From contig NZ_BJVK01000007.1 in the NCBI RefSeq assembly GCF_007989105.1, positions 1 to 64,000 of the forward strand: 64,000 nucleotides of DNA, in the 5' to 3' direction. The DNA is from Lentilactobacillus kefiri. Lineage in GTDB: Bacteria; Bacillota; Bacilli; Lactobacillales; Lactobacillaceae. The notes under the pieces were generated by a model that did not search any database, was not told the DNA's origin, and worked only from the letters and a program-made list of their open reading frames with translations. Of this stretch, positions 1 through 64,000 are shown piece by piece. Within the stretch, counting starts at the first letter, position 1. Each line of letters begins with the position of its first letter. Position numbers and translations under genes: made by a program.

Positions 1-24
1 TAATTAGCAGGGGGAAATAATTTT

Positions 25-477
25 ACGAAATGGCTCATATCACTTTTAGGAGTACTATTAATTTCAGTTACCTTCAGCTCAGCAGCAAATGCTAGCGAAA
101 CCCATGATGGTATTCCAGCACCAATTCAGGGTAAATACTGGTCGGCGACTGTCTCTCGAGGAACCAACACTACAAAAACACACATGTACTTTTATGCTAC
201 TAAAGATGGCTTTGTGATAAAGAATACTGTCAATGGGACTCTTAGATGCAAATGGATGCTATCATCCCATGTGTACGGAACATACCTACTCAATGGTGCA
301 GATGATGACGATTTATCCACTGCTGTCTGGATCTTTATTACACCTAATAAAAATTGGAGTAAGATAAAGATTGGCTATACAAAAACCGACGACAATAGTG
401 AACCCAAGCATCAACCGTACTACTACCAACGTTATACGGCGACTCGCGTTTCTAAAGTGACCGCAATTGTCCATTAA
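25..477 (+). CDS. Small secreted protein, start codon apparently degraded to ACG
   Basis: The frame is open from position 4. Read from an ACG at 25 it encodes about 150 residues, starting with a clear signal peptide: Lys-Trp, a hydrophobic stretch of about 15 residues (ISLLGVLLISVTF), then SSAANA-S as a likely cleavage site. A GGGGG ribosome binding sequence lies ten bases before the ACG. No ATG, GTG or TTG in this frame precedes the signal sequence; the ATG at 30 is out of frame and the first in-frame ATG (184) is past the signal peptide. I infer an ATG-to-ACG change, giving weak or no expression. The mature part (YWSATV, YFYATKDGF, YYYQRYTATRV) is rich in aromatic and Thr residues and resembles no family I know. 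Function unknown. Confidence 0.55.
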   Translation, partial: TKWLISLLGVLLISVTFSSAANASETHDGIPAPIQGKYWSATVSRGTNTTKTHMYFYATKDGFVIKNTVNGTLRCKWMLSSHVYGTYLLNGADDDDLSTAVWIFITPNKNWSKIKIGYTKTDDNSEPKHQPYYYQRYTATRVSKVTAIVH

Positions 478-577
478 CATGCGATACATATAATTCAGAG
501 TGTTGGTATTAGTTAATTTGATACCGAATTTGATTAGAGAACAGATGTTTCATAAAATTAATTCAATTTCACTAAAA

Positions 578-613
578 AATGTGACTGGGAATAATTTCCC
601 AGCCACCTTTTTA
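578..613. terminator. Bidirectional intrinsic terminator
   Basis: A GTGACTGGGAA/TTTCCCAGCCAC hairpin is followed by CTTTTT on the plus strand and, read in reverse, by ATTTTTT. It can end both the secreted-protein gene and the convergent pst-phoU operon. Confidence 0.8.
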
Positions 614-620
614 GACGAAA

Positions 621-1376
621 CTATTTAGTCTTTTTATTATCTTTTTGGTCCTTGGAATCGCCCTTTTCTTTGATAACAGCTTCTGAATAGAGCTTATCGA
701 CCAATTCTGGATTTGATTTACCGGGATTGAGTTCAACAATCTGTCCAGCAGCTGAGTAGACAATCCATTCAGCCAAGTTAACAATATGATCACCAATTCG
801 TTCCAAGAGTTTAATCACCATGAAGTAACTTGAACTGGCAGTGACGGTTGCGGTATCTGATTGAACAGCATCGGTAATTTCATCCCGAATCAACAGATAC
901 TGTTCGTCCACTTTAACATCATTGTCGGACAACTTTTTAGCAGCATCGGCATCACTCTTAACGTATGCATCCAAAGCGCTCTCCAGCATATCCCGAACTT
1001 CTTCAGTCATCTTGGCAATGGCTTTTTCAACCTTGGGAATCCGCGGATTACCCTTCACTCTGATTGTTTCACGGGCGATACTAACCGCATGGTCACCAAT
1101 TCGTTCCAAATCAGAACTGGCTTTCAAAATACTGATAATAACCCGGAAGTCGGTTGCTACCGGCTGCTGTAAAGCAATTAAGCTCAAAGCCTGCTTCTCC
1201 AACTTCATTTCATCAGTATTGGTTTCTTCATCAGCATCAATAACCTCTTGGGCACCTTTCTTATCATGCTCAATAAATGCAGTCGTTGACTTATAAATCT
1301 GTTCACTGATTGTTAAGCCCATTTCCACAAAGCGGCCATGCAGTTTTTTTAACTCGTCGTCAAATAATTCTCTCAT
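621..1376 (-). CDS. phoU: Phosphate transport system regulator PhoU
   Basis: PhoU is a cytoplasmic helical protein that couples the Pst transporter to phosphate signalling. The 251-residue product has the two PhoU repeats, each with the metal-binding signature: ERIGDHAVSIA near residue 93 and ERIGDHIVNLAEW near residue 194. After about residue 225 it carries an extra highly charged Lys/Asp tail that is longer than the usual family end. It is the last gene of the minus-strand pst operon and starts 14 bases after pstB1. Family identity is clear; the role in repressing a Pho regulon here is inferred from the family. Confidence 0.95.
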   Translation of the reverse strand: MRELFDDELKKLHGRFVEMGLTISEQIYKSTTAFIEHDKKGAQEVIDADEETNTDEMKLEKQALSLIALQQPVATDFRVIISILKASSDLERIGDHAVSIARETIRVKGNPRIPKVEKAIAKMTEEVRDMLESALDAYVKSDADAAKKLSDNDVKVDEQYLLIRDEITDAVQSDTATVTASSSYFMVIKLLERIGDHIVNLAEWIVYSAAGQIVELNPGKSNPELVDKLYSEAVIKEKGDSKDQKDNKKTK

Positions 1377-1390
1377 TATATATAATCCTC

Positions 1391-2146
1391 CTAGCCGAAT
1401 TTTCCGTTCAGGTAATCACTGGTCTTCTCATCATCAGGATGAATAAACATCTTCTCGGTTGGACTAAATTCAACCAAGTCCCCATTCAACAAGAACGCGG
1501 TCTTATCAGAGATCCGTGAAGCCTGTTGCATATTATGGGTCACGATGATGATTGTATATTCATGACGAATATTCATCAGAGTATCCTCAATCTTGGAACT
1601 GGAAATTGGATCCAAAGCACTGGTTGGCTCATCCAAGAGAACCACTTCTGGTTGAACAGCCAACACTCTGGCAACACAGATCCGCTGTTGTTGACCACCC
1701 GAAAATGAAAGGGCGTTATCATACAGATGATCTTTTACTTCATCCCAGATTGCGGCCTGCTTCAAGCTGGTCTCAACCCGTTCATCCAAGACGTGCTTAT
1801 CTTTTTCACCTGCGAGTCGCAGGCCATATGCGACATTTTCATAAACGCTGAATGGAAATGGATTAGGCTGCTGAAACACCATGCCAACCCGCTTTCGAAG
1901 GTCAACAATATCGACGTTTGGCGCATAAATATCTTTGCCTTCCAACTTCATCGAGCCACTAATTTTGACTCCTTTGATTAAATCGTTCATTCTGTTGAGG
2001 CATCGCAAGTACGTTGACTTTCCACATCCGGATGGCCCAATCAGAGCAGTAATTTCATGTTCCTCAAAGTCCAAGCTGATTCCGTGGAGCGCTTCTTTTG
2101 AGCCGTAACTCAAATGGACATCTTTACTTGTAATTATCTTTGGCAT
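1391..2146 (-). CDS. pstB: Phosphate ABC transporter ATP-binding protein PstB (copy 1)
   Basis: This is the ATPase of the high-affinity phosphate importer. The 251 residues contain Walker [10 protein letters not shown] near residue 38, the Q-loop VFQQPNPF, the ABC signature [10 protein letters not shown], Walker [14 protein letters not shown] and the switch His in VTHNMQQ. I take the ATG at 2146, preceded by AAAGGGG eight bases upstream, rather than an upstream in-frame start (2251) that would overlap the preceding pstB. It is one of two adjacent pstB genes, an arrangement common in lactobacilli and streptococci. Confidence 0.95.
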
Positions 2147-2162
2147 TGTCCATTCCCCTTTA

Positions 2163-2957
2163 TTATCCGAAGTTACCAGAGATGTAGTCTTCGGTTGCTT
2201 TAATTTGTGGTGTTGTAAAGATCTTTTCGGTGACGTCATATTCAAGCACATGACCCATGTGGAAGAATGCCGTGTAATCAGCGATCCGTGAAGCCTGCTG
2301 CATGTTGTGGGTCACGATAATAATTGAATAGTTTTCCCGGAGTTCCATTAGCGTGTCCTCAATCTTCGCAGCGGAAATTGGGTCAAGGGCACTGGCTGGT
2401 TCATCCAAAAGGAGAATATCGGGTTTCATGGCAACGCATCGGGCGATACATAATCGTTGAGCTTGACCACCTGATAGCGCCAAAGCACTCTTATCAAGAT
2501 CATCTTTTACTTCATCCCAAAGTGCGGCGGCCTTTAAGCTTTCTTCAACCCGTTTGTTAAGCTCGTTCTTATCTTTAATGCCGTTTCGTTTCAGGGCAAA
2601 CGTGATATTTTCCCGAATTGATTTGGCAAATGGGTTAGGTCGTTGAAACACCATGCTGATATGCTTTCGAACTTCGTAAACGTTAATATTTTTAGTGTTG
2701 ATATCCATCCCACGATACATAATCTTGCCCTTAACGGTCGCAATCCGATCGTTCATTCGGTTAAGACACCGCAGATACGTTGACTTACCTGAACCGGAAG
2801 CGCCAATTAAGGCTGTGATTCGATGACGGGGAAACTCCAGACTGGCATCATGCATTGCATGGTTGTCGCCATAAAATACTTGGAGATTCTCAGTCTTCAT
2901 CGCCAGTTCAAGGGGAATATCAATAATGTGAGTTTTATTGTAATCATATTCTTGCAT
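2163..2957 (-). CDS. pstB: Phosphate ABC transporter ATP-binding protein PstB (copy 2)
   Basis: This is the second ATPase subunit, 264 residues. It has Walker [11 protein letters not shown]-loop VFQRPNPF, signature LSGGQAQR, Walker [14 protein letters not shown] and the H-loop VTHNMQQ. It has a longer N-terminal extension than copy 1 (about 18 residues before the core starting [12 protein letters not shown]). It lies between pstA and the other pstB with short gaps, so it is co-transcribed. Whether the two ATPases form a heterodimer or work as alternatives cannot be told from sequence. Confidence 0.95.
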
Positions 2958-2970
2958 ATTAATCTCCTAC

Positions 2971-3858
2971 CTACTTAGTGGCTGTCATTCGTTTGTATAA
3001 CCAACGACCAAGCATTCTGGCCAACAGGTTAAACAAGAGAATTACAACAATTAACACAGCTGAAGCCCCACTTGAAATGGCAGCAGCATCAGGGGTAACC
3101 CCTTCAGTGTTAACTTTCCAGATATGAACGGCTAATGTTTCAGCTGGTCGCATAAAGTTCAAGAAGCTGGCACTGTCCATTGGGTTCCAATCGCCATAAT
3201 TGACAGTTGGGGCACTTTGACCGGCAGTGTAAATCAAGGCAGCGGCTTCACCGAATACCCGTCCGGCACTCAGGATAATTCCAGTTAAGATACCGGGAAG
3301 AGCTGCCGGAAGAACGATTCCAGTGATCGTCTTCCATCGTGAAAGCCCAAGTGACAACCCGGCTTCACGTTGAAGTTCAGAGACATCTTGAAGTGATTCT
3401 TCAATACTTCTGGTTAACAATGGTAAGTTGAAAAATGTCAGAGCAATCGCACCGGCAAGAATTGAAAAGCCCATGTGAAAGTTCACAACGAACAACAGGA
3501 AACCGAACAAACCAACAACAACTGAAGGTAGTGAACTTAAAACTTCAACAGCTGTTCGAATAACACCGGTTATCCAATTTTCAGGAGCATATTCTGATAA
3601 ATAAATACCTGAACCTAAGGCAATTGGAAACGAAATAATTAAGGTCAGTACCAACAGATACATTGAGTTAAATAACTGGTCCCGGATACCACCACCAGCA
3701 GCAAATGATTGCGCCGACGATGTTAAAAAGTGCCATGAAACATGAGGAATTCCTGTGATCAGAATGTATCCAAGCAAGAAGACCAGAATGGCCAGGACAC
3801 ATGCAACCAGGAAATAAATAACGCCGGTCGCAATGTTATTACTTGTTTTAGAATTCAT
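2971..3858 (-). CDS. pstA: Phosphate ABC transporter permease PstA
   Basis: This is an inner permease subunit of the Pst importer. The 295 residues have about six membrane segments, the first at residues 12-35, and the ABC permease coupling motif around EAGLSLGLSRWKTITGIVLPAALPG (EAA loop, near residues 163-187). The start overlaps the pstC stop as ATGA, so the two permeases are translationally coupled, as expected for subunits needed one to one. Confidence 0.95.
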   Translation of the reverse strand: MNSKTSNNIATGVIYFLVACVLAILVFLLGYILITGIPHVSWHFLTSSAQSFAAGGGIRDQLFNSMYLLVLTLIISFPIALGSGIYLSEYAPENWITGVIRTAVEVLSSLPSVVVGLFGFLLFVVNFHMGFSILAGAIALTFFNLPLLTRSIEESLQDVSELQREAGLSLGLSRWKTITGIVLPAALPGILTGIILSAGRVFGEAAALIYTAGQSAPTVNYGDWNPMDSASFLNFMRPAETLAVHIWKVNTEGVTPDAAAISSGASAVLIVVILLFNLLARMLGRWLYKRMTATK

Positions 3859-4778
3859 TTTTTAAGTGCCCCCCGCTTTCCGATGATTCTAACCAGGACG
3901 TTAAATACTAATGACATTAATAGTAGAATCAGCGCAAGTGACCAAAGTGCATTGTTGGGTAATGTGCCCATTGTCGTATTACCAATACCGGTTGTTAACT
4001 GACTGGTCAATGTTGATGATGGGGTTAATAAGCCGTGTGGCATAAGGACCGCATTACCAATAACCATTTGTACGGCAAGTGCTTCACCAAAAGCCCGTGA
4101 CATTCCGAAAATGATGGCAGTCAGGATACCTGGCGTTGCAGATCGCAGAACAACTTTGTAAATAGTCTGCCATCTGGTTGCTCCAAGTGCCAATGATGCT
4201 GAACGATAAAACATTGGAACAGCCTTGATACTATCAACTGATAAGGAAGTAATGGTTGGTAATACCATGACGAACAGGACCAAGGTTCCGGCAAGAATAC
4301 CAAATCCAGTTCCACCAAATGAGTGACGGATTAATGGCACAATTACTGAAAGGCCAATAAAACCATAAACAACGGAAGGAATTCCAACCAGCAATTCAAT
4401 AACCGGCTGTAAAATCTTCGTTCCTTTTTCCGGTGCAATTTCGGTCATGAACAGTGCAACTCCCAATGCAAACGGGGTCGCAACGACCGCAGCCAGAACC
4501 GTTACACTAAAGGAAGTCACAATCATTGGCAATGCCCCAATTTGAGGGTTGCCGTGTTTATCCAATAACGCTGGGTTCCAGTTGGTTCCTGACAAAAACT
4601 TCCATAAACTAACATGGTTAGTGGTAAAAGTTGCCAAGCCTCGTGTCGTAATGAAATATAGAATTGAAATAACCAGCAGACTCACAAATCCAATACAGAG
4701 ATATGTGATTCCTTTACCAAACAGATCTTGATGAGTTGCTTTTGATGGATTCTGAAGATCATGTTTTATTTCATCCAT
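3855..4778 (-). CDS. pstC: Phosphate ABC transporter permease PstC
   Basis: This is the second permease subunit of the Pst importer, 307 residues. A first membrane helix lies near residues 25-47 and a large extracellular loop follows before five more helices. The EAA-type coupling loop reads ALGATRWQTIYKVVLRSATPG. I chose the ATG at 4778 because AGGAGG lies six bases before it; an in-frame upstream ATG at 4799 lacks this. It is separated from pstS by about 270 bases holding a strong hairpin and a palindromic repeat, so pstS is probably made in excess of the permeases. Confidence 0.93.
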   Translation of the reverse strand: MDEIKHDLQNPSKATHQDLFGKGITYLCIGFVSLLVISILYFITTRGLATFTTNHVSLWKFLSGTNWNPALLDKHGNPQIGALPMIVTSFSVTVLAAVVATPFALGVALFMTEIAPEKGTKILQPVIELLVGIPSVVYGFIGLSVIVPLIRHSFGGTGFGILAGTLVLFVMVLPTITSLSVDSIKAVPMFYRSASLALGATRWQTIYKVVLRSATPGILTAIIFGMSRAFGEALAVQMVIGNAVLMPHGLLTPSSTLTSQLTTGIGNTTMGTLPNNALWSLALILLLMSLVFNVLVRIIGKRGALKK

Positions 4779-4835
4779 GATTGACCTCCTAATTGTCATT
4801 AAGTCGAATTTTAAATGAGTACTTTAACTTGAGGA

Positions 4836-4870
4836 AGGCTGAGGGCATTTGGTTTGCCTTCAGCCTTCGT
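4836..4870 (-). terminator. Strong hairpin between pstS and pstC
   Basis: GAAGGCTGAGGGCA pairs with TGCCTTCAGCCTTC. On the minus (transcript) strand no T-run follows, so it may act as an RNA stabiliser or processing site or a partial terminator that lowers expression of pstCAB relative to pstS. This role is inferred. Confidence 0.5.
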
Positions 4871-4914
4871 TGGGTCTTTGATGTTTTGTTTTTTGTTTGG
4901 TGGGTAGTCGATTT

Positions 4915-5044
4915 AAGGCTACCTAGCGGAAACGTGTTCCCTGGGGCAGTAACCTGCACCTAAGCCAACTTTCGGCGAAATCAAACTCGATTTCACCCAA
5001 AGTCATCTTAGGCTCCGGTTACTAACCGCCCCAACTCACACTCT
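4915..5044. repeat. Intergenic palindromic repeat (mosaic family, copy A)
   Basis: The segment begins with CCTAGCGGAAACGTG, close to the CCTAGCCGAAACGTG end seen in other copies. It contains nested arms: GGGGCAGTAACC with GGTTACTAACCGCCCC, and CCTAAG...AAATC with GATTT...CTTAGG. It has the same architecture as the copies near 14.2, 16.8-17.1, 39.5-39.7 and 52.0 kb but a different inner stem. Confidence 0.6.
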
Positions 5045-5045
5045 G

Positions 5046-5939
5046 CTACTTTTGTGACACCGCATTACTTGCATTCTTAGTTACTTTCATATCATGAATA
5101 CTGATGTAACCAAGCTTTTGTACCAAGCTGTCTTGAACCTTGCCTGAATCCATGTAGTTCAAGAACTTCTTTGTTGCTTTGTTTGGTTGACCCTTAGTGT
5201 ACATATGTTCATATGACCAGATCTTCCACTTGTTGGTTGTTACATTGGCATCAGTTGGCTTTACATTGTTAACTGACAATGCTTTAAGCTTGCTGTTAAC
5301 GTATGAGAAGGCTAAGTAACTGATAGTACCTGGTGTTGTTGAAACAATCTTTTGAACAGTACCGTTTGAATCTTGTTCTTGGGCCTTAACTGCTTTGGCA
5401 CCTTCAAGAACGGCTGATTCAAATGTGGCACGAGTACCTGAACCTTGAGCACGGTTGACAACGGTAATCTTTTCATTCTTACCACCAACTTGCTTCCAGT
5501 TAGTATACTTACCAGTGAAGATACCCTTTAATTGAGCCATGCTTAAGTTGCTTACGCTGACATCTTTGTTAACAACTGGTGTCATACCAACAACTGCAAC
5601 TTGGTGATCAACTAATTGTTTAGCTTTGATACCATCTTGTTGTTCAGCGAAGATATCTGAGTTACCAATTTGAACGGCGCCGGTTTGAACTTGACTTAAT
5701 CCAGTACCTGAACCTCCACCTTGAACTGAAATGTTGACGCCTTTATTTGCTTTTTGATAATTGCTTGCTGCTTGTTCAACTAATGGTTGTAAAGCAGTTG
5801 AACCAACGGCTGTGATCTTGACATTCGAATCAGCTGAAGATTTCTTTGACTTTGAGCTGCTTGATGAACCACATCCCGCAAGTAAAACTCCAACAGCTGC
5901 TACTGCTACAATAGTTGAAAAAAAGGATCTTTTTTTCAT
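5046..5939 (-). CDS. pstS: Phosphate-binding lipoprotein PstS
   Basis: This is the extracellular phosphate receptor of the Pst importer, 297 residues. It has a lipoprotein signal: MKKR, a hydrophobic stretch, and lipobox LAGC with Cys23 as the lipidation site, followed by a Ser/Lys linker. The mature part has the periplasmic-binding fold signatures ITAVGSTALQPLVE, QGGGSGTGLSQVQTGAVQIGNSD and RAQGSGTRATFE, which contribute phosphate-binding Ser/Thr/Arg. The ATG at 5939 follows AGGAGG; the longer frame to 5984 starts within the leader. It is the first gene of the pst operon, and TTTACA-type repeats upstream suggest phosphate-starvation control. Confidence 0.95.
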   Translation of the reverse strand: MKKRSFFSTIVAVAAVGVLLAGCGSSSSSKSKKSSADSNVKITAVGSTALQPLVEQAASNYQKANKGVNISVQGGGSGTGLSQVQTGAVQIGNSDIFAEQQDGIKAKQLVDHQVAVVGMTPVVNKDVSVSNLSMAQLKGIFTGKYTNWKQVGGKNEKITVVNRAQGSGTRATFESAVLEGAKAVKAQEQDSNGTVQKIVSTTPGTISYLAFSYVNSKLKALSVNNVKPTDANVTTNKWKIWSYEHMYTKGQPNKATKKFLNYMDSGKVQDSLVQKLGYISIHDMKVTKNASNAVSQK

Positions 5940-6013
5940 AATTCGATTTCCTCCTAATGAAAACCCAAATTTTTTAGTACTCATTTAAGTACATTCTCAA
6001 TATAACAACAGCA

Positions 6014-6097
6014 TGTAAATATCGAGTTTCGTTTATGTAAAAGTAACGTAAAACCGACCAATTTTGTTAAAAAGTATGGCATAACTTAAGATGTAAA
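6014..6097 (-). promoter_or_regulatory. Possible Pho-box repeats between pstS and the response regulator
   Basis: On the minus strand the hexamer TTTACA occurs at 6014-6019, 6036-6041 and 6092-6097, with TTTACG at 6047-6052 (11 bp from its neighbour). This resembles the TTWACA direct repeats bound by PhoP/PnpR-type regulators in Firmicutes. The placement upstream of pstS fits activation by such a regulator. The assignment is inference from motif and context. Confidence 0.45.
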
Positions 6098-6125
6098 CAA
6101 TTTTGTTACTATGGAGGAAGACCGG

Positions 6126-6851
6126 ATGCCATTGGAAATCTTATTGATCAGCCAAAATTTAAAGCTGGCGGATAAGCTTGAGAAGCTGCTTGCCGCCTTT
6201 CAAATTAACACCAGAGTTTCGTTTGAACCACTTGATCACCTGCTTCAACAGGTTTCCGGAGTCGTCTGGGACCTGACAACGACCAAACTACCGGAAAATG
6301 ATTCCGAACTGCAAATCCTGCGCAGCCAGATTGCGGGACCAATTCTTCTATTAGATAAGAAGCAACGCTCAGTGGAAACGATTTGTTCCTACCTATTGGA
6401 TTACCACTTGGATGATTACATCTCTGGGGAACCAATGAACGAGATTGTGGCCAGGATCGTTCAAAAGATTTGGGTCTATCAAAATAAAGATAATCTTCAA
6501 CTCAATCAGCAAAGCCAAGAATCTGAGAATCTCGTCGTTGGGCATCTCAAGATCGACCTGAGTAAATTCCAAGTTAATAATGGGAATAAAAAGCTCAACT
6601 TAAGCCCAATCGAGTATAAATTACTACTATTCTTTGTTAGTAATTCCAACACCGTTCTCAGTCGGACCCAGATTGCTTCTGCGGTGTGGGGCAACACCAC
6701 CGGCGCAACCTTGAGAATCATCGATACCCACATCAGTAATCTTAGAAAGAAAATTGAGCTCGAACCAAAAAATCCCCAGATGTTAACAACCATCAGGGGA
6801 TTCGGGTACTTGTTCAAAAATAAAGGCACGCAAAAGTCTCAAGTAAATTAA
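6126..6851 (+). CDS. Orphan OmpR-family regulator with degenerate receiver
   Basis: The 241-residue protein has a receiver-like N-terminus (about 1-118) and a winged-helix OmpR/PhoB DNA-binding domain (about 140-232: LNLSPIEYKLLLFF, SRTQIASAVWG, IIDTHISNLRKKI, TIRGFGYLF). The receiver lacks the usual acidic pair after strand 1 (it reads LLISQN). It retains an Asp in VVWDLT (Asp49), and the usual K of the KPF motif is replaced (DDYISGEPM). The ATG at 6126 has GGAGG eight bases upstream. It is divergent to pstS, where lactobacilli often have a phosphate two-component system, but no histidine kinase gene is adjacent. Likely a Pho-type regulator working without standard phosphorylation; inferred. 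Confidence 0.8.
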   Translation: MPLEILLISQNLKLADKLEKLLAAFQINTRVSFEPLDHLLQQVSGVVWDLTTTKLPENDSELQILRSQIAGPILLLDKKQRSVETICSYLLDYHLDDYISGEPMNEIVARIVQKIWVYQNKDNLQLNQQSQESENLVVGHLKIDLSKFQVNNGNKKLNLSPIEYKLLLFFVSNSNTVLSRTQIASAVWGNTTGATLRIIDTHISNLRKKIELEPKNPQMLTTIRGFGYLFKNKGTQKSQVN

Positions 6852-6856
6852 CAAAA

Positions 6857-6891
6857 ACCACTTGGTCAAGTTTTGACTAAGTGGTTTTTTT
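6857..6891. terminator. Bidirectional terminator nested in a coding end
   Basis: CCACTTGGTCAA pairs with TTGACTAAGTGG, followed by seven T on the plus strand and AAAAA (T-run in reverse) on the other side. The last codons of the convergent minus-strand gene (stop at 6877-6879) lie within the stem. Confidence 0.85.
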
Positions 6892-7659
6892 ATACATTTT
6901 TTCTTGATGTTTCAATTCACGGTGGCAAATATCGACAAAGTCCTGACCATACGCGGCCCGAATTTCATCCTCCCATTCACCGTCATTGCCCTGCTCATTG
7001 AGCATCGGTTCAATCCATTGGTTTGTGGGTAATAGCTTTAGCAGGGAGTGCTTAGTAAACTGGGAAAACAGCAGATTTTCACCAAAGAAATCAGCAAGCT
7101 TCTTTTGGAACGCCGGCACGTCAATCGGCATTAACAGATTGTTGGCATTATTGCGATCTCCCAACAGCAACTGACAGTCAAGAAAATCACTATCCAAATC
7201 AAACAGCTTATCTTTATGGGCCCTCGCAATATCGGGGATCATCCTGATAAACCAGATGAGTTTATGATGTTCCAAAGTAATTAGAAGATTAAGAACCGCG
7301 ATATCCAGCGGGCTTAGTCGAAACTTTGCCTCTTGAACCGCAATCGGGTGCAAGCTGTCCGAAACGGCATTAAATAAATCACCAAAAGTCCCCGGTTCTT
7401 CCCAGAGGACTTCAATTTGATGGGCGTGTTGAAGCCACAGCCGATGAGTCGCCACCCGCAGTGTTATCCAATAAACTTGCTGGTGATCATCATATCCCTT
7501 AATTAACCAATATGAACTAGCAGTTGAACGGGCGTAATTGCTGGCAGCCACTTCCAACCCGTCTGGTAAGGCGGCGCGAACTGTTTCAATCAGCCATTCC
7601 CGGTAGGAAGGCTTATCTGTAAATTCATATGTTTGTTCTCGCGGACGAGGTTTGGCCAA
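6877..7659 (-). CDS. Conserved hypothetical protein, cytoplasmic
   Basis: The 260-residue protein has no signal peptide or membrane segment and I do not recognise a family with certainty. The N-terminal half (YWLIKGYDDHQQVYWITLRVATHRL) is predicted as mixed alpha/beta. The middle (LDIAVLNLLITLEHHKLIWFIRMIP) is helical and hydrophobic. A cluster of acidic and aromatic residues closes the chain. The gene stands alone between two terminators, convergent with the orphan regulator. The last codons are inside a terminator stem. Function unknown. Confidence 0.75.
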   Translation of the reverse strand: MAKPRPREQTYEFTDKPSYREWLIETVRAALPDGLEVAASNYARSTASSYWLIKGYDDHQQVYWITLRVATHRLWLQHAHQIEVLWEEPGTFGDLFNAVSDSLHPIAVQEAKFRLSPLDIAVLNLLITLEHHKLIWFIRMIPDIARAHKDKLFDLDSDFLDCQLLLGDRNNANNLLMPIDVPAFQKKLADFFGENLLFSQFTKHSLLKLLPTNQWIEPMLNEQGNDGEWEDEIRAAYGQDFVDICHRELKHQEKMYKKTT

Positions 7660-7764
7660 TTTTTCCGCCTCCCTTTTTTATAAATCGAAAAAACTCTACA
7701 TATTGAGGTTACCATTTTTTATAAATAGGGACAAAAGTTTTAGGCAGTTTTCATGAAAATAAAA

Positions 7765-7796
7765 AGCCGGTTCCGGAAATTACCGGAACTGGCTGC
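7765..7796 (-). terminator. Terminator of the SH3-repeat secreted protein
   Basis: On the minus strand AGCCAGTTCCGG pairs with CCGGAACCGGCT and is followed by TTTTTATTTT, just after the stop at 7805. Confidence 0.85.
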
Positions 7797-7804
7797 TTCA
7801 TTAA

Positions 7805-8953
7805 TCAATCACCATATTCATAATCGTATTGCAAATCCATATTATGGAAGGGTTGACCACCCACTAAATATTGTTCGTAAATTGTTTTTTCACTGAGTTT
7901 GCCATCAGAATAATAGTTTTTAACAACAACTGGTTCCGATTGCTTTTGAATGATCAATTGATACATCGAACGGCCATTATGCGTGACCTGGTTATCCTGA
8001 AGGCCCTCCATATGATTAGCATAATAGAGCGTTAAGGTGTTCCCTGATTTTTCAGAGTCGAGAATCTGCTGGCTTGCAGTTGGTGGGACTCCCAATGGAT
8101 TCCCCCAAATTGAAAATCCTTGAGTTGCACCTGTTATATTGCCATAATACTCGACGTAACCGTCCGTTGTGGTCCGCAGATATGGTAACTGAGCGCCCCA
8201 CGTTGTTTGACTTTTCCCGATGTACAGACTGTTCGCCCAGTCAGGCAATGTCTTGCCATCCGTGTCACCGGTCGTTCTTGGGAAGAGAAAGTTGGGCGCA
8301 CTAATCGGCGTCAGATAGCTTGGCGGAGTTGGATTTAAGTCTTTGTTAGAATACAGCAACTTAATATTTCTGACGTCAAATTGACTGGAATTTAAATGGA
8401 TACCAAGGCTGGTTAAGAGATGATTGCTTATAGATCCAACCGACAATGTAATCCAAGTTTTTTGTTTATAAACATTGGTCGCGCCACGAAAAACGGTGCC
8501 GCTGGGCAATGTCACCTTGACCGGTTGATTATCTACTTCCATCGTAGTCGGCAGGTCCCGGTTCAGTTTGAAATACCCGATTCGGTAATGACCCGAATAC
8601 TTTGGGCCATATCCTTTCACGAGATTACCGCGCCAAACATATCCATTCCAGGGTTTGTAAACATTAACCAATTTGTAGTAAACTGCTTTTTTACTACCAT
8701 GCTTCATAATCACACTTTTAGTCCGGTACCACTGAGTGAGTGGATGATTTTTCATATTTAATATTTTCTTAGTATGGGAAGCATTCCACATGTATGCAGT
8801 ACCCTTATTATAAAAAGGTGTTTTTGATGAATAATTCTTTGTTTTGGTAATCCGATAGCCGGATTTTGCTTGGACTTGCGTAACATTTGAGAGAGCAAAC
8901 AGCCCACTCATTGCAACAACAACTACAAGACTCTTAGCTAAATACTTTTTCAA
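7805..8953 (-). CDS. Secreted protein with SH3-like N-terminal region
   Basis: Using the TTG at 8953 (AGGGGG five to six bases upstream), the product has 382 residues and a clean signal peptide (KKYLAKSLVVVVAMSGLFALSNVTQVQA). A longer frame to 9118 would bury this signal and run through a terminator and a parS site, so I reject it. Residues about 30-130 (YRITKTKNYSSKTPFYNKG, YYKLVNVYKPWNGYVWRGNLVKGY) look like the lactobacillus SH3-like/GW-type cell-wall module. The rest is a Thr/Ser/Tyr-rich domain of unknown fold. No LPXTG anchor is present. Likely a wall-associated extracellular protein; substrate unknown. Confidence 0.8.
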   Translation of the reverse strand: MKKYLAKSLVVVVAMSGLFALSNVTQVQAKSGYRITKTKNYSSKTPFYNKGTAYMWNASHTKKILNMKNHPLTQWYRTKSVIMKHGSKKAVYYKLVNVYKPWNGYVWRGNLVKGYGPKYSGHYRIGYFKLNRDLPTTMEVDNQPVKVTLPSGTVFRGATNVYKQKTWITLSVGSISNHLLTSLGIHLNSSQFDVRNIKLLYSNKDLNPTPPSYLTPISAPNFLFPRTTGDTDGKTLPDWANSLYIGKSQTTWGAQLPYLRTTTDGYVEYYGNITGATQGFSIWGNPLGVPPTASQQILDSEKSGNTLTLYYANHMEGLQDNQVTHNGRSMYQLIIQKQSEPVVVKNYYSDGKLSEKTIYEQYLVGGQPFHNMDLQYDYEYGD

Positions 8954-9030
8954 TATAACACCCCCTGGGTAGCATTTTACTACATATTGAAAATTGATTC
9001 TTTCATTCATGATTAACTGTTCCACAAAAA

Positions 9031-9060
9031 AGCACCAAGGATGAAAAATCCTTGATGCTG
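9031..9060 (-). terminator. Terminator of aroF-aroB
   Basis: On the minus strand AGCATCAAGGAT pairs with ATCCTTGGTGCT and is followed by six T, downstream of the aroB stop at 9093. Confidence 0.8.
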
Positions 9061-9076
9061 CTCTATTACACGAGAT

Positions 9077-9092
9077 TGTTTCACATGAAACA
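9077..9092. promoter_or_regulatory. parS site (TGTTTCACATGAAACA)
   Basis: This 16-bp palindrome differs from the Firmicute ParB-binding consensus TGTTNCACGTGAAACA only in the central dinucleotide (AT for GT). It lies right at the aroB stop. Confidence 0.75.
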
Positions 9093-10172
9093 TCACGCCT
9101 TAACCGCCTTAATGGCAAGAAATTCTTGAATTTGATCGCTTGGAATAGCTTTAATCACAGGCCCACCAATTTTATGGACGTAGATTAAGCTCAAATGACC
9201 ATCACGATTCTTTTTATCATTTTTAATTTTATCAAATACCTTGTCAGAGTTCAGCAGGTCGGATGTTACCGGCAGGCCAACTGCTTCCAAGCGTTCGCGT
9301 AACTCCTGGGTAATACCGGGAACCGCCAAACCTTTGTCTTCAAAAATCTGCTGCATCGCAATCATCCCAATGCTGACGGCTTCACCATGACGCAAGCCGC
9401 CATCAGATAACGCCTCGACAGCGTGGCCGATTGTATGACCGTAATTCAGAAGTTTTCGAAGACCGCCTTCTTTTTCATCACCCATCACAATATCCGTCTT
9501 GTACTGAACTGAGTGGATGCTCAGTTCTTCAGCATTTGCCAAAATATCTTCTGGTGAGTTGATTGATTTAACCAAGTTCCACAGATCACCATCAGATAAG
9601 GCAGCAACCTTAACGATTTCACCATAACCTTCTACGAGATCACGCCTTTTCAAAGTTGTTAACGTGTCAGGATCAATAATGACCAAGTCAGGTTGATAGA
9701 ATGAACCGACAATGTTTTTGATTGAATCCAAATCAACGGCTGTTTTACCGCCGACAGAACTATCAACCTGCGCCAACAATGAGGTCGGCATTTGGATGAG
9801 ACTGATGCCACGCATATACGTTGAAGCCAGGAATCCGGCTAAATCACCAGTCACCCCGCCGCCCAAAGCAATGACACCATCATCGCGGTTGAAGCTGTCC
9901 GCTGCCATTTGTCGGGTCAGATCGGCTAATACTTCCAGGGATTTTGAATCTTCTCCGGCAGGAAATTGGTATTCATGAACGATGAAACCAACTGCCTCAA
10001 GTGCTTCTGCAACTTGATCCTGGTATATCGGGGCAACATTGCTGTCACTAATTAAGGCAATTTTTCGTTTATCCCAGACACTTGAAACCAACTGGCCTGT
10101 ACAGCCTAAAATTCCTTTGGCAATTTCAACATTGTATGAATGATCTGGCAGCTCAACTTTGATTATTTTCAT
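9093..10172 (-). CDS. aroB: 3-dehydroquinate synthase AroB
   Basis: This catalyses step 2 of the shikimate pathway, DAHP to 3-dehydroquinate, NAD-dependent, in the cytoplasm. The 359 residues match the usual length. The NAD/metal-site motifs are visible: ALGGGVTGDLAGFLASTYMRG near residues 100-120, PTSLLAQVDSSVGGKTAVD near 129-147, and the metal-binding His cluster in LLNYGHTIGHAVE near 242-254. The start overlaps the aroF stop as ATGA, so both enzymes are translationally coupled and share the aroF leader attenuator. It ends at a parS site. Confidence 0.96.
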   Translation of the reverse strand: MKIIKVELPDHSYNVEIAKGILGCTGQLVSSVWDKRKIALISDSNVAPIYQDQVAEALEAVGFIVHEYQFPAGEDSKSLEVLADLTRQMAADSFNRDDGVIALGGGVTGDLAGFLASTYMRGISLIQMPTSLLAQVDSSVGGKTAVDLDSIKNIVGSFYQPDLVIIDPDTLTTLKRRDLVEGYGEIVKVAALSDGDLWNLVKSINSPEDILANAEELSIHSVQYKTDIVMGDEKEGGLRKLLNYGHTIGHAVEALSDGGLRHGEAVSIGMIAMQQIFEDKGLAVPGITQELRERLEAVGLPVTSDLLNSDKVFDKIKNDKKNRDGHLSLIYVHKIGGPVIKAIPSDQIQEFLAIKAVKA

Positions 10173-11185
10173 AATTTGACCTCACTTTTTTCTTGAATTG
10201 GGGTAGTAATAACGTTGCGAATCGCAAATGCTTGTTTAGCCATTGCACGGTACTCGTCTGGCTTGAGTGCTTGGGCGCCGTCCGAGAATGCATGGGCAGG
10301 ATCGTCATGAATTTCAACAACCAGTCCGCTGGCACCGACTGCTGCTCCGGCTAATGCTTCGGGTGTAACAAATTCGGTATGACCGGCAGCGTGGCTTGGG
10401 TCAAGGATCACTGGGTAATGGGTTAATTTTTGAAGAACCGGCACCGCACCAACATCAAGCGTGTTTCGAGTGTATTTGTTATCAAATGTTCGAATGCCCC
10501 GCTCAGTAATGATGATATTATGGTTGCCGCCAGCAGCAATGTATTCTGCAGCATTTAAGATGTCATCAATCGTAGCAGACATTCCACGTTTTAGCATTAC
10601 TGGAGTCTGAGTTTTTCCAACTGCCTTCAGCAATGAGAAGTTTTGCATGTTTCGAGCACCAATTTGGAAAATGTCGGTGTACTGTTCAACCATTGGGACG
10701 TGATCCTGATCCATAACTTCGGTCAAAACATCCATATCGTATGCATCAGCAGCTGCCCGAAGGAATTTCAAACCGTCCTCACCAAGGCCTTGGAATGAGT
10801 ATGGCGAGGTCCGTGGCTTGAAAGCACCACCTCGAAGAACCGTAGCACCGCCACTTTTAGCAACTTCGGCCATTCTCATAACGTGATCAGCTGATTCAAC
10901 AGAACATGGACCGGCCATCATCGTGAAGTTGTCGCCGCCAATTTGACTATGAGCTGTCGTAACGATGGTATCTTCTGGATGGAATAGTCGGCTTCCCTGA
11001 ACTGCAGCAGGGACATTGTCGATAATGAGATCCGTCGCATTCTTTTCTTCAGCGTTTAAATCTTCTTCACTGATTCCCTGAATTGCCACGCGGTTGTTAT
11101 GAACAAACACCTCGTTGGTTTCAGTGAAGCGGCTCTTAATCTCATCAATAATGTTTTCATGGCCATTCTTAATTACAATAATCAT
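10169..11185 (-). CDS. aroF: 3-deoxy-7-phosphoheptulonate (DAHP) synthase
   Basis: This is the first committed step to aromatic amino acids, condensing PEP and erythrose 4-phosphate. The 338 residues hold an N-terminal ferredoxin-like regulatory domain (about 1-70: IIVIKNGHENIIDEIKSRF) and the TIM-barrel catalytic domain with AGPCSVES, GGAFKPRTSPYSFQGLG and DPSHAAGH. This is the AroF type seen in Thermotoga and Bacillus. The ATG at 11185 has GGAGA upstream; the longer frame to 11254 runs through the attenuator terminator and is rejected. It heads the aroF-aroB operon, preceded by its own promoter (11493-11521), a leader peptide with aromatic codons and an intrinsic terminator. Confidence 0.94.
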   Translation of the reverse strand: MIIVIKNGHENIIDEIKSRFTETNEVFVHNNRVAIQGISEEDLNAEEKNATDLIIDNVPAAVQGSRLFHPEDTIVTTAHSQIGGDNFTMMAGPCSVESADHVMRMAEVAKSGGATVLRGGAFKPRTSPYSFQGLGEDGLKFLRAAADAYDMDVLTEVMDQDHVPMVEQYTDIFQIGARNMQNFSLLKAVGKTQTPVMLKRGMSATIDDILNAAEYIAAGGNHNIIITERGIRTFDNKYTRNTLDVGAVPVLQKLTHYPVILDPSHAAGHTEFVTPEALAGAAVGASGLVVEIHDDPAHAFSDGAQALKPDEYRAMAKQAFAIRNVITTPIQEKSEVKL

Positions 11186-11223
11186 ATATATTATCTCCAT
11201 TTCCGTATTTGACGTATTTTGAA

Positions 11224-11262
11224 TAAAATAAAACTCCCACAGTGTGCCTAACACTGCGGGAG
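11224..11262 (-). terminator. Attenuator terminator in the aroF leader
   Basis: On the minus strand CTCCCGCAGTGT pairs with ACACTGTGGGAG and is followed by TTTTATTTT, about 40 bases before the aroF start. The segment AAATACTGCGGGA at 11288-11300 can pair with the terminator 5' arm (TCCCGCAGT), giving an alternative antiterminator. Confidence 0.85.
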
Positions 11263-11287
11263 TCGAAATTTTGTGTAAAAAAATGGG

Positions 11288-11414
11288 TCCCGCAGTATTT
11301 TGTAAAAATAACTGTGTGACCGAAGTAAGTAATCATGACGAAATACTATTGGCCGCACAAGATGTGAGTGAGTGCCCACATCCTGTCCGGTGTGAACACT
11401 AAGCGTACCAATAG
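11288..11414 (-). promoter_or_regulatory. Alternative-pairing region of the aroF attenuator
   Basis: Several exclusive pairings are visible on the minus strand. CTATTGG (11408-11414, inside the leader's Tyr-Trp codons) pairs with CCAATAG (11346-11352). AGTATTT (11341-11347) pairs with AAATACT within 11288-11300. ACTGCGGGA (same segment) pairs with the terminator arm. A hairpin GATGTG/CACATC lies between. This is the layout expected of a ribosome-controlled attenuator; the direction of control is not settled by inspection. Confidence 0.65.
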
Positions 11415-11452
11415 AAATAAAATCGATTAATTTTTGAATTAATTTTTATCAT
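11399..11452 (-). CDS. Aromatic-codon leader peptide of the aroF operon
   Basis: This 17-codon ORF reads MIKINSKINRFYFYWYA. It has AGGAGA eight bases before its ATG and lies about 35 bases after a promoter with perfect 17-bp spacing. Six of its last seven residues are Phe, Tyr, Phe, Tyr, Trp and Tyr, the three end products of the pathway that aroF starts. A stop codon, alternative hairpins and an intrinsic terminator follow. By analogy with trp/phe leader peptides I infer ribosome stalling at these codons when charged aromatic tRNAs are scarce. It is too short for normal gene calling. Confidence 0.8.
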   Translation of the reverse strand: MIKINSKINRFYFYWYA

Positions 11453-11492
11453 GATTAGAATCTCCTAAGAAAGTTAAATTTTAATTGCATTG

Positions 11493-11521
11493 AGCATATA
11501 ATGAATTTGAAAATGTGTCAA
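11493..11521 (-). promoter_or_regulatory. Promoter of the aroF-aroB operon
   Basis: On the minus strand TTGACA (11516-11521) and TATGCT (11493-11498) are separated by 17 bases. Transcription would begin near 11486, just before the leader-peptide RBS. Confidence 0.7.
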
Positions 11522-11547
11522 CCCCAAAGTCTAAATTATTAATTTCC

Positions 11548-11576
11548 TTGACAAATTCTCATAATCGGCGTAATTT
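11548..11576 (+). promoter_or_regulatory. Promoter of the trpE-trpG operon
   Basis: TTGACA (11548-11553) and TAATTT (11571-11576) are spaced by 17 bases. Transcription would start near 11583, at the 5' end of the T-box leader. Confidence 0.7.
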
Positions 11577-11582
11577 AAATGA

Positions 11583-11917
11583 CAACTAAATACCGTCCTA
11601 AATAAACCATTGATGTGGAGATCAAGATTGTTGTGCACGTAAAGAGAGTCGCTATCGCTGAGAATGTGACCGAACGCAGGCAGTTAAATGGACCACTGAG
11701 GGTTCTTCCGAAAGTATTCGAGTACGAAGAAACGTGTTGGCATACGTCAGTTGCCGGAGGGATGTTAGTCCCTTGCTAAGCGTAATTGATAAAACAGATA
11801 ATCATTGAGTATTGAACCATTTGTATAGAAAGATTATCTGTTTGGATCAATTGAACTAAGGTGGCACCGCGGAATGAATCCGTCCTTAACTCTATGGAGT
11901 TATGGGCGGATTTTTTA
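11583..11917 (+). promoter_or_regulatory. T-box riboswitch, likely tryptophan-specific
   Basis: The leader holds the stem I signature AGAGAGTC near 11644, the T-box AAGGTGGCACCGCGG at 11858-11872, and a terminator (ATCCGTCCTTAACT/AGTTATGGGCGGAT, then T-run, 11878-11917). In the specifier loop, TGG at 11689-11691 is followed by A and by CCAC, which pairs with GTGG on the 5' side of stem I; a UGG specifier predicts tRNA-Trp. Uncharged tRNA-Trp should permit readthrough into trpE-trpG. Confidence 0.9.
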
Positions 11918-11936
11918 ATATCTGGAGGAAATCACA

Positions 11937-11990
11937 ATGAAAACGTCAAGAAAACGATGGCAAATCCAATCAACTACTTTCAGAAAATAA
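11937..11990 (+). CDS. Short ORF between the trp T-box and trpE
   Basis: This 17-codon frame (MKTSRKRWQIQSTTFRK) starts with ATG eight bases after GGAGG, immediately past the T-box terminator, and ends 21 bases before trpE. It holds one Trp codon. It could be a second leader peptide that couples translation to Trp supply, or a spacer ORF without function. A similar short ORF follows the T-box upstream of the NhaC gene at 47.2 kb. Confidence 0.45.
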   Translation: MKTSRKRWQIQSTTFRK

Positions 11991-12011
11991 AGCAAACATT
12001 GGAGGAACCTA

Positions 12012-13493
12012 ATGATGAGAATTGAAGAATTAAACAAATATGCCCAAGATTTTCCAGCTATACCAATTTCAATTAATTTTCAAATGACCAACTTTGATCC
12101 AATTGCCGTTACCCAAAACTTTGATCGGCCGGAGGAGCCATGCTTCCTACTAACCGGAAAACCCAAGAAAGCCGAAGACGGGCATTCCTTTATTGGATTA
12201 AACCCAACACTCACACTTGCTTATCGAAATGGTGAGCTCACAACAACGGACAATCGTGGTAATGTTTCACATGAAACAGTCGATTTAAAGCCTGTTCTGG
12301 AACGGATCCTTGCCAATAATAAAATGCCAAAGTTAAAGGGTATGCCGCCATTCTCAGGTGGCCTGGTTGGTTACTTCAGTTATGATTATGCCCGTTATGC
12401 AACAACTGCTAACTTGCCGAAAGTTGATGACCCCATGGCCTTAAATGACGTTGATTTATTATTGATTGATCAAGTCATCGCCTACAATCACACCACCAAC
12501 GAAGTGACGCTCACTCAGGTCATTCCTACTAAGCAGCTGAACCAACAATATGATGCGGTAATTGCCGACTTAACCCGGTTAAAGGAACAAATTCTTCAAG
12601 TAACAGACCAACGACCGTTACCGGCATTTACGATGACCCCATTCAAATTGCAATTTTCTTTGGCTGAATTTACTGAAAAAGTGGCTGAGGCAAAGCACCA
12701 CATTGTGGATGGCGATATTTTTCAAGTTCAGATTTCCAATCCTCAACATGCCAAAATGTCCGGGTCACTATTTGCCGCTGCACCGACTTTATTCAAGGAA
12801 AGTCCATCCCCATATCAGTTCTATTTCCGCCACAATGATTTTGAGACCATTGGTGCTTCACCTGAAACAATGACCACTAAACGTAATCAAACACTGTTCA
12901 CATATCCATTGGCTGGAACCCGCAGACGAGGGAAAGACAAGGCAGAAGATGACGCGTTTGCCAAAGAATTACAGCACAATCCAAAAGAATTATCCGAACA
13001 TAATATGCTGATCGATTTAGGAAGAAATGATTTGGGAAGTATCAGCAAATTTGGCTCGGTCCATGTAACTGCTTATCGCAATTTACTGAAATTCTCCAAC
13101 GTGATGCATATGGGATCAGTCGTTGAAAGTACGGTCGATGACGGAATTTCATCGATTGATATTATCAACTCGCTATTACCAGCTGGAACCCTGTCAGGGG
13201 CGCCAAAAATTTCAGCAATGCAAATTATCGCCAAGCTCGAGAATAACAAACATGGCTTATATGGTGGCTGCTTAGGGTATCTTGGCTTTGATGGTGATCT
13301 CGATATGTGTATTGGTATCCGGTTGGCATATCGAAAAGGGAAGGATTTGGTTGTTCGAAGTGCTGCAGGAATTGTTGCGGACAGCATCCCCAAACATGAA
13401 TATCAGGAATTTAATAATAAGGCCAGAGCAATTGTGACCGCATTACAGGAAACAGCAGAAAAGGGAGGCGTTGCAGATGCATTATCTTATTGA
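12012..13493 (+). CDS. trpE: Anthranilate synthase component I
   Basis: This makes anthranilate from chorismate with the glutaminase subunit. The 493 residues show the chorismate-binding core: GDIFQVQIS, PSPYQFYF, GASPET, PLAGTRRRG, ELSEHNMLIDLGRNDLG, GTLSGAPKISAMQII, GIRLAYRKG and AAGIVADSIPKHEYQEFNNKARA. In the N-terminal domain the stretch aligning with the Trp-feedback LLES motif reads LLTG, so feedback binding may differ. GGAGG precedes tandem ATG codons. The Trp-type T-box upstream favours TrpE over the related PabB. The stop overlaps trpG by 17 bases. A parS 16-mer lies inside the gene. Confidence 0.88.
   Translation: MMRIEELNKYAQDFPAIPISINFQMTNFDPIAVTQNFDRPEEPCFLLTGKPKKAEDGHSFIGLNPTLTLAYRNGELTTTDNRGNVSHETVDLKPVLERILANNKMPKLKGMPPFSGGLVGYFSYDYARYATTANLPKVDDPMALNDVDLLLIDQVIAYNHTTNEVTLTQVIPTKQLNQQYDAVIADLTRLKEQILQVTDQRPLPAFTMTPFKLQFSLAEFTEKVAEAKHHIVDGDIFQVQISNPQHAKMSGSLFAAAPTLFKESPSPYQFYFRHNDFETIGASPETMTTKRNQTLFTYPLAGTRRRGKDKAEDDAFAKELQHNPKELSEHNMLIDLGRNDLGSISKFGSVHVTAYRNLLKFSNVMHMGSVVESTVDDGISSIDIINSLLPAGTLSGAPKISAMQIIAKLENNKHGLYGGCLGYLGFDGDLDMCIGIRLAYRKGKDLVVRSAAGIVADSIPKHEYQEFNNKARAIVTALQETAEKGGVADALSY
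12263..12278. promoter_or_regulatory. parS site inside trpE
   Basis: TGTTTCACATGAAACA is identical to the 16-mers at 9077, 23006 and 39780. It is embedded in coding sequence (codons for Val-Ser-His-Glu-Thr). Confidence 0.7.
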
Positions 13494-14085
13494 TAACTAT
13501 GACAGCTTCACATACAACCTATACCAATTGATTGGAACCCAAACTTCCGAGCAAATCACCGTGGTAAAAAATGATGCAATTGATGTTGAAACACTTATGA
13601 AAGAAAATCCTGAAAGCATCATTTTGTCACCCGGTCCTGGTCGTCCCGAAGATGCGGGTAATATGCCCGCCATCTTAAAAGCATTCTTGGGAAAAGTTCC
13701 AATTTTCGGTGTTTGTCTGGGAGAGCAGGCAATTGCTCAAGCATACGGCGCTAAAATCATCCACGCTCCTCATTTAATGCATGGCAAGCCGTCTACGATG
13801 GAACTCCAAGGAAACGATCCACTGTTCGCAAACTGCCCCCAACATTTCCAGGCTGCCAGGTATCATTCACTGGTCGTGGATCCGGAATCAGTTCCAGCAA
13901 ATTTAGACGTAACAGCCATCACCGACGATAATGAGATTATGGCCATCAGCAATCCCACCGATTTGGTCTATGGGGTTCAATTCCACCCAGAATCAATCAT
14001 GACGGATCCACAAGTTGGTCAGCAGATTATTCAGAACTTTTTAAACATTGTCAAAGCTAACAACAAAGCAACATCAGCGATTTAG
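13477..14085 (+). CDS. trpG: Anthranilate synthase glutaminase component II
   Basis: This class I glutamine amidotransferase supplies ammonia to TrpE. The 202 residues start MHYLIDNYDSFTYNL. They hold the oxyanion-site ILSPGPGRPED near residues 48-58, nucleophile Cys in FGVCLGEQAIA near residue 78, and His/Glu in VQFHPESIMT. The ATG at 13477 has GGGAGG eight bases upstream, inside the trpE end. The same subunit family can serve para-aminobenzoate synthesis, so dual use is possible. A terminator follows and no trpDCFBA genes are in the window. Confidence 0.9.
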   Translation: MHYLIDNYDSFTYNLYQLIGTQTSEQITVVKNDAIDVETLMKENPESIILSPGPGRPEDAGNMPAILKAFLGKVPIFGVCLGEQAIAQAYGAKIIHAPHLMHGKPSTMELQGNDPLFANCPQHFQAARYHSLVVDPESVPANLDVTAITDDNEIMAISNPTDLVYGVQFHPESIMTDPQVGQQIIQNFLNIVKANNKATSAI

Positions 14086-14093
14086 ACAAAAAT

Positions 14094-14141
14094 GAGAGGC
14101 TGGGACAAAAGTGTATTCTTTTGCCTCAGCCTCTATTTTGT
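14094..14141 (+). terminator. Terminator of trpE-trpG
   Basis: AGAGGCTGGGACAAAAG pairs with CTTTTGCCTCAGCCTCT and is followed by ATTTTGT. Confidence 0.85.
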
Positions 14142-14154
14142 AATCTCATATTAT

Positions 14155-14325
14155 TTTGCTAAAACGTGCGACGACGGCCAGCAACCCTTGCCTAGCCTAC
14201 TTGGCAATCGGCTGATCCCGGCCATTTAAGAGCATAAATCAATCATTCCAAAACCAGGAATAATCGATTTATGCTCTTAAATTCTGGGATCAAAGCGCCT
14301 TTTGTCCCACTCTCTTTTTTTGACA
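14155..14325. repeat. Intergenic palindromic repeat (mosaic family, copy B)
   Basis: AAACGTG, CGACGGCCAGC and TGCCTAGCCTACTTGGC also occur, inverted, in the copy near 52.1 kb. The core is a long hairpin: TAAGAGCATAAATC pairs with GATTTATGCTCTTA around an ATTCC/GGAAT inner stem. GGGACAAAAG upstream can also pair with CTTTTGTCCC near 14306, so the whole unit may fold with the trpG terminator. No gene is present between 14086 and 14344. Confidence 0.65.
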
Positions 14326-14344
14326 TTCTTTAATTATTGCGGAA

Positions 14345-14890
14345 CTATGCCTGCTTCAACACTTGAGAACGGCTTAACATCTTGAAGATCACGCGAACCA
14401 TGACAGCTCCGAAGAAGAAGACCGAGATGAACCGAACCGAGAACAGTGCCAAAATCATTGGCAGATGGTAGTGAACATAGCCCAGTCGGAACAGTTCATA
14501 TCCAAATGAAACAACGGTTGTGGTAACGGCTGAGGTTGTCAAAACGGGCCAACTCCAGTTCTTGTATCGCCACAAAGCAAATCCAAGTTCACTTCCGATA
14601 CCCTGCACAATTCCTGAAATGAGGGCTGCGGCACCAAATGTTCCACCAAAAATCACCTCAGCGGCAGCACCCAGAATTTCACCCACCAGAGCAGCTCCGG
14701 GGACTCGGACCAGGTAAATTGAAAGTGGTCCAGCCATGATCCAAAGGCCAAACAGGGCTTCGTTTGCAAATGGACCAATTGCCATTGACACAAAGTTGTA
14801 CAGGTAATCGGTTCCGACAAAAATAGCTCCAAACACAATTGGAATAATTGCTAATAAAATAATATCCTGTAAACGAAATTTCTTTTTCAT
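14345..14890 (-). CDS. ykoE: ECF transporter S component YkoE (HMP/thiamine precursor)
   Basis: This is a membrane substrate-binding subunit of an energy-coupling factor importer. The 181 residues are very hydrophobic with five to six helices. They match YkoE (GLWIMAGPLSIYLVRVPGAALVGEILGAAAEVIFGG, GIVQGIGSELGFALWRYKNW), the S component linked to hydroxymethylpyrimidine/thiamine. The ATG at 14890 follows AGGAGA and overlaps the upstream stop as ATGA. No ECF ATPase or T-component gene is nearby, so it probably uses the shared group II ECF module. A TPP riboswitch lies upstream of the operon. Confidence 0.88.
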   Translation of the reverse strand: MKKKFRLQDIILLAIIPIVFGAIFVGTDYLYNFVSMAIGPFANEALFGLWIMAGPLSIYLVRVPGAALVGEILGAAAEVIFGGTFGAAALISGIVQGIGSELGFALWRYKNWSWPVLTTSAVTTTVVSFGYELFRLGYVHYHLPMILALFSVRFISVFFFGAVMVRVIFKMLSRSQVLKQA

Positions 14891-16164
14891 GATTGCTCTC
14901 CTTTTGTATGGCACCAATCAAAAATGAAGGCTGCCATAATCTTGGTATATTCCATTAATTGCTTCAAGCTCAAGCTTTCGTTGTCACTATGAGCCTGTTC
15001 CATCGTGCCGGGACCAAAATCCACGGCAGGAATGTGGTAATAGCCAAACCAGCCGCTATCGGAGACTGATGGTGACATCCCCACTATCGGCTTTGCTTTA
15101 ACGATATCGGCATAACTCTTTTCGAGGGCTTTCATTCCCGGATAATCGGGATCCAACTCAAGCGAAGGGAATACCTCACCTTTATCAGCCAAAAGAGAAT
15201 CGCCACCCCATTTGAAAGTCGGCAGATTGTCGCGCAACCAAGGATCAGCCTTAGCGGCAGCAATAACCTGTTTCTCAATTTCTTGAGTAATATCATCAAC
15301 ATTTTCATTGGGATAGAAATGAACCGTAATCCACAGTTTGGCTTCACTTGGGATATAAGCGGGGTGAAGCCCACCTTCGATGTAAGCCGGATTAATGGTA
15401 TCAATCCCTGGTGCAAATCCGGGATAACGCTTGGTAATTCCCCAGTACCGCTCCAACTTTTCCAACGCCTGAATAACCACCATCATTTTCTCAATCATAT
15501 TGGCAGCTTTAAGGCCACCGCCAGTGGTAATCATCGCAGCTCGATTACCGTCATGGTAAATATGGGGACTTTTCAGCGTAATCCAGCCGGTAATCACACC
15601 GCCCTGGCCTTGAAAGTTCATGTTGCTGGTATCGCCAACGACTGCAAAATCCGCCTTTTCACCATTCTTCAGTAAGGTCTTGGTGCCCGCTTCTCCGGCT
15701 TCTTCACCAACGACAGATTGAAACTTTAGGTTGCCGGGAAGTTCAATGCCAAGCTTGTGAAGCAGGGTAAAAATGTACATAAAACTGGCGACCCCACCTT
15801 TCATATCGCTGACACCCCGGCCAAATAACAAGTCACCTTTTTGAGTGACTTTGAACGGATCGGTATCCCAGCTGTCCCGGTCAACAGTCGCGACATCAAC
15901 GTGCCCGTTTAACAGCAAACTATGAAAGGATTCGGCATCTGTGCCTACCTTTTCAGCGGATAATAATTCATCCCCCTTATAAAAGGGCACCCGCTTGGTT
16001 TCAAAACCAACTTTGGTCAACTCAGCATCGGTAAATTGCTGAATCGCAGCGGTATTACGGGCTGGTGGCGACATTGTTTCAAATGAAACCAGCCGATCCA
16101 ACAGTGCCAACAACTCATTTTGATGATCATCAACTGCTTGAAGCAAATCTGCTTTACTTGCCAA
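14887..16164 (-). CDS. ylmB: M20-family deacylase, likely formylaminopyrimidine deformylase
   Basis: The 425-residue M20/ArgE-type hydrolase has metal-site motifs LLLNGHVDVA, SDMKGGVASF and VVGEEAGEAGT, and a late His in VDFGPGTMEQAHSDNE. In this superfamily YlmB removes the formyl group from a thiamine breakdown pyrimidine, allowing its salvage. The TPP riboswitch upstream and the overlapping ykoE support that role over peptidase or acetylornithine activity. The start is a TTG at 16164 with GGAGG eight bases upstream; the GTG at 16179 overlaps that RBS. Substrate assignment is inferred from context. Confidence 0.75.
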   Translation of the reverse strand: MASKADLLQAVDDHQNELLALLDRLVSFETMSPPARNTAAIQQFTDAELTKVGFETKRVPFYKGDELLSAEKVGTDAESFHSLLLNGHVDVATVDRDSWDTDPFKVTQKGDLLFGRGVSDMKGGVASFMYIFTLLHKLGIELPGNLKFQSVVGEEAGEAGTKTLLKNGEKADFAVVGDTSNMNFQGQGGVITGWITLKSPHIYHDGNRAAMITTGGGLKAANMIEKMMVVIQALEKLERYWGITKRYPGFAPGIDTINPAYIEGGLHPAYIPSEAKLWITVHFYPNENVDDITQEIEKQVIAAAKADPWLRDNLPTFKWGGDSLLADKGEVFPSLELDPDYPGMKALEKSYADIVKAKPIVGMSPSVSDSGWFGYYHIPAVDFGPGTMEQAHSDNESLSLKQLMEYTKIMAAFIFDWCHTKGEQS

Positions 16165-16218
16165 TCTTAATTCCTCCACTCTGTCTTTCTTAACGATAAA
16201 AATTTGAAATAAAAAAAT

Positions 16219-16251
16219 CCCCCTTTCTTCAAAAGCCTCGAAGAAAGAGGG
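16219..16251 (-). terminator. Terminator of the TPP riboswitch
   Basis: On the minus strand CCCTCTTTCTTC pairs with GAAGAAAGGGGG and is followed by ATTTTTTT, between the aptamer and the ylmB start. Confidence 0.85.
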
Positions 16252-16304
16252 AACAGAGTAAAAGTTTAATCGACTTTATATCTATTAGCTCACACAAAAA
16301 AGAA

Positions 16305-16385
16305 TTTCGTTCTTCCTTCGACAGTCCTAACTGCATCAGGTTCAATGGGTTTTTCTCAGCCGTTTAGGGCACCCCAGACTACTTA
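16305..16385 (-). promoter_or_regulatory. TPP (THI-box) riboswitch aptamer
   Basis: Read on the minus strand, the segment has GGGGTGCC, then CTGAGA, ACCC, and GAACCTGATGCAGTTAG with ACTG and GAAGGAA. These are the diagnostic conserved blocks of the TPP aptamer. With the terminator at 16219-16251 it forms a transcriptional OFF switch for the ylmB-ykoE operon. Confidence 0.93.
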
Positions 16386-16559
16386 TTCAATTCGCCAATA
16401 ATTCATTGACTGGTTTTATGATATAACGAAACGCCAAAAAGTCAAAGCAAAAATGTGAAGCGCCAACTGAAAAGACGATCCGAAATATCGAATCGCCTTT
16501 ATAATCTTCCCGTTGTGTTATTCATTTGACCTAAATGAAAACTTTATCCCATAAGATTT

Positions 16560-16682
16560 AAATGGTTTTATTGTGGCGAACCGGTCTATCCATTGGACGG
16601 ATCGGCTACCACTTGAGTATGTGCCTGAGCCCACCCACAAGCATTACCCAAAGGACCGTTTGTGAGTTAATTGTGTCGTTAA
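16560..16682. ncRNA. Candidate structured element of unknown type
   Basis: Two well-paired hairpins follow each other. GTGG/CCAC enclosing CCGGTC/GATCGG spans 16574-16613. ACCCACAA pairs with TTGTGAGT at about 16636-16677. No gene is seen from 16400 to 17120 and neither motif matches an RNA I recognise. It may be a small RNA or a leftover repeat. The region from 16683 to 16820 shows nothing else I can support. Confidence 0.35.
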
Positions 16683-16825
16683 AAATTCTATCCTTAAAAA
16701 GATGATCGGATTAAAAGCTAGCCTCCTTTCACACCTGATATTGCAAGAATACCCATGGAACCTTAATTCAGGCTTAAGAGACAAAGCAATCCGGTGGATA
16801 CAGGGGGGTTACTTCGACCTAGCCG

Positions 16826-16980
16826 AAACGTGCGCCGACAACCCTGACCGCTACACATAAACGAAAAATGGCTGGTTATTTGGTTTTATGTCGCTCGCAT
16901 TTTACTTAGCCGAAACGAGTTCCGACCGCCGGCTGTATGCGGCCCTGACCCCTACTGCATAAGAGAAGCCGGATTAACCA
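16826..16980. repeat. Truncated palindromic repeats (mosaic family, copies C1 and C2)
   Basis: CCTAGCCGAAACGTGCGCCGACAACCCTGACCGCTACACATAA near 16828 is the same end as copy C3, but the following stem is different. CTTAGCCGAAACGAGTTCCGACCGCC near 16905 begins a second partial unit ending in CCCTGACCCCTACTGCATAAG. These are tandem, partly deleted family members. Confidence 0.65.
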
Positions 16981-16987
16981 CTTCTAC

Positions 16988-17115
16988 CTAGCCGAAACGT
17001 GCGCCGACAACCCTGACCGCTACACATAAGCAAAAAATGGCTATCAATGAACAAAGAACGTTCATTAATAGCCATTTTCTGCTTATGCACCGCGGCCACC
17101 CGGGTCTCGTTGCAC
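16988..17115. repeat. Palindromic repeat, near-identical inverted partner of 51986-52096 (copy C3)
   Basis: Positions 17005-17115 are the reverse complement of 51986-52096 with two differences in 111 bases. Both differences are at positions that face each other in the stem (a T-A pair in one copy, C-G in the other). The core is a stem of more than 30 pairs ending in GCTAT..AATGAAC/GTTCATT..ATAGC. The end carries CCTAGCCGAAACGTG. Confidence 0.85.
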
Positions 17116-17120
17116 TCTCT

Positions 17121-17282
17121 CTAATCCACCTTAAAATTCGACTTAAATATAAAACCACAATTTGGGCACCTGTTCATCCCATAACTGATCGACATTGGTC
17201 GGTGGCACTTTGGGCAGTTTCCCTGCATTGGTCTTCTAATTTTCGTTGGTTTTGGTGCTTTTTGATCATCCTTATTGCTCAT
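17121..17282 (-). CDS. Small zinc-ribbon protein
   Basis: This 53-residue basic protein has two CxxC knuckles, CPKC near residue 23 and CPNC near residue 39, typical of a rubredoxin-like zinc ribbon. An N-terminal Lys/Pro/Arg-rich tail precedes them. Its ATG at 17282 follows AAGGGGA by seven bases. It lies between the palindromic repeat and kptA, about 20 bases downstream of the kptA stop on the same strand, so it may be co-transcribed with kptA. Nucleic acid or protein binding is plausible from the fold; the specific role is unknown. Confidence 0.7.
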   Translation of the reverse strand: MSNKDDQKAPKPTKIRRPMQGNCPKCHRPMSISYGMNRCPNCGFIFKSNFKVD

Positions 17283-17303
17283 TACACTATCCCCTTATGC
17301 CAT

Positions 17304-17852
17304 TTACTGGCTGATAATCTTTAAAAATTTCGCCGGCATTGCATCCACCAGCCAAACACCACTTTCGGTTGGGTAAAATAAGATCCCGGCATCGGCCGCT
17401 TTTTGAGCCGCCACTTCAAATATCACCGGATTTGGGTCCCGTCTTTTGCCAACCTGGACCGCCATTTTTTGGTTCGCTGACAAATGAACAAAATCCCGGT
17501 CCATCTTTTTCAGCCCTTCATCCACAATGAATTTAGCTGCCGCGTGAGTCGTTCCATGATACAGCTTCTCTGGTGGTTCGGTTGGCGGGGTTAACGGCTG
17601 TACGGGGACGCTATGCCCATATAATGCCAGAATAGTGTTGCCTTCGATGGCATACCGCTGTTTATCACTTTCCCGCATAATTTTGCGGATAATTTTTTCA
17701 CTGATTGGTGTGCCAAAATGTTGATTGAACTTTGTAATTAACGTTTGTAAATCCACCCGACCATATCGATCCAGTTTAATACCGATTTTATCCGGATGAT
17801 GACGCAACACAAACGACAATCGTTTACTTAACCGTGTTAATTGATGATCCAT
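17304..17852 (-). CDS. kptA: RNA 2'-phosphotransferase KptA/Tpt1
   Basis: This transfers an internal RNA 2'-phosphate to NAD+. The 182 residues have the conserved KptA sequence: SKRLSFVLRHHPDKIGIKLDRYGRVD near the N-terminus, a winged-helix part, and the NAD-binding half with LYHGTTHAAAKFIVDEGLK and DFVHLSAN. The ATG at 17852 has GGAG eight bases upstream; longer in-frame starts lack an RBS. In bacteria there is no known tRNA-splicing substrate, so the biological role is unclear. A hairpin with T-run lies upstream on the same strand at about 17918-17945. Confidence 0.9.
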   Translation of the reverse strand: MDHQLTRLSKRLSFVLRHHPDKIGIKLDRYGRVDLQTLITKFNQHFGTPISEKIIRKIMRESDKQRYAIEGNTILALYGHSVPVQPLTPPTEPPEKLYHGTTHAAAKFIVDEGLKKMDRDFVHLSANQKMAVQVGKRRDPNPVIFEVAAQKAADAGILFYPTESGVWLVDAMPAKFLKIISQ

Positions 17853-18205
17853 TTGAAGAACTCCAATCATTGAGAAGTTAAATCTATTATAATCCCAATT
17901 ACCGCTGGACAACAAAAAAGCGCCAGACAGTAAGCCTGAACGCTGCAGCATATTTATATTTAGAGGGGGAACTTATATCTTGGAGGAGATGTAAGTTAAA
18001 TCAAGCACCATACTTTGGAGGAGTAATTTGCTTGGTAATCAACTTCTCTTAAAAATTGATTGTCTTTATATTAGGTTCACCAGCTTAAACCAGCCTTAAA
18101 TAAGTATGACGAAACTGTGAAGTCAGAAAAATTTGTCGTTAAACGTGTTGTTGATCAGATTTTCTTATATAATTGGAGATAGAAATTTTTCTGAAAGGAT
18201 TCAAT

Positions 18206-18844
18206 ATGAAAACCATTTACTTTGTGCGCCATGGTCAAACGCTACTCAACCGCTTCCGCAGAATGCAAGGCTGGGTGGATTCGCCATTAACTGAAAAGGG
18301 TGAAGCTCAGGCCAAAGCGGCAGGAGAAAAACTGGATAATGTTCATTTTGATTTAGCTGTCAGTTCAGATATGATGCGGGCCATTCACACGTTGGACATC
18401 ATTTTGGCAAATAATCATCAATCACAAAATGTTACCAGAGAAATCCATAAAGACATTCGGGAAATTTATTTTGGTTCATTTGAAGGTGTCGATAGTACTC
18501 TGACCTGGAACATCATTGGAGCACCCCATGGAAACCGCAGTCAGGAAGTCTTAATCAAACAGTATGGCTTGATTAAAATGCGTGATTTCATGCACGACGC
18601 TGATCCGTTTCACGAAGCTGAGACTGCCGCCCAACTTGAAGAACGGATCAAACGGTCTGTTAAACACATCCAAGACGAATTGGAAGATGGGCAGAATGCC
18701 ATCGTTGTTTCACATGGAACTTTCTTGAGAAACGTTGCTTCGATGTACACCGATAAGGTACCGTACGTTGAACAACCAACTAATGGCAGTATTATGGCCC
18801 TTGATGTGACTAATACGCCAACCCTGATTTCATATAATAAATAA
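18206..18844 (+). CDS. Histidine phosphatase (phosphoglycerate mutase-like) protein
   Basis: The 212 residues have the branch-1 histidine phosphatase signature FVRHGQTLLN with catalytic His near residue 8, a second Arg in SSDMMRA, the acid/base Glu region REIYFGSFEG, and the closing VVSHGTFLRN. The ATG at 18206 follows GAAAGGA. This is a broad-specificity family (GpmB/PhoE-like) and the substrate cannot be given. It stands alone, head-on to the replication fork, between lone promoter sequence and a bidirectional terminator. Confidence 0.88.
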   Translation: MKTIYFVRHGQTLLNRFRRMQGWVDSPLTEKGEAQAKAAGEKLDNVHFDLAVSSDMMRAIHTLDIILANNHQSQNVTREIHKDIREIYFGSFEGVDSTLTWNIIGAPHGNRSQEVLIKQYGLIKMRDFMHDADPFHEAETAAQLEERIKRSVKHIQDELEDGQNAIVVSHGTFLRNVASMYTDKVPYVEQPTNGSIMALDVTNTPTLISYNK

Positions 18845-18851
18845 TAAAAAT

Positions 18852-18897
18852 CTCACCAGCAGACGTCATCATGAGCTGTCTGTCAGTGAGATTTTTT
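18852..18897. terminator. Bidirectional terminator
   Basis: ATCTCAC..GCAGAC pairs with GTCTG..GTGAGAT, followed by TTTTTT; AAAAAT on the other side provides a T-run for the convergent lepB. Confidence 0.85.
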
Positions 18898-18909
18898 AAT
18901 TATTCGATT

Positions 18910-19497
18910 TTAATAACCCAAACTGTTTACATTGGTTCGTTTAGTCTTGTTGGTTTCCCAGAAGAAAGTCTTGGCAACTCCGGTGATCTTCTTTTTAGGA
19001 ACGAATCCCCAATAACGGCCGTCATTAGAAACGCTTCGGTGATCTCCCAAAACGAAATATTCACCCTTGGGAACCCGGGTTGCATTGGTATTCTTATTCC
19101 AGCTCTTGGATAATGATTTCAAATTCCAATTACCGGTACCCGTTGTTCGTTCGCTCATACTAATGAACTTCTGTGGAACAACTTTTCCGTTAACGTAAAT
19201 ATTCCCGTTCTTGCTGGAAACTGTATCGCCGGGAAGACCGATAACCCGCTTAACGTAGTCTGTCTTAGGCTTTGTGGCGGTTGGATCTTCGCCATGAGCA
19301 TCAAAAACAATGACACTCAAGTGCTTAACCTTGGCATGACGCCAAACAATCAAACGCTCCTTATTGATCAAGTTGGGCTCCATTGAAGGACCGTCAACCC
19401 GAGCAAAGGTGAAAACAAATTGTCGAATCAATAAGGCGACAAGTAAACCTACAATAATAGGAATTACCCAACTCATTATGTCTTTAAATAATTTCAT
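18910..19497 (-). CDS. lepB: Signal peptidase I
   Basis: This membrane serine/lysine protease cuts secretory signal peptides outside the membrane. The 195 residues have one N-terminal membrane helix (about 10-30), the catalytic Ser in DGPSMEPN (Ser38), the general base Lys in YVKRVIGLPGD (Lys83) and the box E GDHRSVSNDGRYWG. AGGAG lies eight bases before the ATG at 19497. It is a single-gene unit. Several secreted proteins in this window are plausible clients. Confidence 0.94.
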   Translation of the reverse strand: MKLFKDIMSWVIPIIVGLLVALLIRQFVFTFARVDGPSMEPNLINKERLIVWRHAKVKHLSVIVFDAHGEDPTATKPKTDYVKRVIGLPGDTVSSKNGNIYVNGKVVPQKFISMSERTTGTGNWNLKSLSKSWNKNTNATRVPKGEYFVLGDHRSVSNDGRYWGFVPKKKITGVAKTFFWETNKTKRTNVNSLGY

Positions 19498-19702
19498 CAA
19501 AAAAGCTCCTTTGTGAACTACACAATTAGGAATGCATACTATCCATAATGGTTAGCTTACGCAATCGATATTAATTCTATCACATTTGCCTGCCATGACA
19601 ACATTTTCGCCGATAATTAACAGAACCCTAATTTATTGCTCATATTAAAATCAGACTGTATGATAATTTGGATGACTTTGCTTGTGAAATAGAGGTGAAC
19701 AT

Positions 19703-20905
19703 ATGAACTCGAACTCAAAAAAGAAAAATAAATTGTGGCTGGTCTTTATTCTGGGAACTATCAGTGCAACAGGTCCGCTGTCCATTGACTTATACCTGCC
19801 CGCTTTACCCCAAATGACGCGGGATCTAAACGCCCAGCCATCACTCATCCAGCTTAGTTTGAGTGCCTGTCTGATTGGCCTGGCGTTGGGGCAGCTAATC
19901 TCCGGTCCGCTCAGTGATAAGTACGGCCGCAAAAAGCCCCTGATGGTTGGCTTTTTTATCTTTGGATTGGTTTCTTTGATGATTGCCTATAGCCATTCGG
20001 TTTATCTCTTAATCCTGTTAAGATTCATTCAGGGATTGGCAGGGGCAAGCGGCCAGGTATTGTCCAGGGCAATTGCTTCAGACATGTTTTCCGGACCGCT
20101 ATTAACCAAGTTTTACTCGATGCTGTCGGCCGTTAATGGGATTTTCCCAGTTATTTCGCCAGTGATTGGCGGTTTTATGATTCGCTATGTCGAATGGCAG
20201 GGGGTTTTCATTCTTTTGGCTGGAGTCGGCTTTGTCATTGTATTGGCCCTTTGGCTGGGAATCAAAGAAACCCTGCCAGTTGAGAATCGCATTTCAGGAA
20301 GCCCAACAAAGTCGATCACCCAAATGTTTAAGCTGCTGAAAAATTCCCGGTTTGTTCGCTTGATTCTGGCGACCGGGTTGGTATCCGGCGGGCTGTTTAG
20401 CTATATTTCCGCTTCATCCTTCGTCTTCCAAAACTTCTTCCATATGTCAGTCCAGAGTTTCAGTCTTTTATACGCATTAAATGGCATTGGAATTGCGATT
20501 GGATCCGTTATCCCCGGAACTTTAGCCGGTCGGTTTACAGAAGCAAACCAGACCAAAATCATTTTAACTTCAACATTTATGACATCCCTGCTGTTGACGT
20601 TCAGCGCACTGTTTCTAAACAACCTGGTGCTGGTCATTGTTCTGGTATTTTTGACTGTTACACAGTTCGGCATGCTCTTTACACTCACCACTTCAATCAT
20701 CATGAACCTGAGTCTGCATAACAACGGTGGTCTGTCGGCAATGCTGGGACTATCTCAAAATGCAATCGGTGGGTTGATGTCACCACTTGTTGGTTTGATG
20801 GGAACCGCCACATACCTGCCAATGTCTTTGTCAATTATGGCTTGTATGGGACTAAGCCTGTTATTATTCGCCACGATTCATAATAAGAAGCAGAAGTTGA
20901 ATTAA
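19703..20905 (+). CDS. Bcr/CflA-family multidrug efflux MFS transporter
   Basis: The 400-residue, 12-helix major facilitator protein has the DHA1 Bcr/CflA signatures GPLSIDLYLPALPQM in helix 1 and the loop 2-3 motif GPLSDKYGRKKPL. AGAGGTGA precedes the ATG. The family exports drugs such as bicyclomycin or chloramphenicol, and some members export sulphonamides or dipeptides; the substrate here is unknown. It is a lone gene facing lepB divergently and ends at a strong terminator. Confidence 0.9.
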   Translation: MNSNSKKKNKLWLVFILGTISATGPLSIDLYLPALPQMTRDLNAQPSLIQLSLSACLIGLALGQLISGPLSDKYGRKKPLMVGFFIFGLVSLMIAYSHSVYLLILLRFIQGLAGASGQVLSRAIASDMFSGPLLTKFYSMLSAVNGIFPVISPVIGGFMIRYVEWQGVFILLAGVGFVIVLALWLGIKETLPVENRISGSPTKSITQMFKLLKNSRFVRLILATGLVSGGLFSYISASSFVFQNFFHMSVQSFSLLYALNGIGIAIGSVIPGTLAGRFTEANQTKIILTSTFMTSLLLTFSALFLNNLVLVIVLVFLTVTQFGMLFTLTTSIIMNLSLHNNGGLSAMLGLSQNAIGGLMSPLVGLMGTATYLPMSLSIMACMGLSLLLFATIHNKKQKLN

Positions 20906-20955
20906 ATGAGTTAAAGGGGGGCCCACAGTCCGTTCGGTCCCCAATTAAACAAAGC

Positions 20956-21006
20956 AATGAGGCTGAAACAAAGTTTTTAATTTTGTTTCAGCCTCATTGT
21001 TTTTTA
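20956..21006. terminator. Terminator between the exporter and mnmG
   Basis: AATGAGGCTGAAACAAA pairs with TTTGTTTCAGCCTCATT and is followed by GTTTTTTATTTT. Confidence 0.85.
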
Positions 21007-21057
21007 TTTTAAATTAGGTAGGCAGCGACAGTGTGTCAGTCACCACTCGGATAATCC

Positions 21058-22989
21058 TTATTCAGCAAGTTTGCTAATCTTTCCCTGTTGGATATAAACG
21101 CTCAAAATTGCGATATCCGCAGGGTTGACACCACTAATTCGAGAAGCTTGGGCAATTGTTTCCGGATGAATCTTTTGAAGCTTTTGACGGGCTTCGGTGG
21201 CAATGCCATCAATTGCGTCGTAGTCAATTCGATCGGGAATCTTCTTAGCTTCCATCCGCTTCATCTTCTCAACACTTTGCTCAGCCTTTTTAATGTAGCC
21301 GGCATATTTCGTCTGAATTTCAATCTGTTCAATCACGTGACGGTCTGGTGTCTTTTCTGGGCCTGGGATGAATCTCATCAATGTTTTGTAGTCAACATAT
21401 GGGCGACGCAGGAAGATTGATGCCAAGACGCCATCTTGAAGCGGCTTGTCGCCATGTTCCTGAATAAACTTGTTAACTTCGTCTGATGGCTTGATCCGAA
21501 TGGTATTCAAGCGCTCAAATTCATCTTCAATGGCTTTCTTTTTCTCAAGGAATTTTGCGTATCTTTCATCAGAAATGAGGCCGATTTCATGGCCCTTCTC
21601 TGTCAAACGCATATCCGCGTTGTCGGTCCGCAACAGCAGACGGTATTCAGCACGGCTGGTCAACAGACGGTAGGGTTCTTTAGTTCCCTTGGTAACCAAA
21701 TCATCGATCATAACGCCGATGTATGCTTCATTTCGTTTCAACACAAATGGTCCTTTGCCAAGTGCCCGACGACCAGCGTTAATTCCGGCAATCAGTCCTT
21801 GACCGGCAGCCTCTTCATAACCTGAAGTTCCGTTGGTCTGACCAGCAGTGAATAAGTTTTTAACCACTTTGGTCTCCAACGTTGGCTTAAGTTGATAAGG
21901 TGCGACAACATCATATTCGATCGCATAACCGGGACGCATCATCTGAGCGTTTTCCATTCCTACGATTGAATGAATCATCTTTTGCTGAACTTCTTCGGGC
22001 ATTGAGGTTGAAAGACCGTCAACGTACCATTCCTCAGTATGCCGTCCTTCAGGCTCCAAGAATAATTGATGGCGGCTCTTATCAGCGAACCGAACAACTT
22101 TATCCTCAATTGATGGGCAATAACGAGGGCCAACTCCTTCGATCACACCAGTGAACATAGGTGCCCGGTCGAGATTATCACGGATAATTTTATGAGTTGT
22201 CTCGTTGGTATAAGTCAACCAACAGGACAATTGATCCTTAACTGCCAAATAGTTTTCATCAGAAGATTCGAAACTAAAGTGGTACGGCTTTTCATCTCCA
22301 GGCTGTTCTTCAGTCTTTGAGTAATCGATCGTTGTTCCATCAACCCGTGGAGGGGTTCCGGTCTTAAATCTCTCCAGATCAAAGCCTAATTCTTCCAAAT
22401 TTCCTGAAAGCTTTTCGGCTGGCTGAGAGTTGTTGGGACCGGAAGCATACATCAATTCACCAATGATAATCTTGCCACGGGCAGCGGTACCGGCTGCAAT
22501 CACGACTGCTTTTGCGTAGCATTCAGCACCGGTATTTGTAATCACACCTTTGCAGACACCATCTTTAACAATCAAAGAATCAACAATTCCCTGACGCAAA
22601 GTTAAATTAGGCTCTTTTTCAATTGTGTGTTTCATTTCTGCATGATAGGCATGTTTATCGGCTTGGGCTCGCAAAGCTTGAACGGCAGGGCCTTTACCAG
22701 TATTCAGCATTCTCATCTGAACGTATGTCTTATCAATGTTCTTACCCATTTCACCACCAAGTGCATCGACTTCGCGGACAACGGTTCCTTTGGCAGGGCC
22801 GCCGACAGATGGATTACATGGCATAAATGCGACCATATCAAGGTTAATTGTCAGCAGTAGGGTTTTATTCCCCATTCTGGCAGCTGCCAATGCAGCCTCA
22901 CAGCCGGCATGGCCGGCACCAACAACGATGACATCATAATCTTGGCCGCGATATTTTTGTTTAACATCGCTAACTCTTAAACTTTTCAA
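21058..22989 (-). CDS. mnmG: tRNA uridine-5-carboxymethylaminomethyl enzyme MnmG
   Basis: With MnmE this modifies wobble U34 of several tRNAs using FAD and methylene-THF. The 643 residues include the FAD Rossmann motif [31 protein letters not shown], the [18 protein letters not shown] block and a helical C-terminal MnmE-binding domain. I take the TTG at 22989, eight bases after GGAGG; the ATG at 23013 lies in the parS palindrome and upstream of that RBS. It follows mnmE in the conserved jag-mnmE-mnmG block. Confidence 0.94.
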
Positions 22990-23005
22990 CTGTTTTTCCT
23001 CCAAA

Positions 23006-23021
23006 TGTTTCACATGAAACA
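23006..23021. promoter_or_regulatory. parS site between mnmE and mnmG
   Basis: TGTTTCACATGAAACA, 16 bp, same sequence as the sites at 9077, 12263 and 39780. Confidence 0.75.
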
Positions 23022-23023
23022 GG

Positions 23024-24418
23024 TTATTTTCCTAAACAGAACTGACTGAACAACTGATCGATTAATTCATCTTGATAGCTGTCTCCGGTAATTTCACCCA
23101 AGAAATCCCAGCAACGGGTCATATCGATTTGAACCAAATCAACCGGCATGCCATCATCGAGTCCCTTAACAACATCTTCCAAAGCCTGTTTGGCTTGGTT
23201 GAGAAGACCAATGTGACGGGCATTCGTGACCATGATGTCGTTTTGACTACTTTCAATTCCTTCATCAAAGAACATTTTGGCAATCAGTTCCTCCAATGAG
23301 GTTAATCCGTCAGCCTTAATGGCAGAAGTTGAAATAATATTGTTGCCACCAGACAGGGATTTGATTTTGTCTAAATCAATTTTAGTTGGTAAATCTGTCT
23401 TATTAAGAATGATAATGCGTTGTTTATCTTTAGTCGCATCCAATAACTTCAAATCTTCATCCGTTAACGGTTCGCTGGCGTTTAAAACCAACAGGACCAA
23501 ATCAGCACTGTTGATTGCCTTTCGTGACCGGTCAACACCGATTTTTTCAACTTTATCGGTCGTATCCCGGATGCCGGCAGTGTCAACCAGCTTCAATGGC
23601 ACTCCACGAACATTAACGTATTCTTCCAAAACATCTCTGGTCGTTCCGGGAACGTCGGTTACAATCGCCTTGTCTTCATGAAGCAGATTGTTCAACAAGC
23701 TTGATTTACCAACATTTGGCCGGCCAATAATCGAAGTGGCCAAGCCTTCCCGCAAGATCTTTCCTTGTTTGGCTGTCTTAAGCAGCTGAACAATTCGGCT
23801 GTGAACATCGGTGGCCTTTTCCCGCAATAATTTACTGGTCATTGTTTCGACGTCATCGTACTCAGGGTAGTCAATATTGACCTCAACTTGGGCAAGAACA
23901 TCGAGAATATCTTTTCGAAGATGCTTGATCAAGTGGGACAGATTCCCGTCCAGCTGACTAATGGCAGCTTTCATCGAACGGTCGGTTTTCGCCTCAATCA
24001 GATCCATTACGGCTTCTGACTGTGACAAATCAATTCGACCATTTAAAAATGCCCGCTTGGTAAATTCTCCGGGTTCGGCCATTCTGGCGCCATTGCTGAG
24101 GACTAATTGAAGAATTCGGTTAGTAGCAACAATTCCACCGTGACAATTAATTTCAACAATGTCTTCTTCAGTATAGGTGTGGGGTGCTCTCATAACAGAA
24201 AGCATCACCTCATCGACTTCTTCATTCGTTTCGGGGTCAACTATGTGACCATAGTTGATCGTGTTACTGGCAACTTTATCGAGGTTTTTCCCACGATAGA
24301 GCTTTTTGGCAACATCGAATGCGTCCTCACCACTAATGCGCACAATCGAAATTCCACCTTCACCAGGCGGTGTCGAAATAGCTGCAATCGTATCAAATTC
24401 TGTTGTTGTTAAAACCAT
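23024..24418 (-). CDS. mnmE: tRNA modification GTPase MnmE
   Basis: This is the partner of MnmG in U34 modification. The 464 residues comprise an N-terminal formyl-THF-binding domain (about 1-120: [22 protein letters not shown]), a helical domain, and an inserted G domain with [25 protein letters not shown] and NKTD. The essential C-terminal CxGK reads FCLGK. The ATG at 24418 is preceded by GGAGGG. The start codon used by longer frames is a GTG in the RBS. Confidence 0.95.
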
Positions 24419-24489
24419 GATTAAGCTTCCCTCCACGAATAATTGAATAGCGTTTCTAATTTAACCACAAAACTTATTTAAAAGCACAA

Positions 24490-24538
24490 AAAAAGCGCCA
24501 CTCCATGCCAAAAAAAGATAGCATGGATAAAGCACTTT
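24490..24538 (-). terminator. Terminator of jag
   Basis: On the minus strand AGTGCTTTATCCATGC pairs with GCATGGAGTGGCGCTT and is followed by TTTTTT. It separates jag from mnmE transcription. Confidence 0.75.
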
Positions 24539-24618
24539 GACTACTTTACCTAGTTAAGATAAGAATGATTACCTACATAATATTTGATAGCTACTGATTT
24601 GTCAATCAGTTTAAATAA

Positions 24619-25329
24619 CTATTTTGGCGCCACCACAATGACACGGTGGGGCTCTTTACCAGTCGAATAGGTCATGACATGGTCGTTGTTTGCCAATGCT
24701 GTATGGATCTGCTTCCGTTCAAATGATGGCATTGGGTTAAGGTATACCGGCTTACCGTTGGCAATCGCATTGCGGGCAGTTTTATCTGCCAATTGAATCA
24801 GCGATTCACTTCTTCTTGAACGATAGTTTGCGGTATCCAGTTCAACCGTGGTGTTATTGGCACCAAGTCGGTTAATGAAGATCTGAGATAGATTTTGGAG
24901 CGCATTAATCGTGCGGCCATGGCGACCGATTAAACGGCTTTCCTGGTCTGTATCAATATCAATATAGATTGAATGACGACTCTTTAAATCCAATTTTAAT
25001 TTAAACGAGAACCCCATCGCTTCCAAAACATCGTTGAGGTAGTTGGCCAATTTTTGGGAAACATCTTCGAGATCAACGGTATTTGTTGTGTTATCAGTAG
25101 TTGATTGATGATTGGATTCTTTATTAGAGACTGGTTTTTGAGTATTGGTAATTGTCTGAGCAGTTGCTTTTTTTACAAGTTCAACCTGTGCAAGTTTGCG
25201 ACCGAAACCTAAAAATCCGTTCTTAGGTTGTTGAATAACGGTAACTTCAACCTGGTCCTGTGTGAGTGATAATGCGGCTAAACCCTGTTCTACGGCGTCT
25301 TGAATGGTTTTTCCAGAGTAAACTGTCAT
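24619..25329 (-). CDS. khpB: RNA-binding protein Jag/KhpB
   Basis: The 236 residues are an N-terminal Jag domain (about 1-52: SGKTIQDAVEQGLAALSLTQDQVEV..NGFLGFG), a charged linker, a KH domain with the SRLIGRHGRTINALQNL loop near residue 135, and a C-terminal R3H domain (RSLIQLADKTARNAI..MPSFERKQIHTAL). It is an RNA-binding regulator of cell division and envelope growth with KhpA. AAGGGAG precedes the ATG. Normally it directly follows yidC; here about 6 kb of other genes intervene, so it must have its own promoter. Confidence 0.94.
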   Translation of the reverse strand: MTVYSGKTIQDAVEQGLAALSLTQDQVEVTVIQQPKNGFLGFGRKLAQVELVKKATAQTITNTQKPVSNKESNHQSTTDNTTNTVDLEDVSQKLANYLNDVLEAMGFSFKLKLDLKSRHSIYIDIDTDQESRLIGRHGRTINALQNLSQIFINRLGANNTTVELDTANYRSRRSESLIQLADKTARNAIANGKPVYLNPMPSFERKQIHTALANNDHVMTYSTGKEPHRVIVVAPK

Positions 25330-25597
25330 AATAAACTCCCTTTATTTGAATTAACTGGTTAATAATAGCATAAAAACGCGCATTAATAAACGGTTTGTCG
25401 CGAAAAACGGAAACTAAACGCAAACTTTAAACAGTTTGTCACATTTGAAATCATATCGTTTTAAATTGACATCCAAAGAAGCTATAATCGTCATTAAATA
25501 GCACCTTAAATAGCACCTTTTGAACAGACAGGTTTGTCAGGATCGACACCAGACATAATCACAGCCAATTTAGGTTTTCGATTTGGGAAGTGATCGT

Positions 25598-26551
25598 ATG
25601 GCGAATACAAATCAATATGACGCCGGCCGAAACATTCAAAAAGACCGCCAACACAGACTTTATAAATTACAAGAAGCGCAACAGATTACTTGGATTAACC
25701 TGAGTGCGTACACTGCAATCATGGTTGCAGAACTGACGATTGGATTCTTGGCTCAAATCACGGTTTTAATTGCCGATGGGCTGAATAATCTAACCGGAGT
25801 TTGTGGCGCAGTAATTTTAATCATTGGACTTAAAGTATCCAAGCGACCACCGGATTCCAATCACGTGGTTGGCCACTGGCAGTACGAAAACATTGCCGCA
25901 TTATTATCTGCGACGATTATGTTCGCGGTTAGTATCCAAATTTTTGTTGACGGCTGCTTTGCCGTTCAACGATTTTTAGCAGGACACATCATCCGACCGA
26001 ACTATTGGTCCTTGGGTGTGAGTCTCGCTGCCGCCGGAATTATCTCAATTCTGGCACGCTACAACCGAATTCAAGGTGCTCAGCTCAATAATCAATCGCT
26101 GGCAGCTTCAGGGCAGGATCTAAAAAGTGATGCCTGGACCAGTTTTGGCACGTTTCTTTCCATCGGCGGTGCCTATCTTGGCGCTCAATGGTTGGATGGC
26201 GCTGCAACCTTGATTGTTGGCTGCTTAATATTCCATTCTTCAATTAGTATTTTCAAAACAACCATCATGCGTTTGAGTGAAGGATTTGACCCTAAAGACA
26301 TCGAACTTTACAGTCAAACAATCCAAACGATTCCCGGAATCCTGGGGATCCAAGGAATTGAACCCCGCTGGCTGGGAGATCAGATTGTCATGAAAGTCGG
26401 GATTTATCTCCCTGACCAAACGGAATTGAGAACTTCTTACGCGATTGGTGAAAAAGTCGAACATGCACTCATGAAAAAATACGACATTCTGGATGCCGAT
26501 GTGATGTGCTATCCAGTCAGTCAAATGAACAATCCACATTCTGTCGATTAG
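25598..26551 (+). CDS. Cation diffusion facilitator (CDF) family transporter
   Basis: The 317 residues have six membrane helices and a cytoplasmic C-terminal domain. The metal-site regions are recognisable: ADGLNNLTG in helix 2 and SDAWTSFGTFLS (SDAxxS) in helix 5, with HVVGHWQYENIAALL between. The family exports Zn, Mn, Fe, Co or Cd against protons; the Asn in the DGLNN site makes metal choice uncertain. The ATG at 25598 follows GGGAAG. It is the first gene of the accessory segment between jag and yidC. The preceding 250 bases hold a TATAAT near 25481 and a tandem AAATAGCACCTT repeat near 25497-25520. Confidence 0.85.
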   Translation: MANTNQYDAGRNIQKDRQHRLYKLQEAQQITWINLSAYTAIMVAELTIGFLAQITVLIADGLNNLTGVCGAVILIIGLKVSKRPPDSNHVVGHWQYENIAALLSATIMFAVSIQIFVDGCFAVQRFLAGHIIRPNYWSLGVSLAAAGIISILARYNRIQGAQLNNQSLAASGQDLKSDAWTSFGTFLSIGGAYLGAQWLDGAATLIVGCLIFHSSISIFKTTIMRLSEGFDPKDIELYSQTIQTIPGILGIQGIEPRWLGDQIVMKVGIYLPDQTELRTSYAIGEKVEHALMKKYDILDADVMCYPVSQMNNPHSVD

Positions 26552-26560
26552 CAAAAGCCA

Positions 26561-26589
26561 TTGACAAATAAAAAAATGACTGCTATATT
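26561..26589 (+). promoter_or_regulatory. Promoter of the divergent T-box leader
   Basis: TTGACA (26561-26566) and TATATT (26584-26589) have a 17-bp spacer. Confidence 0.75.
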
Positions 26590-26599
26590 CGATTCTAAT

Positions 26600-26874
26600 T
26601 AAATGATAATTTATTAAACAAAATGAATCGGTGAGTAGTTGATAGTTGTTTTGCAGAGAGCTGGCGTTGCTGAAAGTCAGTATTCAACTTAAACGAATAT
26701 GGCCGGTGATTGGTTACTGTGAGTTGTTGCAACAAGCAGTAAACGGATAGGTCCCCGTTAGCAGACACACCATCTTCAAAAGATGGTTATCAAGATTTAA
26801 CGGGCAATCGTTAAATAAATCAGAATGGTAAAGTGTTATTCGCTTCTGCAGTGTATGCTGCAGAAGCGTTTTTT
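26600..26874 (+). promoter_or_regulatory. Divergent T-box riboswitch upstream of a dehydrogenase
   Basis: Stem I features are present: AGTA at 26634-26637, AGAGAG followed by CTGGCGTTGCTG, and an AGTTG/CAACT helix. After GAA at 26695 comes TAT (26698-26700), the likely specifier (Tyr). CCCGTTA/TAACGGG forms a further stem. The antiterminator is CAGAA, bulge TGGTAAA, GTG, loop, CGC, TTCTG (26821-26848): the bulge keeps TGGT but has AAA instead of ACC, and the flanking helix is altered yet still fully paired. The terminator is CGCTTCTGCAG/CTGCAGAAGCG plus T-run (26841-26874). The architecture is T-box; the sequence is not consensus. Confidence 0.75.
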
Positions 26875-26915
26875 AATTTAATGGGTCTTTTATTATAACA
26901 ATGGGAGTGGAAAAA

Positions 26916-27686
26916 ATGACAAAATTAGCAATTGTAACAGGTGCAGGACAAGGAATTGGCGAAGGAATCGCTCATAGATTGGCAAAGGACGGGTTTGCGA
27001 TCGCCGTAGCAGATATTAACGGCGAAACAGCCGACAAGGTCACAAGTGATTTAAATCAGGCTGGATACAAAGCCAAATCATATCATTTGGATGTCGCCGA
27101 TCGTCAAAGCGTCTTTGATTTGGTTGACAAAGCCGTTTCTGATCTTGGCGAACTTGCCGTTTACGTCAACAATGCCGGTGTTGCCTTCATTGACGAAATC
27201 GTCAATTCCGCAGAAAAAGATATCCGTCGACTTTTGGATGTCAACTTGCTGGGAACCTATTGGGGAACCCAAGCCGCTGCCGAACAATTTAAGAAACAGG
27301 GCAACGGTGGCCGAATTGTCAATGCTGCATCCCTTGCAGGAGTTGAAGCTTCCGCTCTCCAAAGTGCCTATTCAATTTCAAAGTTCGGTGTTCGGGGAAT
27401 TACCCAAGCCGCTTCAAAAGAATTAGCCAAAGACCAAATCACGGTAAATGCTTACGATCCAGGCATTGTGCGAACACCTTTGCGAGATGGCATTGATAAA
27501 CGCACAGCCGAAATCAAAGGAATATCAGTTAAAGAACAGCAAAAGAGCTGCCTCAGTGAAATTTCACTGGGTAGAGAAGCAACTCCTGAAGATGTCGCCA
27601 AAGTTGTCTCATGGTTTGCATCCCCTGACGCTGCTTATATCACCGGTCAATCAATCTTGGTAGATGGTGGTATGAGATATCAATAA
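26916..27686 (+). CDS. Short-chain dehydrogenase, acetoin/diacetyl reductase-like
   Basis: The 256-residue SDR has the NAD(P) motif TGAGQGIGEGIAHRLA, NNAGV, the catalytic Ser in NAASLAG and the YSISKFGVRG Tyr-Lys pair, and ends with TGQSILVDGGMRYQ. Length and sequence fit the (S)-acetoin-forming diacetyl reductase/butanediol dehydrogenase group (BudC/ButA). The ATG at 26916 follows GGGAG. It lies behind a T-box-type leader, an unusual control for this enzyme class. It is in the accessory segment between yidC and jag. Confidence 0.85.
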   Translation: MTKLAIVTGAGQGIGEGIAHRLAKDGFAIAVADINGETADKVTSDLNQAGYKAKSYHLDVADRQSVFDLVDKAVSDLGELAVYVNNAGVAFIDEIVNSAEKDIRRLLDVNLLGTYWGTQAAAEQFKKQGNGGRIVNAASLAGVEASALQSAYSISKFGVRGITQAASKELAKDQITVNAYDPGIVRTPLRDGIDKRTAEIKGISVKEQQKSCLSEISLGREATPEDVAKVVSWFASPDAAYITGQSILVDGGMRYQ

Positions 27687-27716
27687 AATCTAATAGAACT
27701 GCAAAATATGTTCTCG

Positions 27717-27756
27717 AAAAGGCAATGATGGACGGCGTTCATCATTGCCTTTTTGT
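27717..27756. terminator. Terminator of the dehydrogenase gene
   Basis: AAGGCAATGATG pairs with CATCATTGCCTT, followed by TTTG; the next gene is convergent. Confidence 0.85.
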
Positions 27757-27798
27757 TTGATCATATATGACGTTTGCTAAAGTGCTTGTATACATGTG

Positions 27799-28809
27799 CT
27801 AATCCATTGTTACAATTATCTTTCCATGAGCTCGACCGGTTTCAGAATAATCTAAAGCAGATTGAATTTCAGAAAACGGCACAACCCGGTCAATCATTGG
27901 CATTACAGCACCATCTTCAATCATCTTTGTAATCAGATTTAATTCGGCACCGCTTGGCTTCATAAACAAAAAAACATACTGTGCCTTAGTCTCCCGCTCT
28001 AATTTGCTGATATTCAGTGTTGCCAAACTGAAAGCCAGTCGCTTCCACAAGGGCAATCCATATTCTGCTGCAAAACGCCCATTTGGAATCCCAGAAAGTG
28101 ACACAACTTTCCCACCGGGTTTAATAATTTTAAAGACATTTTCCAACGCCTTCCCACCCAAAGTATCAAATACAAAGTCGTAATTAAATAAAACATCCTC
28201 AAAGTTTTCCTGATGGTAATCGATCACCTGATCTGCTCCAAGCTTTCGAACCATTTCAATATTTTTCCGACTGGTTGTCGTTGCCACAAACGCTCCCAGT
28301 GATTTGGCAATCTGAATTGCAATGGTCCCAATCCCACCGGATCCGGCTTGAATTAAGAGTTTATCTCCGGGCTTAACGTGCATGATGTCTACAAGTGCTT
28401 GATAACTGGTTAATCCAGTTAGCGGCACCGAAGCAGCCTGTTCAAAATTCAAATTGCTTGGCTTCAGCGCTACATCCCCTTGATCAACCGCAATATATTC
28501 AGCAAACGTTCCAATCCGATTTTTCTGCACTCGACCATATACCTGATCGCCAACCGAAAACGCCTTAACATTTTGGCCCACCTGAGTCACTGTGCCGGAA
28601 AAGTCACTACCTAAAGTTAACGGCATCTTATACTTTAGAAGCATCGTTAGTCTGCCATCCCGGGTTTTCAAATCAATGGGATTGATACTGGCCGCGGCAA
28701 CTTTTACCAAGACATCGTCATCTCCAACGGCAGGAATTGCCACTTGGTTCAATTCTAAATGGTGCTGTTTGTACTTATGAATTTGAGCAGCTTTCATTGT
28801 TTTTGTCAT
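27799..28809 (-). CDS. Zinc-independent MDR oxidoreductase (quinone reductase type)
   Basis: The 336 residues have the medium-chain dehydrogenase layout: a GroES-like N-terminus with SINPIDLKTRDG and LGSDFSGTVTQVG, then the Rossmann motif AGSGGIGTIAIQIAKSLGA and a closing GRAHGKIIV. The catalytic zinc ligands of alcohol dehydrogenases are absent, as in NADPH:quinone or enone reductases. GGAGA precedes the ATG. It is divergent to an ArsR-type regulator, and GTTTAAA palindromes lie between the two, so it is likely the regulator's target. Substrate unknown. Confidence 0.87.
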   Translation of the reverse strand: MTKTMKAAQIHKYKQHHLELNQVAIPAVGDDDVLVKVAAASINPIDLKTRDGRLTMLLKYKMPLTLGSDFSGTVTQVGQNVKAFSVGDQVYGRVQKNRIGTFAEYIAVDQGDVALKPSNLNFEQAASVPLTGLTSYQALVDIMHVKPGDKLLIQAGSGGIGTIAIQIAKSLGAFVATTTSRKNIEMVRKLGADQVIDYHQENFEDVLFNYDFVFDTLGGKALENVFKIIKPGGKVVSLSGIPNGRFAAEYGLPLWKRLAFSLATLNISKLERETKAQYVFLFMKPSGAELNLITKMIEDGAVMPMIDRVVPFSEIQSALDYSETGRAHGKIIVTMD

Positions 28810-28829
28810 AACATCTCTCCAAAGTAATG

Positions 28830-28845
28830 GTTTAAATTTTTAAAC
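28830..28845. promoter_or_regulatory. Operator palindrome GTTTAAA-TT-TTTAAAC
   Basis: This is a perfect 7-2-7 inverted repeat just upstream of the oxidoreductase RBS. The core GTTTAAA recurs at 28942. Confidence 0.6.
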
Positions 28846-28933
28846 GAATGTGTCACAAATCTTATTCCGCTTTAAAAAAATAGTCAAGAATTGCTGCTTC
28901 GAGCAAAAATATTGACTTCAATTAGCCATGATG

Positions 28934-28949
28934 GTTTAATGGTTTAAAC
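28934..28949. promoter_or_regulatory. Second GTTTAAAC operator at the regulator promoter
   Basis: GTTTAA then GTTTAAAC (28942-28949) overlaps a probable -10 (TTTAAT) that is 17 bases from TTGACT upstream. The position fits autorepression by the ArsR-type protein. Confidence 0.55.
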
Positions 28950-28972
28950 AAATGAACGGAGCTGAGTCAAAA

Positions 28973-29311
28973 ATGACTGATTTAAAACAAATTCAATCAG
29001 AGTTTGCCAATATAAGCACTTTCCTAACTGCACTAGGAGATGAAAAACGTCAGGCAATTATTATCGCATTACTCAAGAAAAATGCATGCAACGGCTTACA
29101 GGCCACTGATCTGACAAATGCAACTCATTTGTCCAGACCTGCGGTTTCCCACCACCTGAAAATTTTAAAAGACGCGCATCTTGTTGCTATGAGAAGTGAA
29201 GGAACCAAAAATTTTTATTATTTATCACACAATATCAAGGAAATTGATCAACTGAAAACATTACTCGACCATGTGACTGAGATTATTAAACAAACGGGGA
29301 CTAAAAAATGA
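28973..29311 (+). CDS. ArsR-family winged-helix regulator
   Basis: The 112 residues form an HTH_5/ArsR fold: FLTALGDEKRQAIIIALL, a recognition helix THLSRPAVSHHLKILKDAHLV and the wing MRSEGTKNFYYLS. The ArsR metal-binding ELCVC motif is not seen, although one Cys (near residue 36, KKNACNG) is present, so it may sense redox or electrophiles. GGAG lies upstream of the ATG at 28973. It overlaps the DJ-1 gene as ATGA and is divergent to the oxidoreductase; GTTTAAAC repeats in between are its probable operators. Confidence 0.85.
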   Translation: MTDLKQIQSEFANISTFLTALGDEKRQAIIIALLKKNACNGLQATDLTNATHLSRPAVSHHLKILKDAHLVAMRSEGTKNFYYLSHNIKEIDQLKTLLDHVTEIIKQTGTKK

Positions 29312-29988
29312 CCAAAAAGGTATTAATTGTTTTAACAAATGAAACACGTTATCAAGGAACTGATGATCCAACCGGCTTGTGGTTGGGAGAAGCAACTGAA
29401 TTTGCCGAATCAATGGAACAGGCTGGAATAAAAGTTGATTATGTTAGTCCAAAGGGCGGCTTTGTCCCGCTGGATCCAAGAAGTATGAAATACACCAATA
29501 AATCCATTATGGAATTTTACGAAACCAAAGACTTCCAACAACGCGCACTAACTCAATCGCTGCGACCGGATCAAATAAATCCAGCTGATTATTCAGCAAT
29601 TTACTATACTGGCGGTCACGGTGTCATGTGGGATTTCCCAGATGATCCTAAACTCCAGAAAATTGCGTTATCAATCTACAACAATGACGGCTACATCACA
29701 TCAGTCTGTCACGGAGTAGCCGGACTGCTCAATATTAAAGATAACAACGGCAAATACCTGATTGCCGGAAAAACAATCACTGGTTTTACAACAGCCGAAG
29801 AAATTATCGCGGGTAAAAAATCAGTCGTACCATTTTTAAACAAACAGGAAGTAGAAAAGCGCGGGGGCAATTTTAAAAAGAAGCGTGCATATAAAGAATA
29901 TGCAGTTCAGGATGGTCATTTTATTACAGGCCAAAATCCATTCTCACCAAAAGCTGTGGCTAGACTGCTTCTTAAAAATATAAAATAA
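29308..29988 (+). CDS. DJ-1/PfpI family protein (Hsp31/glyoxalase III-like)
   Basis: The 226-residue protein has the class I glutamine amidotransferase-like fold with the nucleophilic elbow SVCHGVAGLL (Cys134, His135), Glu28 in LGEATEF and the GGHGVMWDF loop. These fit the Hsp31-type subgroup that acts as methylglyoxal hydratase or deglycase, or as a chaperone. Translation is coupled to the ArsR-type gene by an ATGA overlap. With the divergent reductase it suggests a small electrophile or carbonyl stress module; this is inferred. Confidence 0.88.
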   Translation: MTKKVLIVLTNETRYQGTDDPTGLWLGEATEFAESMEQAGIKVDYVSPKGGFVPLDPRSMKYTNKSIMEFYETKDFQQRALTQSLRPDQINPADYSAIYYTGGHGVMWDFPDDPKLQKIALSIYNNDGYITSVCHGVAGLLNIKDNNGKYLIAGKTITGFTTAEEIIAGKKSVVPFLNKQEVEKRGGNFKKKRAYKEYAVQDGHFITGQNPFSPKAVARLLLKNIK

Positions 29989-29997
29989 TTAGCAATT

Positions 29998-30046
29998 AAA
30001 AAACGGGTCAAAACACTGTGAAATAACAGTATTTTGACCCGTTTTA
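29998..30046. terminator. Bidirectional terminator
   Basis: AAAACGGGTCAAAA..CTGT pairs with ACAG..TTTTGACCCGTTTT; it serves the DJ-1 gene and the convergent glycerate kinase. Confidence 0.88.
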
Positions 30047-30047
30047 C

Positions 30048-31178
30048 TTATCGATTAATTAATTGAATCATCTTGCCAATCCGGTATCCGGCTTGAGTAA
30101 TTAACTGAGGGGCTTGCTGAATTGCTTCATCAACTGTCATTGGGCTGGTAGTTGTCGAAAGAATTAAATCGAAGCCGTGTTCATAAAGCGGCTGAACGTC
30201 TCCGGAAACACTTCCGGCCACAGCAATTGTTGGAACCCCGGCCTTGTGAGCAAGTTGGGCAACGCCCAAAGGCAGCTTACCATTCAAGGTCTGCTGATCA
30301 ATTCGGCCTTCACCAGTGATAACCAGATCAGCGTTTTGAATTTTTGCCTGCAAATGAACAATTTCGATCATTTTTGCAATTCCGGAAGTGAGCCGGCCAC
30401 CAAGAAAGGCCAGAACACCAAATCCAAGACCACCAGCAGCTCCAGCCCCAGGCATCGTCGAATAGTCAGTCCCAAGAACCTTTGTGGTTAATTGTGACAA
30501 ACGGTTAAGCCGCTTATCGAATTCAGCCACTTGATTGGAACGAACACCTTTCTGTGGTCCAAAGATTTGGGTGGCCCCATTTTTTCCAGTCAATGGGTTG
30601 TCGACGTCGGCAAGGCCGATCACCTGAACGTTTTGAAGTCGGCTGTCCAACCCTTCTAGATTCACTCCGACTAAATCACGCAGACCGGCAATTCCACGGG
30701 GAACTTCGGACCCATTTTGATCGTAAAACCGGCCACCTAATGCCTGGGCCATTCCAACCCCGCCATCATTGGTCGAACTGCCGCCAAGACCAATGTATAT
30801 TGTAGTTGCATGATAGTCCAAAGCCTGCTTAATGAGTTCGCCAACCCCAAAGGTCGACTTCACAGCAACACTTTGATCACGATCCTGGGTAAATCCGGCA
30901 GCCGCGGCCATTTCAATGACGGCCGTGTGATCAGGCAATAATCCCCACTGTGCTTCAACATGACCACCGGCAGGGCCAGAGACCTTGGAAGACATTAAAC
31001 GGCCGCTGGCAGCCTTAATAATAGCTGTAACGGTCCCTTCACCACCATCGGCAAGGGGCACTTTTGTAATTTCAGATAAACTGCCAGCTGCTTGAAGTCC
31101 CCGTTCCAAATAATCGGCCACTTCCGAGGAACTTGCACTCCCTTTAAATGAATCAGCCGCAATCACAATTTTTTTCAT
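30048..31178 (-). CDS. glxK: Glycerate kinase
   Basis: The 376 residues belong to the type I (GarK/GlxK) glycerate kinase family: IVIAADSFKGSASSSEVADYLERGL at the N-terminus, PLADGGEGTV, IYIGLGGSSTNDGGVGMAQALGG near residues 128-148, GAAGGLGFG and ITGEGRIDQQTLNGK. It phosphorylates D-glycerate to 2-phosphoglycerate for entry into glycolysis. The ATG at 31178 follows AAAGGATG. It stands alone at the edge of the accessory segment next to yidC. Confidence 0.93.
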   Translation of the reverse strand: MKKIVIAADSFKGSASSSEVADYLERGLQAAGSLSEITKVPLADGGEGTVTAIIKAASGRLMSSKVSGPAGGHVEAQWGLLPDHTAVIEMAAAAGFTQDRDQSVAVKSTFGVGELIKQALDYHATTIYIGLGGSSTNDGGVGMAQALGGRFYDQNGSEVPRGIAGLRDLVGVNLEGLDSRLQNVQVIGLADVDNPLTGKNGATQIFGPQKGVRSNQVAEFDKRLNRLSQLTTKVLGTDYSTMPGAGAAGGLGFGVLAFLGGRLTSGIAKMIEIVHLQAKIQNADLVITGEGRIDQQTLNGKLPLGVAQLAHKAGVPTIAVAGSVSGDVQPLYEHGFDLILSTTTSPMTVDEAIQQAPQLITQAGYRIGKMIQLINR

Positions 31179-31245
31179 ATTCAGCATCCTTTAACGATAT
31201 TTACTCCAGTTTAACCGAATCGGGCCGTTTTGGACCATAAAAAAA

Positions 31246-31273
31246 GCAGCATCGCCATTTGACGATACTGCTT
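31246..31273 (-). terminator. Terminator of rpmH-rnpA-yidC
   Basis: On the minus strand AAGCAGTATCG pairs with CGATGCTGCTT and is followed by TTTTT, right after the yidC stop. It marks the break from jag. Confidence 0.85.
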
Positions 31274-31279
31274 AATGAA

Positions 31280-32116
31280 TTATTTACGTTTACTCTTTTT
31301 GGCACGTTTAATAGCTTTTCTAATAGCTCGTTGTTTCTCGCGTTCTTCACGTTGTTTCTTCTCACGTTCACGGCGAATCTTCCAAGGATTTTGAATAACC
31401 AAGGTTTGACCCACTTGGAACGCGTTGGTAATTACCCAGTACAGTGACAAGGCTGATGGCAAGCTAAGCGCCATAATTAAAATAAAGAATGGCATTCCCA
31501 TTGTCATCATCGTTGTCATTGAGTTGGATTCAGGCTGGCCTTTCATAGCCAACCATGAAGAAATGAAAGTGAACAATGCAGCCAGAACCGGCAGAATGAA
31601 ATATGGATCCGGATGTCCAAGCTGTAACCAGAAGAACGTTCCACTTCTCAAAATATGAGTCCGCCAAATTGCTTGATAAAGTGCAAACAGGATTGGCATC
31701 TGAACGATCAATGGTAAACAACCGGCTAATGGATTAATTCCCGCTTCAGCATACAATTTCTTTTGTTCAGCCTGAAGTTTCTGGACGGTTGCGGCATCCT
31801 TTGATGAATACTTTTTCTGCAAAGCCTTCAGCTGCGGTTGAACCTCTTGGGTCTTCCGCATACTTTTGGTTTGGTAAATCATCAATGGCAAAATAACAAT
31901 CCGGACAAGAATGGTAAAGATAATAATACCCATACCATAGTTATCACTAAAGAATTTAGACAGCCAGATAATCGCTCTTGAGAAGTTCAGGACAACCCAA
32001 CCATCCCAAATACCTGTACTGTGATTAGTTATTGGTGTATTGCTACATGCGGAAAGTACTACCGTCAAACTTACTAATGATAGTAATACTAGTAATTTCT
32101 TTATTCTTTTTTTCAA
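31280..32116 (-). CDS. yidC: Membrane protein insertase YidC (lipoprotein type)
   Basis: This inserts membrane proteins with or without Sec. The 278 residues have a lipoprotein signal with lipobox LSAC (Cys24), five membrane helices, the conserved hydrophilic-groove Arg in TILVRIVILPLM, the helical hairpin KTQEVQPQLKALQKKY, and a long basic C-terminal tail (about 30 residues of Lys/Arg/Glu) for ribosome contact. The start overlaps rnpA as ATGA. In most Firmicutes jag follows directly; here the operon ends at a terminator. Confidence 0.94.
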   Translation of the reverse strand: MKKRIKKLLVLLSLVSLTVVLSACSNTPITNHSTGIWDGWVVLNFSRAIIWLSKFFSDNYGMGIIIFTILVRIVILPLMIYQTKSMRKTQEVQPQLKALQKKYSSKDAATVQKLQAEQKKLYAEAGINPLAGCLPLIVQMPILFALYQAIWRTHILRSGTFFWLQLGHPDPYFILPVLAALFTFISSWLAMKGQPESNSMTTMMTMGMPFFILIMALSLPSALSLYWVITNAFQVGQTLVIQNPWKIRREREKKQREEREKQRAIRKAIKRAKKSKRK

Positions 32117-32478
32117 CTTTTTTCCTCACTATCATAGTTGGGATCGATTAGTTTAGCTAACTTGAGTACGTGAATGAGGCTGGCTTTAACATCAGCCATT
32201 GCCATCTGATCCGTCGCCGGACGGGCGATAACAATGAAGTCAACGTCCTGACGGAGATACGGCTTCAGCTCCAACAGGGATTGGCGAATTCTTCGCTTAA
32301 CCCAATTTCTATGTACCGCGTTACCGATCTTCTTACCAACAGAAATACCGACGCGAAAATGTAATTGATTGGGTTTGTCCAAAGAATAGACAACAAATTG
32401 ACGATTTGCAACCGAGTTATGAGTTTCAAATACTTCTTGAAATTCAGACTCTTTTTTTACTCGATACGATTTTCGCAT
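32113..32478 (-). CDS. rnpA: Ribonuclease P protein component
   Basis: This is the protein cofactor of the tRNA 5'-maturation ribozyme. The 121 residues carry the signature VGISVGKKIGNAVHRNWVKRRIRQSLL (the RNR-type basic helix, near residues 43-69). It lies between rpmH and yidC in the usual order and overlaps yidC by four bases. A terminator-like hairpin separates it from rpmH, so expression is partly attenuated. Confidence 0.95.
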   Translation of the reverse strand: MRKSYRVKKESEFQEVFETHNSVANRQFVVYSLDKPNQLHFRVGISVGKKIGNAVHRNWVKRRIRQSLLELKPYLRQDVDFIVIARPATDQMAMADVKASLIHVLKLAKLIDPNYDSEEKS

Positions 32479-32515
32479 GATCCATCTCCACAGATTTTTG
32501 AAAAATAAATGAAAA

Positions 32516-32540
32516 AGACCACTGAATGGTCAGTGGTCTA
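32516..32540 (-). terminator. Attenuating terminator between rpmH and rnpA
   Basis: On the minus strand AGACCACTG pairs with CAGTGGTCT, followed by TTTTCATTT. The 5' arm begins at the rpmH stop codon, so the ribosome at the stop could affect folding. Confidence 0.75.
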
Positions 32541-32672
32541 TGCAGACAATGATTTTCTACCCTTTTGACGTCGGCGAGCCAACACTTTACGACCATTGCT
32601 GGTACTCATACGTTTACGGAAACCATGAACGCGTGCGCGATGACGCTTCTTTGGTTGATAAGTTCTTTTCAT
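32538..32672 (-). CDS. rpmH: 50S ribosomal protein L34
   Basis: The 44-residue basic protein reads [18 protein letters not shown] and ends [12 protein letters not shown], the diagnostic L34 sequence. It is too short for most gene callers. The start at 32672 follows AAAGGGAGG. It heads the rpmH-rnpA-yidC operon, divergent to dnaA across the upstream oriC boxes. Confidence 0.96.
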
Positions 32673-32838
32673 TATGAATTCCTCCCTTTTACTCTAAAAG
32701 TCGCGTTTAAGCATTTAATTACAATATGTTCAAATGCATTTCCCAAATATATTAACATAATTTGTTCATTAATGGAATAGTCTTTTGCTTGATCGCTAAA
32801 ATCAAAAATAATTTAAAATTTGTTTCATGAACAATTAG

Positions 32839-33109
32839 TGTGGATAACCGCATAAATAATAATAGCCGATTTGGGTGATTTACACAAGGTTATCCACAGT
32901 TGCACACGGTGCTTTAAAAGTTATCCACAGGTTGTGCATTTCGACAAATTATTTCTCGGTAAAGCCGTTGCTATCAGTTTTAGTTATCCACAGGTACCTG
33001 TTAATTACCCACATTTCGACCCACATTATCCACTTATCCACAGGGCAGTTATACATTTCATCCACTCCTGTGAAACAATTATGCACAGGCTGTTTTTGCC
33101 TGTGGAAAA
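32839..33109. other. oriC, upstream DnaA-box cluster
   Basis: Consensus TTATCCACA boxes lie at 32839-32847 (reverse), 32890-32898, 32921-32929, 32984-32992 and 33034-33042. Near matches are at 33005 (TTACCCACA), 33026 (TTATCCACT), 33079 (TTATGCACA) and 33101 (reverse of TTTTCCACA). This is the rpmH-dnaA part of a bipartite origin and also lies in the dnaA promoter region, allowing autorepression. Confidence 0.93.
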
Positions 33110-33178
33110 CTTTTCTTTGGAATGCTAAAATTAATTTGCATTTCGTAAGACGACTAAAAAACAGAGGGGGAATTCGTA

Positions 33179-34522
33179 GTGTTAGATAAGGATTCATTAT
33201 GGCAAAAGTTGAGCGAACAATTTCGTAATAATACAACTGACCTTACATATGACACCTGGATCAAACCAGTCAAACCGATCAGCTTTGATGGATCCACACT
33301 TACTTTATCTTTACCTTCTGAATTGCATCGGGATTACTGGAAAGAACAATTGGCACCAAATTTGATCGAATATGCTTTTGTGATTACAAAGGGCAACATC
33401 GAGCCAAAGTTTATTCTGGATTCGGACGTTAATAAAGAGGCGCAAGAAAAACCTGTGGATAACCATCCGGAACAAGACGGCGAAGAATTTTCATTTAGTA
33501 AAGAGAATCATCTCAATCCAAACTACACGTTTGATAATTTCATTATCGGCAAGGGCAACCAAATGGCCCATGCCGCTGCTTTAATTGTGTCTGAAGAACC
33601 CGGCAAGTTGTACAATCCACTGTTCTTTTATGGTGGCGTCGGTTTGGGCAAAACCCATTTAATGCAGGCGATTGGCAACAAACGGTTGGAAGATCATCCG
33701 GAAACAAACGTCAAATATGTCACAAGTGAAGCCTTCACCAATGACTTTATCAATGCCATTCAAACCAACCGAACCGAAGAATTCCGGCGCGAATACCGGG
33801 ATGTCGACATTTTGATGGTTGATGATATTCAGTTCTTTGCCCAAAAAGAAGGAACTCAAGAAGAGTTCTTCCATACTTTTAACGATCTCTACAATAACGA
33901 TAAACAAATCGTGCTCACTTCAGATCGGGTACCACAAGAAATCCCCAAGCTGCAGGAACGACTGGTTTCACGGTTTGCCTGGGGCCTGCCTGTCGACATC
34001 ACCCCGCCAGATTTGGAAACCAGAATTGCGATTCTCAAAAATAAAGCAAAACTGGATAACCTGGTGATTCCCAACGACACACTGGCTTACATTGCCGGTC
34101 AAATCGATTCCAACGTTCGTGAGTTGGAAGGTGCTTTGTCACGGGTTCAGGCTTATTCCAAATTGAAGGATGAACCAATCACCACCGACTTGGTCTATGA
34201 AGCCCTTCGTGGTCTCAAATTAAGTAAGGACAACCGTCAGCTTTCAATCGTTGACATTCAAAACAAGGTTGCCAGCTATTTCCACATTTCAATTAGTGAT
34301 TTAAAGGGTAAAAAGCGGATGAAATCAATTGTCATGCCGCGGCAAATCGCAATGTACCTGGCTAGAGAAATGACAAGTAATTCGTTGCCAAAAATTGGTA
34401 AAGAATTTGACGGTAAAGATCACACAACTGTCATTCACGCCTGTGACAAAATTGCCGAAATCATCAAACTTGATTCAGATTTGAGAAAAGAAATCTCGGA
34501 CATTAAAAGCTCCCTGAACTAA
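33179..34522 (+). CDS. dnaA: Chromosomal replication initiator DnaA
   Basis: This binds DnaA boxes and opens the origin. The 447 residues have domain I (about 1-85), a linker, the AAA+ core with Walker A GGVGLGKTHL and Walker B ILMVDDIQFF, and the C-terminal domain IV with the signature DGKDHTTVIHACDKI. It starts with GTG at 33179, eight bases after AGGGGG. It is flanked on both sides by DnaA boxes and followed by dnaN. Confidence 0.97.
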   Translation: MLDKDSLWQKLSEQFRNNTTDLTYDTWIKPVKPISFDGSTLTLSLPSELHRDYWKEQLAPNLIEYAFVITKGNIEPKFILDSDVNKEAQEKPVDNHPEQDGEEFSFSKENHLNPNYTFDNFIIGKGNQMAHAAALIVSEEPGKLYNPLFFYGGVGLGKTHLMQAIGNKRLEDHPETNVKYVTSEAFTNDFINAIQTNRTEEFRREYRDVDILMVDDIQFFAQKEGTQEEFFHTFNDLYNNDKQIVLTSDRVPQEIPKLQERLVSRFAWGLPVDITPPDLETRIAILKNKAKLDNLVIPNDTLAYIAGQIDSNVRELEGALSRVQAYSKLKDEPITTDLVYEALRGLKLSKDNRQLSIVDIQNKVASYFHISISDLKGKKRMKSIVMPRQIAMYLAREMTSNSLPKIGKEFDGKDHTTVIHACDKIAEIIKLDSDLRKEISDIKSSLN

Positions 34523-34537
34523 AATGGTATAATCGAC

Positions 34538-34700
34538 TGTGGATAAATAATAGAGAAGTCAATAAGTTGTGCACAGTCTTATCCACAGGTTAATCGTTGA
34601 GTACTAAAGACTTGTGAAAAGTTATCCACAATATCCACATGCCCTACTATTACTTCTTTTTTCTTTTATTAATTAATATATACTTACACTTTCCGGGAGG
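34538..34700. other. oriC, downstream DnaA boxes and unwinding element
   Basis: DnaA boxes lie at 34538-34546 (reverse), 34579-34587, 34622-34630 and 34631-34639 (ATATCCACA). They are followed by CCCTACTATTACTTCT, which matches the DnaA-trio type of basal unwinding element (CTA-CTA-TTA-CTT), then a T-rich and TTAATTAATATA stretch. This is the dnaA-dnaN half of the origin where strand opening is expected. Confidence 0.9.
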
Positions 34701-34711
34701 TCGATTAAAGT

Positions 34712-35851
34712 ATGAAATTTTCAATTGGTCGAACAGCATTCACTAAAGGTCTAAATACAGTTTCAAGAGCCATCTCTACTAAAACAACGATTCCTATATT
34801 GACAGGATTAAAGATTGTTGCCGGTCCTGATGGTTTGGTACTAACAGGCAGTGATGCTGATATTTCCATTGAAACCACGTTAAAAGCAGACGATCCAGAC
34901 AATATGTTAGTCATTGAATCCGAAGGTGCCATTGTGTTGCCTGCCAGATTCTTTACTGAAATTGTTAAGAAACTGCCTAAAGATACCATTACTTTGGAGG
35001 TTGGTGAAAACTTCCAGACAATGATTACTTCAGGTCAATCATCATTTACCATTAATGGATTGGACGCAAATAATTATCCACACCTTCCTGAAATTCAAAC
35101 CAACGATTCAATTCCTTTGGCAGCTGATCTCTTTAAACAGATCATTAGTCAAACGGTTGTCGCTGTTTCCAATCAAGAAAGCCGACCAATTCTGACCGGG
35201 GTTCATTTTGTCATTTCTGAAAACCACGTAATGGCAGTTGCAACCGATAGTCACCGACTCAGCCAACGGAAAGTAACCTTGGAAAACCCAATTAACGGGT
35301 CCTATGATTTTGTCATCCCTGGTAAAAGTTTGACCGAATTATCCAAAATGATTGACGATGCCCAAGAAGAAGTTTCCTTATCAGTGACTGAAAACCAAGC
35401 CTTGTTTGTTATTGGTAATACATTATTCTATTCACGTCTTCTTGAAGGAAACTATCCTGACACAACCCGGTTGATTCCAGATTCACACGATACCCGGGTT
35501 GCCTTCGACGCACCTGAACTATTAGCTGCCATCGAACGGGCTTCATTACTTTCACATGAATCAAGAAATAACGTTGTTAAAATAACGATTGATCCCGATA
35601 AAAAATCCGTTACAATTTACGGTAATTCTCCTGATGTTGGTAATGTTGAAGAAAATTTGGAACCCAAGACGCTTGAAGGAAACGAATTGGAGATTTCCTT
35701 CAACCCCGACTATATGAAAGACGCTTTGCGTTCATTCAGTCAGGCAACCATTAATATCGACTTCACTTCTGCTCTTCGGCCATTTACATTGACCCCAACG
35801 GAGGACAGTGACAGCTTTGTTCAGCTGATTACACCTATCAGAACGTTCTAA
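34712..35851 (+). CDS. dnaN: DNA polymerase III sliding clamp, beta subunit
   Basis: This is the ring clamp that gives processivity to PolC/DnaE. The 379 residues form three repeated clamp domains; typical segments are TGLKIVAGPDGLVLTGSDADISIE, RPILTGVHFVI, VATDSHRLSQRK and the C-terminal FVQLITPIRTF. GGGAGG precedes the ATG. It follows dnaA in the universal order. Confidence 0.97.
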   Translation: MKFSIGRTAFTKGLNTVSRAISTKTTIPILTGLKIVAGPDGLVLTGSDADISIETTLKADDPDNMLVIESEGAIVLPARFFTEIVKKLPKDTITLEVGENFQTMITSGQSSFTINGLDANNYPHLPEIQTNDSIPLAADLFKQIISQTVVAVSNQESRPILTGVHFVISENHVMAVATDSHRLSQRKVTLENPINGSYDFVIPGKSLTELSKMIDDAQEEVSLSVTENQALFVIGNTLFYSRLLEGNYPDTTRLIPDSHDTRVAFDAPELLAAIERASLLSHESRNNVVKITIDPDKKSVTIYGNSPDVGNVEENLEPKTLEGNELEISFNPDYMKDALRSFSQATINIDFTSALRPFTLTPTEDSDSFVQLITPIRTF

Positions 35852-35868
35852 TTTAAAACGAATGATCA

Positions 35869-35902
35869 AACGACTCCCACATTTCCTGAGAGTCGTTTTT
35901 TT
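35869..35902 (+). terminator. Terminator after dnaN
   Basis: AACGACTC and GAGAGTCGTT pair and are followed by seven T. Confidence 0.85.
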
Positions 35903-36001
35903 ATGCCAAAAATTGCCAAACTATAAGTTAATTGTTTACTTCAGTTCAAAAGTCGTTTACAAATCAATTGAAGACGAAAAGAATGGCCAATATTTCGTTA
36001 G

Positions 36002-36023
36002 AAGTCCATATACGGACTTTTTA
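36002..36023 (+). terminator. Short hairpin with T-run in the dnaN-yaaA gap
   Basis: AAGTCC pairs with GGACTT followed by TTT. The rest of the 300-bp gap holds only a TATAAT at 36123-36128, likely the -10 for the yaaA-recF-gyrB unit. Confidence 0.5.
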
Positions 36024-36155
36024 GCAAGTTTCGCTGATTTAATACAAAAATATCTAAATTCTTTAAAACGGCTCATAATGCCCATAAATCGTCATAGCCG
36101 TGTACTTTTAGTAAATAAAGGGGTATAATAGACTATGTAAAAGGTGGGTGAAATT

Positions 36156-36386
36156 GTGAAAAAAGATGTTTTCATTGATAGTCCATATATCACTCTTGGC
36201 CAACTGCTTAAAGAGGAATCAATCATCAGCAGTGGCGGTCAGGCAAAATGGTTTTTAAGAGAAACAACAGTTAATGTCAATGACGAACCTGATAATCGCC
36301 GTGGCCGGAAACTGTACGATGGCGATCACGTCGAAGTCCCAGATGTTGGCTTATTTTTTATTCGCTCAAAGCAGGGAAATGAATGA
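36156..36386 (+). CDS. yaaA: S4-domain RNA-binding protein YaaA
   Basis: The 76-residue protein has the S4-like fold: ITLGQLLKEESIISSGGQAKWFLRE and VNVNDEPDNRRGRKLYDGD. It is thought to act in 50S subunit assembly. The GTG at 36156 follows AAGGTGG by eight bases; the upstream GTG at 36144 overlaps that RBS. It overlaps recF as ATGA. Confidence 0.92.
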   Translation: MKKDVFIDSPYITLGQLLKEESIISSGGQAKWFLRETTVNVNDEPDNRRGRKLYDGDHVEVPDVGLFFIRSKQGNE

Positions 36387-37501
36387 AGTTAACGGAAATT
36401 GAACTTCATAATTTTCGTAATTATGTTGATCAAACGCTTAAATTTTCCGATGGAATTAACGTCTTTCTCGGCGAAAACGCCCAGGGAAAGACCAACTTAC
36501 TTGAAGCAATCTATGTGTTGGCACTTACTCGCAGCCATCGGACCAATAACGAAAAAGAATTGATCAATTGGCAGAGTCAGACTGCTCAAATTAAAGGTCG
36601 CCTGCAAAAGCGCCTTGGCGCGGTTCCAGTTGAGCTGGATTTAGGCCCAAAAGGAAAACGTGCGAAGGTTAATCATTTGGAGCAGGCCAAGTTATCCAGT
36701 TACATCGGTCAGTTAAACGTGATTTTGTTTGCCCCCGAAGATTTATCAATCGTTAAGGGTGCGCCACAAGTCCGTCGGCGATTTATGGATATGGAATTTG
36801 CTCAAATGAGCAACCGCTATTTATACAATTCCACCCAATATAAAAAGATATTAAAGCAGCGAAATCGGTATTTGAAAGACCTGCACCATCGAAAACAGTC
36901 GGATCGGGTTTACCTGGATGTATTGTCCGACCAGCTATCCGCCTATGGTGCCGAAATTATCTTTCAAAGACTTCAGTTACTTAAAAAGCTGGAAAAGTTT
37001 GCCCAAAGAATTCATTCTGAAATTTCACAGGGTAAAGAACAGTTGGGATTTGAATATCGCACAGCAGTTGAAGCAGATCAGTTCGGCTCTGTGGAATCGA
37101 TTTATCAAAGCCTGCTCAAGCATTTTGCCAAGATTAAGGACAAAGAGATTTTGCGTTCAACCACATTAATTGGTCCGCAACGCGATGATCTGCACTTTGT
37201 CATTAACGGCAAGGAGGTTCAATCGTTTGGTTCTCAAGGTCAGCAGCGGACAACCGCCCTTTCAGTCAAATTGGCTGAAATTGACCTCATGAAAGAACAA
37301 ACCGATGAATATCCCATCCTATTGTTGGATGATGTGCTGTCCGAACTTGATGATTTTAGACAAACCCACCTATTAACTGCTATTCAAGATAAAGTTCAAA
37401 CATTTTTGACGACCACCAGCTTAAGTGGTGTTCAGCAGGAATTATTAACCAATCCCCGAATATTTCGGATTAGTGAAGGTAATGTTACTTTGGAAAAATA
37501 G
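36383..37501 (+). CDS. recF: DNA replication and repair protein RecF
   Basis: This SMC-like ATPase loads RecA at gaps with RecOR. The 372 residues show Walker A GENAQGKTNLLEAI near residue 31, the signature SQGQQRTTALSVKLAE and Walker B ILLLDDVLSELD. The start overlaps yaaA, so the two are coupled; gyrB follows within 16 bases. Confidence 0.96.
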   Translation: MKLTEIELHNFRNYVDQTLKFSDGINVFLGENAQGKTNLLEAIYVLALTRSHRTNNEKELINWQSQTAQIKGRLQKRLGAVPVELDLGPKGKRAKVNHLEQAKLSSYIGQLNVILFAPEDLSIVKGAPQVRRRFMDMEFAQMSNRYLYNSTQYKKILKQRNRYLKDLHHRKQSDRVYLDVLSDQLSAYGAEIIFQRLQLLKKLEKFAQRIHSEISQGKEQLGFEYRTAVEADQFGSVESIYQSLLKHFAKIKDKEILRSTTLIGPQRDDLHFVINGKEVQSFGSQGQQRTTALSVKLAEIDLMKEQTDEYPILLLDDVLSELDDFRQTHLLTAIQDKVQTFLTTTSLSGVQQELLTNPRIFRISEGNVTLEK

Positions 37502-37516
37502 TGAAGGAGATTCAAA

Positions 37517-39460
37517 ATGGCTGACAAAAAAGAAACTAAAAAAGAATTAGCTCATGAATACGACGCGAGCCAAATTCAAGTTCTTGAAGGCTTGGAAGCT
37601 GTTCGTAAGCGTCCCGGTATGTATATCGGAACCACCAGCTCACAAGGACTTCATCATCTGGTCTGGGAAATTGTTGATAATGGTATTGATGAGGCACTGG
37701 CAGGATTTGCCACTAAGATCACCGTTACCGTTGAAAAAGACAACAGTGTTACCGTAACCGATGACGGCCGTGGTATTCCTGTCGACATTCAAAAGAAGAC
37801 TGGAAAGCCAGCTTTGGAAACTGTCTTCACGATTCTTCATGCCGGTGGTAAATTTGGCGGCGGCGGATACAAAGTATCTGGTGGACTGCATGGTGTTGGT
37901 GCTTCAGTTGTTAACGCCCTGTCATCCGAACTGGATGTTGAAGTTACCCGTGACGGCAAAGTTTATTACATGGACTTTACTCGGGGTCATGTTAAGACCA
38001 AGATGAAAGTGATTCGTGAAGTATCTGATGATCTTCATGGAACCAAAGTTCATTTCCTTCCGGATCCTGATATTTTCCGGGAAACAACCACTTATGACAT
38101 TAAAATATTAACTGCCCGCTTACGTGAATTAGCATTTTTGAACAAAGGGTTACGGATTGTTATCCGTGATTTGCGTCCTGAAAAGCCTACTGAACAAGAT
38201 TTCATGTATGAAGGCGGTATTAAACATTACGTTGAATACCTTGATCACAGCAAGGATACCTTGCTGGATGAACCAATTTACGTCGAAGGGGTTATGAACG
38301 GTATTACTGTTGAAGTTGCCATTCAGTACACCAACGATTACCACAATACATTAATGACTTTTACCAATAATATTCACACATACGAAGGTGGAACTCATGA
38401 GGAAGGCTTTAAGCGAGCCTTGACCCGGGTTATCAACGACTATGCGCGGAAGAACAAGTTGTTAAAAGACAACGAACCGAACCTTTCCGGTGAAGATGTC
38501 CGTGAAGGAACGACTGCCGTTGTCAGCATCAAGCATCCCGATCCTCAATTTGAAGGTCAGACAAAGACTAAATTAGGAAACTCTGATGCCAGAACCGTTA
38601 CCGATCGAATCTTTAGTGATCACTTTACGAAATTCCTGATGGAAAATCCTAAGATGGCCCGAAAGATTGTTGATCGTGGACTGTTGGCATCAAAAGCCCG
38701 TTCCGCTGCTAAACGTGCTCGTGAAGTCACTCGGAAAAAGAGTGGTCTTGAAATTAGTAACCTTCCTGGTAAGTTGGCTGATAACACAAGTAAGGATCCT
38801 CGAATTTCTGAATTGTTCATTGTCGAGGGTGATTCTGCCGGTGGTTCAGCTAAGCAGGGCCGTTCACGTTTGACTCAAGCAATTCTGCCAATTCGTGGAA
38901 AGATTTTAAACGTTGAAAAAGCCAGCATGGATCGGATTTTGGCAAACGAAGAAATTCGTTCACTGTTTACGGCCATGGGAACCGGCTTTGGTGAAGACTT
39001 TGATTTATCAAAGGTCAATTATCACAAGCTCATTATTATGACTGATGCCGATGTCGATGGTGCCCATATTCAGACGTTGTTGTTGACGTTGATTTATCGT
39101 TATATGCGTCCATTGATTGATGCCGGATATGTGTATGTCGCTCAGCCACCTCTGTATCAGGTTCGCCAAGGAAAGATGTCACGATACATCGATTCCGATG
39201 ATGATTTGAATTCATTCCTGGGAACTTTGCAGCCATCACCAAAACCCGTTATTCAGCGGTACAAAGGTTTAGGTGAAATGGATGCGGAACAATTGTGGGA
39301 CACAACAATGAATCCTGAAAACCGTCACTTGTTGAGAGTTGAATCTTCAGATGCTGCTGAAGCAGATAAGGTCTTCTCAATGTTAATGGGTGACAAGGTG
39401 GAACCACGACGTGAGTTTATCGAAGATAATGCAACGTTCGTGGAGAATTTGGATGTGTAA
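37517..39460 (+). CDS. gyrB: DNA gyrase subunit B
   Basis: This is the ATPase subunit of gyrase. The 647 residues show the GHKL ATP site ([39 protein letters not shown]), the transducer with [12 protein letters not shown] and the TOPRIM motifs [16 protein letters not shown] and [23 protein letters not shown] precedes the ATG. It is separated from gyrA by 370 bases with two palindromic repeats and a parS site. Confidence 0.97.
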
Positions 39461-39467
39461 AGCAGAG

Positions 39468-39596
39468 TGTGACGAGACCCGGGTTGACCCCGGAGTGTAA
39501 GGCGGAAATTTAAATGATGAATGGTTTTTGTTCATCATTTGAATTTTTGACTTACACAGTAGGGGTCAGGGTCGTCGAAACACGTTTCGGCTAGAG
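39468..39596. repeat. Palindromic repeat (mosaic family, copy D)
   Basis: The outer arms match the 52-kb copy: GTGTGACGAGACCCGGGTTGACC at the left and GGGGTCAGGGTCGTCG, AAACACGTTTCGGCTAG at the right. The inner stem is different (GTGTAAG..AAATTTAAATGATGAA with TTCATCATTTGAATTT..CTTACAC), so frames are conserved while the core is exchanged. Confidence 0.8.
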
Positions 39597-39724
39597 TGTG
39601 ACGAGCAACGGGTGATGCGGTTTCTAAGGGTGTTTTGGCTGAAACCCTGATTTTGGGTTTGAGTCAAAGCACGCTTAGAAGTTAGCATCAGTTGCGTCGA
39701 AACACGTTTCGGCTAGGTAGCATC
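39596..39724. repeat. Palindromic repeat (mosaic family, copy E)
   Basis: It starts GTGTGACGAGCAACGGGTGATGCGG and ends AGCATCAGTTGCGTCGAAACACGTTTCGGCTAGG. The inner stem is CTAAG..TTTTGGCTGAAACCC with GGGTTTGAGTCAAA..CTTAG. It is tandem to copy D. Confidence 0.8.
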
Positions 39725-39779
39725 AGAACAACCACAAACCCCTCAACCGAAACCCCACCAACAAACGAAAAATCAAAAA

Positions 39780-39795
39780 TGTTTCACATGAAACA
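39780..39795. promoter_or_regulatory. parS site upstream of gyrA
   Basis: TGTTTCACATGAAACA, 16 bp, between the repeats and the gyrA RBS. Confidence 0.75.
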
Positions 39796-39828
39796 TCAGA
39801 ACGAAACCCATGAATGGAGGTAAATAAT

Positions 39829-42390
39829 TTGGCGAATAATAAAGACAACCATGATCAACCAATTGCTGGTCGAGTGACCAACGTTGATCTGTCTAAAAAA
39901 ATGCGAACGTCATTTCTTGACTACGCCATGAGTGTTATTGTTGCCCGTGCGCTTCCTGATGTCCGTGATGGGTTAAAGCCTGTTCACCGACGTATTTTGT
40001 ATGATATGCATGAATTGGGTGTTACACCTGATAAACCTTATAAAAAATCAGCCAGAATTGTTGGGGATGTTTTAGGTAAGTATCATCCCCATGGTGACAC
40101 GGCTGTTTATGAATCAATGGTTCGGATGGCTCAAGATTTCAGTTACCGTTATATGTTGGTTGATGGTCACGGAAACTTTGGTTCAGTCGATGGTGATGGT
40201 GCTGCGGCGATGCGTTATACCGAAGCCCGTTTAAGTAAAATTGCCATGGAAATGCTGCGGGATATCAACAAAGATACCATTGATTTCCAACCCAACTACG
40301 ATGGAACCGAACGTGAACCAACCGTTTTGCCATCACGATTCCCCAACCTCCTTGTTAACGGAGCGTCAGGAATTGCCGTTGGTATGGCGACTAACATTCC
40401 ACCTCACAATTTGTCGGAAGTTATCAGTGCAATTCATGTTTTGATGAAGAACCCCGACGCTACCACAGCAGATTTGATGGAAGTTTTGCCAGGACCTGAT
40501 TTCCCAACCGGTGGAGTTGTCATGGGTAAGTCCGGAATCCGGAAAGCTTATGAAACTGGTAAAGGATCAATCATTGTCCGTGCCAAAGTTGAAATTGAAG
40601 GTGAAGCAGGCGGCAAACAAAGAATCATTGCTACCGAATTGCCTTACATGGTTAACAAAGCCAAATTAATTGAGCGAATTGCTGAATTAGCTCGTGATAA
40701 GCGAATTGAAGGAATCACCGATATTAACGATGAGTCTGACCGTGAAGGAATGCGGGTCGTCATCGATGTTCGGCGGGATGCCAGTGCAGAAGTTATCTTG
40801 AACAACCTGTATAAATTAACGTTGATGCAGACTTCATTCAGCTTCAACATGTTGGCGATCGTTAAAGGAACTCCAAAGATCCTCAGCTTAAAAGAGATCT
40901 TAAATTACTACTTGGAACACCAAGTTGAAGTTATTCAACGACGGACAAAATATGAATTGAATAAGGCTCAGGCAAGAGCTCACATTCTTGAAGGTTTGAG
41001 AATTGCGCTTGATCATATTGATGAAATTATCAAGATCATCCGTGGATCACAGACCGGGGATGTTGCCAAGAACCAATTGATTGAAGGCTTCGGTCTTGAT
41101 GACAAACAGGCTCAAGCAATCCTGGACATGCGTCTGGTCCGTTTGACCGGTTTGGAACGCGAAAAGATTGATAAAGAATACAATCAATTGATGAAAGACA
41201 TCGAAGAATACAAAGCAATTCTTGCCAGCCGTGAACGAGTCAACCAAATCATTTATCAAGAATTACTGGAAATCCAAAAGAAATTTGGTGATCCACGTAG
41301 AACTGAACTGTTGGTTGGTGAAGTTCTCAGTCTTGAAGATGAAGATTTAATTGAAGAAGAAGACGTCATTATTTCGTTGACGCATAATGGTTACATCAAG
41401 CGACTTCCAACTTCAGAGTTTAAAGCTCAAAACCGTGGTGGTCGTGGTGTTCAAGGGATGGGTGTTCATAACGATGATTTCGTTGAACATTTAGTATCTA
41501 CCTCAACCCATGATGTTCTGTTATTCTTCACCGATGCCGGTAAGGTTTATCGGATGAAGGGTTATGAAATTCCTGAATACGGCCGTTCAGCCAAGGGAAT
41601 TCCAGTTATTAACCTGTTGAACATTGGTAACAATGAAAAGATTCAGGCTGTGATCAACGTTTCTGATAAGAACAAAGATATTGAAAAAGATCTCTTCTTT
41701 GTGACTTTGATGGGAACTGTTAAGCGCACACCGGTCTCAGATTTTGCCAACATCCGTAGTAATGGTCTGAAGGCGATTAACCTTAAAGATGGCGATCAAG
41801 TCAGCAACGTTTTGATTGCTGATAAAGATCAAAACATTATTATTGGAACCCATCGTGGATATGCGGTCAGCTTTAACGCTGCCGATGTTCGTTCAATGGG
41901 ACGTTCCGCAACCGGTGTCCGGGGTGTCAGATTACGTGAAAATGATTACGTCGTTGGTTCTGATATCTTGAAACCCGACAGCGAAGTCTTTATCATTTCT
42001 GAAAACGGATATGGTAAACGAACTCCAGCTGCCGAATACCCAATTAAAGGTCGTGGTGGTAAGGGTATCAAGACTGCCAACATTACTGAAAAGAATGGGC
42101 CACTTTCCGGATTGACAACTGTTAACGGTGAAGAGGATATTATGCTGATCACTGATCAGGGTGTCATGATCCGATTCAGTGTTGAAGATGTTTCTCAAAC
42201 CGGCCGGGCAACCCTTGGTGTTCATTTGATCAGAATGAATGATGGTGCCAAGGTTGCAACAATGGCTAAGGTTGAAAAGCAGGATGATTCCGAAGATGAT
42301 CAATCAAAGGATGAGAATTCCGATGATGATCAAGCAACCGATGAGTCCAAGCAGGATAATGATCAAGATTCAAATTCAGATAATCAATAA
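39829..42390 (+). CDS. gyrA: DNA gyrase subunit A
   Basis: This is the DNA-cutting subunit of gyrase, 853 residues. The quinolone-resistance region [26 protein letters not shown] and catalytic Tyr in [10 protein letters not shown] (about Tyr130) are intact, with wild-type-like Ser/Asp positions substituted as GDTAVYE. The C-terminal beta-pinwheel holds the GyrA box region [13 protein letters not shown] long acidic Asp/Ser/Gln tail (about 36 residues) closes it. I take the TTG at 39829, eight bases after GGAGG; the ATG at 39814 overlaps that RBS. Confidence 0.95.
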
Positions 42391-42410
42391 TCATTAAATA
42401 TAGATATTAA

Positions 42411-42448
42411 AAAGCCGATGTGAGAGTCATTCTCGCACCGGCTTTTTT
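42411..42448 (+). terminator. Terminator of gyrA
   Basis: AAAGCCGATGTGAGA pairs with TCTCGCACCGGCTTT and is followed by TTT. Confidence 0.88.
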
Positions 42449-42454
42449 GTACCC

Positions 42455-42470
42455 TGTTTCACGTGAAACA
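42455..42470. promoter_or_regulatory. parS site, exact consensus (TGTTTCACGTGAAACA)
   Basis: This is the full Firmicute ParB-binding consensus with the central GT kept, immediately after the gyrA terminator. Confidence 0.88.
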
Positions 42471-42538
42471 ATTTAAAACTTCCACTATTTCTGCAAATGA
42501 TTTGAAAACTTTGTGAAAATAATTGAGCATATTCTTTG

Positions 42539-42555
42539 ACTTACTTTATGTAAGT
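42539..42555. promoter_or_regulatory. Operator-like palindrome ACTTAC-TTTAT-GTAAGT
   Basis: This 6-5-6 perfect inverted repeat lies inside the probable promoter spacer of the lactate-oxidase gene, beginning within TTGACT at 42536-42541. A repressor there would block RNA polymerase; its identity is unknown. Confidence 0.5.
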
Positions 42556-42606
42556 GATATTCTATGGGTAAGGATTAAAATACATTTACCTGGAGGTAGT
42601 TCATTC

Positions 42607-43716
42607 ATGACTGTTGTTAATGGTTACAAACAAAACGATAACGAACAAAAATTAGATATTTTAAACTTGGAAGATTTGGAAGAAAAAGCAAAGCAAATCA
42701 TTCCTACCGGTGGATTTGGTTACATTGCCGGTGGTTCAGAAAACAACTGGACTTTAAAAGCTAACCGTAAAGCATTTACCCACAAGCAAATTGTTCCTCG
42801 TGCATTGAGCAACATTGAGAAGCCTGAATTGGATACCAACGTTTTTGGTATTCCATTGAAGACACCTATTATGATGGCTCCAACCGCTGCTCAAGGATTG
42901 GCTCACTCACAAGGTGAAAAGGATACTGCCAAGGGTCTTGCTGCTGTTGGTGGCTTGATGGCTCAAAGTACTTATTCATCAACTTCAATTGCTGATACTG
43001 CCGCTGCCGGTGATGGTGCTCCTCAATTCTTCCAACTTTACATGAGCAAGGATTGGGACTTTAACTACTCATTGCTTGACGAAGCTAAAAAGGCTGGCGT
43101 TAAGGGCATTATCTTAACTGTTGACGCAACTGTTGATGGTTATCGTGAAGATGACATTAAGAACAACTTCCAGTTCCCAATTCCAATGGCCAACTTGACC
43201 AAGTTTAGTGAAGGCGATGGTAAAGGTAAGGGAATCGGTGAAATTTACGCATCAGCTGCCCAAAAGATTGGTCCAGACGATGTTAAGAAGATCGCTGATT
43301 ACACTGATTTACCAGTTATCGTTAAAGGAATCGAATCACCAGAAGACGCCCTTTACGCAATCGGTGCCGGTGCTGCCGGTGTCTATGTATCAAATCACGG
43401 TGGCCGTCAATTAAATGGTGGTCCTGCATCATTTGATGTTTTGGAAGACGTTGCCAAAGCTGTTAACGGCCAAGTTCCAGTTATCTTTGATTCTGGTGTT
43501 CGCCGTGGATCAGATGCTTTCAAAGCACTTGCTTCAGGTGCTGATTTGGTTGCTATGGGTCGTCCAGCTATTTATGGTTTGGCTCTTGGTGGTGCACAAG
43601 GAGTTCAATCAGTCTTTGAACACCTTGGTGACGAGTTGAAGATCATCATGCAATTAGCCGGAACTAAGACAATTGCCGATGTTAAGAAGACAAACCTTAT
43701 AAACATTAAATATTAA
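42607..43716 (+). CDS. lox: FMN-dependent alpha-hydroxy-acid oxidase, L-lactate oxidase type
   Basis: The 369 residues match the lactate-oxidase branch of the FMN hydroxy-acid oxidase family: GGFGYIAGGSENNWTLKANRKAF at the N-terminus, FMN/substrate site APTAAQGLAH, QLYMSKD, TVDATVDGYREDD and the catalytic His-Arg segment VSNHGGRQLNGGPASF. It would oxidise L-lactate to pyruvate with O2, making H2O2. The ATG at 42607 follows GGAGG by ten bases; an upstream in-frame extension would run through the promoter. It stands alone. Other hydroxy acids are possible substrates. Confidence 0.88.
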   Translation: MTVVNGYKQNDNEQKLDILNLEDLEEKAKQIIPTGGFGYIAGGSENNWTLKANRKAFTHKQIVPRALSNIEKPELDTNVFGIPLKTPIMMAPTAAQGLAHSQGEKDTAKGLAAVGGLMAQSTYSSTSIADTAAAGDGAPQFFQLYMSKDWDFNYSLLDEAKKAGVKGIILTVDATVDGYREDDIKNNFQFPIPMANLTKFSEGDGKGKGIGEIYASAAQKIGPDDVKKIADYTDLPVIVKGIESPEDALYAIGAGAAGVYVSNHGGRQLNGGPASFDVLEDVAKAVNGQVPVIFDSGVRRGSDAFKALASGADLVAMGRPAIYGLALGGAQGVQSVFEHLGDELKIIMQLAGTKTIADVKKTNLINIKY

Positions 43717-43860
43717 TTAGTGTGTAACTTCCCATCAATGGGCATCCTCTAACAGACTGGTCATCCATTCTGTTCTCATATGGGAAATTATTTAGAGGAT
43801 TCCCGTTGCGTTGCACAGTATTAGAACATTCCCCGTGTTCTTTTCCCACAAAATATGTTA

Positions 43861-43898
43861 AAAAACAGCGTTCCTCATTATTGAGGAGCGCTGTTTTT
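43861..43898. terminator. Bidirectional terminator
   Basis: AAAAACAGCGTTCCTC pairs with GAGGAGCGCTGTTTTT. Before it (43741-43800) ATCCTCTAA and TTTAGAGGAT form another, longer-range hairpin after the oxidase gene. Confidence 0.85.
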
Positions 43899-43912
43899 GA
43901 AACGGATTTTAT

Positions 43913-44104
43913 TTAGTTAATATTTTTTCGTGGTCGGCCAGTCGTCTGGCCCTTGTCCAAAATTTCAGGATGTTCATTGCGTGCATATGCGTATGCATGA
44001 GGATCCTGGCTATTTTGATAGCGATTTGAATGGTTATTTGATTGAGAACTTCTGAAGTAGTAAAAGGCTGAAAGTCCAACTATGGTTAAAATTAAAAGTG
44101 TCAT
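43913..44104 (-). CDS. Small single-pass membrane protein, unknown function
   Basis: The 63 residues are one N-terminal membrane helix (MTLLILTIVGLSAFYYF) followed by a polar Ser/Asn/His-rich tail ending GRPRKNIN. The ATG at 44104 follows GAGGAA; a longer frame to 44221 has no RBS and adds an unrelated polar extension. The gene stands alone, head-on to the right fork, and ends at a shared terminator. I do not recognise a family. Confidence 0.65.
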   Translation of the reverse strand: MTLLILTIVGLSAFYYFRSSQSNNHSNRYQNSQDPHAYAYARNEHPEILDKGQTTGRPRKNIN

Positions 44105-44451
44105 TGAATTCCTCGTTTCATTATTTTTGTTAAGTCTTGGTACACATACAGAAAAGCGTTTCCAAAACGACTTATTATTTTGGAATTGATATAAGTGTAC
44201 TTCCAATAGAATAAGAGTCAAGTATCTGGTAAACCATTTTCGATGACTCAGGGAGCAATCCTTAGTGCTGCAGCGGATCTGAAATTATTAAGGAATTATT
44301 TAATTCAGTTGAAAAATATTTATCAGAAAAAATACTTTTAATGTTTTTAGTCGTATATAATTACTGTATCGTCAATCATCAATTAGGCAATTGATATTTA
44401 GGTCCACACGTGTTATAGTTTTATATTGTGAGTATCTGGGTAAATACAGAA

Positions 44452-44500
44452 ACTCTCCTTGCTCTCGGGTAGAGGGCCATAAGTCCACAAGGAGGTGCAA
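44452..44500 (+). promoter_or_regulatory. RBS-sequestering leader hairpin of rpsF
   Basis: CTCCTTG (44455-44461) pairs with CAAGGAG at the rpsF Shine-Dalgarno, enclosing CTCTCGGGTAGAG. This fits autogenous control of the rpsF-ssb-rpsR operon by the S6:S18 complex. The gap 44105-44450 otherwise shows promoter-like AT-rich sequence and a 32-codon frame at 44242 without an RBS. Confidence 0.55.
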
Positions 44501-44503
44501 ATC

Positions 44504-44800
44504 ATGGAAGAAAAGAAATACGAAATTACTTACATCATCCGTCCTGATGTTGAAGAATCTGCAAAATCTGCATTGATTGAACGATTCGACAAGATCTTGA
44601 CTGACAATGGTGCCAAGGTATTAAGTTCAAAAGACTGGTCAAAGCGTCGTTTTGCTTACGAAATTGGTGGTTATAACGAAGGAGCATATCACGTTATTAC
44701 TTTAACTACTGATACTGACAAGCCACTTAACGAATTTGATCGTCTTTCAAAAATCAATGACGATATCTTACGTCATATGATCGTTGTTCGTGACGACTAA
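44504..44800 (+). CDS. rpsF: 30S ribosomal protein S6
   Basis: The 98-residue protein has the S6 fold: [28 protein letters not shown] and [12 protein letters not shown]. It binds S18 in the 30S platform. The ATG at 44504 is eight bases after AGGAGG; in-frame starts three codons upstream overlap that RBS. It heads rpsF-ssb-rpsR. Confidence 0.96.
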
Positions 44801-44834
44801 TAATTCATTCTAATATGAGAGGAGCAAATTCAGC

Positions 44835-45398
44835 ATGCTTAATCGTGCAGTTCTTACGGGTCGCCTAACCCGCGATGTTGATTTACGATACACTCAAAGC
44901 GGAACCGCTGTCGGTTCGTTCTCACTTGCCGTTGATCGGCAATTTACCAATCAACAGGGGGAACGAGAGGCTGATTTCATTAACTGCGTAATCTGGCGAA
45001 AATCCGCTGAAAACTTTGCCAACTTCGTTCATAAAGGTTCTCTTGTTGGAATTGATGGTCGGATTCAGACCAGAAATTACGAAAACGCACAGGGACAACG
45101 AGTTTATGTGACTGAAGTTGTAGTAGAGAATTTTGCATTGCTTGAGCCTCGTTCTGCAAGGAACAACTCAAATGGTCAGCAAAATGGAAATGCTCCTCAA
45201 CAAAATAACGGCAATGCCAATCCATTTGATAATAATTCAAATCCTGGTAACGGTGGCAATTCCAACAATAATGGCGGTAGCAAACCTACCAACAACAATG
45301 GTGGAAATAATGGTAACGGCGGGAACAATAATCCTAACGATCCATTCGCCAACTCCGGGGATTCAATTGACATTTCCGATGATGATTTACCATTCTAA
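44835..45398 (+). CDS. ssb: Single-stranded DNA-binding protein
   Basis: The 187 residues begin with an OB fold (about 1-105: [56 protein letters not shown]). A long Asn/Gly-rich linker follows (about 115-170, many NNGG repeats). It ends with the acidic tip DISDDDLPF that recruits replication and repair partners. It lies between rpsF and rpsR as usual. Confidence 0.96.
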
Positions 45399-45434
45399 TG
45401 AATTGGTAAAGTAAATTTTCGAGGAGGAAAAACT

Positions 45435-45674
45435 ATGGCATATCAAAGACGTGGCGGCGGTCGTCGTCGTCGTAAAGTTGATTTTATTGCTGCAAATCAC
45501 ATCGAATACATCGATTACAAAGATATCGATTTATTGAAGCGATTTGTTTCAGAACGTGGAAAGATTCTTCCACGTCGTGTTACTGGAACTAGCGCAAAGA
45601 ACCAACGTGCTTTAACAATTGCTATTAAACGTGCACGTATCATGGGCTTGATGCCTTTCGTTGCTGCCGACTAA
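45435..45674 (+). CDS. rpsR: 30S ribosomal protein S18
   Basis: The 79 residues include a basic start [14 protein letters not shown], then [52 protein letters not shown], the S18 signature. GAGGAGG precedes the ATG. A terminator follows. Confidence 0.96.
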
Positions 45675-45694
45675 TAATGATTTATCAAAGTCAT

Positions 45695-45717
45695 CCTTTA
45701 GGGGATGGCTTTTTTTG
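45695..45717 (+). terminator. Terminator of rpsF-ssb-rpsR
   Basis: AGTCATCC pairs with GGATGGCT, followed by TTTTTT. Confidence 0.85.
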
Positions 45718-45722
45718 TATCC

Positions 45723-45760
45723 AAAAACAGCCTCCCAATTGATGTGTTGGGAGGCTGTTA
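45723..45760 (-). terminator. Terminator of the NhaC-family gene
   Basis: On the minus strand AACAGCCTCCCAA pairs with TTGGGAGGCTGTT and is followed by TTTGG. Confidence 0.82.
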
Positions 45761-45771
45761 GTATCTCATGA

Positions 45772-47187
45772 TTAGTTTTCATTTGTCGCCGGTTTGGCAT
45801 TTTTAACTGATTGATTGGATTCTAATTTCTTCAATCCGACGCCGGTAAATCCACTCAGTAATGAGAAGATTGGGCAAAGCAGGCTGAAGAAGACAAATGG
45901 CAGGTACTGAATTGTTGGAACGCCTAAAGTGTTGGCAATGAAGACACCCCCAACGCCCCAGGGAACCAGGTAGTTTAATACGGTACCGCCATCTTCGAGT
46001 ACTCGCCCAAGTGCCCGGCTGGCAAGGCCATCGTTATTGAACGTCTTTTTGAATGCCCGGCCTGGGAGGATGATTGATAAGAATTGTTCACCAATAAAGA
46101 TATTGACCCCAATGCAGGCTCCTAAAGCAGCTGTAATCAATTTTGCCGAGTTGTTCAAGTGAGTGGCAAGTGGTGACATAATCGCGCTGATAAGGCCAAA
46201 ATGAACCAATAAACCACCAAGGGATAAGGTCAGGACAATCAAAGCAACGGTGGGCATCATGCTGACAATCCCACCACGGGAAAGTAACAGGTTGACTTCA
46301 TTATTTGAAGTTTTTGCGACAAAACCGTTGGTAATGATCGTGCTGGCTTTAGTGATAGTCAAACCAGCGTTGTTTACAAACATCATTGCTGTTGATACGA
46401 AAATGTTAAGCAACATGGTTGGAATGGCAGCCATTTTGAACGCTGCACAAATGAATACTAAAACGATAGGAATTAATGCCACAATCGAAATGTGGAAATC
46501 ACTGTTTAACGCAGCCACTGTGGTATTGATTTTGTTCATGTCGGCGTGGTTATGACCCATGCCGAGAACGGCAAAGGCAATTGTGGAGATCGTTGCGGCC
46601 GGAACAGTCGACCAAAGAATGGTTTTCATGTGATCAAACAAATCGGTGTCGACAACCGCTGCCGCCAAGTTGTTGGTCTCGGAAAGTGGTGAACATTTAT
46701 CACCGAAGATTCCACCGGATATAATAGCTCCGGCTACCAGTGCCGGATTGAAACTCATGGTAACGCCGATACCGAAGAATGCGATGCCGACAGTTGAGAC
46801 AACTGTGAAACAACTTCCAACTGCAGCTCCTACTAGTGAACAAACCAGAAAGACCGTTGGTAAGAACCATTGAGCACTGATTGCTTTGAAACCGATGACC
46901 ATCAAAGTCGGGATGGTTCCGGCAGCGATCCAGGTACTGATCATGGCGCCAATTAAGATAAAGATGACGATGGGGATGATTCCTTTGTCAATGCCATCCT
47001 TGATCCCGGCGTTAATTTCATCCCAGCTAAATCCGGTTATCTTTGCCCAAAAAATGGTCACGGTAATTGCTAGTAATACTGGAACTTGGGGTGACAGGCC
47101 CAAACCAATCACGCCGGTTCCCATAATGGCTAATGCGATAACTAAAACTAAAATTGCTTCTCTTAAACTTACTTTGCTGTTTCTCAT
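45772..47187 (-). CDS. NhaC-family antiporter, likely tyrosine transporter
   Basis: The 471 residues form about 11-12 membrane helices of the NhaC Na+/H+ antiporter superfamily, with SCFTVVSTVGIAFFGIG, GAIISGGIFGDKCSPLSETNNLAAA and a repeated NNSAKLITAALGACIGVNIF half. AGAGG lies eight bases before the ATG. The upstream T-box, with TAC as likely specifier, suggests an amino-acid substrate. Tyr-regulated NhaC members in Bacilli have been predicted to transport tyrosine. Alternatives are malate/lactate or plain Na+/H+ exchange. Confidence 0.78.
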   Translation of the reverse strand: MRNSKVSLREAILVLVIALAIMGTGVIGLGLSPQVPVLLAITVTIFWAKITGFSWDEINAGIKDGIDKGIIPIVIFILIGAMISTWIAAGTIPTLMVIGFKAISAQWFLPTVFLVCSLVGAAVGSCFTVVSTVGIAFFGIGVTMSFNPALVAGAIISGGIFGDKCSPLSETNNLAAAVVDTDLFDHMKTILWSTVPAATISTIAFAVLGMGHNHADMNKINTTVAALNSDFHISIVALIPIVLVFICAAFKMAAIPTMLLNIFVSTAMMFVNNAGLTITKASTIITNGFVAKTSNNEVNLLLSRGGIVSMMPTVALIVLTLSLGGLLVHFGLISAIMSPLATHLNNSAKLITAALGACIGVNIFIGEQFLSIILPGRAFKKTFNNDGLASRALGRVLEDGGTVLNYLVPWGVGGVFIANTLGVPTIQYLPFVFFSLLCPIFSLLSGFTGVGLKKLESNQSVKNAKPATNEN

Positions 47188-47222
47188 AGTGCCAACCTCT
47201 TTTTATTGTTAGATTTTTGTTC

Positions 47223-47279
47223 TTACAGTAATTCAGTTGACCTATATCGAGGCATGCCGCCGTTTGTTGTTCTTCTCAT
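47223..47279 (-). CDS. Short ORF between the T-box and the NhaC gene
   Basis: The 18-codon frame MRRTTNGGMPRYRSTELL has AAGGGGG seven bases before its ATG, immediately after the T-box terminator, and ends 35 bases before the NhaC start. It holds one Tyr codon. It mirrors the 17-codon ORF after the trp T-box (11937-11990), which holds one Trp codon. A role as second-layer leader peptide is speculative. Confidence 0.4.
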   Translation of the reverse strand: MRRTTNGGMPRYRSTELL

Positions 47280-47303
47280 GATAAATCCCCCTTAAAGTCA
47301 AAA

Positions 47304-47530
47304 AAATCGTCCCTATTACATATAAATGCAATAGGGACGATTTTTACCGTGGTACCACCCAACTTGTGTATCAAAGATACACCGCTCACTAGAAGATAAT
47401 GGATTCTAGTTATTGACCATTGTCGTGATATTACGGTATTTCGTAACCTTACCCTGATTGGTTCGCAGCAACCACCAACTTCCTGACACCCAGATAAGGA
47501 ACTACTTCATGTAATTCGACTTTAATTATT
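47304..47530 (-). promoter_or_regulatory. T-box riboswitch, likely tyrosine-specific
   Basis: On the minus strand the leader has AGTAG, the stem I motif GGAAGTTGGTGGTTGCTGCGAACC, the consensus T-box GGGTGGTACCACGG (47347-47360), and terminator ATCGTCCCTATT/AATAGGGACGAT plus T-run. The lower stem GTCG..ATTAC/GTAAT..CGAC and upper CCTTA/TAAGG frame the specifier loop TTACGAAATACC, where TAC (47436-47438) is the best specifier candidate. The tRNA assignment is inferred. Confidence 0.9.
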
Positions 47531-47536
47531 AGAATG

Positions 47537-47565
47537 AGTATAAAACTTGATGAGAAAAATTCCAA
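47537..47565 (-). promoter_or_regulatory. Promoter of the NhaC T-box leader
   Basis: On the minus strand TTGGAA (47560-47565) and TATACT (47537-47542) with a 17-bp spacer. Confidence 0.6.
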
Positions 47566-47708
47566 GAAATATTTTCAATGTCAATCCTTACATAAATCAG
47601 CCTTGATAACTAAAAATCACAATAGTTTTGTAAATAATGTGAAAAGATCTGCCATATTTACCTAATAATATCTAAATATTCCTCATTTTTGCCTTATAAA
47701 ATAACAAA

Positions 47709-47750
47709 ATGTCATGAAACATGACATACGTTCCCGTGGTGTGCTAATAT
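47709..47750 (+). promoter_or_regulatory. Operator palindrome over the permease promoter
   Basis: ATGTCATG-AAA-CATGACAT (47709-47727) is a perfect 8-3-8 inverted repeat. Its right half provides TGACAT (47722-47727), 17 bases before TAATAT (47745-47750). A regulator here would directly control the permease. Confidence 0.6.
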
Positions 47751-47814
47751 AAGACCATTCACATTAGAACATTTTAATCTATTTCTTATGTTGCTCTTAT
47801 TTAGGAGGTTGCCT

Positions 47815-49206
47815 ATGAAGTCAAAAATTCAAGAGAACCAAGATGGAACGATGCGAGCGTTAAGTAATCGTCATGTTCAGATGATTGCGATTGGCGGTAC
47901 GATCGGTACCGGGTTGTTCCTGGGATCCGGAAGCACCATCAGCAAGACTGGCCCATCAGTTATGTTGATTTATTTGGTACTGGGAGTCTTTTTCTTCTTC
48001 ATGATGCGTGGAATCGGCGAAATGTTTTATTCAGACCCTTCGCAACATACATTTGTTTCTTTTATCTCCCGATATTTAGGGCCGACTGTTGGTCACTTTA
48101 CCGGCTGGACGTACTGGATTGGACTTGTCTTTGTATGTATGGCTGAACTAAGCGCAACTGCTACATACGTCAAATTTTGGTTTCCATCGATTCCGGCTTG
48201 GATCATTGAAGTCGCGTTTTTAGCAATTTTAGCCAGTGTGAATTTGATTGCCGCCAGATTATTTGGTGAAGCGGAATTTTGGTTTGCTATGATCAAGATC
48301 GTTGCCATCCTGGCGCTGATATTTACTGGAATTTTCATGATGTTGCGTCATTCGGTAACGCCGGTTGGCCATGCCACCCTCGGAAATCTTTTCAGTAATT
48401 TCCAATTTTTCCCTCACGGCGGGGTTAATTTCATTGCTGCATTTCCAATGGTATTCTTTGCTTTCATGGGAATTGAATTTGTCAGCATCACAATTGGTGA
48501 GGCAAAGAACCCACAAACAGTTATTAAAAAGGCGGTTAACGAAACGCTTATCCGAATCTTGATTTTCTATATTGGTGCTTTGACCATTATCATGGGGATC
48601 ATCCCCTGGTCATCAATCACCCCTAACAGCAGTCCCTTCGTTCAAGTGTTGAAATTAGCCGGTTTGCCGGCTGCCGCAGCGGTCATCAACTTCGTGGTTT
48701 TGACTTCCGCCGCATCATCACTCAACAGTTGTATCTTCTCTGCCGGCCGACATTTCTATCAGTTGGCAACCGAGGTTCCCGAGGACAGTTGGATGCACAA
48801 GAAGTTTGCTAAAATTTCTCACAATGGTGTCCCAGCTCCGGCCATCATTTTCTCAGCAGCTCTGGTATTGATCACACCCCTGATTAGTTTAACCAACGGC
48901 TTGGCGTCAGTGTTCACTATTGTAACTGGGATTTCCAGTGATATGTACATCATCGTGTACACCTTGGCAATGCTGGCACACAGAAAGTATCGTCAGTCTG
49001 CCGATTTCCTGCCGAATGGTTTCTTAATGCCGGCATATAAGATCATGAGTCCCCTGACGATTACATTCTTTATCGTTATCTTTGTTTCATTGTTCTTCGT
49101 TCCAGAAGATATTATTGGTGCAATCGGAGCCATTGTCTGGACCGCAGTTTTCGGTGGTGCCACTTATTTGCATCAAAGAAAATTGGTTCCCGATACCGAT
49201 CAATAG
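47815..49206 (+). CDS. Amino acid permease (APC, AAT family)
   Basis: The 463 residues form about 12 membrane helices with the AAT-family opening LSNRHVQMIAIGGTIGTGLFLGSG, the helix 3 GHFTGWTYWIG and the helix 6 AFMGIEFVSITIGEAKNP. They resemble CycA/YifK/LysP-like H+ symporters for small or aromatic amino acids; the substrate is not determinable. The ATG at 47815 follows AGGAGG by six bases. It is divergent to the T-box/NhaC unit across 250 bases with a perfect palindromic operator. Confidence 0.88.
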   Translation: MKSKIQENQDGTMRALSNRHVQMIAIGGTIGTGLFLGSGSTISKTGPSVMLIYLVLGVFFFFMMRGIGEMFYSDPSQHTFVSFISRYLGPTVGHFTGWTYWIGLVFVCMAELSATATYVKFWFPSIPAWIIEVAFLAILASVNLIAARLFGEAEFWFAMIKIVAILALIFTGIFMMLRHSVTPVGHATLGNLFSNFQFFPHGGVNFIAAFPMVFFAFMGIEFVSITIGEAKNPQTVIKKAVNETLIRILIFYIGALTIIMGIIPWSSITPNSSPFVQVLKLAGLPAAAAVINFVVLTSAASSLNSCIFSAGRHFYQLATEVPEDSWMHKKFAKISHNGVPAPAIIFSAALVLITPLISLTNGLASVFTIVTGISSDMYIIVYTLAMLAHRKYRQSADFLPNGFLMPAYKIMSPLTITFFIVIFVSLFFVPEDIIGAIGAIVWTAVFGGATYLHQRKLVPDTDQ

Positions 49207-49250
49207 ATTCAGTTTCAACACATAATCCGTTTTCTCCTAATATAAAAACT

Positions 49251-49288
49251 TGGATTCCTGACTGGTTAAACAGTCGGGAATCTTTTTG
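49251..49288 (+). terminator. Terminator of the permease
   Basis: GGATTCCTGACTG pairs with CAGTCGGGAATC, followed by TTTTT. Confidence 0.85.
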
Positions 49289-49479
49289 TATTTCTGATAT
49301 GGCGGATGATTTAAAAGCTTGATTGTCAACATGGTAAAGGGGCTGTTATATCGCCGAAAATGACGATAATTGGGCAATATTTTAAGATGTTAAAAAAGGG
49401 TAAACAATTGAAGGAATCATTAAGAATCCAGTTTTATGGTAAAATAAGACTATTAAGCTATTGATGAAGAGGAATTAAT

Positions 49480-51492
49480 ATGAAAAATTGGTTTACAAAC
49501 AACAGTGGCGAACTTCCGCCATTTGTTCATAACCGACGCCTCAGAAGAATCATGATTTTTATTTCCTTAATCGTGATTTACGGCATCGTTATTTCATTTC
49601 TATATAACATTGTGGCTTCCCTTATTCTAATTGTGATTAGTGTTGTAGGGCTGATTTTTACCATTGTTATGATGAATGAAATTAGTTCGGATACCAATCG
49701 CTATATTACCGACTTATCATACCGAATTCACCGTGGTGAGCAGGAATCGCTGCTGGAAATGCCCATCGGTGTCATGATTTTAAATGACAGCGAGATTGTT
49801 GAGTGGGCCAACCCATACATGATTAAGTATTTTAAGGATGAAAATCTGCTGGGACGAAAAATGGCCGATATTGACCCCGACCTGCAGAAACTCATTACCA
49901 AGTATGCGGCGTCAAATGAATTCCATACGATTACATGGCGGGATCACAAATTCACCATGTTGGTTCAAAAGGAATACAACTCCATTTATCTAATGGATAT
50001 TACCCGTTACGCAAATCTTGAAGAGCGTTACAACGATGAACAGATTTCCGTTGGGCAGATTTTCTTGGATAACTATGATGAAATTACCCAGTCAATGACT
50101 GACCAGGAAATTTCCAACTTGAGCAACTATGTCACGAATGAGTTGGCCACTTGGTCACAAAAGTATGGCATGTTCCTCAAACAAATTGATGATGATCACT
50201 TCTTCTTATTGGCTTATTCCAAATCGTTAACAGCGATTGAAAACGATAAGTTCAATATTTTGGATACCGTCCGTGAAACAACTTCCAAGCAGAACTTCCC
50301 ACTGACTTTGAGTATCGGAATCGCCTATGGCGAAGATGACTTGAATAGCTTGGCAGATCAGGCTCAAAGCAACCTTGACCTGGCATTGGGTCGTGGTGGT
50401 GACCAGGTTGTTGTCAAATCCCTTGATGGAACTGCCCGTTTCTATGGTGGTAAGACCAACCCAATGGAGAAGCGGACCCGGGTTCGGGCTCGAATGATTT
50501 CTCAAGCCTTAAACGAATTGATGAGTGCTTCGGATCAGGTCTTTGTTCAAGGTCATACAAGACCGGATATGGATTCACTTGGTGCCTGCCTTGGTATCAG
50601 ACGAATTGCCCAGATGAATAATAAGAAGTGCTGGATTGTCCTTGATAAAGAAAAGGTCCATTCAGATATTCAGAGATTGTTGGAAGCAACCAAGAAATAT
50701 CCTGAAATTGCCGATTCAATCATTACGCCGTCAGAAGCTATGAGCAAAGTGACGGACAGCAGTATGCTGATTATGGTGGATCATTCGAAGCCATCAATCA
50801 GTATGTCTGAAGAATTATATAAACGAATGTCATCCAAGGTTGTTATTATCGATCATCACCGTCGTGGTGAAGAGTTCCCTGAAAATCCAATGTTGGTCTA
50901 TATTGAACCATATGCATCTTCAACCTGTGAGTTGATTACCGAAATGTTTGAATATCAGCCACATGAAGAAGAACCAATCAACCGGATTGAAGCAACAGCT
51001 ATGTTGACCGGTATCTTTATTGATACCCAACGCTTCTCAATGCGGACAGGTACCAGAACATTTGATGCCGCCAGTTATCTGCGTTCTGCAGGGGCTGATT
51101 CCGATGAGATGCAGCAATTTATGAAGGAAAATATCGACAGTTATCTCCAACGAAATCATTTGATTTCCAAAGTTGAATTCTTCCATAAAGATATGGCATT
51201 AATTGTTGGTGAAGAAGATCAGGTTTATGATCCGGTTACTGCCGCTCAGGCCTGTGATTCTCTATTGACGATGTCGGGTGTTGATGCATCGTTTATTATT
51301 ACCAAACGAGCCGACGGATTAGTCGGGGTTTCTGCACGAAGCACCGGTACGATCAACGTCCAAGTCATTATGGAGCAAATGGGCGGTGGCGGTCATTTAT
51401 CCAGCGGTGCTACGCAGGTTTCCGACAAGTCGGTTGCCGACGTGAAAAAAATGCTGCTTGAAACGATCAAGAATATCGATGATAATGAATAA
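49480..51492 (+). CDS. gdpP: Cyclic-di-AMP phosphodiesterase GdpP
   Basis: This membrane-bound enzyme degrades c-di-AMP, which controls osmolyte uptake and wall stress. The 670 residues have two N-terminal helices (about 25-70), a PAS-like domain (about 85-155), a degenerate GGDEF domain (about 175-300), and DHH/DHHA1 catalytic domains with GHTRPDMDSLGA, MVDHSKPS, IDHHRRGEEF and GGGGHLSSGA. It precedes rplI and dnaB in the usual order. Confidence 0.95.
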   Translation: MKNWFTNNSGELPPFVHNRRLRRIMIFISLIVIYGIVISFLYNIVASLILIVISVVGLIFTIVMMNEISSDTNRYITDLSYRIHRGEQESLLEMPIGVMILNDSEIVEWANPYMIKYFKDENLLGRKMADIDPDLQKLITKYAASNEFHTITWRDHKFTMLVQKEYNSIYLMDITRYANLEERYNDEQISVGQIFLDNYDEITQSMTDQEISNLSNYVTNELATWSQKYGMFLKQIDDDHFFLLAYSKSLTAIENDKFNILDTVRETTSKQNFPLTLSIGIAYGEDDLNSLADQAQSNLDLALGRGGDQVVVKSLDGTARFYGGKTNPMEKRTRVRARMISQALNELMSASDQVFVQGHTRPDMDSLGACLGIRRIAQMNNKKCWIVLDKEKVHSDIQRLLEATKKYPEIADSIITPSEAMSKVTDSSMLIMVDHSKPSISMSEELYKRMSSKVVIIDHHRRGEEFPENPMLVYIEPYASSTCELITEMFEYQPHEEEPINRIEATAMLTGIFIDTQRFSMRTGTRTFDAASYLRSAGADSDEMQQFMKENIDSYLQRNHLISKVEFFHKDMALIVGEEDQVYDPVTAAQACDSLLTMSGVDASFIITKRADGLVGVSARSTGTINVQVIMEQMGGGGHLSSGATQVSDKSVADVKKMLLETIKNIDDNE

Positions 51493-51531
51493 AGGTATTT
51501 AAATTTTTGAGGATAGTAGGAGTGATCTGTT

Positions 51532-51984
51532 ATGAAAGTAATTTTTCTGGAAGATGTCCGTGGCAAGGGTAAACGCGGGGAAGTAAAAGAAGTTCCTGAC
51601 GGCTATGCTCAAAACTTTCTGATTAAAAATGGAAAGGCAAAGGTAGCATCAAAAGCCGCCATGAGCCAACTTAAAGGCCAACAAAAGGCTGAAGAAAAAC
51701 GTGAAGAAGAGGAACTTGAGGAATCCAAGCAATTGAAGGCCAAGCTCGAAGACGACAAGACTGTCGTTGAGCTTAAAGCTAAGGCCGGAACTGACGGCCG
51801 CCTCTTCGGTTCAATCCCCAGCAAGCAAATTGCCACAGCACTGGAAAAACAATACGGGGTTAAGCTTGATAAGCGTAAGATTGAATTATCTGAGCCAATC
51901 AAAGTTGCTGGTTACACCAATGTACCAGTTAAGCTGCACACTGATGTAACTGCCAAGATTCGGGTTCATGTTTCTGAAAAATAG
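51532..51984 (+). CDS. rplI: 50S ribosomal protein L9
   Basis: The 150 residues have the N-terminal L9 motif [25 protein letters not shown], a long charged helix (about 45-75) and the C-terminal domain with [17 protein letters not shown]. It lies 40 bases after gdpP, followed by a palindromic repeat. Confidence 0.96.
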
Positions 51985-51985
51985 C

Positions 51986-52150
51986 GTGCAACGAGACCCG
52001 GGTGGCCGCGGTGCATAAGTAGAAAATGGCTATTAATGAACGTTCTTTGTTCATTGATAGCCATTTTTTACTTATGTGTAGCGGTCAGGGTTGTCGCCAA
52101 GTAGGCTAGGCAGGCATACAGCTGGCCGTCGAAACACGTTTCTGCTAAGT
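51986..52150. repeat. Palindromic repeat, inverted partner of 17005-17115 (copy F)
   Basis: The first 111 bases (51986-52096) equal the reverse complement of 17005-17115 except for one compensatory T-A/C-G pair. A second module follows: GCCAAGTAGGCTAGGCA, GGCCGTCG and AAACACGTTTCTGCTAAG, related to copies B, D and E. It fills the rplI-dnaB gap and has no gene. Confidence 0.85.
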
Positions 52151-52265
52151 AGACTTACGATGATTTTGCAGCCAGTCCTTTTCTTATCAAAGCATGCGAG
52201 AATTTTGGCGTTGTGTGCTACAATTTATGTATTGTATTTAAAGTGAACGAATTTGAGGAATAAAT

Positions 52266-53654
52266 ATGAGCAATGAGTTTGTAAACGAGTTACCACCACA
52301 AAATATCGACGCGGAAAAGGCGGTCTTGGGATCTATCTTCCTGAGTACCGATGCTTTGGTTGAGTCCATGGAGTTTTTGGAGTCGGACGACTTCTACAAG
52401 CATTCTCACCAGATTATTTATAAAGATATGGTTGAGTTAAACGACCGCGATGAAGCGATCGATGTTGTGACGATAACCAACATTTTAACCGAACAAAATA
52501 ACTTGGATGACGTTGGTGGAATGGAATATATTGCCGATCTGGCGGGTTCTGTTCCAACTGCTGCCAACGTGACCTACTACGCTAAAATCGTCAAAGACAA
52601 GGCCATTTTACGGCGCTTGATTCAAACTGCGACCAACATCGTTACCAATAGCTACAATACCGATGATGATGTGACAACGGTCTTGGATGATGCTGAACGA
52701 GACATTATGAACGTGGCTGAAAACCGGACCATGTCCGGATTCAAACCAATCAAAGAAGTCTTGAACAACGCCTTTAATGAAATTGATCGGTTGTCTAAAG
52801 AAGGGGATGCAGTTACCGGTCTTTCAACCGGCTATCCGGAATTGGACAAAATTACCACTGGTCTCCACAAAGATGAATTAATTATTTTGGCTGCCCGGCC
52901 TGCCGTTGGTAAAACGGCCTTTGCGTTGAACTTGGCCCAAAACGTGGGTACCAAAACCGATAAAACAGTTGCCATTTTTAGTTTGGAAATGAGTGCAGAA
53001 TCTTTGGTTAACCGGATGCTTTGTGCGGAAGGTAGTATTGATGCCAACCATTTGCGGACCGGTCAGTTAACCGAAGACGAATGGCAGAATTTGGTTGTTG
53101 CCATGGGCAGTTTGTCCCGTGCCAACATTTATATGGATGATACGGCGGGTATTAAGATGTCTGAAATCCGTGCCAAATGCCGTCGACTTGCCAAAGAGTC
53201 CGGCAACCTGGGCTTAGTGGTGGTCGATTACCTGCAGCTGATTGAAGGCAGTAACGCCGAAAACCGGCAACAGGAAGTTTCTGGGATTTCGCGGCAGTTG
53301 AAGAAATTAGCCAAAGAACTCCACGTTCCTGTCATTGCGTTATCCCAGCTTTCTCGTGGGGTTGAACAGCGTCAGGATAAGCGACCCGTATTGTCCGATA
53401 TCCGTGAGTCCGGTTCAATTGAACAGGATGCCGATATCGTTGCCTTTCTTTACCGTGATGATTATTATCGGGATGAAGATGGTGATGATAGCGATGATTC
53501 CGGTTCCGAGGGCGAAGATGATGAGAACAACGTCGGTGAAGTTGAAGTCATTATTGAAAAGAACCGATCGGGTCCTCGTGGAACGGTCAAATTGCTGTTC
53601 GTGAAGTCATATAATAAGTTTTCGTCGATTTCGTATGCGCAGCAACAATCTTAA
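52266..53654 (+). CDS. dnaB: Replicative DNA helicase DnaB
   Basis: This is the hexameric fork helicase (DnaB of E. coli, DnaC of B. subtilis). The 462 residues have the N-terminal DnaB domain (PPQNIDAEKAVLGSIF), the RecA-like core with Walker A AARPAVGKTAFALN, FSLEMSAESLVNRM, Walker B LVVVDYLQLI and LSQLSRGVEQRQDKRPVLSDIRESGSIEQDAD. An acidic insertion (EDGDDSDDSGSEGEDDEN, near residue 405) sits before the last strands. GAGGAA precedes the ATG. Confidence 0.95.
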   Translation: MSNEFVNELPPQNIDAEKAVLGSIFLSTDALVESMEFLESDDFYKHSHQIIYKDMVELNDRDEAIDVVTITNILTEQNNLDDVGGMEYIADLAGSVPTAANVTYYAKIVKDKAILRRLIQTATNIVTNSYNTDDDVTTVLDDAERDIMNVAENRTMSGFKPIKEVLNNAFNEIDRLSKEGDAVTGLSTGYPELDKITTGLHKDELIILAARPAVGKTAFALNLAQNVGTKTDKTVAIFSLEMSAESLVNRMLCAEGSIDANHLRTGQLTEDEWQNLVVAMGSLSRANIYMDDTAGIKMSEIRAKCRRLAKESGNLGLVVVDYLQLIEGSNAENRQQEVSGISRQLKKLAKELHVPVIALSQLSRGVEQRQDKRPVLSDIRESGSIEQDADIVAFLYRDDYYRDEDGDDSDDSGSEGEDDENNVGEVEVIIEKNRSGPRGTVKLLFVKSYNKFSSISYAQQQS

Positions 53655-53663
53655 ATATGATGT

Positions 53664-53703
53664 ACAAAAAGGCGAGCACCTCAATATGAGTGCTCGCCTT
53701 TAC
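53664..53703 (+). terminator. Terminator of dnaB
   Basis: AAAGGCGAGCAC pairs with GTGCTCGCCTTT. Confidence 0.82.
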
Positions 53704-53728
53704 TGTACATAAATCATGAATTTTGCGT

Positions 53729-53777
53729 AAAAAAATAACAACCACGGCTACAAGTAGCTGCGTGATCGTTATTTAAT
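53729..53777 (-). terminator. Terminator of tRNA-Lys
   Basis: On the minus strand AATAACGATCACGCAGCTA pairs with TAGCCGTGGTTGTTATT and is followed by TTTTT. Confidence 0.8.
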
Positions 53778-53790
53778 GGTATGTAATTGA

Positions 53791-53863
53791 TGGGCAGTCA
53801 GGGGCTCGAACCCTGGACCCACGGATTAAGAGTCCGTTGCTCTACCAACTGAGCTAACTGCCC
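53791..53863 (-). tRNA. tRNA-Lys (CUU)
   Basis: The 73-base minus-strand cloverleaf has acceptor GGGCAGT/ACTGCCC with discriminator A, D-stem GCTC/GAGC, anticodon stem ACGGA/TCCGT with loop CTCTTAA (anticodon CUU), variable loop GGGTC and T-arm CAGGG-TTCGAGC-CCCTG. CCA is not encoded. It is head-on to the right fork. Confidence 0.96.
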
Positions 53864-54042
53864 ATTACTAACCGACTTAAATATAATAGCATATGCACAA
53901 AATTTTTGCAACACGCAAAAGTCAATTTTTTACATTGGCAGTGAATTTTGTTGAGTTGGTGGACAATCAATCATTATCCACTATCTTTATTCACAGTGCT
54001 TCAAACATTTATCCGACGATCCGAGGCTTCATTCGTATTTAT

Positions 54043-54069
54043 TTGACCAATATATGTCTGTGTTATAAT
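54043..54069 (+). promoter_or_regulatory. Probable promoter of the wal operon
   Basis: TTGACC (54043-54048) lies 15 bases before TATAAT (54064-54069), or 17 bases before an overlapping TAATAA. The rest of 53870-54138 shows no gene. Confidence 0.5.
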
Positions 54070-54138
54070 AACAACATGTTGGCGTGTGCAAATTTATAGA
54101 AAATAACAATAATAAATCCATGTTAGGAGAAATTGTTA

Positions 54139-54861
54139 ATGGCAAAAAAGATATTAGTTGTCGATGACGAAAAACCTATCGTCGACATTGAAAAATTTAA
54201 TTTAACCAAAGAAGGCTACGAAGTTGCTGTTGCCTATGATGGTGAAGAAGCATTAAAGCAGGTCAAAGACGTTGATCCTGATTTAATTATTTTGGATCTT
54301 ATGCTGCCAAAGGTTGATGGACTTGAAGTTGCTCGTGAAGTCCGAAAGACTAAAGACACCCCAATCATCATGGTAACTGCCAAGGATTCTGAATTGGATA
54401 AAGTTCTTGGACTGGAACTTGGTGCTGATGACTATGTTACCAAACCGTTCTCCAACCGTGAATTGGTTGCCCGGGTTAAGGCAAACTTGCGCCGTCAGGG
54501 TTCTAACACTTCAAACAACAATAGTAGTGAAGAAGAAGACAATAAAGATATTAAAATCGGTGATTTGGTCATTCATCCGGAAGCTTACTCAGTTTCCAAA
54601 CGTGGTGAAAACATTGAATTGACTCACCGTGAATTTGAATTGCTTCATTATCTGGCACAACATATCGGTCAAGTTATGACTCGTGAACATTTACTTCAGA
54701 CAGTTTGGGGCTATGACTATTTTGGTGATGTCCGAACTGTTGATGTAACTGTTCGACGGCTTCGTGAAAAAGTCGAAGACAGCCCAAGTCACCCAACTTG
54801 GCTGGTAACTCGACGCGGGGTAGGTTATTACCTGCGCAACCCAGAAAATGATCAGGCTTAA
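54139..54861 (+). CDS. walR: Response regulator WalR (YycF/VicR)
   Basis: This is the essential OmpR-family regulator of cell-wall metabolism. The 240 residues have a complete receiver (VVDDE at 7-11, phosphoacceptor Asp53 in [25 protein letters not shown]) and a winged-helix domain ending [11 protein letters not shown]. The ATG at 54139 follows AGGAGA. It heads walRKHIJ-htrA. Confidence 0.96.
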
Positions 54862-54898
54862 TATCAATGAAATCAATGCATAAGGGGTACTACTGGTT

Positions 54899-56752
54899 GT
54901 GAATAATCGAATTAAGTTTTACCAATCAATCAAATTTAAGATAGCGCTGGTTTTTGCCCTTATTCTACTGGTAACACTGGAAATCGTCGGTGCGGTATTC
55001 GTGAGGCAGTTGGAACACCAAAATTTGGCAACCTTCAAGAACCAGATTCAGCTCCAGACTTATGTGACCAACTCCTTAACAACCCAATTGTCGAATTCCA
55101 ATGAAACTCAGGCTAATGGCCGAATCAAGACAATTTTAAATGACTCCGGCAGCGGCAATACTGCCCAAATTCAAGTCATTGATAACAAGGGAACCATCCG
55201 TGGAACCAATCAAATCAATAACCAGGCCATTGTCGGCCAAAAAACCACTGATGATAACGTTAAAAATGCGATCTACAATGGCAAAAAGTTTGAAAAGACA
55301 ACTTATGATTCATCAACCGGCGCTCGTTACTATACGATGATTTCGCCGTTGATTAAGAGCTCCAATAATAATAGTACGGTCGTCGGTGTTGTATATACCC
55401 GGGCCAACCTTGATAGCGTGTACGATAGCATCAACAGCATTACGCTGATCTATCTGTTCGCCGCATCAATCGCTATTATATTGGGGTTATTAATCTCGAT
55501 TGTGATTTCTCGGGCAATTACCCGACCAATTGAAGAAATGAAGAAGCAAACCATCAGAATTGCCCGTGGGGACTATTCCGGCCAGGTTCACGTGTATGGG
55601 AACGATGAGCTGGGTCAGCTTGCCAGTGCGGTTAACAACCTGTCTGTCAGGGTTGAAGAGTCCCATGAGTCCACCGAGTCTGAACGACGGCGACTGGATT
55701 CTGTGTTGGCCAACATGACCGATGGTGTTTTAGCGACCGATCGTCGTGGAAATGTCATTATCATTAACGAAACGGCTGCCAGCTTCCTGGACCTTGATGA
55801 AAATCAAGCTATGGGAAAATCAATTTTGGATGTTTTAGATATTCGAAAAGATTACAGTCTGCGTGATTTACTTGAAAAACCGGATGAACTGATTCTTGAT
55901 TTTTCAAGTGAAGATCACAGTCTGGTACTGCACGCCCATTTCTCACTTATTCAGCGAGAATCCGGGTTTATTAGTGGCCTTGTCTGTGTGCTTCGTGATA
56001 TCACCGAGCAGCAGCGAATCGACCAGGACCGTAAGCAATTCGTTTCCAATGTTTCTCATGAATTAAGAACACCGTTGACCAGTGTCCGTTCCTACATCGA
56101 AGCTTTATCAGACGGTGCCTGGAAGGATCCCAAGCTGGCACCCAAGTTCTTGAAAGTAACGCAGGATGAAACCGATCGGATGATCCGGATGATTAATGAT
56201 CTGTTGACATTGTCACGAATGGATTCCGGTACTCAAAAGATGGAAGTGGAACTGGTTAATATCAATGAATTGTTCAATTACGTTTTGAACCGATTTGATA
56301 TGATCCTCAAAAAAGAGGACCATCCTGAAAAGACCTACACGATCAAGCGTTACTTTACCAAACGAGACTTGTGGGTTGATCTTGATACCGACCGCTTCAC
56401 GCAAGTGCTTGATAATTTAATGAACAACGCGATTAAATATTCGCCAGATGGCGGGGTCATTACCTGTCGGCTTTATGAGACCAGAAATAAAGTCATTTTA
56501 AGCGTCTCTGACCAAGGGTTGGGAATTCCACGTAAGGATATTCCCCATATCTTTGATCGGTTCTACCGAGTTGATAAGGCCCGTTCTCGTCAACAAGGCG
56601 GTAGTGGTTTAGGATTAGCGATCTCTAAAGAAACGGTTGAAGCACTGCACGGCCAAATTTGGGCTGAAAGTGTGGAAGGTAAAGGTTCAACGTTCTATAT
56701 TGCTTTGCCATACGAACCGGTAGAAGAGGAGGACTTGTGGGATGAGGTTTAG
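54899..56752 (+). CDS. walK: Sensor histidine kinase WalK (YycG/VicK)
   Basis: The 617 residues have two membrane helices (about 14-33 and 183-203) around an extracellular sensor, HAMP, PAS (about 262-370), and the kinase core with phospho-acceptor His in FVSNVSHELRTPLTS (about residue 387), N-box NNAIKYSPDGG and G-box DQGLGIPRKDIPHIFDRFYR. It starts with GTG. It phosphorylates WalR and is modulated by WalH/WalI. Confidence 0.96.
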   Translation: MNNRIKFYQSIKFKIALVFALILLVTLEIVGAVFVRQLEHQNLATFKNQIQLQTYVTNSLTTQLSNSNETQANGRIKTILNDSGSGNTAQIQVIDNKGTIRGTNQINNQAIVGQKTTDDNVKNAIYNGKKFEKTTYDSSTGARYYTMISPLIKSSNNNSTVVGVVYTRANLDSVYDSINSITLIYLFAASIAIILGLLISIVISRAITRPIEEMKKQTIRIARGDYSGQVHVYGNDELGQLASAVNNLSVRVEESHESTESERRRLDSVLANMTDGVLATDRRGNVIIINETAASFLDLDENQAMGKSILDVLDIRKDYSLRDLLEKPDELILDFSSEDHSLVLHAHFSLIQRESGFISGLVCVLRDITEQQRIDQDRKQFVSNVSHELRTPLTSVRSYIEALSDGAWKDPKLAPKFLKVTQDETDRMIRMINDLLTLSRMDSGTQKMEVELVNINELFNYVLNRFDMILKKEDHPEKTYTIKRYFTKRDLWVDLDTDRFTQVLDNLMNNAIKYSPDGGVITCRLYETRNKVILSVSDQGLGIPRKDIPHIFDRFYRVDKARSRQQGGSGLGLAISKETVEALHGQIWAESVEGKGSTFYIALPYEPVEEEDLWDEV

Positions 56753-58043
56753 TAAATACTTAATACCACTCGCACTCACCATTGCGGTGGTTGTCAGTCT
56801 GACTTTATCGGTTGTGTTATGGACCAACCCGGCCAATTACCGGAACAATAAGCAGCAAACTGCCCAAAGTCCTCAAACGCAACAGATGATCAAGCCAAAA
56901 CGGTACGTTTATACCCCCGTTCAGGCGCTTCATACCAATGCGGATGGAACTCAGCAGATCATGGTTAACAAATTAGTCAACACGGTTACTGAAGTTAAAA
57001 AGACCATGCATAACTATCAGAATCCAAAAATAAAAACCTTAAGTAAAAACTCCAAGGTCGATTATTTCCGGATTGCCAACCAGACGGATTCAATTATGCT
57101 GAACTATTCGGATACCGTTTCAATGCGGGTAGTTAACTACATTGTTAAAAATCATTTCAGAAAATTTCCAAATTATAAAATCAATCGAATTATTTTACCA
57201 ACTAATAATTCCACTAAGCTATATCTTTTGTATGATAAAAACTTTACGGTTTATGAAGTTGACGTTAAAAAGCGCAGCTTAAAACCGCTGAAGAAAGTTT
57301 TGAAGATGGATATGCGGACTCAACCGGCAAGCTTCAAACTGCTTAACAACAAACCGGCTGTTTATGTTACCACATCGGTGGAAATGCAGCCATATAAATA
57401 TCTAATCGACCGTCAGTCCGATGATTATTATGTCAGTCGACTTCTGAACACTCAGGATTCAACCAACGTTAACGTTAAGCGTCGAAGGAATATGACTATC
57501 TATGGTGATCAAAGTTCCCTCCAGCTCATGTTCAATTCCCGTAACCGGATGGGAGAATTCTCTGATTTCCGTCCCAATCATAACCGGAAAAACCTAACGT
57601 CTGCAATTCAGGATTCTTATAAGAATGTGACTAAGCTCGGTCTGCCAATGGATAACGTGCGATTCTTCAGTTACGATCCAAATACCCGTGCGATTATGTA
57701 TCGAACCTACGTCGAAGGATTCCCAGTATTTAGAACGAGTGGGTTTGGGACAGTTTCAACCAGAACCCTTAACTCCAGTGCTCAGCGGACCATCTTTTCG
57801 TTGGACAACCTTGAAGTACCTCTTCCAAGCAACAAGGGTTACGTTTCTCTGCCTTCAACTGAAACCATGTTGAAGCGCTTGAAGGACCATGGCTACAATA
57901 TGAAGGACCTGCAAAAGGTCCGCTTGGGTTACACTTGGAAGAAAGATACAACTTCGCCATTGCTGATTGATCTGAATCCGGATTGGTACATTTATTACCA
58001 CAAGCAATGGCGCAGCTACACTTCACTTATGAATCAATATTAG
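56742..58043 (+). CDS. walH: WalK regulator WalH (YycH)
   Basis: The 433-residue protein has one N-terminal membrane helix (about 6-28) and a long extracellular part. Its place between walK and walI and its length fit YycH, which contacts WalK in the membrane and tunes its activity. It overlaps walK by 11 bases. Sequence conservation in this family is low, so the call leans on position and topology. Confidence 0.88.
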   Translation: MRFSKYLIPLALTIAVVVSLTLSVVLWTNPANYRNNKQQTAQSPQTQQMIKPKRYVYTPVQALHTNADGTQQIMVNKLVNTVTEVKKTMHNYQNPKIKTLSKNSKVDYFRIANQTDSIMLNYSDTVSMRVVNYIVKNHFRKFPNYKINRIILPTNNSTKLYLLYDKNFTVYEVDVKKRSLKPLKKVLKMDMRTQPASFKLLNNKPAVYVTTSVEMQPYKYLIDRQSDDYYVSRLLNTQDSTNVNVKRRRNMTIYGDQSSLQLMFNSRNRMGEFSDFRPNHNRKNLTSAIQDSYKNVTKLGLPMDNVRFFSYDPNTRAIMYRTYVEGFPVFRTSGFGTVSTRTLNSSAQRTIFSLDNLEVPLPSNKGYVSLPSTETMLKRLKDHGYNMKDLQKVRLGYTWKKDTTSPLLIDLNPDWYIYYHKQWRSYTSLMNQY

Positions 58044-58059
58044 GAAAGGAGGGAGCCTG

Positions 58060-58890
58060 GTGAACTTTCGAAGAATTGAGATCATCTTTTTGGTGACCTT
58101 TATCGCAATTGATATTTTTCTGTTTGGGATGTTTAGAAAGAACATGGATATGCAGGCCGACAACGTTTCACAAGGTGGTTCAGATTCTGTTATCATCAAG
58201 GAAATGCGAAACGACCAAATCAAAGTTGGCAATTTATCTCGGAAAAATGAAACAGCTTTTTATATTTCCGGTGAGCAAAGCGATGTTTTGCGTAACCAGA
58301 TGGGTCAATTAGCCAACCAGACTCCCCAATTTGTGGGTCATGAGTTGGAAAGTGAACTTAAGCAGCCGATTTCTGTTAACAAGACCAATCCCCAGAAATC
58401 AATTAACAAGCTATTAACTGATTCAACGTTTGTTTTGTTCGGTGATCAGTACGTTTACAGCAAAGACCTTTCAACCAGCCGCAATATCGTATACAATCAA
58501 AAGGCACTGGGAAGTTCCATTTATTCCTCAGAAGCCCAAATTAGATTTACTTTAAATTCCAATCATCAGATTGTTAGTTACACCCAGTCTTATCTGCAGG
58601 GAATTAAGAGTCTCCGTGAAAGTTCAGAAACGATTTCGGAAACTCGGGCGCTCATTTGGCTGTATCAATATAATGAAATACCAAATAACACCACGGTTGC
58701 CTGGACCAGTCTTGGGTATACGAAACTATTGTCAATTGATGGCGATCGGGTCTTTATCCCAACTTGGATCATTGCAATCAGACCGCAAAACTCAACTCAG
58801 GTTCAGCTGAAACGGATCAATGCATTTACCGGTGGGATCATTAAAGAGACCGATGAGAATTTGAAGAACAATCCTTCGTCAATGAATTAA
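58060..58890 (+). CDS. walI: WalK regulator WalI (YycI)
   Basis: The 276-residue protein has a single membrane helix (about 8-27: FLVTFIAIDIFLFGMF) and an extracellular YycI-type domain with LIWLYQYNEIPNNTTVAWTSLGY and VFIPTWIIAI. The start is GTG at 58060 with GGAGGGAG upstream. It works with WalH and WalK at the membrane. Confidence 0.9.
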   Translation: MNFRRIEIIFLVTFIAIDIFLFGMFRKNMDMQADNVSQGGSDSVIIKEMRNDQIKVGNLSRKNETAFYISGEQSDVLRNQMGQLANQTPQFVGHELESELKQPISVNKTNPQKSINKLLTDSTFVLFGDQYVYSKDLSTSRNIVYNQKALGSSIYSSEAQIRFTLNSNHQIVSYTQSYLQGIKSLRESSETISETRALIWLYQYNEIPNNTTVAWTSLGYTKLLSIDGDRVFIPTWIIAIRPQNSTQVQLKRINAFTGGIIKETDENLKNNPSSMN

Positions 58891-58910
58891 AGTTAGGAAG
58901 AAGAACCAGT

Positions 58911-59714
58911 ATGAATAATGATGACATGAAAATCAGTATCCTTGCCAGCGGAAGCGGCGGCAACGTCAGTTACATCGAAACACCGGATCACAAGATTCTT
59001 TGCGATGCCGGGCTTTCCGGTAAGAAAATTGAAGCCTTGATGAAGTCAATTGGCCGTGATTTAAGCGATGTCGATTCCCTCTTTGTCACCCATGAACATT
59101 CCGATCATCGGCTCAGTGCCGGTGTTTTAGCCCGAAAATACGGTATTCAGGTATACGCCAATGAAGGCACTTGGAATGCGATGGCGCCACGAATCGGAAA
59201 GGTTTCCGACGATCAAAAAAATATTATGCCGCCGGATAGTGTCATGGATATGGGCGATATTGATGTTGAGAGCTTTTCGGTTTCACATGATGCCGCTGAG
59301 CCGCAATTCTATGTCTTTCACCATAACAACAAATCCTTCGTTATCCTAACTGATACCGGCTACGTTTCCGACCGAATGGAAGGCGTCATCAAGGATGCCG
59401 ATGGTTATTTGTTGGAATGTAATCACGATATTGAAATGTTGGAGAACGGTGACTATCCGTGGATGACCAAGAAGCGGATTCTGAGTGATCAGGGACATTT
59501 GTCCAACGAGGATGGTGCAAACGCAATGCTCGATGTGATTGGGCACCGAACCAAGAAAGTCTTCCTGGGACACCGAAGCCTTCATAACAACATGAAGACC
59601 CTGGCACATCTAACGGTTGCTTCCATTTTGGAGGATCACGATATGGGTGTCGGCGAAGACTTCAAGCTGTATGACACCTCTCAGGACCACGCCTCGCCTT
59701 TAATGATTATTTAA
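58911..59714 (+). CDS. walJ: Metallo-beta-lactamase fold protein WalJ (YycJ/VicX)
   Basis: The 267-residue cytoplasmic hydrolase has the metal motif VTHEHSDHRLS (HxHxDH near residue 62), TDTGYVSDRM and LGHRSLHNNMK. YycJ-type proteins act as DNA nucleases (mismatch-repair link) and belong to the wal operon. An ATG at 58926 (MKISILASGSGGN) is an alternative start with the family-typical beginning. Confidence 0.93.
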   Translation: MNNDDMKISILASGSGGNVSYIETPDHKILCDAGLSGKKIEALMKSIGRDLSDVDSLFVTHEHSDHRLSAGVLARKYGIQVYANEGTWNAMAPRIGKVSDDQKNIMPPDSVMDMGDIDVESFSVSHDAAEPQFYVFHHNNKSFVILTDTGYVSDRMEGVIKDADGYLLECNHDIEMLENGDYPWMTKKRILSDQGHLSNEDGANAMLDVIGHRTKKVFLGHRSLHNNMKTLAHLTVASILEDHDMGVGEDFKLYDTSQDHASPLMII

Positions 59715-59806
59715 AGAGTCTTTAGATAATTCTAAACTTTTAAACACACTCTCGTCATAAAAAAAGGTTATTATAAGTAATATAAAACAATAGGGAGGCA
59801 CACTAA

Positions 59807-61066
59807 TTGGCACAAAATAATGGTTTTGGAAAATTCATTGCGACTGCCGTTATCGCCGGCGCGCTCGGCGGTGGAATTACTTACGGCGGTGTTTCATATT
59901 TTAATAACAATAATAATGGAACAGGAACAGAGCTGGTCTCTGGTACGAACAAGAATGGCAACACCAAGGTCAGCAATGTGAAAGTGAACCTCAATACCCA
60001 AGCAGAAAAGGCGTTCAATGCGACTAAGAGCACTGTCGTTTCTGTGATTAATTTACAAAAACAAAGTTCAAGTGATGATACATTATCCGGAATTTTGGGT
60101 CAGATTCAAGGCGGTTCTTCAAGTAAAAAGAAGAGCAGTGGTGAACTTGAAGCTTCCAGTGAAGGATCCGGTGTGATTTACAAGAAGAGCGGCAATACTG
60201 CTTACATCGTTACTAATAACCACGTGGTTGCCGGTGCCAATGCTTTGGAGATCATCCTAAGTGACGGTTCCAAGGTTTCCGCTTCGGTTGTTGGTAAAGA
60301 TGCCGTGAGTGACTTGGCCGTTATCAAGATTAACTCTGATAAGGTTAAGAAAGTTGCGACATTTGGCGATTCGGACAACATTAAAGTTGCCGAACCAGTT
60401 CTTGCCATTGGTTCACCACTTGGTTCTCAGTACGCAACATCAGTCACTCAAGGAATTATTTCCGCTAAGAAACGGGAAGTTCCGCAAACCTCTGAAAGTG
60501 GTGCCCAAATTGGTAACGCAACGGTTATTCAGACCGATGCAGCTATTAACCCTGGTAATTCAGGTGGTCCATTGATTAACTTCGCCGGCCAGGTTGTCGG
60601 AATCAACTCAATGAAGTTGGCATCTGATCAACAAGGAACCAGCGTTGAAGGAATGGGCTTTGCTATTCCAAGTAATGAAGTGGTTATGATTATTAACCAG
60701 TTGATTAAGAACGGTCAAGTTATCCGTCCAGCATTAGGAATCGGCTACACTGATTTGTCTAATATTTCCGAACAGCAGCAACGCTCAATTTTGAAGCTGC
60801 CTAAGAGTGTCACTCAAGGGGCCGTTGTCCTTAACGTCAACTCAAATTCACCTGCTAAGCGGGCTGGATTGGCTAAATACGATGTTATTACCAAGTTGGA
60901 TGGCACGAAGATTACTCAACAGAGTCAATTACGTGATATCCTCTATAAGCACAAGATCGGTGATAAGATTTCGGTTACTTACTACCACAAAGGTGATAAG
61001 AAGACCAGCACAATTACTTTGAACGAAAAAGCAACCAGTAAAGTATTAAGTGAAGCAACTAAATAA
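59807..61066 (+). CDS. htrA: Membrane-anchored serine protease HtrA
   Basis: This is the surface quality-control protease. The 419 residues have an N-terminal membrane anchor (about 9-30), a Ser/Lys linker, the trypsin-like domain with His in NNHVVAGA (about 139), Asp in SDLAVIKI (about 169) and Ser in NPGNSGGPL (about 251), and one C-terminal PDZ domain (ALGIGYTDLS..VNSNSPAKRAGLAKYDVITKLDG). It starts with TTG at 59807, eight bases after GGGAGG, and has its own promoter-like TATAAG. It follows walJ as in most Firmicutes. Confidence 0.95.
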   Translation: MAQNNGFGKFIATAVIAGALGGGITYGGVSYFNNNNNGTGTELVSGTNKNGNTKVSNVKVNLNTQAEKAFNATKSTVVSVINLQKQSSSDDTLSGILGQIQGGSSSKKKSSGELEASSEGSGVIYKKSGNTAYIVTNNHVVAGANALEIILSDGSKVSASVVGKDAVSDLAVIKINSDKVKKVATFGDSDNIKVAEPVLAIGSPLGSQYATSVTQGIISAKKREVPQTSESGAQIGNATVIQTDAAINPGNSGGPLINFAGQVVGINSMKLASDQQGTSVEGMGFAIPSNEVVMIINQLIKNGQVIRPALGIGYTDLSNISEQQQRSILKLPKSVTQGAVVLNVNSNSPAKRAGLAKYDVITKLDGTKITQQSQLRDILYKHKIGDKISVTYYHKGDKKTSTITLNEKATSKVLSEATK

Positions 61067-61085
61067 AATAGAGATGTTTGATAAC

Positions 61086-61117
61086 CCTCGTTCGTCAGTT
61101 GATGAATGAGGGTTATT
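61086..61117 (+). terminator. Terminator of htrA
   Basis: ATAACCCTC pairs with GAGGGTTAT, followed by TTTT. Confidence 0.83.
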
Positions 61118-61249
61118 TTTATGGAAAATAGTTTGGGCGGTTTTACTTACTTAACACAAGTGTAATACTTAATATGCGTGTAATATTAATTAATGACCTT
61201 ATGAGATACAATTAAGGTGTATCAAAAATATGCAAAAGGGGAAATGCAC

Positions 61250-63423
61250 ATGAGAATTCATATTAAGCAGTCGGTAATCATCTCTCTTGCCGCTTTTGGT
61301 TTGCTTGCAGCTGTTGGGGCTACAAATGCTCAAAATGCCAGTGCCAAATCAAGAGTGAGAGTCACTTCCAACGTGAAGTTAAGGACTGATGGTTCAACGA
61401 GAAACGTTGCGTTCACGGGGAAAGCAGGCTTGTACACCAAAGCTTCTTCACTGAAGAGCGCTAAGAAGGTTGCTACAACGATTACTTTGAAAGATCTTGC
61501 ACGATCTAAAAAATCAACCAAGAACGTTCGAGCATATCGAGTTGCAAGAACCAATAAAGGTAAAGTCTATTACAAGGTTGTCACCTTTGATGGTCATTAT
61601 CGTGGCTGGATTTATGGCGGCCGAAGCAAGGCTGTCTTTGCCGGTGGTTTGAAATCTTATCAAACTTTCCAGCAAGGTTCTCTTACGAATGATATGTCCA
61701 ACAATACATTCCAGTTTGCAAATCCGGGAACTGCTAATGACAACCAGACGGTTACATACAAGCAACCAGCTTGGACGCAATATAAGATTGGTCGTCAGGT
61801 AACTGATTCAACACCTTACGCAACCGTTAATTATAAGATTGATCAAGCGGGAACCAGAACTCGCGAAGGTGACCAATGGGTTCACATTTACGCTACAAAT
61901 GGTAACTCAGGTGCCGATGGCTGGATTCTATATTCCGGCTTAAAGACCGCCTCAAATAACTCACCAATCGCTGATAACGCCATCCGAATTAACTTGGTTG
62001 ATTCAGCAACCGGTTCATCAATTACATCAGTTGATTACGCCAAGAGTGGTGCCACTAAGGGTGCGACTGTTGGTTCAAACGTCAACGGTGCTTGGAAACT
62101 GGATTCAAACGATTCAAGCGCAATTCAATCACAAATTTCAGCTGCCCTTTCACCATTAGGCTACACTGGATTTACGTTAACTCCTGGCCAAATTGCCGCA
62201 ATTGCTCAAGGGACATTTGGTTCAAGCGTGACAATTTCAGTTGTAAAGCCAACAATCAACAAGGCCGTTCGAATCGTTTTGACTGATCCAAATGGAAATG
62301 TCATCAATTCGATTGATTACACAAATGCCAATGCGGTAAATGGTAATCAGTTGGAACCTTAAACGGATCAACTTGGACATTAGCTGCTGCCGACGCAACT
62401 GCTATTCAAACCAAATTGGTCGATGCATTGAAGGGAACCGGTTATGAATTAAGTGCCAACAACACTTTGACCACTGAACAACAAGCGTTGATTGCTCAAA
62501 CAACATTCGGTAACCAAGTTTCCATTAAGACGGTTGCTGTAAATCCAATTACGGATAATGAAGTTCAGTTATCATTTGTGGATCCTGATGGTAAGGCAGT
62601 TGGTCCACTTAAATTAACTAAGGGAACTAATGATAAGACTGCTTTGGATACCATTAAGGCTGCGGTAAAGGATGATCCGACATCATCAAATTCAGCTACT
62701 GTTCAAAAAGCTTATACAGAATTATTAACTGCTGCCGGTATTAAAGGCTACACAGTTGCTGGTCTCAGCGACACACAGACAAAGGCTAATTTAAATGCTA
62801 TCAAAGGTGCTACTTATGGTAAGGATGTTAAGTTGACTGTTGCTAAGATTCCTGTGAAAGCTTTGGCTTCGAGCTTTACTTTCTTCCAGCATCTTAGTGG
62901 TTGGGTAACAAAAGATGTCCCAGTTAATTATTTTGAAAGCTCAAATGGTCAACGAAACTCAGATACAAACTTTGCTAAAGCATTGGCTGCTGATTCAAAT
63001 TTGAATGGGTATGCCGGTAATACAGTTTCAGTTACTAGCTTTAACACTGCACTTAAGGACCAACATTTGGATACCATTTACTATGCTGCAAAAAATGATG
63101 GCTTTTTGGGTGCTGCCAAAACTCATTTAGCAGCAAGTGATTTTGGTGGATCGACTGATTCTATTTTTGCTCCTGCAATGGCAGGAACAACAATTTATAT
63201 CTATAAGATTACCATCACTGCTAAGGCAAACGATAATACCGTTGCACTTGATAACGGGCAGAATATTGATACACCATTGTTTGACAAGAATGGCAATGTT
63301 ACTATCGGAACAACTCCTGTAAAAGTAGGATTGAAATACACCCAAGATGGTGATGACAAGAAAGTTACTCTTGATAGTACGAATTTCAAAGCACAATCAC
63401 TTGCTGAACTCTACAATAAATAA
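61250..63423 (+). pseudogene. Frameshifted repeat-containing surface protein
   Basis: The first part (61250-62362) has a signal peptide (RIHIKQSVIISLAAFGLLAAVGATNAQNASA), an SH3-like wall domain (LYTKASSLKSAKK..YRGWIYGG) and the first of three tandem repeats of about 90 residues. The second repeat (IRIVLTDPNGNVINSIDY) is cut by a stop at 62360. One base lower in frame it continues as VGTLNGSTWTL, matching VGSNVNGAWKL of repeat 1, through repeat 3 to 63423. A single G lost near 62350 (CAGTTGG from CAGGTTGG) explains it. Intact, it would have about 724 residues. It is either a recent pseudogene or a sequencing error. Confidence 0.75.
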
Positions 63424-63448
63424 TTGATACTTGTTTGACTAACACATT

Positions 63449-63488
63449 TAAGGACTTCCATTCTAATGATTAGGAATAGAAGTCCTTT
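63449..63488. terminator. Terminator of the surface protein
   Basis: AAGGACTTCCATTCT pairs with AGGAATAGAAGTCCTT, followed by TTT. It also lies downstream of the convergent small gene at 63507. Confidence 0.85.
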
Positions 63489-63506
63489 TTGCTGTAAAAT
63501 CTTTTA

Positions 63507-63653
63507 TCAGCTTTCCGTAGATCGTTCAACTGGAATGCACAATATAACCCCCTCCTGCGTCTGGAACACGTTATATTCCTCGTGCTGGGGATTTATATCG
63601 GCGGGGAGTGGTAACGTCACTGAGCCGTTTTTATTGATTAATTTGACTAACAT
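63507..63653 (-). CDS. Short MazE/PemI-type (AbrB-like) protein
   Basis: The 48-residue product MLVKLINKNGSVTLPLPADI..EEYNVFQTQEGVILCIPV resembles the N-terminal swapped-hairpin DNA-binding half of PemI/MazE antitoxins of lactobacilli, which usually run to 80-100 residues. GGAG lies upstream of the ATG at 63653. No toxin gene follows before the terminator, so it is either a truncated antitoxin remnant or a free regulator. Upstream (63689-63815) CGAAC/GTTCG pentamers recur five times. Confidence 0.55.
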   Translation of the reverse strand: MLVKLINKNGSVTLPLPADINPQHEEYNVFQTQEGVILCIPVERSTES

Positions 63654-63867
63654 TTGCTTCATCTCCAATCTTTTGGGACAGATTTGTTCGGATTATGCGA
63701 TTAATATCTGCGAAAACCTGTTCGATTTCTCCGCAAACATTGGATTTTCGAACAAATTACGAACGGCTTTATGAAATAGCTTGAACTTGTACCGTACACG
63801 TTATATAAATACGAACAACCAGCCGAGTTTCATTCAAAAGATTCATAGGATGTAAAAATTCGATAAA

Positions 63868-63991
63868 CTATCCACATTTTGTCTGTGGATAACTCTGTGG
63901 ACAATCCACAGGGTTCTGTCATCCATTGGTAGAATAACGTTGAATAGTTATCCCCCGAATGGGCAAAGTTATCCACAGAAATTGTGGATAA
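63868..63991. other. DnaA-box cluster distant from oriC
   Basis: Exact TTATCCACA or its reverse lies at 63884-63892, 63969-63977 and 63983-63991. Variants are at 63868 (CTATCCACA), 63896 (reverse of TTGTCCACA) and 63948 (TTATCCCCC). The last two exact boxes form a long inverted repeat, AAAGTTATCCACA and TGTGGATAACTTT. The window ends here, so the cluster may extend. Confidence 0.75.
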
Positions 63992-64000
63992 CTTTTTTTG

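What the first reader, a model, noticed from the sequence alone, without database searches (positions are those of the whole stretch)
11186..11521. Aromatic leader-peptide attenuator controlling aroF-aroB
A promoter, an AGGAGA Shine-Dalgarno, a 17-codon ORF ending FYFYWYA-stop, mutually exclusive hairpins and an intrinsic terminator follow in order before DAHP synthase. The CTATTGG that overlaps the Tyr-Trp codons pairs with CCAATAG downstream, whose neighbour AGTATTT can pair with the antiterminator segment. Ribosome-mediated attenuation sensing Phe, Tyr and Trp together is well known for enteric trp/phe operons, but I know of none described for a lactobacillus aroF. The divergent trpEG operon solves a similar problem with a T-box, so both mechanisms sit side by side.
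Basis: partly seen in the sequence, partly recalled or inferred. Interest (0 to 1): 0.85.

Follow-up and report, generated by a model that had tools for sequence, protein, structure and literature searches.

The report
Aromatic leader-peptide attenuator before aroF
A tiny peptide gene rich in phenylalanine, tyrosine and tryptophan codons sits before the first genes of aromatic amino acid synthesis and most likely works as a starvation sensor; relatives among lactic acid bacteria carry the same kind of switch before synthesis genes, aminotransferases and uptake genes.

Summary
On the minus strand a promoter, AGGAGA, a 17-codon ORF (MIKINSKINRFYFYWYA), alternative hairpins and a terminator precede aroF-aroB. 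Of 24 same-genus genomes 20 have aroF; all 20 keep the aromatic frame (one without a convincing start), and the stems show much compensatory change. A covariance model finds the element in 142 of 395 family genomes, in a second copy in this genome before an aminotransferase, and in other families before aroF, aroE-aroF and TrpX-like ABC transporters. Best reading: ribosome-mediated attenuation through a relay of alternative helices, wired like the enteric his leader, plus a post-stop helix that a ribosome on the aromatic codons leaves free and one on the stop codon covers (masking calculation). Equilibrium folding does not reproduce the switch in most members, so the logic is inferred. Parts of the family are in print under other labels: the S. 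agalactiae gbs2033 'riboswitch' and, by Rfam match, Enterococcus sRNA_2410. New here: the leader peptide, joint aromatic sensing, and a regulon spread over Lactobacillales.

The parts
11493..11521 (-). sigma-70-type promoter, TTGACA-17-TATGCT
   Evidence: consensus scan, 10 of 12 matches (5 such sites found in the region, 3.4 expected by chance); TTGACA visible in 18 of 20 aligned same-genus rows, the other two are cut off there
11461..11466 (-). Shine-Dalgarno AGGAGA of the leader ORF
   Evidence: read from sequence; an SD by my pattern list in 75 of 77 aligned elements
11399..11452 (-). leader peptide ORF MIKINSKINRFYFYWYA-stop
   Evidence: sequence; aromatic frame kept in 20 of 20 same-genus aroF loci and 77 of 77 aligned elements
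11448..11457 (-). segment S: start-codon region that can pair with T (11339-11330)
   Evidence: MFE fold; cognate pairing stronger than with other-genus partners in 60 of 76
11408..11414 (-). segment A1 (CTATTGG over the Tyr-Trp codons), pairs with B2
   Evidence: helix 98.4% paired, 7 of 8 pairs changed on both sides
11395..11400 (-). 5' arm of sensor helix P1, overlapping the stop codon
   Evidence: 93.1% of cells paired in columns 40-44/63-67, 2 of 5 pairs changed on both sides; blocked by a ribosome at the stop in a masking calculation
11371..11376 (-). 3' arm of sensor helix P1
11378..11389 (-). segment A2, pairs with B1
   Evidence: 95.0% paired, 8 of 12 pairs changed on both sides
11346..11365 (-). 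segment B (B1 11365-11354, B2 11352-11346); pairs with A, or its part 11360-11351 with C
11330..11339 (-). segment T, complementary to the leader start-codon region
11311..11322 (-). segment C, pairs with B (readthrough) or D (termination)
11286..11299 (-). segment D, pairs with C or, as antiterminator, with E
11251..11264 (-). segment E, 5' arm of the terminator
11222..11245 (-). segment F, 3' arm of the terminator, and T-rich tail
   Evidence: a terminator-like hairpin found in 77 of 77 aligned elements (no null control)
10169..11185 (-). aroF, DAHP synthase
   Evidence: NCBIfam NF006421, TIGR01361 over cut-off
9093..10172 (-). aroB, 3-dehydroquinate synthase
   Evidence: TIGR01357 over cut-off
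11601..11890 (+). T-box leader of the divergent trpE-trpG, specifier read by eye as UGG
   Evidence: Rfam RF00230, 82.1 bits, E 4.8e-18, below gathering score

Best explanation
It is a ribosome-mediated transcription attenuator that senses charged tRNA for Phe, Tyr and Trp together and controls aroF-aroB. Shown: the ORF, the complementary segments, the terminator and their conservation. Inferred: the switching. When aromatic amino acids suffice, the ribosome runs to the stop codon and covers the 5' arm of the post-stop helix P1; A2 is then free to pair with B1 (and A1 with B2 once the ribosome leaves), C pairs with D, and E with F terminates transcription. When any of the three is short, the ribosome halts mostly 3 to 7 codons before the stop: it hides A1 but leaves P1 free; P1 ties up A2, B pairs with C, D is freed to pair with E, and RNA polymerase reads through. 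Without translation the long A:B stem favours termination. In many members a helix between the leader's start codon and a segment after B probably shuts off leader translation once the decision is made. The same element controls a wider aromatic regulon in Lactobacillales.
For: 20 of 20 same-genus aroF loci keep the aromatic frame. On 39 elements (38 distinct) 22 of 32 pairs of A:B + C:D change on both sides, 88.8% of cells paired against 27.5-40.7% when slid; on 77 elements, in an alignment fitted to the structure, 26 of 31 pairs and 92.2%. P1 + B:C: 84.3% paired against 25.9-43.7% slid. Own partner beats other-genus partners for A:B 77 of 77, B:C 64 of 77, C:D 61 of 77, D:E 61 of 77; the control B:D only 36 of 77 (E:F, 77 of 77, holds by construction because E and F are arms of the hairpin sought). 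P1 reaches 4 bp in 70 of 77 elements with the A site at stop-3 but 0 of 77 at the stop, and aromatic codons crowd stop-7 to stop-3 (77 of 77 at stop-5). Gene context, which the model does not hold: comparing the lists by eye, 74 of 78 matches lie on the contig and strand of aroF, about 0.08-3.2 kb upstream; 128 of 137 elements precede a gene of one of six shikimate, transketolase, aminotransferase or transporter classes by crude motifs against 1 and 3 of 77 in controls. Short terminated transcripts are reported for relatives (PMC4448216 section 10; PMC5593968 passages).
Against: No expression data for this organism. Equilibrium folding with a ribosome footprint masked did not move B:C or D:E in most members (mean D:E 3.3 bp free, 3.4 stalled; C:D 7.0 and 6.9; D:E rose by more than 2 bp in 3 of 77 and fell by more than 2 in 2). 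Only L145 shows the whole predicted switch, L154 and L160 part; in L001, the window's own, D:E is preferred in all three states. So the switch would have to rest on co-transcriptional order. P1 + B:C has no more two-sided pairs (7 of 17) than its slid controls (3-7). B:C is no stronger than with foreign partners in g3, g30, g38; D:E in g30, g38, g7, g22; C:D in g1, the window's genus. Aromatic codons also occur at stop-2 (36 of 77), where P1 mostly cannot form (16 of 77). L016 lacks a convincing start. 10 of 61 matches in the wider set have no SD by my patterns, 8 of them in leaders of the YYYFWFM type, mostly genus g16. 5 of 28 leaders before aroF have no Trp codon.
Confidence: 0.87

Rival explanations
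1. A metabolite riboswitch: the RNA binds an aromatic amino acid or precursor directly and the short ORF is incidental, as proposed for the related gbs2033 element.
For: [quoted passage not shown]
Against: The core is an in-frame aromatic codon run with start and stop in 77 of 77 elements, 75 with an SD; codons change among Tyr, Phe and Trp but mostly stay aromatic; composition goes with the regulated gene (34 of 34 transketolase leaders with Trp, 0 of 14 TrpX-like leaders). The S. agalactiae element encodes MLIKSSIIKQTNTYYYFSFFR behind AAGGAG.
Confidence: 0.05
2. Leader-peptide attenuator, but working as simple trp-type competition (A:B and a B-D antiterminator), without the B:C and C:D relay.
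For: CTATTGG:CCAATAG is real; B:C fails the cognate test in three genera.
Against: B:D pairing shows no cognate preference (36 of 77) while B:C, C:D and D:E do overall; a free B pairing with D would promote termination on stalling, the wrong sign.
Confidence: 0.05
3. The leader's main role is a trans-acting small RNA, the terminator hairpin marking its 3' end.
For: Members from other Lactobacillales families match Rfam RF02863 sRNA_2410 (6 of 18 sources over gathering score); an RNA of that name, 195 nt, was seen in E. faecium by Northern blot as two transcripts (PMC5593968 passages).
Against: Found on the strand and upstream of aromatic-pathway-type genes in the large majority, with an aromatic ORF and a candidate antiterminator; two transcripts would also fit termination and readthrough.
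Confidence: 0.03

Closest known systems
Enteric his operon leader (hisL), segments A-F
   Same: A:B, C:D, E:F on termination; B:C, D:E on readthrough; short peptide with a run of cognate codons (model seen in PMC10989985 passages).
   Different: Three amino acids sensed, not one; an added post-stop helix P1; Gram-positive host; A:B starts inside the codon run. Sequence relationship to hisL was not tested.
uORFC-13-1 motif upstream of aroF in Acholeplasma (PMC8632094, section 26 read)
   Same: Leader ORF with promoter and terminator in front of aroF, proposed to sense translation.
   Different: Phe noted only; Acholeplasma and environmental sequences only, 24 representatives, exclusively upstream of aroF. 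No relationship tested here.
gbs2033 candidate riboswitch of Streptococcus agalactiae (PMC4448216, section 10 read)
   Same: An element before a TrpX-like ABC transporter in S. agalactiae matches model R3 (E 3.3e-6); about 287 nt from likely start to terminator against 270 reported; reported also before E. faecium aroFBC-tyrA.
   Different: Described as a riboswitch; no leader peptide in the section read. That my locus is gbs2033 itself, and not a paralogue, rests on gene type and length, not on a locus tag.
Rfam RF02863 sRNA_2410 (Enterococcus)
   Same: Matches, over its gathering score, the elements before aroF (L171, L173), aroE-aroF (L179, L187, L189) and an ABC transporter (L178) in other families.
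   Different: Filed as a small RNA; 12 of the 18 sources given, the window's locus L001 among them, do not reach its gathering score. That RF02863 is the sRNA_2410 of PMC5593968 is inferred from the name.
E. coli trp, phe and other enteric amino acid leaders
   Same: Ribosome-mediated attenuation by a codon-rich leader (general model in PMC10989985 passages; details recalled).
   Different: Fewer segments; one amino acid; end-product branches rather than the common trunk (recalled).
T-box leaders
   Same: Sense uncharged tRNA for the same pathway; one lies on the other strand here.
   Different: Direct tRNA binding, no translation (recalled); no T-box match within the aroF leader.

Membership tests
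amino acid leader-peptide (ribosome-mediated) attenuator | short ORF (SD, start, stop) with a run of codons for the regulated pathway's products | tested here: met
   aromatic ORF in 77 of 77 elements, SD in 75; in the wider set 61 of 61 with ORF, 51 with SD. The ORF picker itself required 3 or more F/Y/W
amino acid leader-peptide (ribosome-mediated) attenuator | intrinsic terminator before the first structural gene | tested here: met
   77 of 77, no null control
amino acid leader-peptide (ribosome-mediated) attenuator | mutually exclusive helices, one overlapping the codon run, supported by covariation | tested here: met
   weaker for P1 + B:C
amino acid leader-peptide (ribosome-mediated) attenuator | stalled ribosome shifts the fold to the antiterminator | tested here: inconclusive
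   P1 geometry fits; equilibrium folding does not show the full switch in most
amino acid leader-peptide (ribosome-mediated) attenuator | readthrough rises on starvation and depends on leader translation | not testable with these tools
   needs reporter and ribosome profiling
his-type six-segment attenuator | A:B, C:D, E:F against B:C, D:E | tested here: met
   B:C 64 of 77, C:D 61 of 77, D:E 61 of 77 beat other-genus partners, failing in some genera (C:D in the window's own). Works like it; common descent neither tested nor claimed
T-box | match to RF00230 | tested here: not met
   only the divergent trpEG side matches
Rfam RF02863 sRNA_2410 | covariance match over gathering score | tested here: not met
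   window locus L001 not matched; relatives L171, L173, L178, L179, L187, L189 are
gbs2033 candidate riboswitch | homology to the S. agalactiae element | tested here: inconclusive
   R3 finds an element before a TrpX-like gene of S. agalactiae at E 3.3e-6 with aromatic ORF; that it is gbs2033 is inferred
uORFC-13-1 | match to its consensus | not tested
   model not in hand

The most novel reading that the evidence does not exclude
Lactobacillales, and at least one genome of another order in the class, use an aromatic regulon run by one homologous family of leader-peptide attenuators. The family controls transketolase-aroE-aroF, aroE-aroF, aroF-aroB, aroC-aroA, aminotransferases and ABC transporters, its aromatic codon mix is tuned to each target (Phe/Tyr/Trp for most leaders of the common trunk; Phe/Tyr only for TrpX-like transporters, which would then carry Tyr/Phe rather than Trp), and it reads ribosome position through a post-stop sensor helix. 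The gbs2033 'riboswitch' and sRNA_2410 are members.
Probability: 0.75. Interest if true: 0.8.

Novelty: new variant of a known kind. Interest (0 to 1): 0.75.

Why it matters
Leader-peptide attenuation is a textbook mechanism of enteric bacteria, while T-boxes are the RNA device usually expected for amino acid genes in this order (recalled). A leader-peptide family with shared architecture found in 23 of 40 sampled genera of one family and in other families changes that picture, links two published RNAs filed as a riboswitch and an sRNA to one mechanism, predicts substrates of transporters annotated for tryptophan from leader composition, and gives a switch that senses three amino acids at once. 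It is directly testable in harmless lactobacilli.

Tried and rejected
Equilibrium folding with a masked ribosome: did not reproduce switching in most members; reported as negative. One search's part on alignment A6 used a wrong split of the structure string and is not used; one search repeats the P1 test with the split corrected. Rfam: the aroF leader had no match over gathering score and only chance-level ones (E 2.6 and 3.8, opposite strand) at E <= 10. Model R1 found none of g16 and few of the transporter or aminotransferase copies; R2 and R3 were built to reach them. When A5 was made, 3 of 61 sources (L177, L178, L179) missed the threshold and were left out. The seven opposite-strand matches (E 0.0014-0.046) were taken as artefacts of inverted repeats and dropped by a stricter threshold. 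Three weak own-genome matches: C30 kept because it has SD, ORF and an aminotransferase (R3 gives it E 0.0035); the antisense one and C1:55947 rejected. L163 was dropped from counts as a duplicate of L137; L016 was left out. The 4 of 24 same-genus genomes without aroF were not studied, and matches beyond those fetched or listed were not examined.

Literature: eight searches on leader peptides or attenuation of aro or aromatic genes, one on his leaders (75) and one on gbs2033 (81). None listed a paper that I recognised as describing this leader peptide; the held library lacks most subscription journals, and most listed papers were seen only as listings. PMC2494555 (passages) has no 'leader peptide' or 'aroF' in its main text. 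Panina et al. 2003 on aromatic regulation in low-GC Gram-positives was seen only in a reference list.

Full report
WHAT IS THERE. Minus strand, in order: promoter TTGACA-17-TATGCT (11521-11493), AGGAGA (11466-11461), ORF 11452-11399 encoding MIKINSKINRFYFYWYA-stop, a run of hairpins, a 14-bp terminator (11264-11232) with a T-rich tail, and aroF from 11185 followed by aroB. The 271-nt leader folds at -78.4 kcal/mol, z -7.4. A scan by one fixed rule for SD-preceded short ORFs with 5 aromatic residues in 6 found this one only in the window and none in 20 shuffles. On the other strand a T-box (82.1 bits, E 4.8e-18, below Rfam's gathering score) leads trpE-trpG (TrpE's best NCBIfam match is below its cut-off, TrpG matches TIGR00566 over its own); I read the specifier as UGG by eye.

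CONSERVATION. Of 24 same-genus genomes 20 have the aroF orthologue; all 20 have an aromatic reading frame at the expected place, with cores FYFYW, FYYYW, FSYYW, YYYYW, YYFW or YYYW. L016, at a contig end, lacks a convincing start. In the family, 148 of 397 genomes have aroF at E <= 1e-60; I fetched upstream DNA for 60 places and had ten more loci of genus g20. Leaders stood directly before aroF in g6 (4 of 4), g2 (3 of 3) and g32 (2 of 2), and before aroE in the aroE-aroF operon of g20 (10 of 10). In most other places fetched no leader lay directly before aroF; the model later placed it further upstream in many.

STRUCTURE. On 39 aligned elements (38 distinct) the A:B plus C:D fold has 88.8% of cells paired and 22 of 32 pairs with change on both sides; slid controls give 27.5-40.7% and 2-8. 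P1 plus B:C: 84.3%, 7 of 17 pairs; slid 25.9-43.7% and 3-7. So by the count of two-sided pairs, and by pair types (178 of 500 shuffles reach them), this second set is not above its controls, while the share paired and the covariation score (0.215 against at most 0.085 slid) are. On 77 elements aligned by the model: 92.2%, 26 of 31 pairs, slid 29.0-39.6% and 8-17 (this alignment is fitted to the structure). A typical swap: the Trp codon region TATTGG with CCAATA in the window genus becomes TATTATCAACC with GGTTGATAATA in g6, where the leader reads SYYYYQPR.

CO-EVOLUTION TEST. For 77 elements I compared duplex energy of each segment with its own partner and with partners from other genera. Own partner stronger: A:B 77 of 77, B:C 64 of 77, C:D 61 of 77, D:E 61 of 77. 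E:F is 77 of 77 by construction, since E and F are the arms of the hairpin that was sought. Against the relay: B:C fails in g3, g30 and g38; D:E in g30, g38 and g7 and is level in g22; C:D is weaker than with foreign partners in g1, the window's genus.

HOW IT WORKS. The chain A:B, B:C, C:D, D:E, E:F has two states: A:B + C:D + E:F (terminate) and B:C + D:E (read through). This is the topology described for the enteric his leader (PMC10989985, passages). Here a further helix, P1, begins at the stop codon and competes with A2:B1. With RNA made up to just before B and a ribosome footprint of -15 to +11 nt around the A site masked (assumed footprint), P1 reaches 4 bp in 75 of 77 elements without a ribosome, 76 with the A site at stop-5, 75 at stop-4, 70 at stop-3, 16 at stop-2, 6 at stop-1 and 0 at the stop. 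Aromatic codons sit at stop-7 in 63 of 77, -6 in 54, -5 in 77, -4 in 75, -3 in 68, and -2 in 36. So most of the codons, not all, lie where a halted ribosome leaves P1 free. In the second set of 60 elements the trend is the same but weaker: P1 in 45 of 60 without a ribosome, 38 at stop-3, 18 at stop-2, 0 at the stop; 39 of 60 have an aromatic codon at stop-2. Limits: equilibrium folding through E with the footprint masked did not raise B:C or D:E on average. L145 shows the whole predicted switch (D:E 0.8 bp free, 11.9 stalled, 0.5 at stop), L154 and L160 part of it; most do not move, L130 moves the other way, and L001 keeps D:E in all states. I therefore infer that transcription order matters: P1's 3' arm is made before B1. 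This step is not shown.

START-CODON HELIX. The leader's SD-start region can pair with a segment between B and C: own partner stronger than other-genus partners in 60 of 76 and than shuffles in 65 of 76; absent or weak in g20, g30, g6, g7. It would stop further leader translation after the decision (inferred).

SPREAD AND REGULON. Model R1 found 78 of 397 family genomes, 14 of 40 genera. Comparing the lists by eye, 74 of 78 lie on the same contig and strand as aroF and upstream of it, about 0.08-3.2 kb away. The other four are G078 (before aroC-aroA), G102 and G128 (before an aminotransferase) and G186 (a shortened leader before a decayed region with an AroB-like fragment). Model R3 found 142 of 395 family genomes, 23 of 40 genera, and 6 of 378 genomes drawn from the class, the window's included. 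R2 on 395 genomes of the order gave 22, eight of them outside the family: five before aroF, one before aroE-aroF, two before an ABC transporter binding protein. This genome has a second copy, contig C30:16479-16588, leader MQHQLNIQMNSCRYYFWFFQV, before a PLP aminotransferase (best NCBIfam match below cut-off; PF00155 over cut-off). E-values of these models are rough.

Of 137 elements (77 of alignment A4 plus 60 of A6), next-gene motifs give transketolase 34, aroF 28, aminotransferase 26, aroE 25, TrpX-like binding protein 14, aroC 1, other 9 (crude motifs, which for instance filed three aroF loci of g2 under other). The same motifs ring in 1 of 77 antisense and 3 of 77 shuffled stretches. Leaders with Trp: 103 of 137; 34 of 34 before transketolase, 0 of 14 before TrpX-like genes. 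NCBIfam's best match for one such protein is 'tryptophan ABC transporter substrate-binding protein', below cut-off; the leaders suggest Tyr/Phe. The aromatic codons are partly inside the models and the ORF picker asked for three of them, so they are not independent of the search; gene identity and D:E are. By my patterns the SD is missing in 2 of 77 and 10 of 61, eight of the ten in the YYYFWFM-type leaders, mostly g16.

WHAT IS KNOWN. PMC4448216 (section 10 read) reports a 270-nt element before the gbs2033 ABC transporter of S. agalactiae, conserved in Lactobacillales and also before aroFBC-tyrA of E. faecium, with short and long transcripts in RNA-seq, and proposes a riboswitch. In S. agalactiae L235, R3 matches upstream of a TrpX-like gene at E 3.3e-6, with leader MLIKSSIIKQTNTYYYFSFFR and about 287 nt from likely start to terminator. 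Of the 20 loci searched, 12 of 13 from Streptococcus match at E <= 0.05 (one, L243, downstream of the query gene; L242 does not), and 0 of 7 others. Rfam RF02863 sRNA_2410 matches six of 18 sources over its gathering score, all outside the window's family, and S. agalactiae below it; an sRNA_2410 of E. faecium, 195 nt, was seen as two transcripts (PMC5593968 passages). PMC8632094 section 26 describes an Acholeplasma aroF uORF motif with Phe codons. PMC2965389 (passages) and PMC9413887 (passages) report His leader peptides in Firmicutes; the passages seen do not mention aromatic leaders. Eight searches on the topic (listed under tried and rejected) listed no paper that I recognised as describing this peptide.

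VERDICT. The switching itself remains to be shown at the bench.

Noticed in passing
window 16296-16386 (-): TPP riboswitch (RF00059, 63 bits) upstream of the minus-strand genes at 16179-14345.
   Followed up: no
L181 (G000 C30:16479-16588): Second copy of the attenuator in the window's own genome, before a PLP aminotransferase.
   Followed up: partly
L155 (G186 C7:17701-17795): Leader ORF and the later part kept but the A:B hairpin is missing, perhaps lost between short CAGTAAT repeats (by eye against L126); the downstream region is degraded with an AroB-like fragment.
   Followed up: partly
L204 (G231 C33): Two tandem TrpX-like genes, each with its own aromatic leader, one Phe-rich (FFTGFFG) and one Tyr-rich (YYYGYYG).
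   Followed up: no
L176 2850-2989: A second aromatic leader about 1.2 kb after the first; overlaps a sub-threshold match to Rfam RF04312 'trpB ncRNA motif' (43.8 against 59 bits), which may be a related attenuator.
   Followed up: no
L050 (G056, g34): A T-box-like core motif lies upstream of aroF and no aromatic leader of this kind was found there (simple pattern), a possible exchange of sensing device.
   Followed up: no
L154 (G102 C15): A stretch with internal repeats sits between the terminator and the aminotransferase gene, shorter in G128.
   Followed up: no
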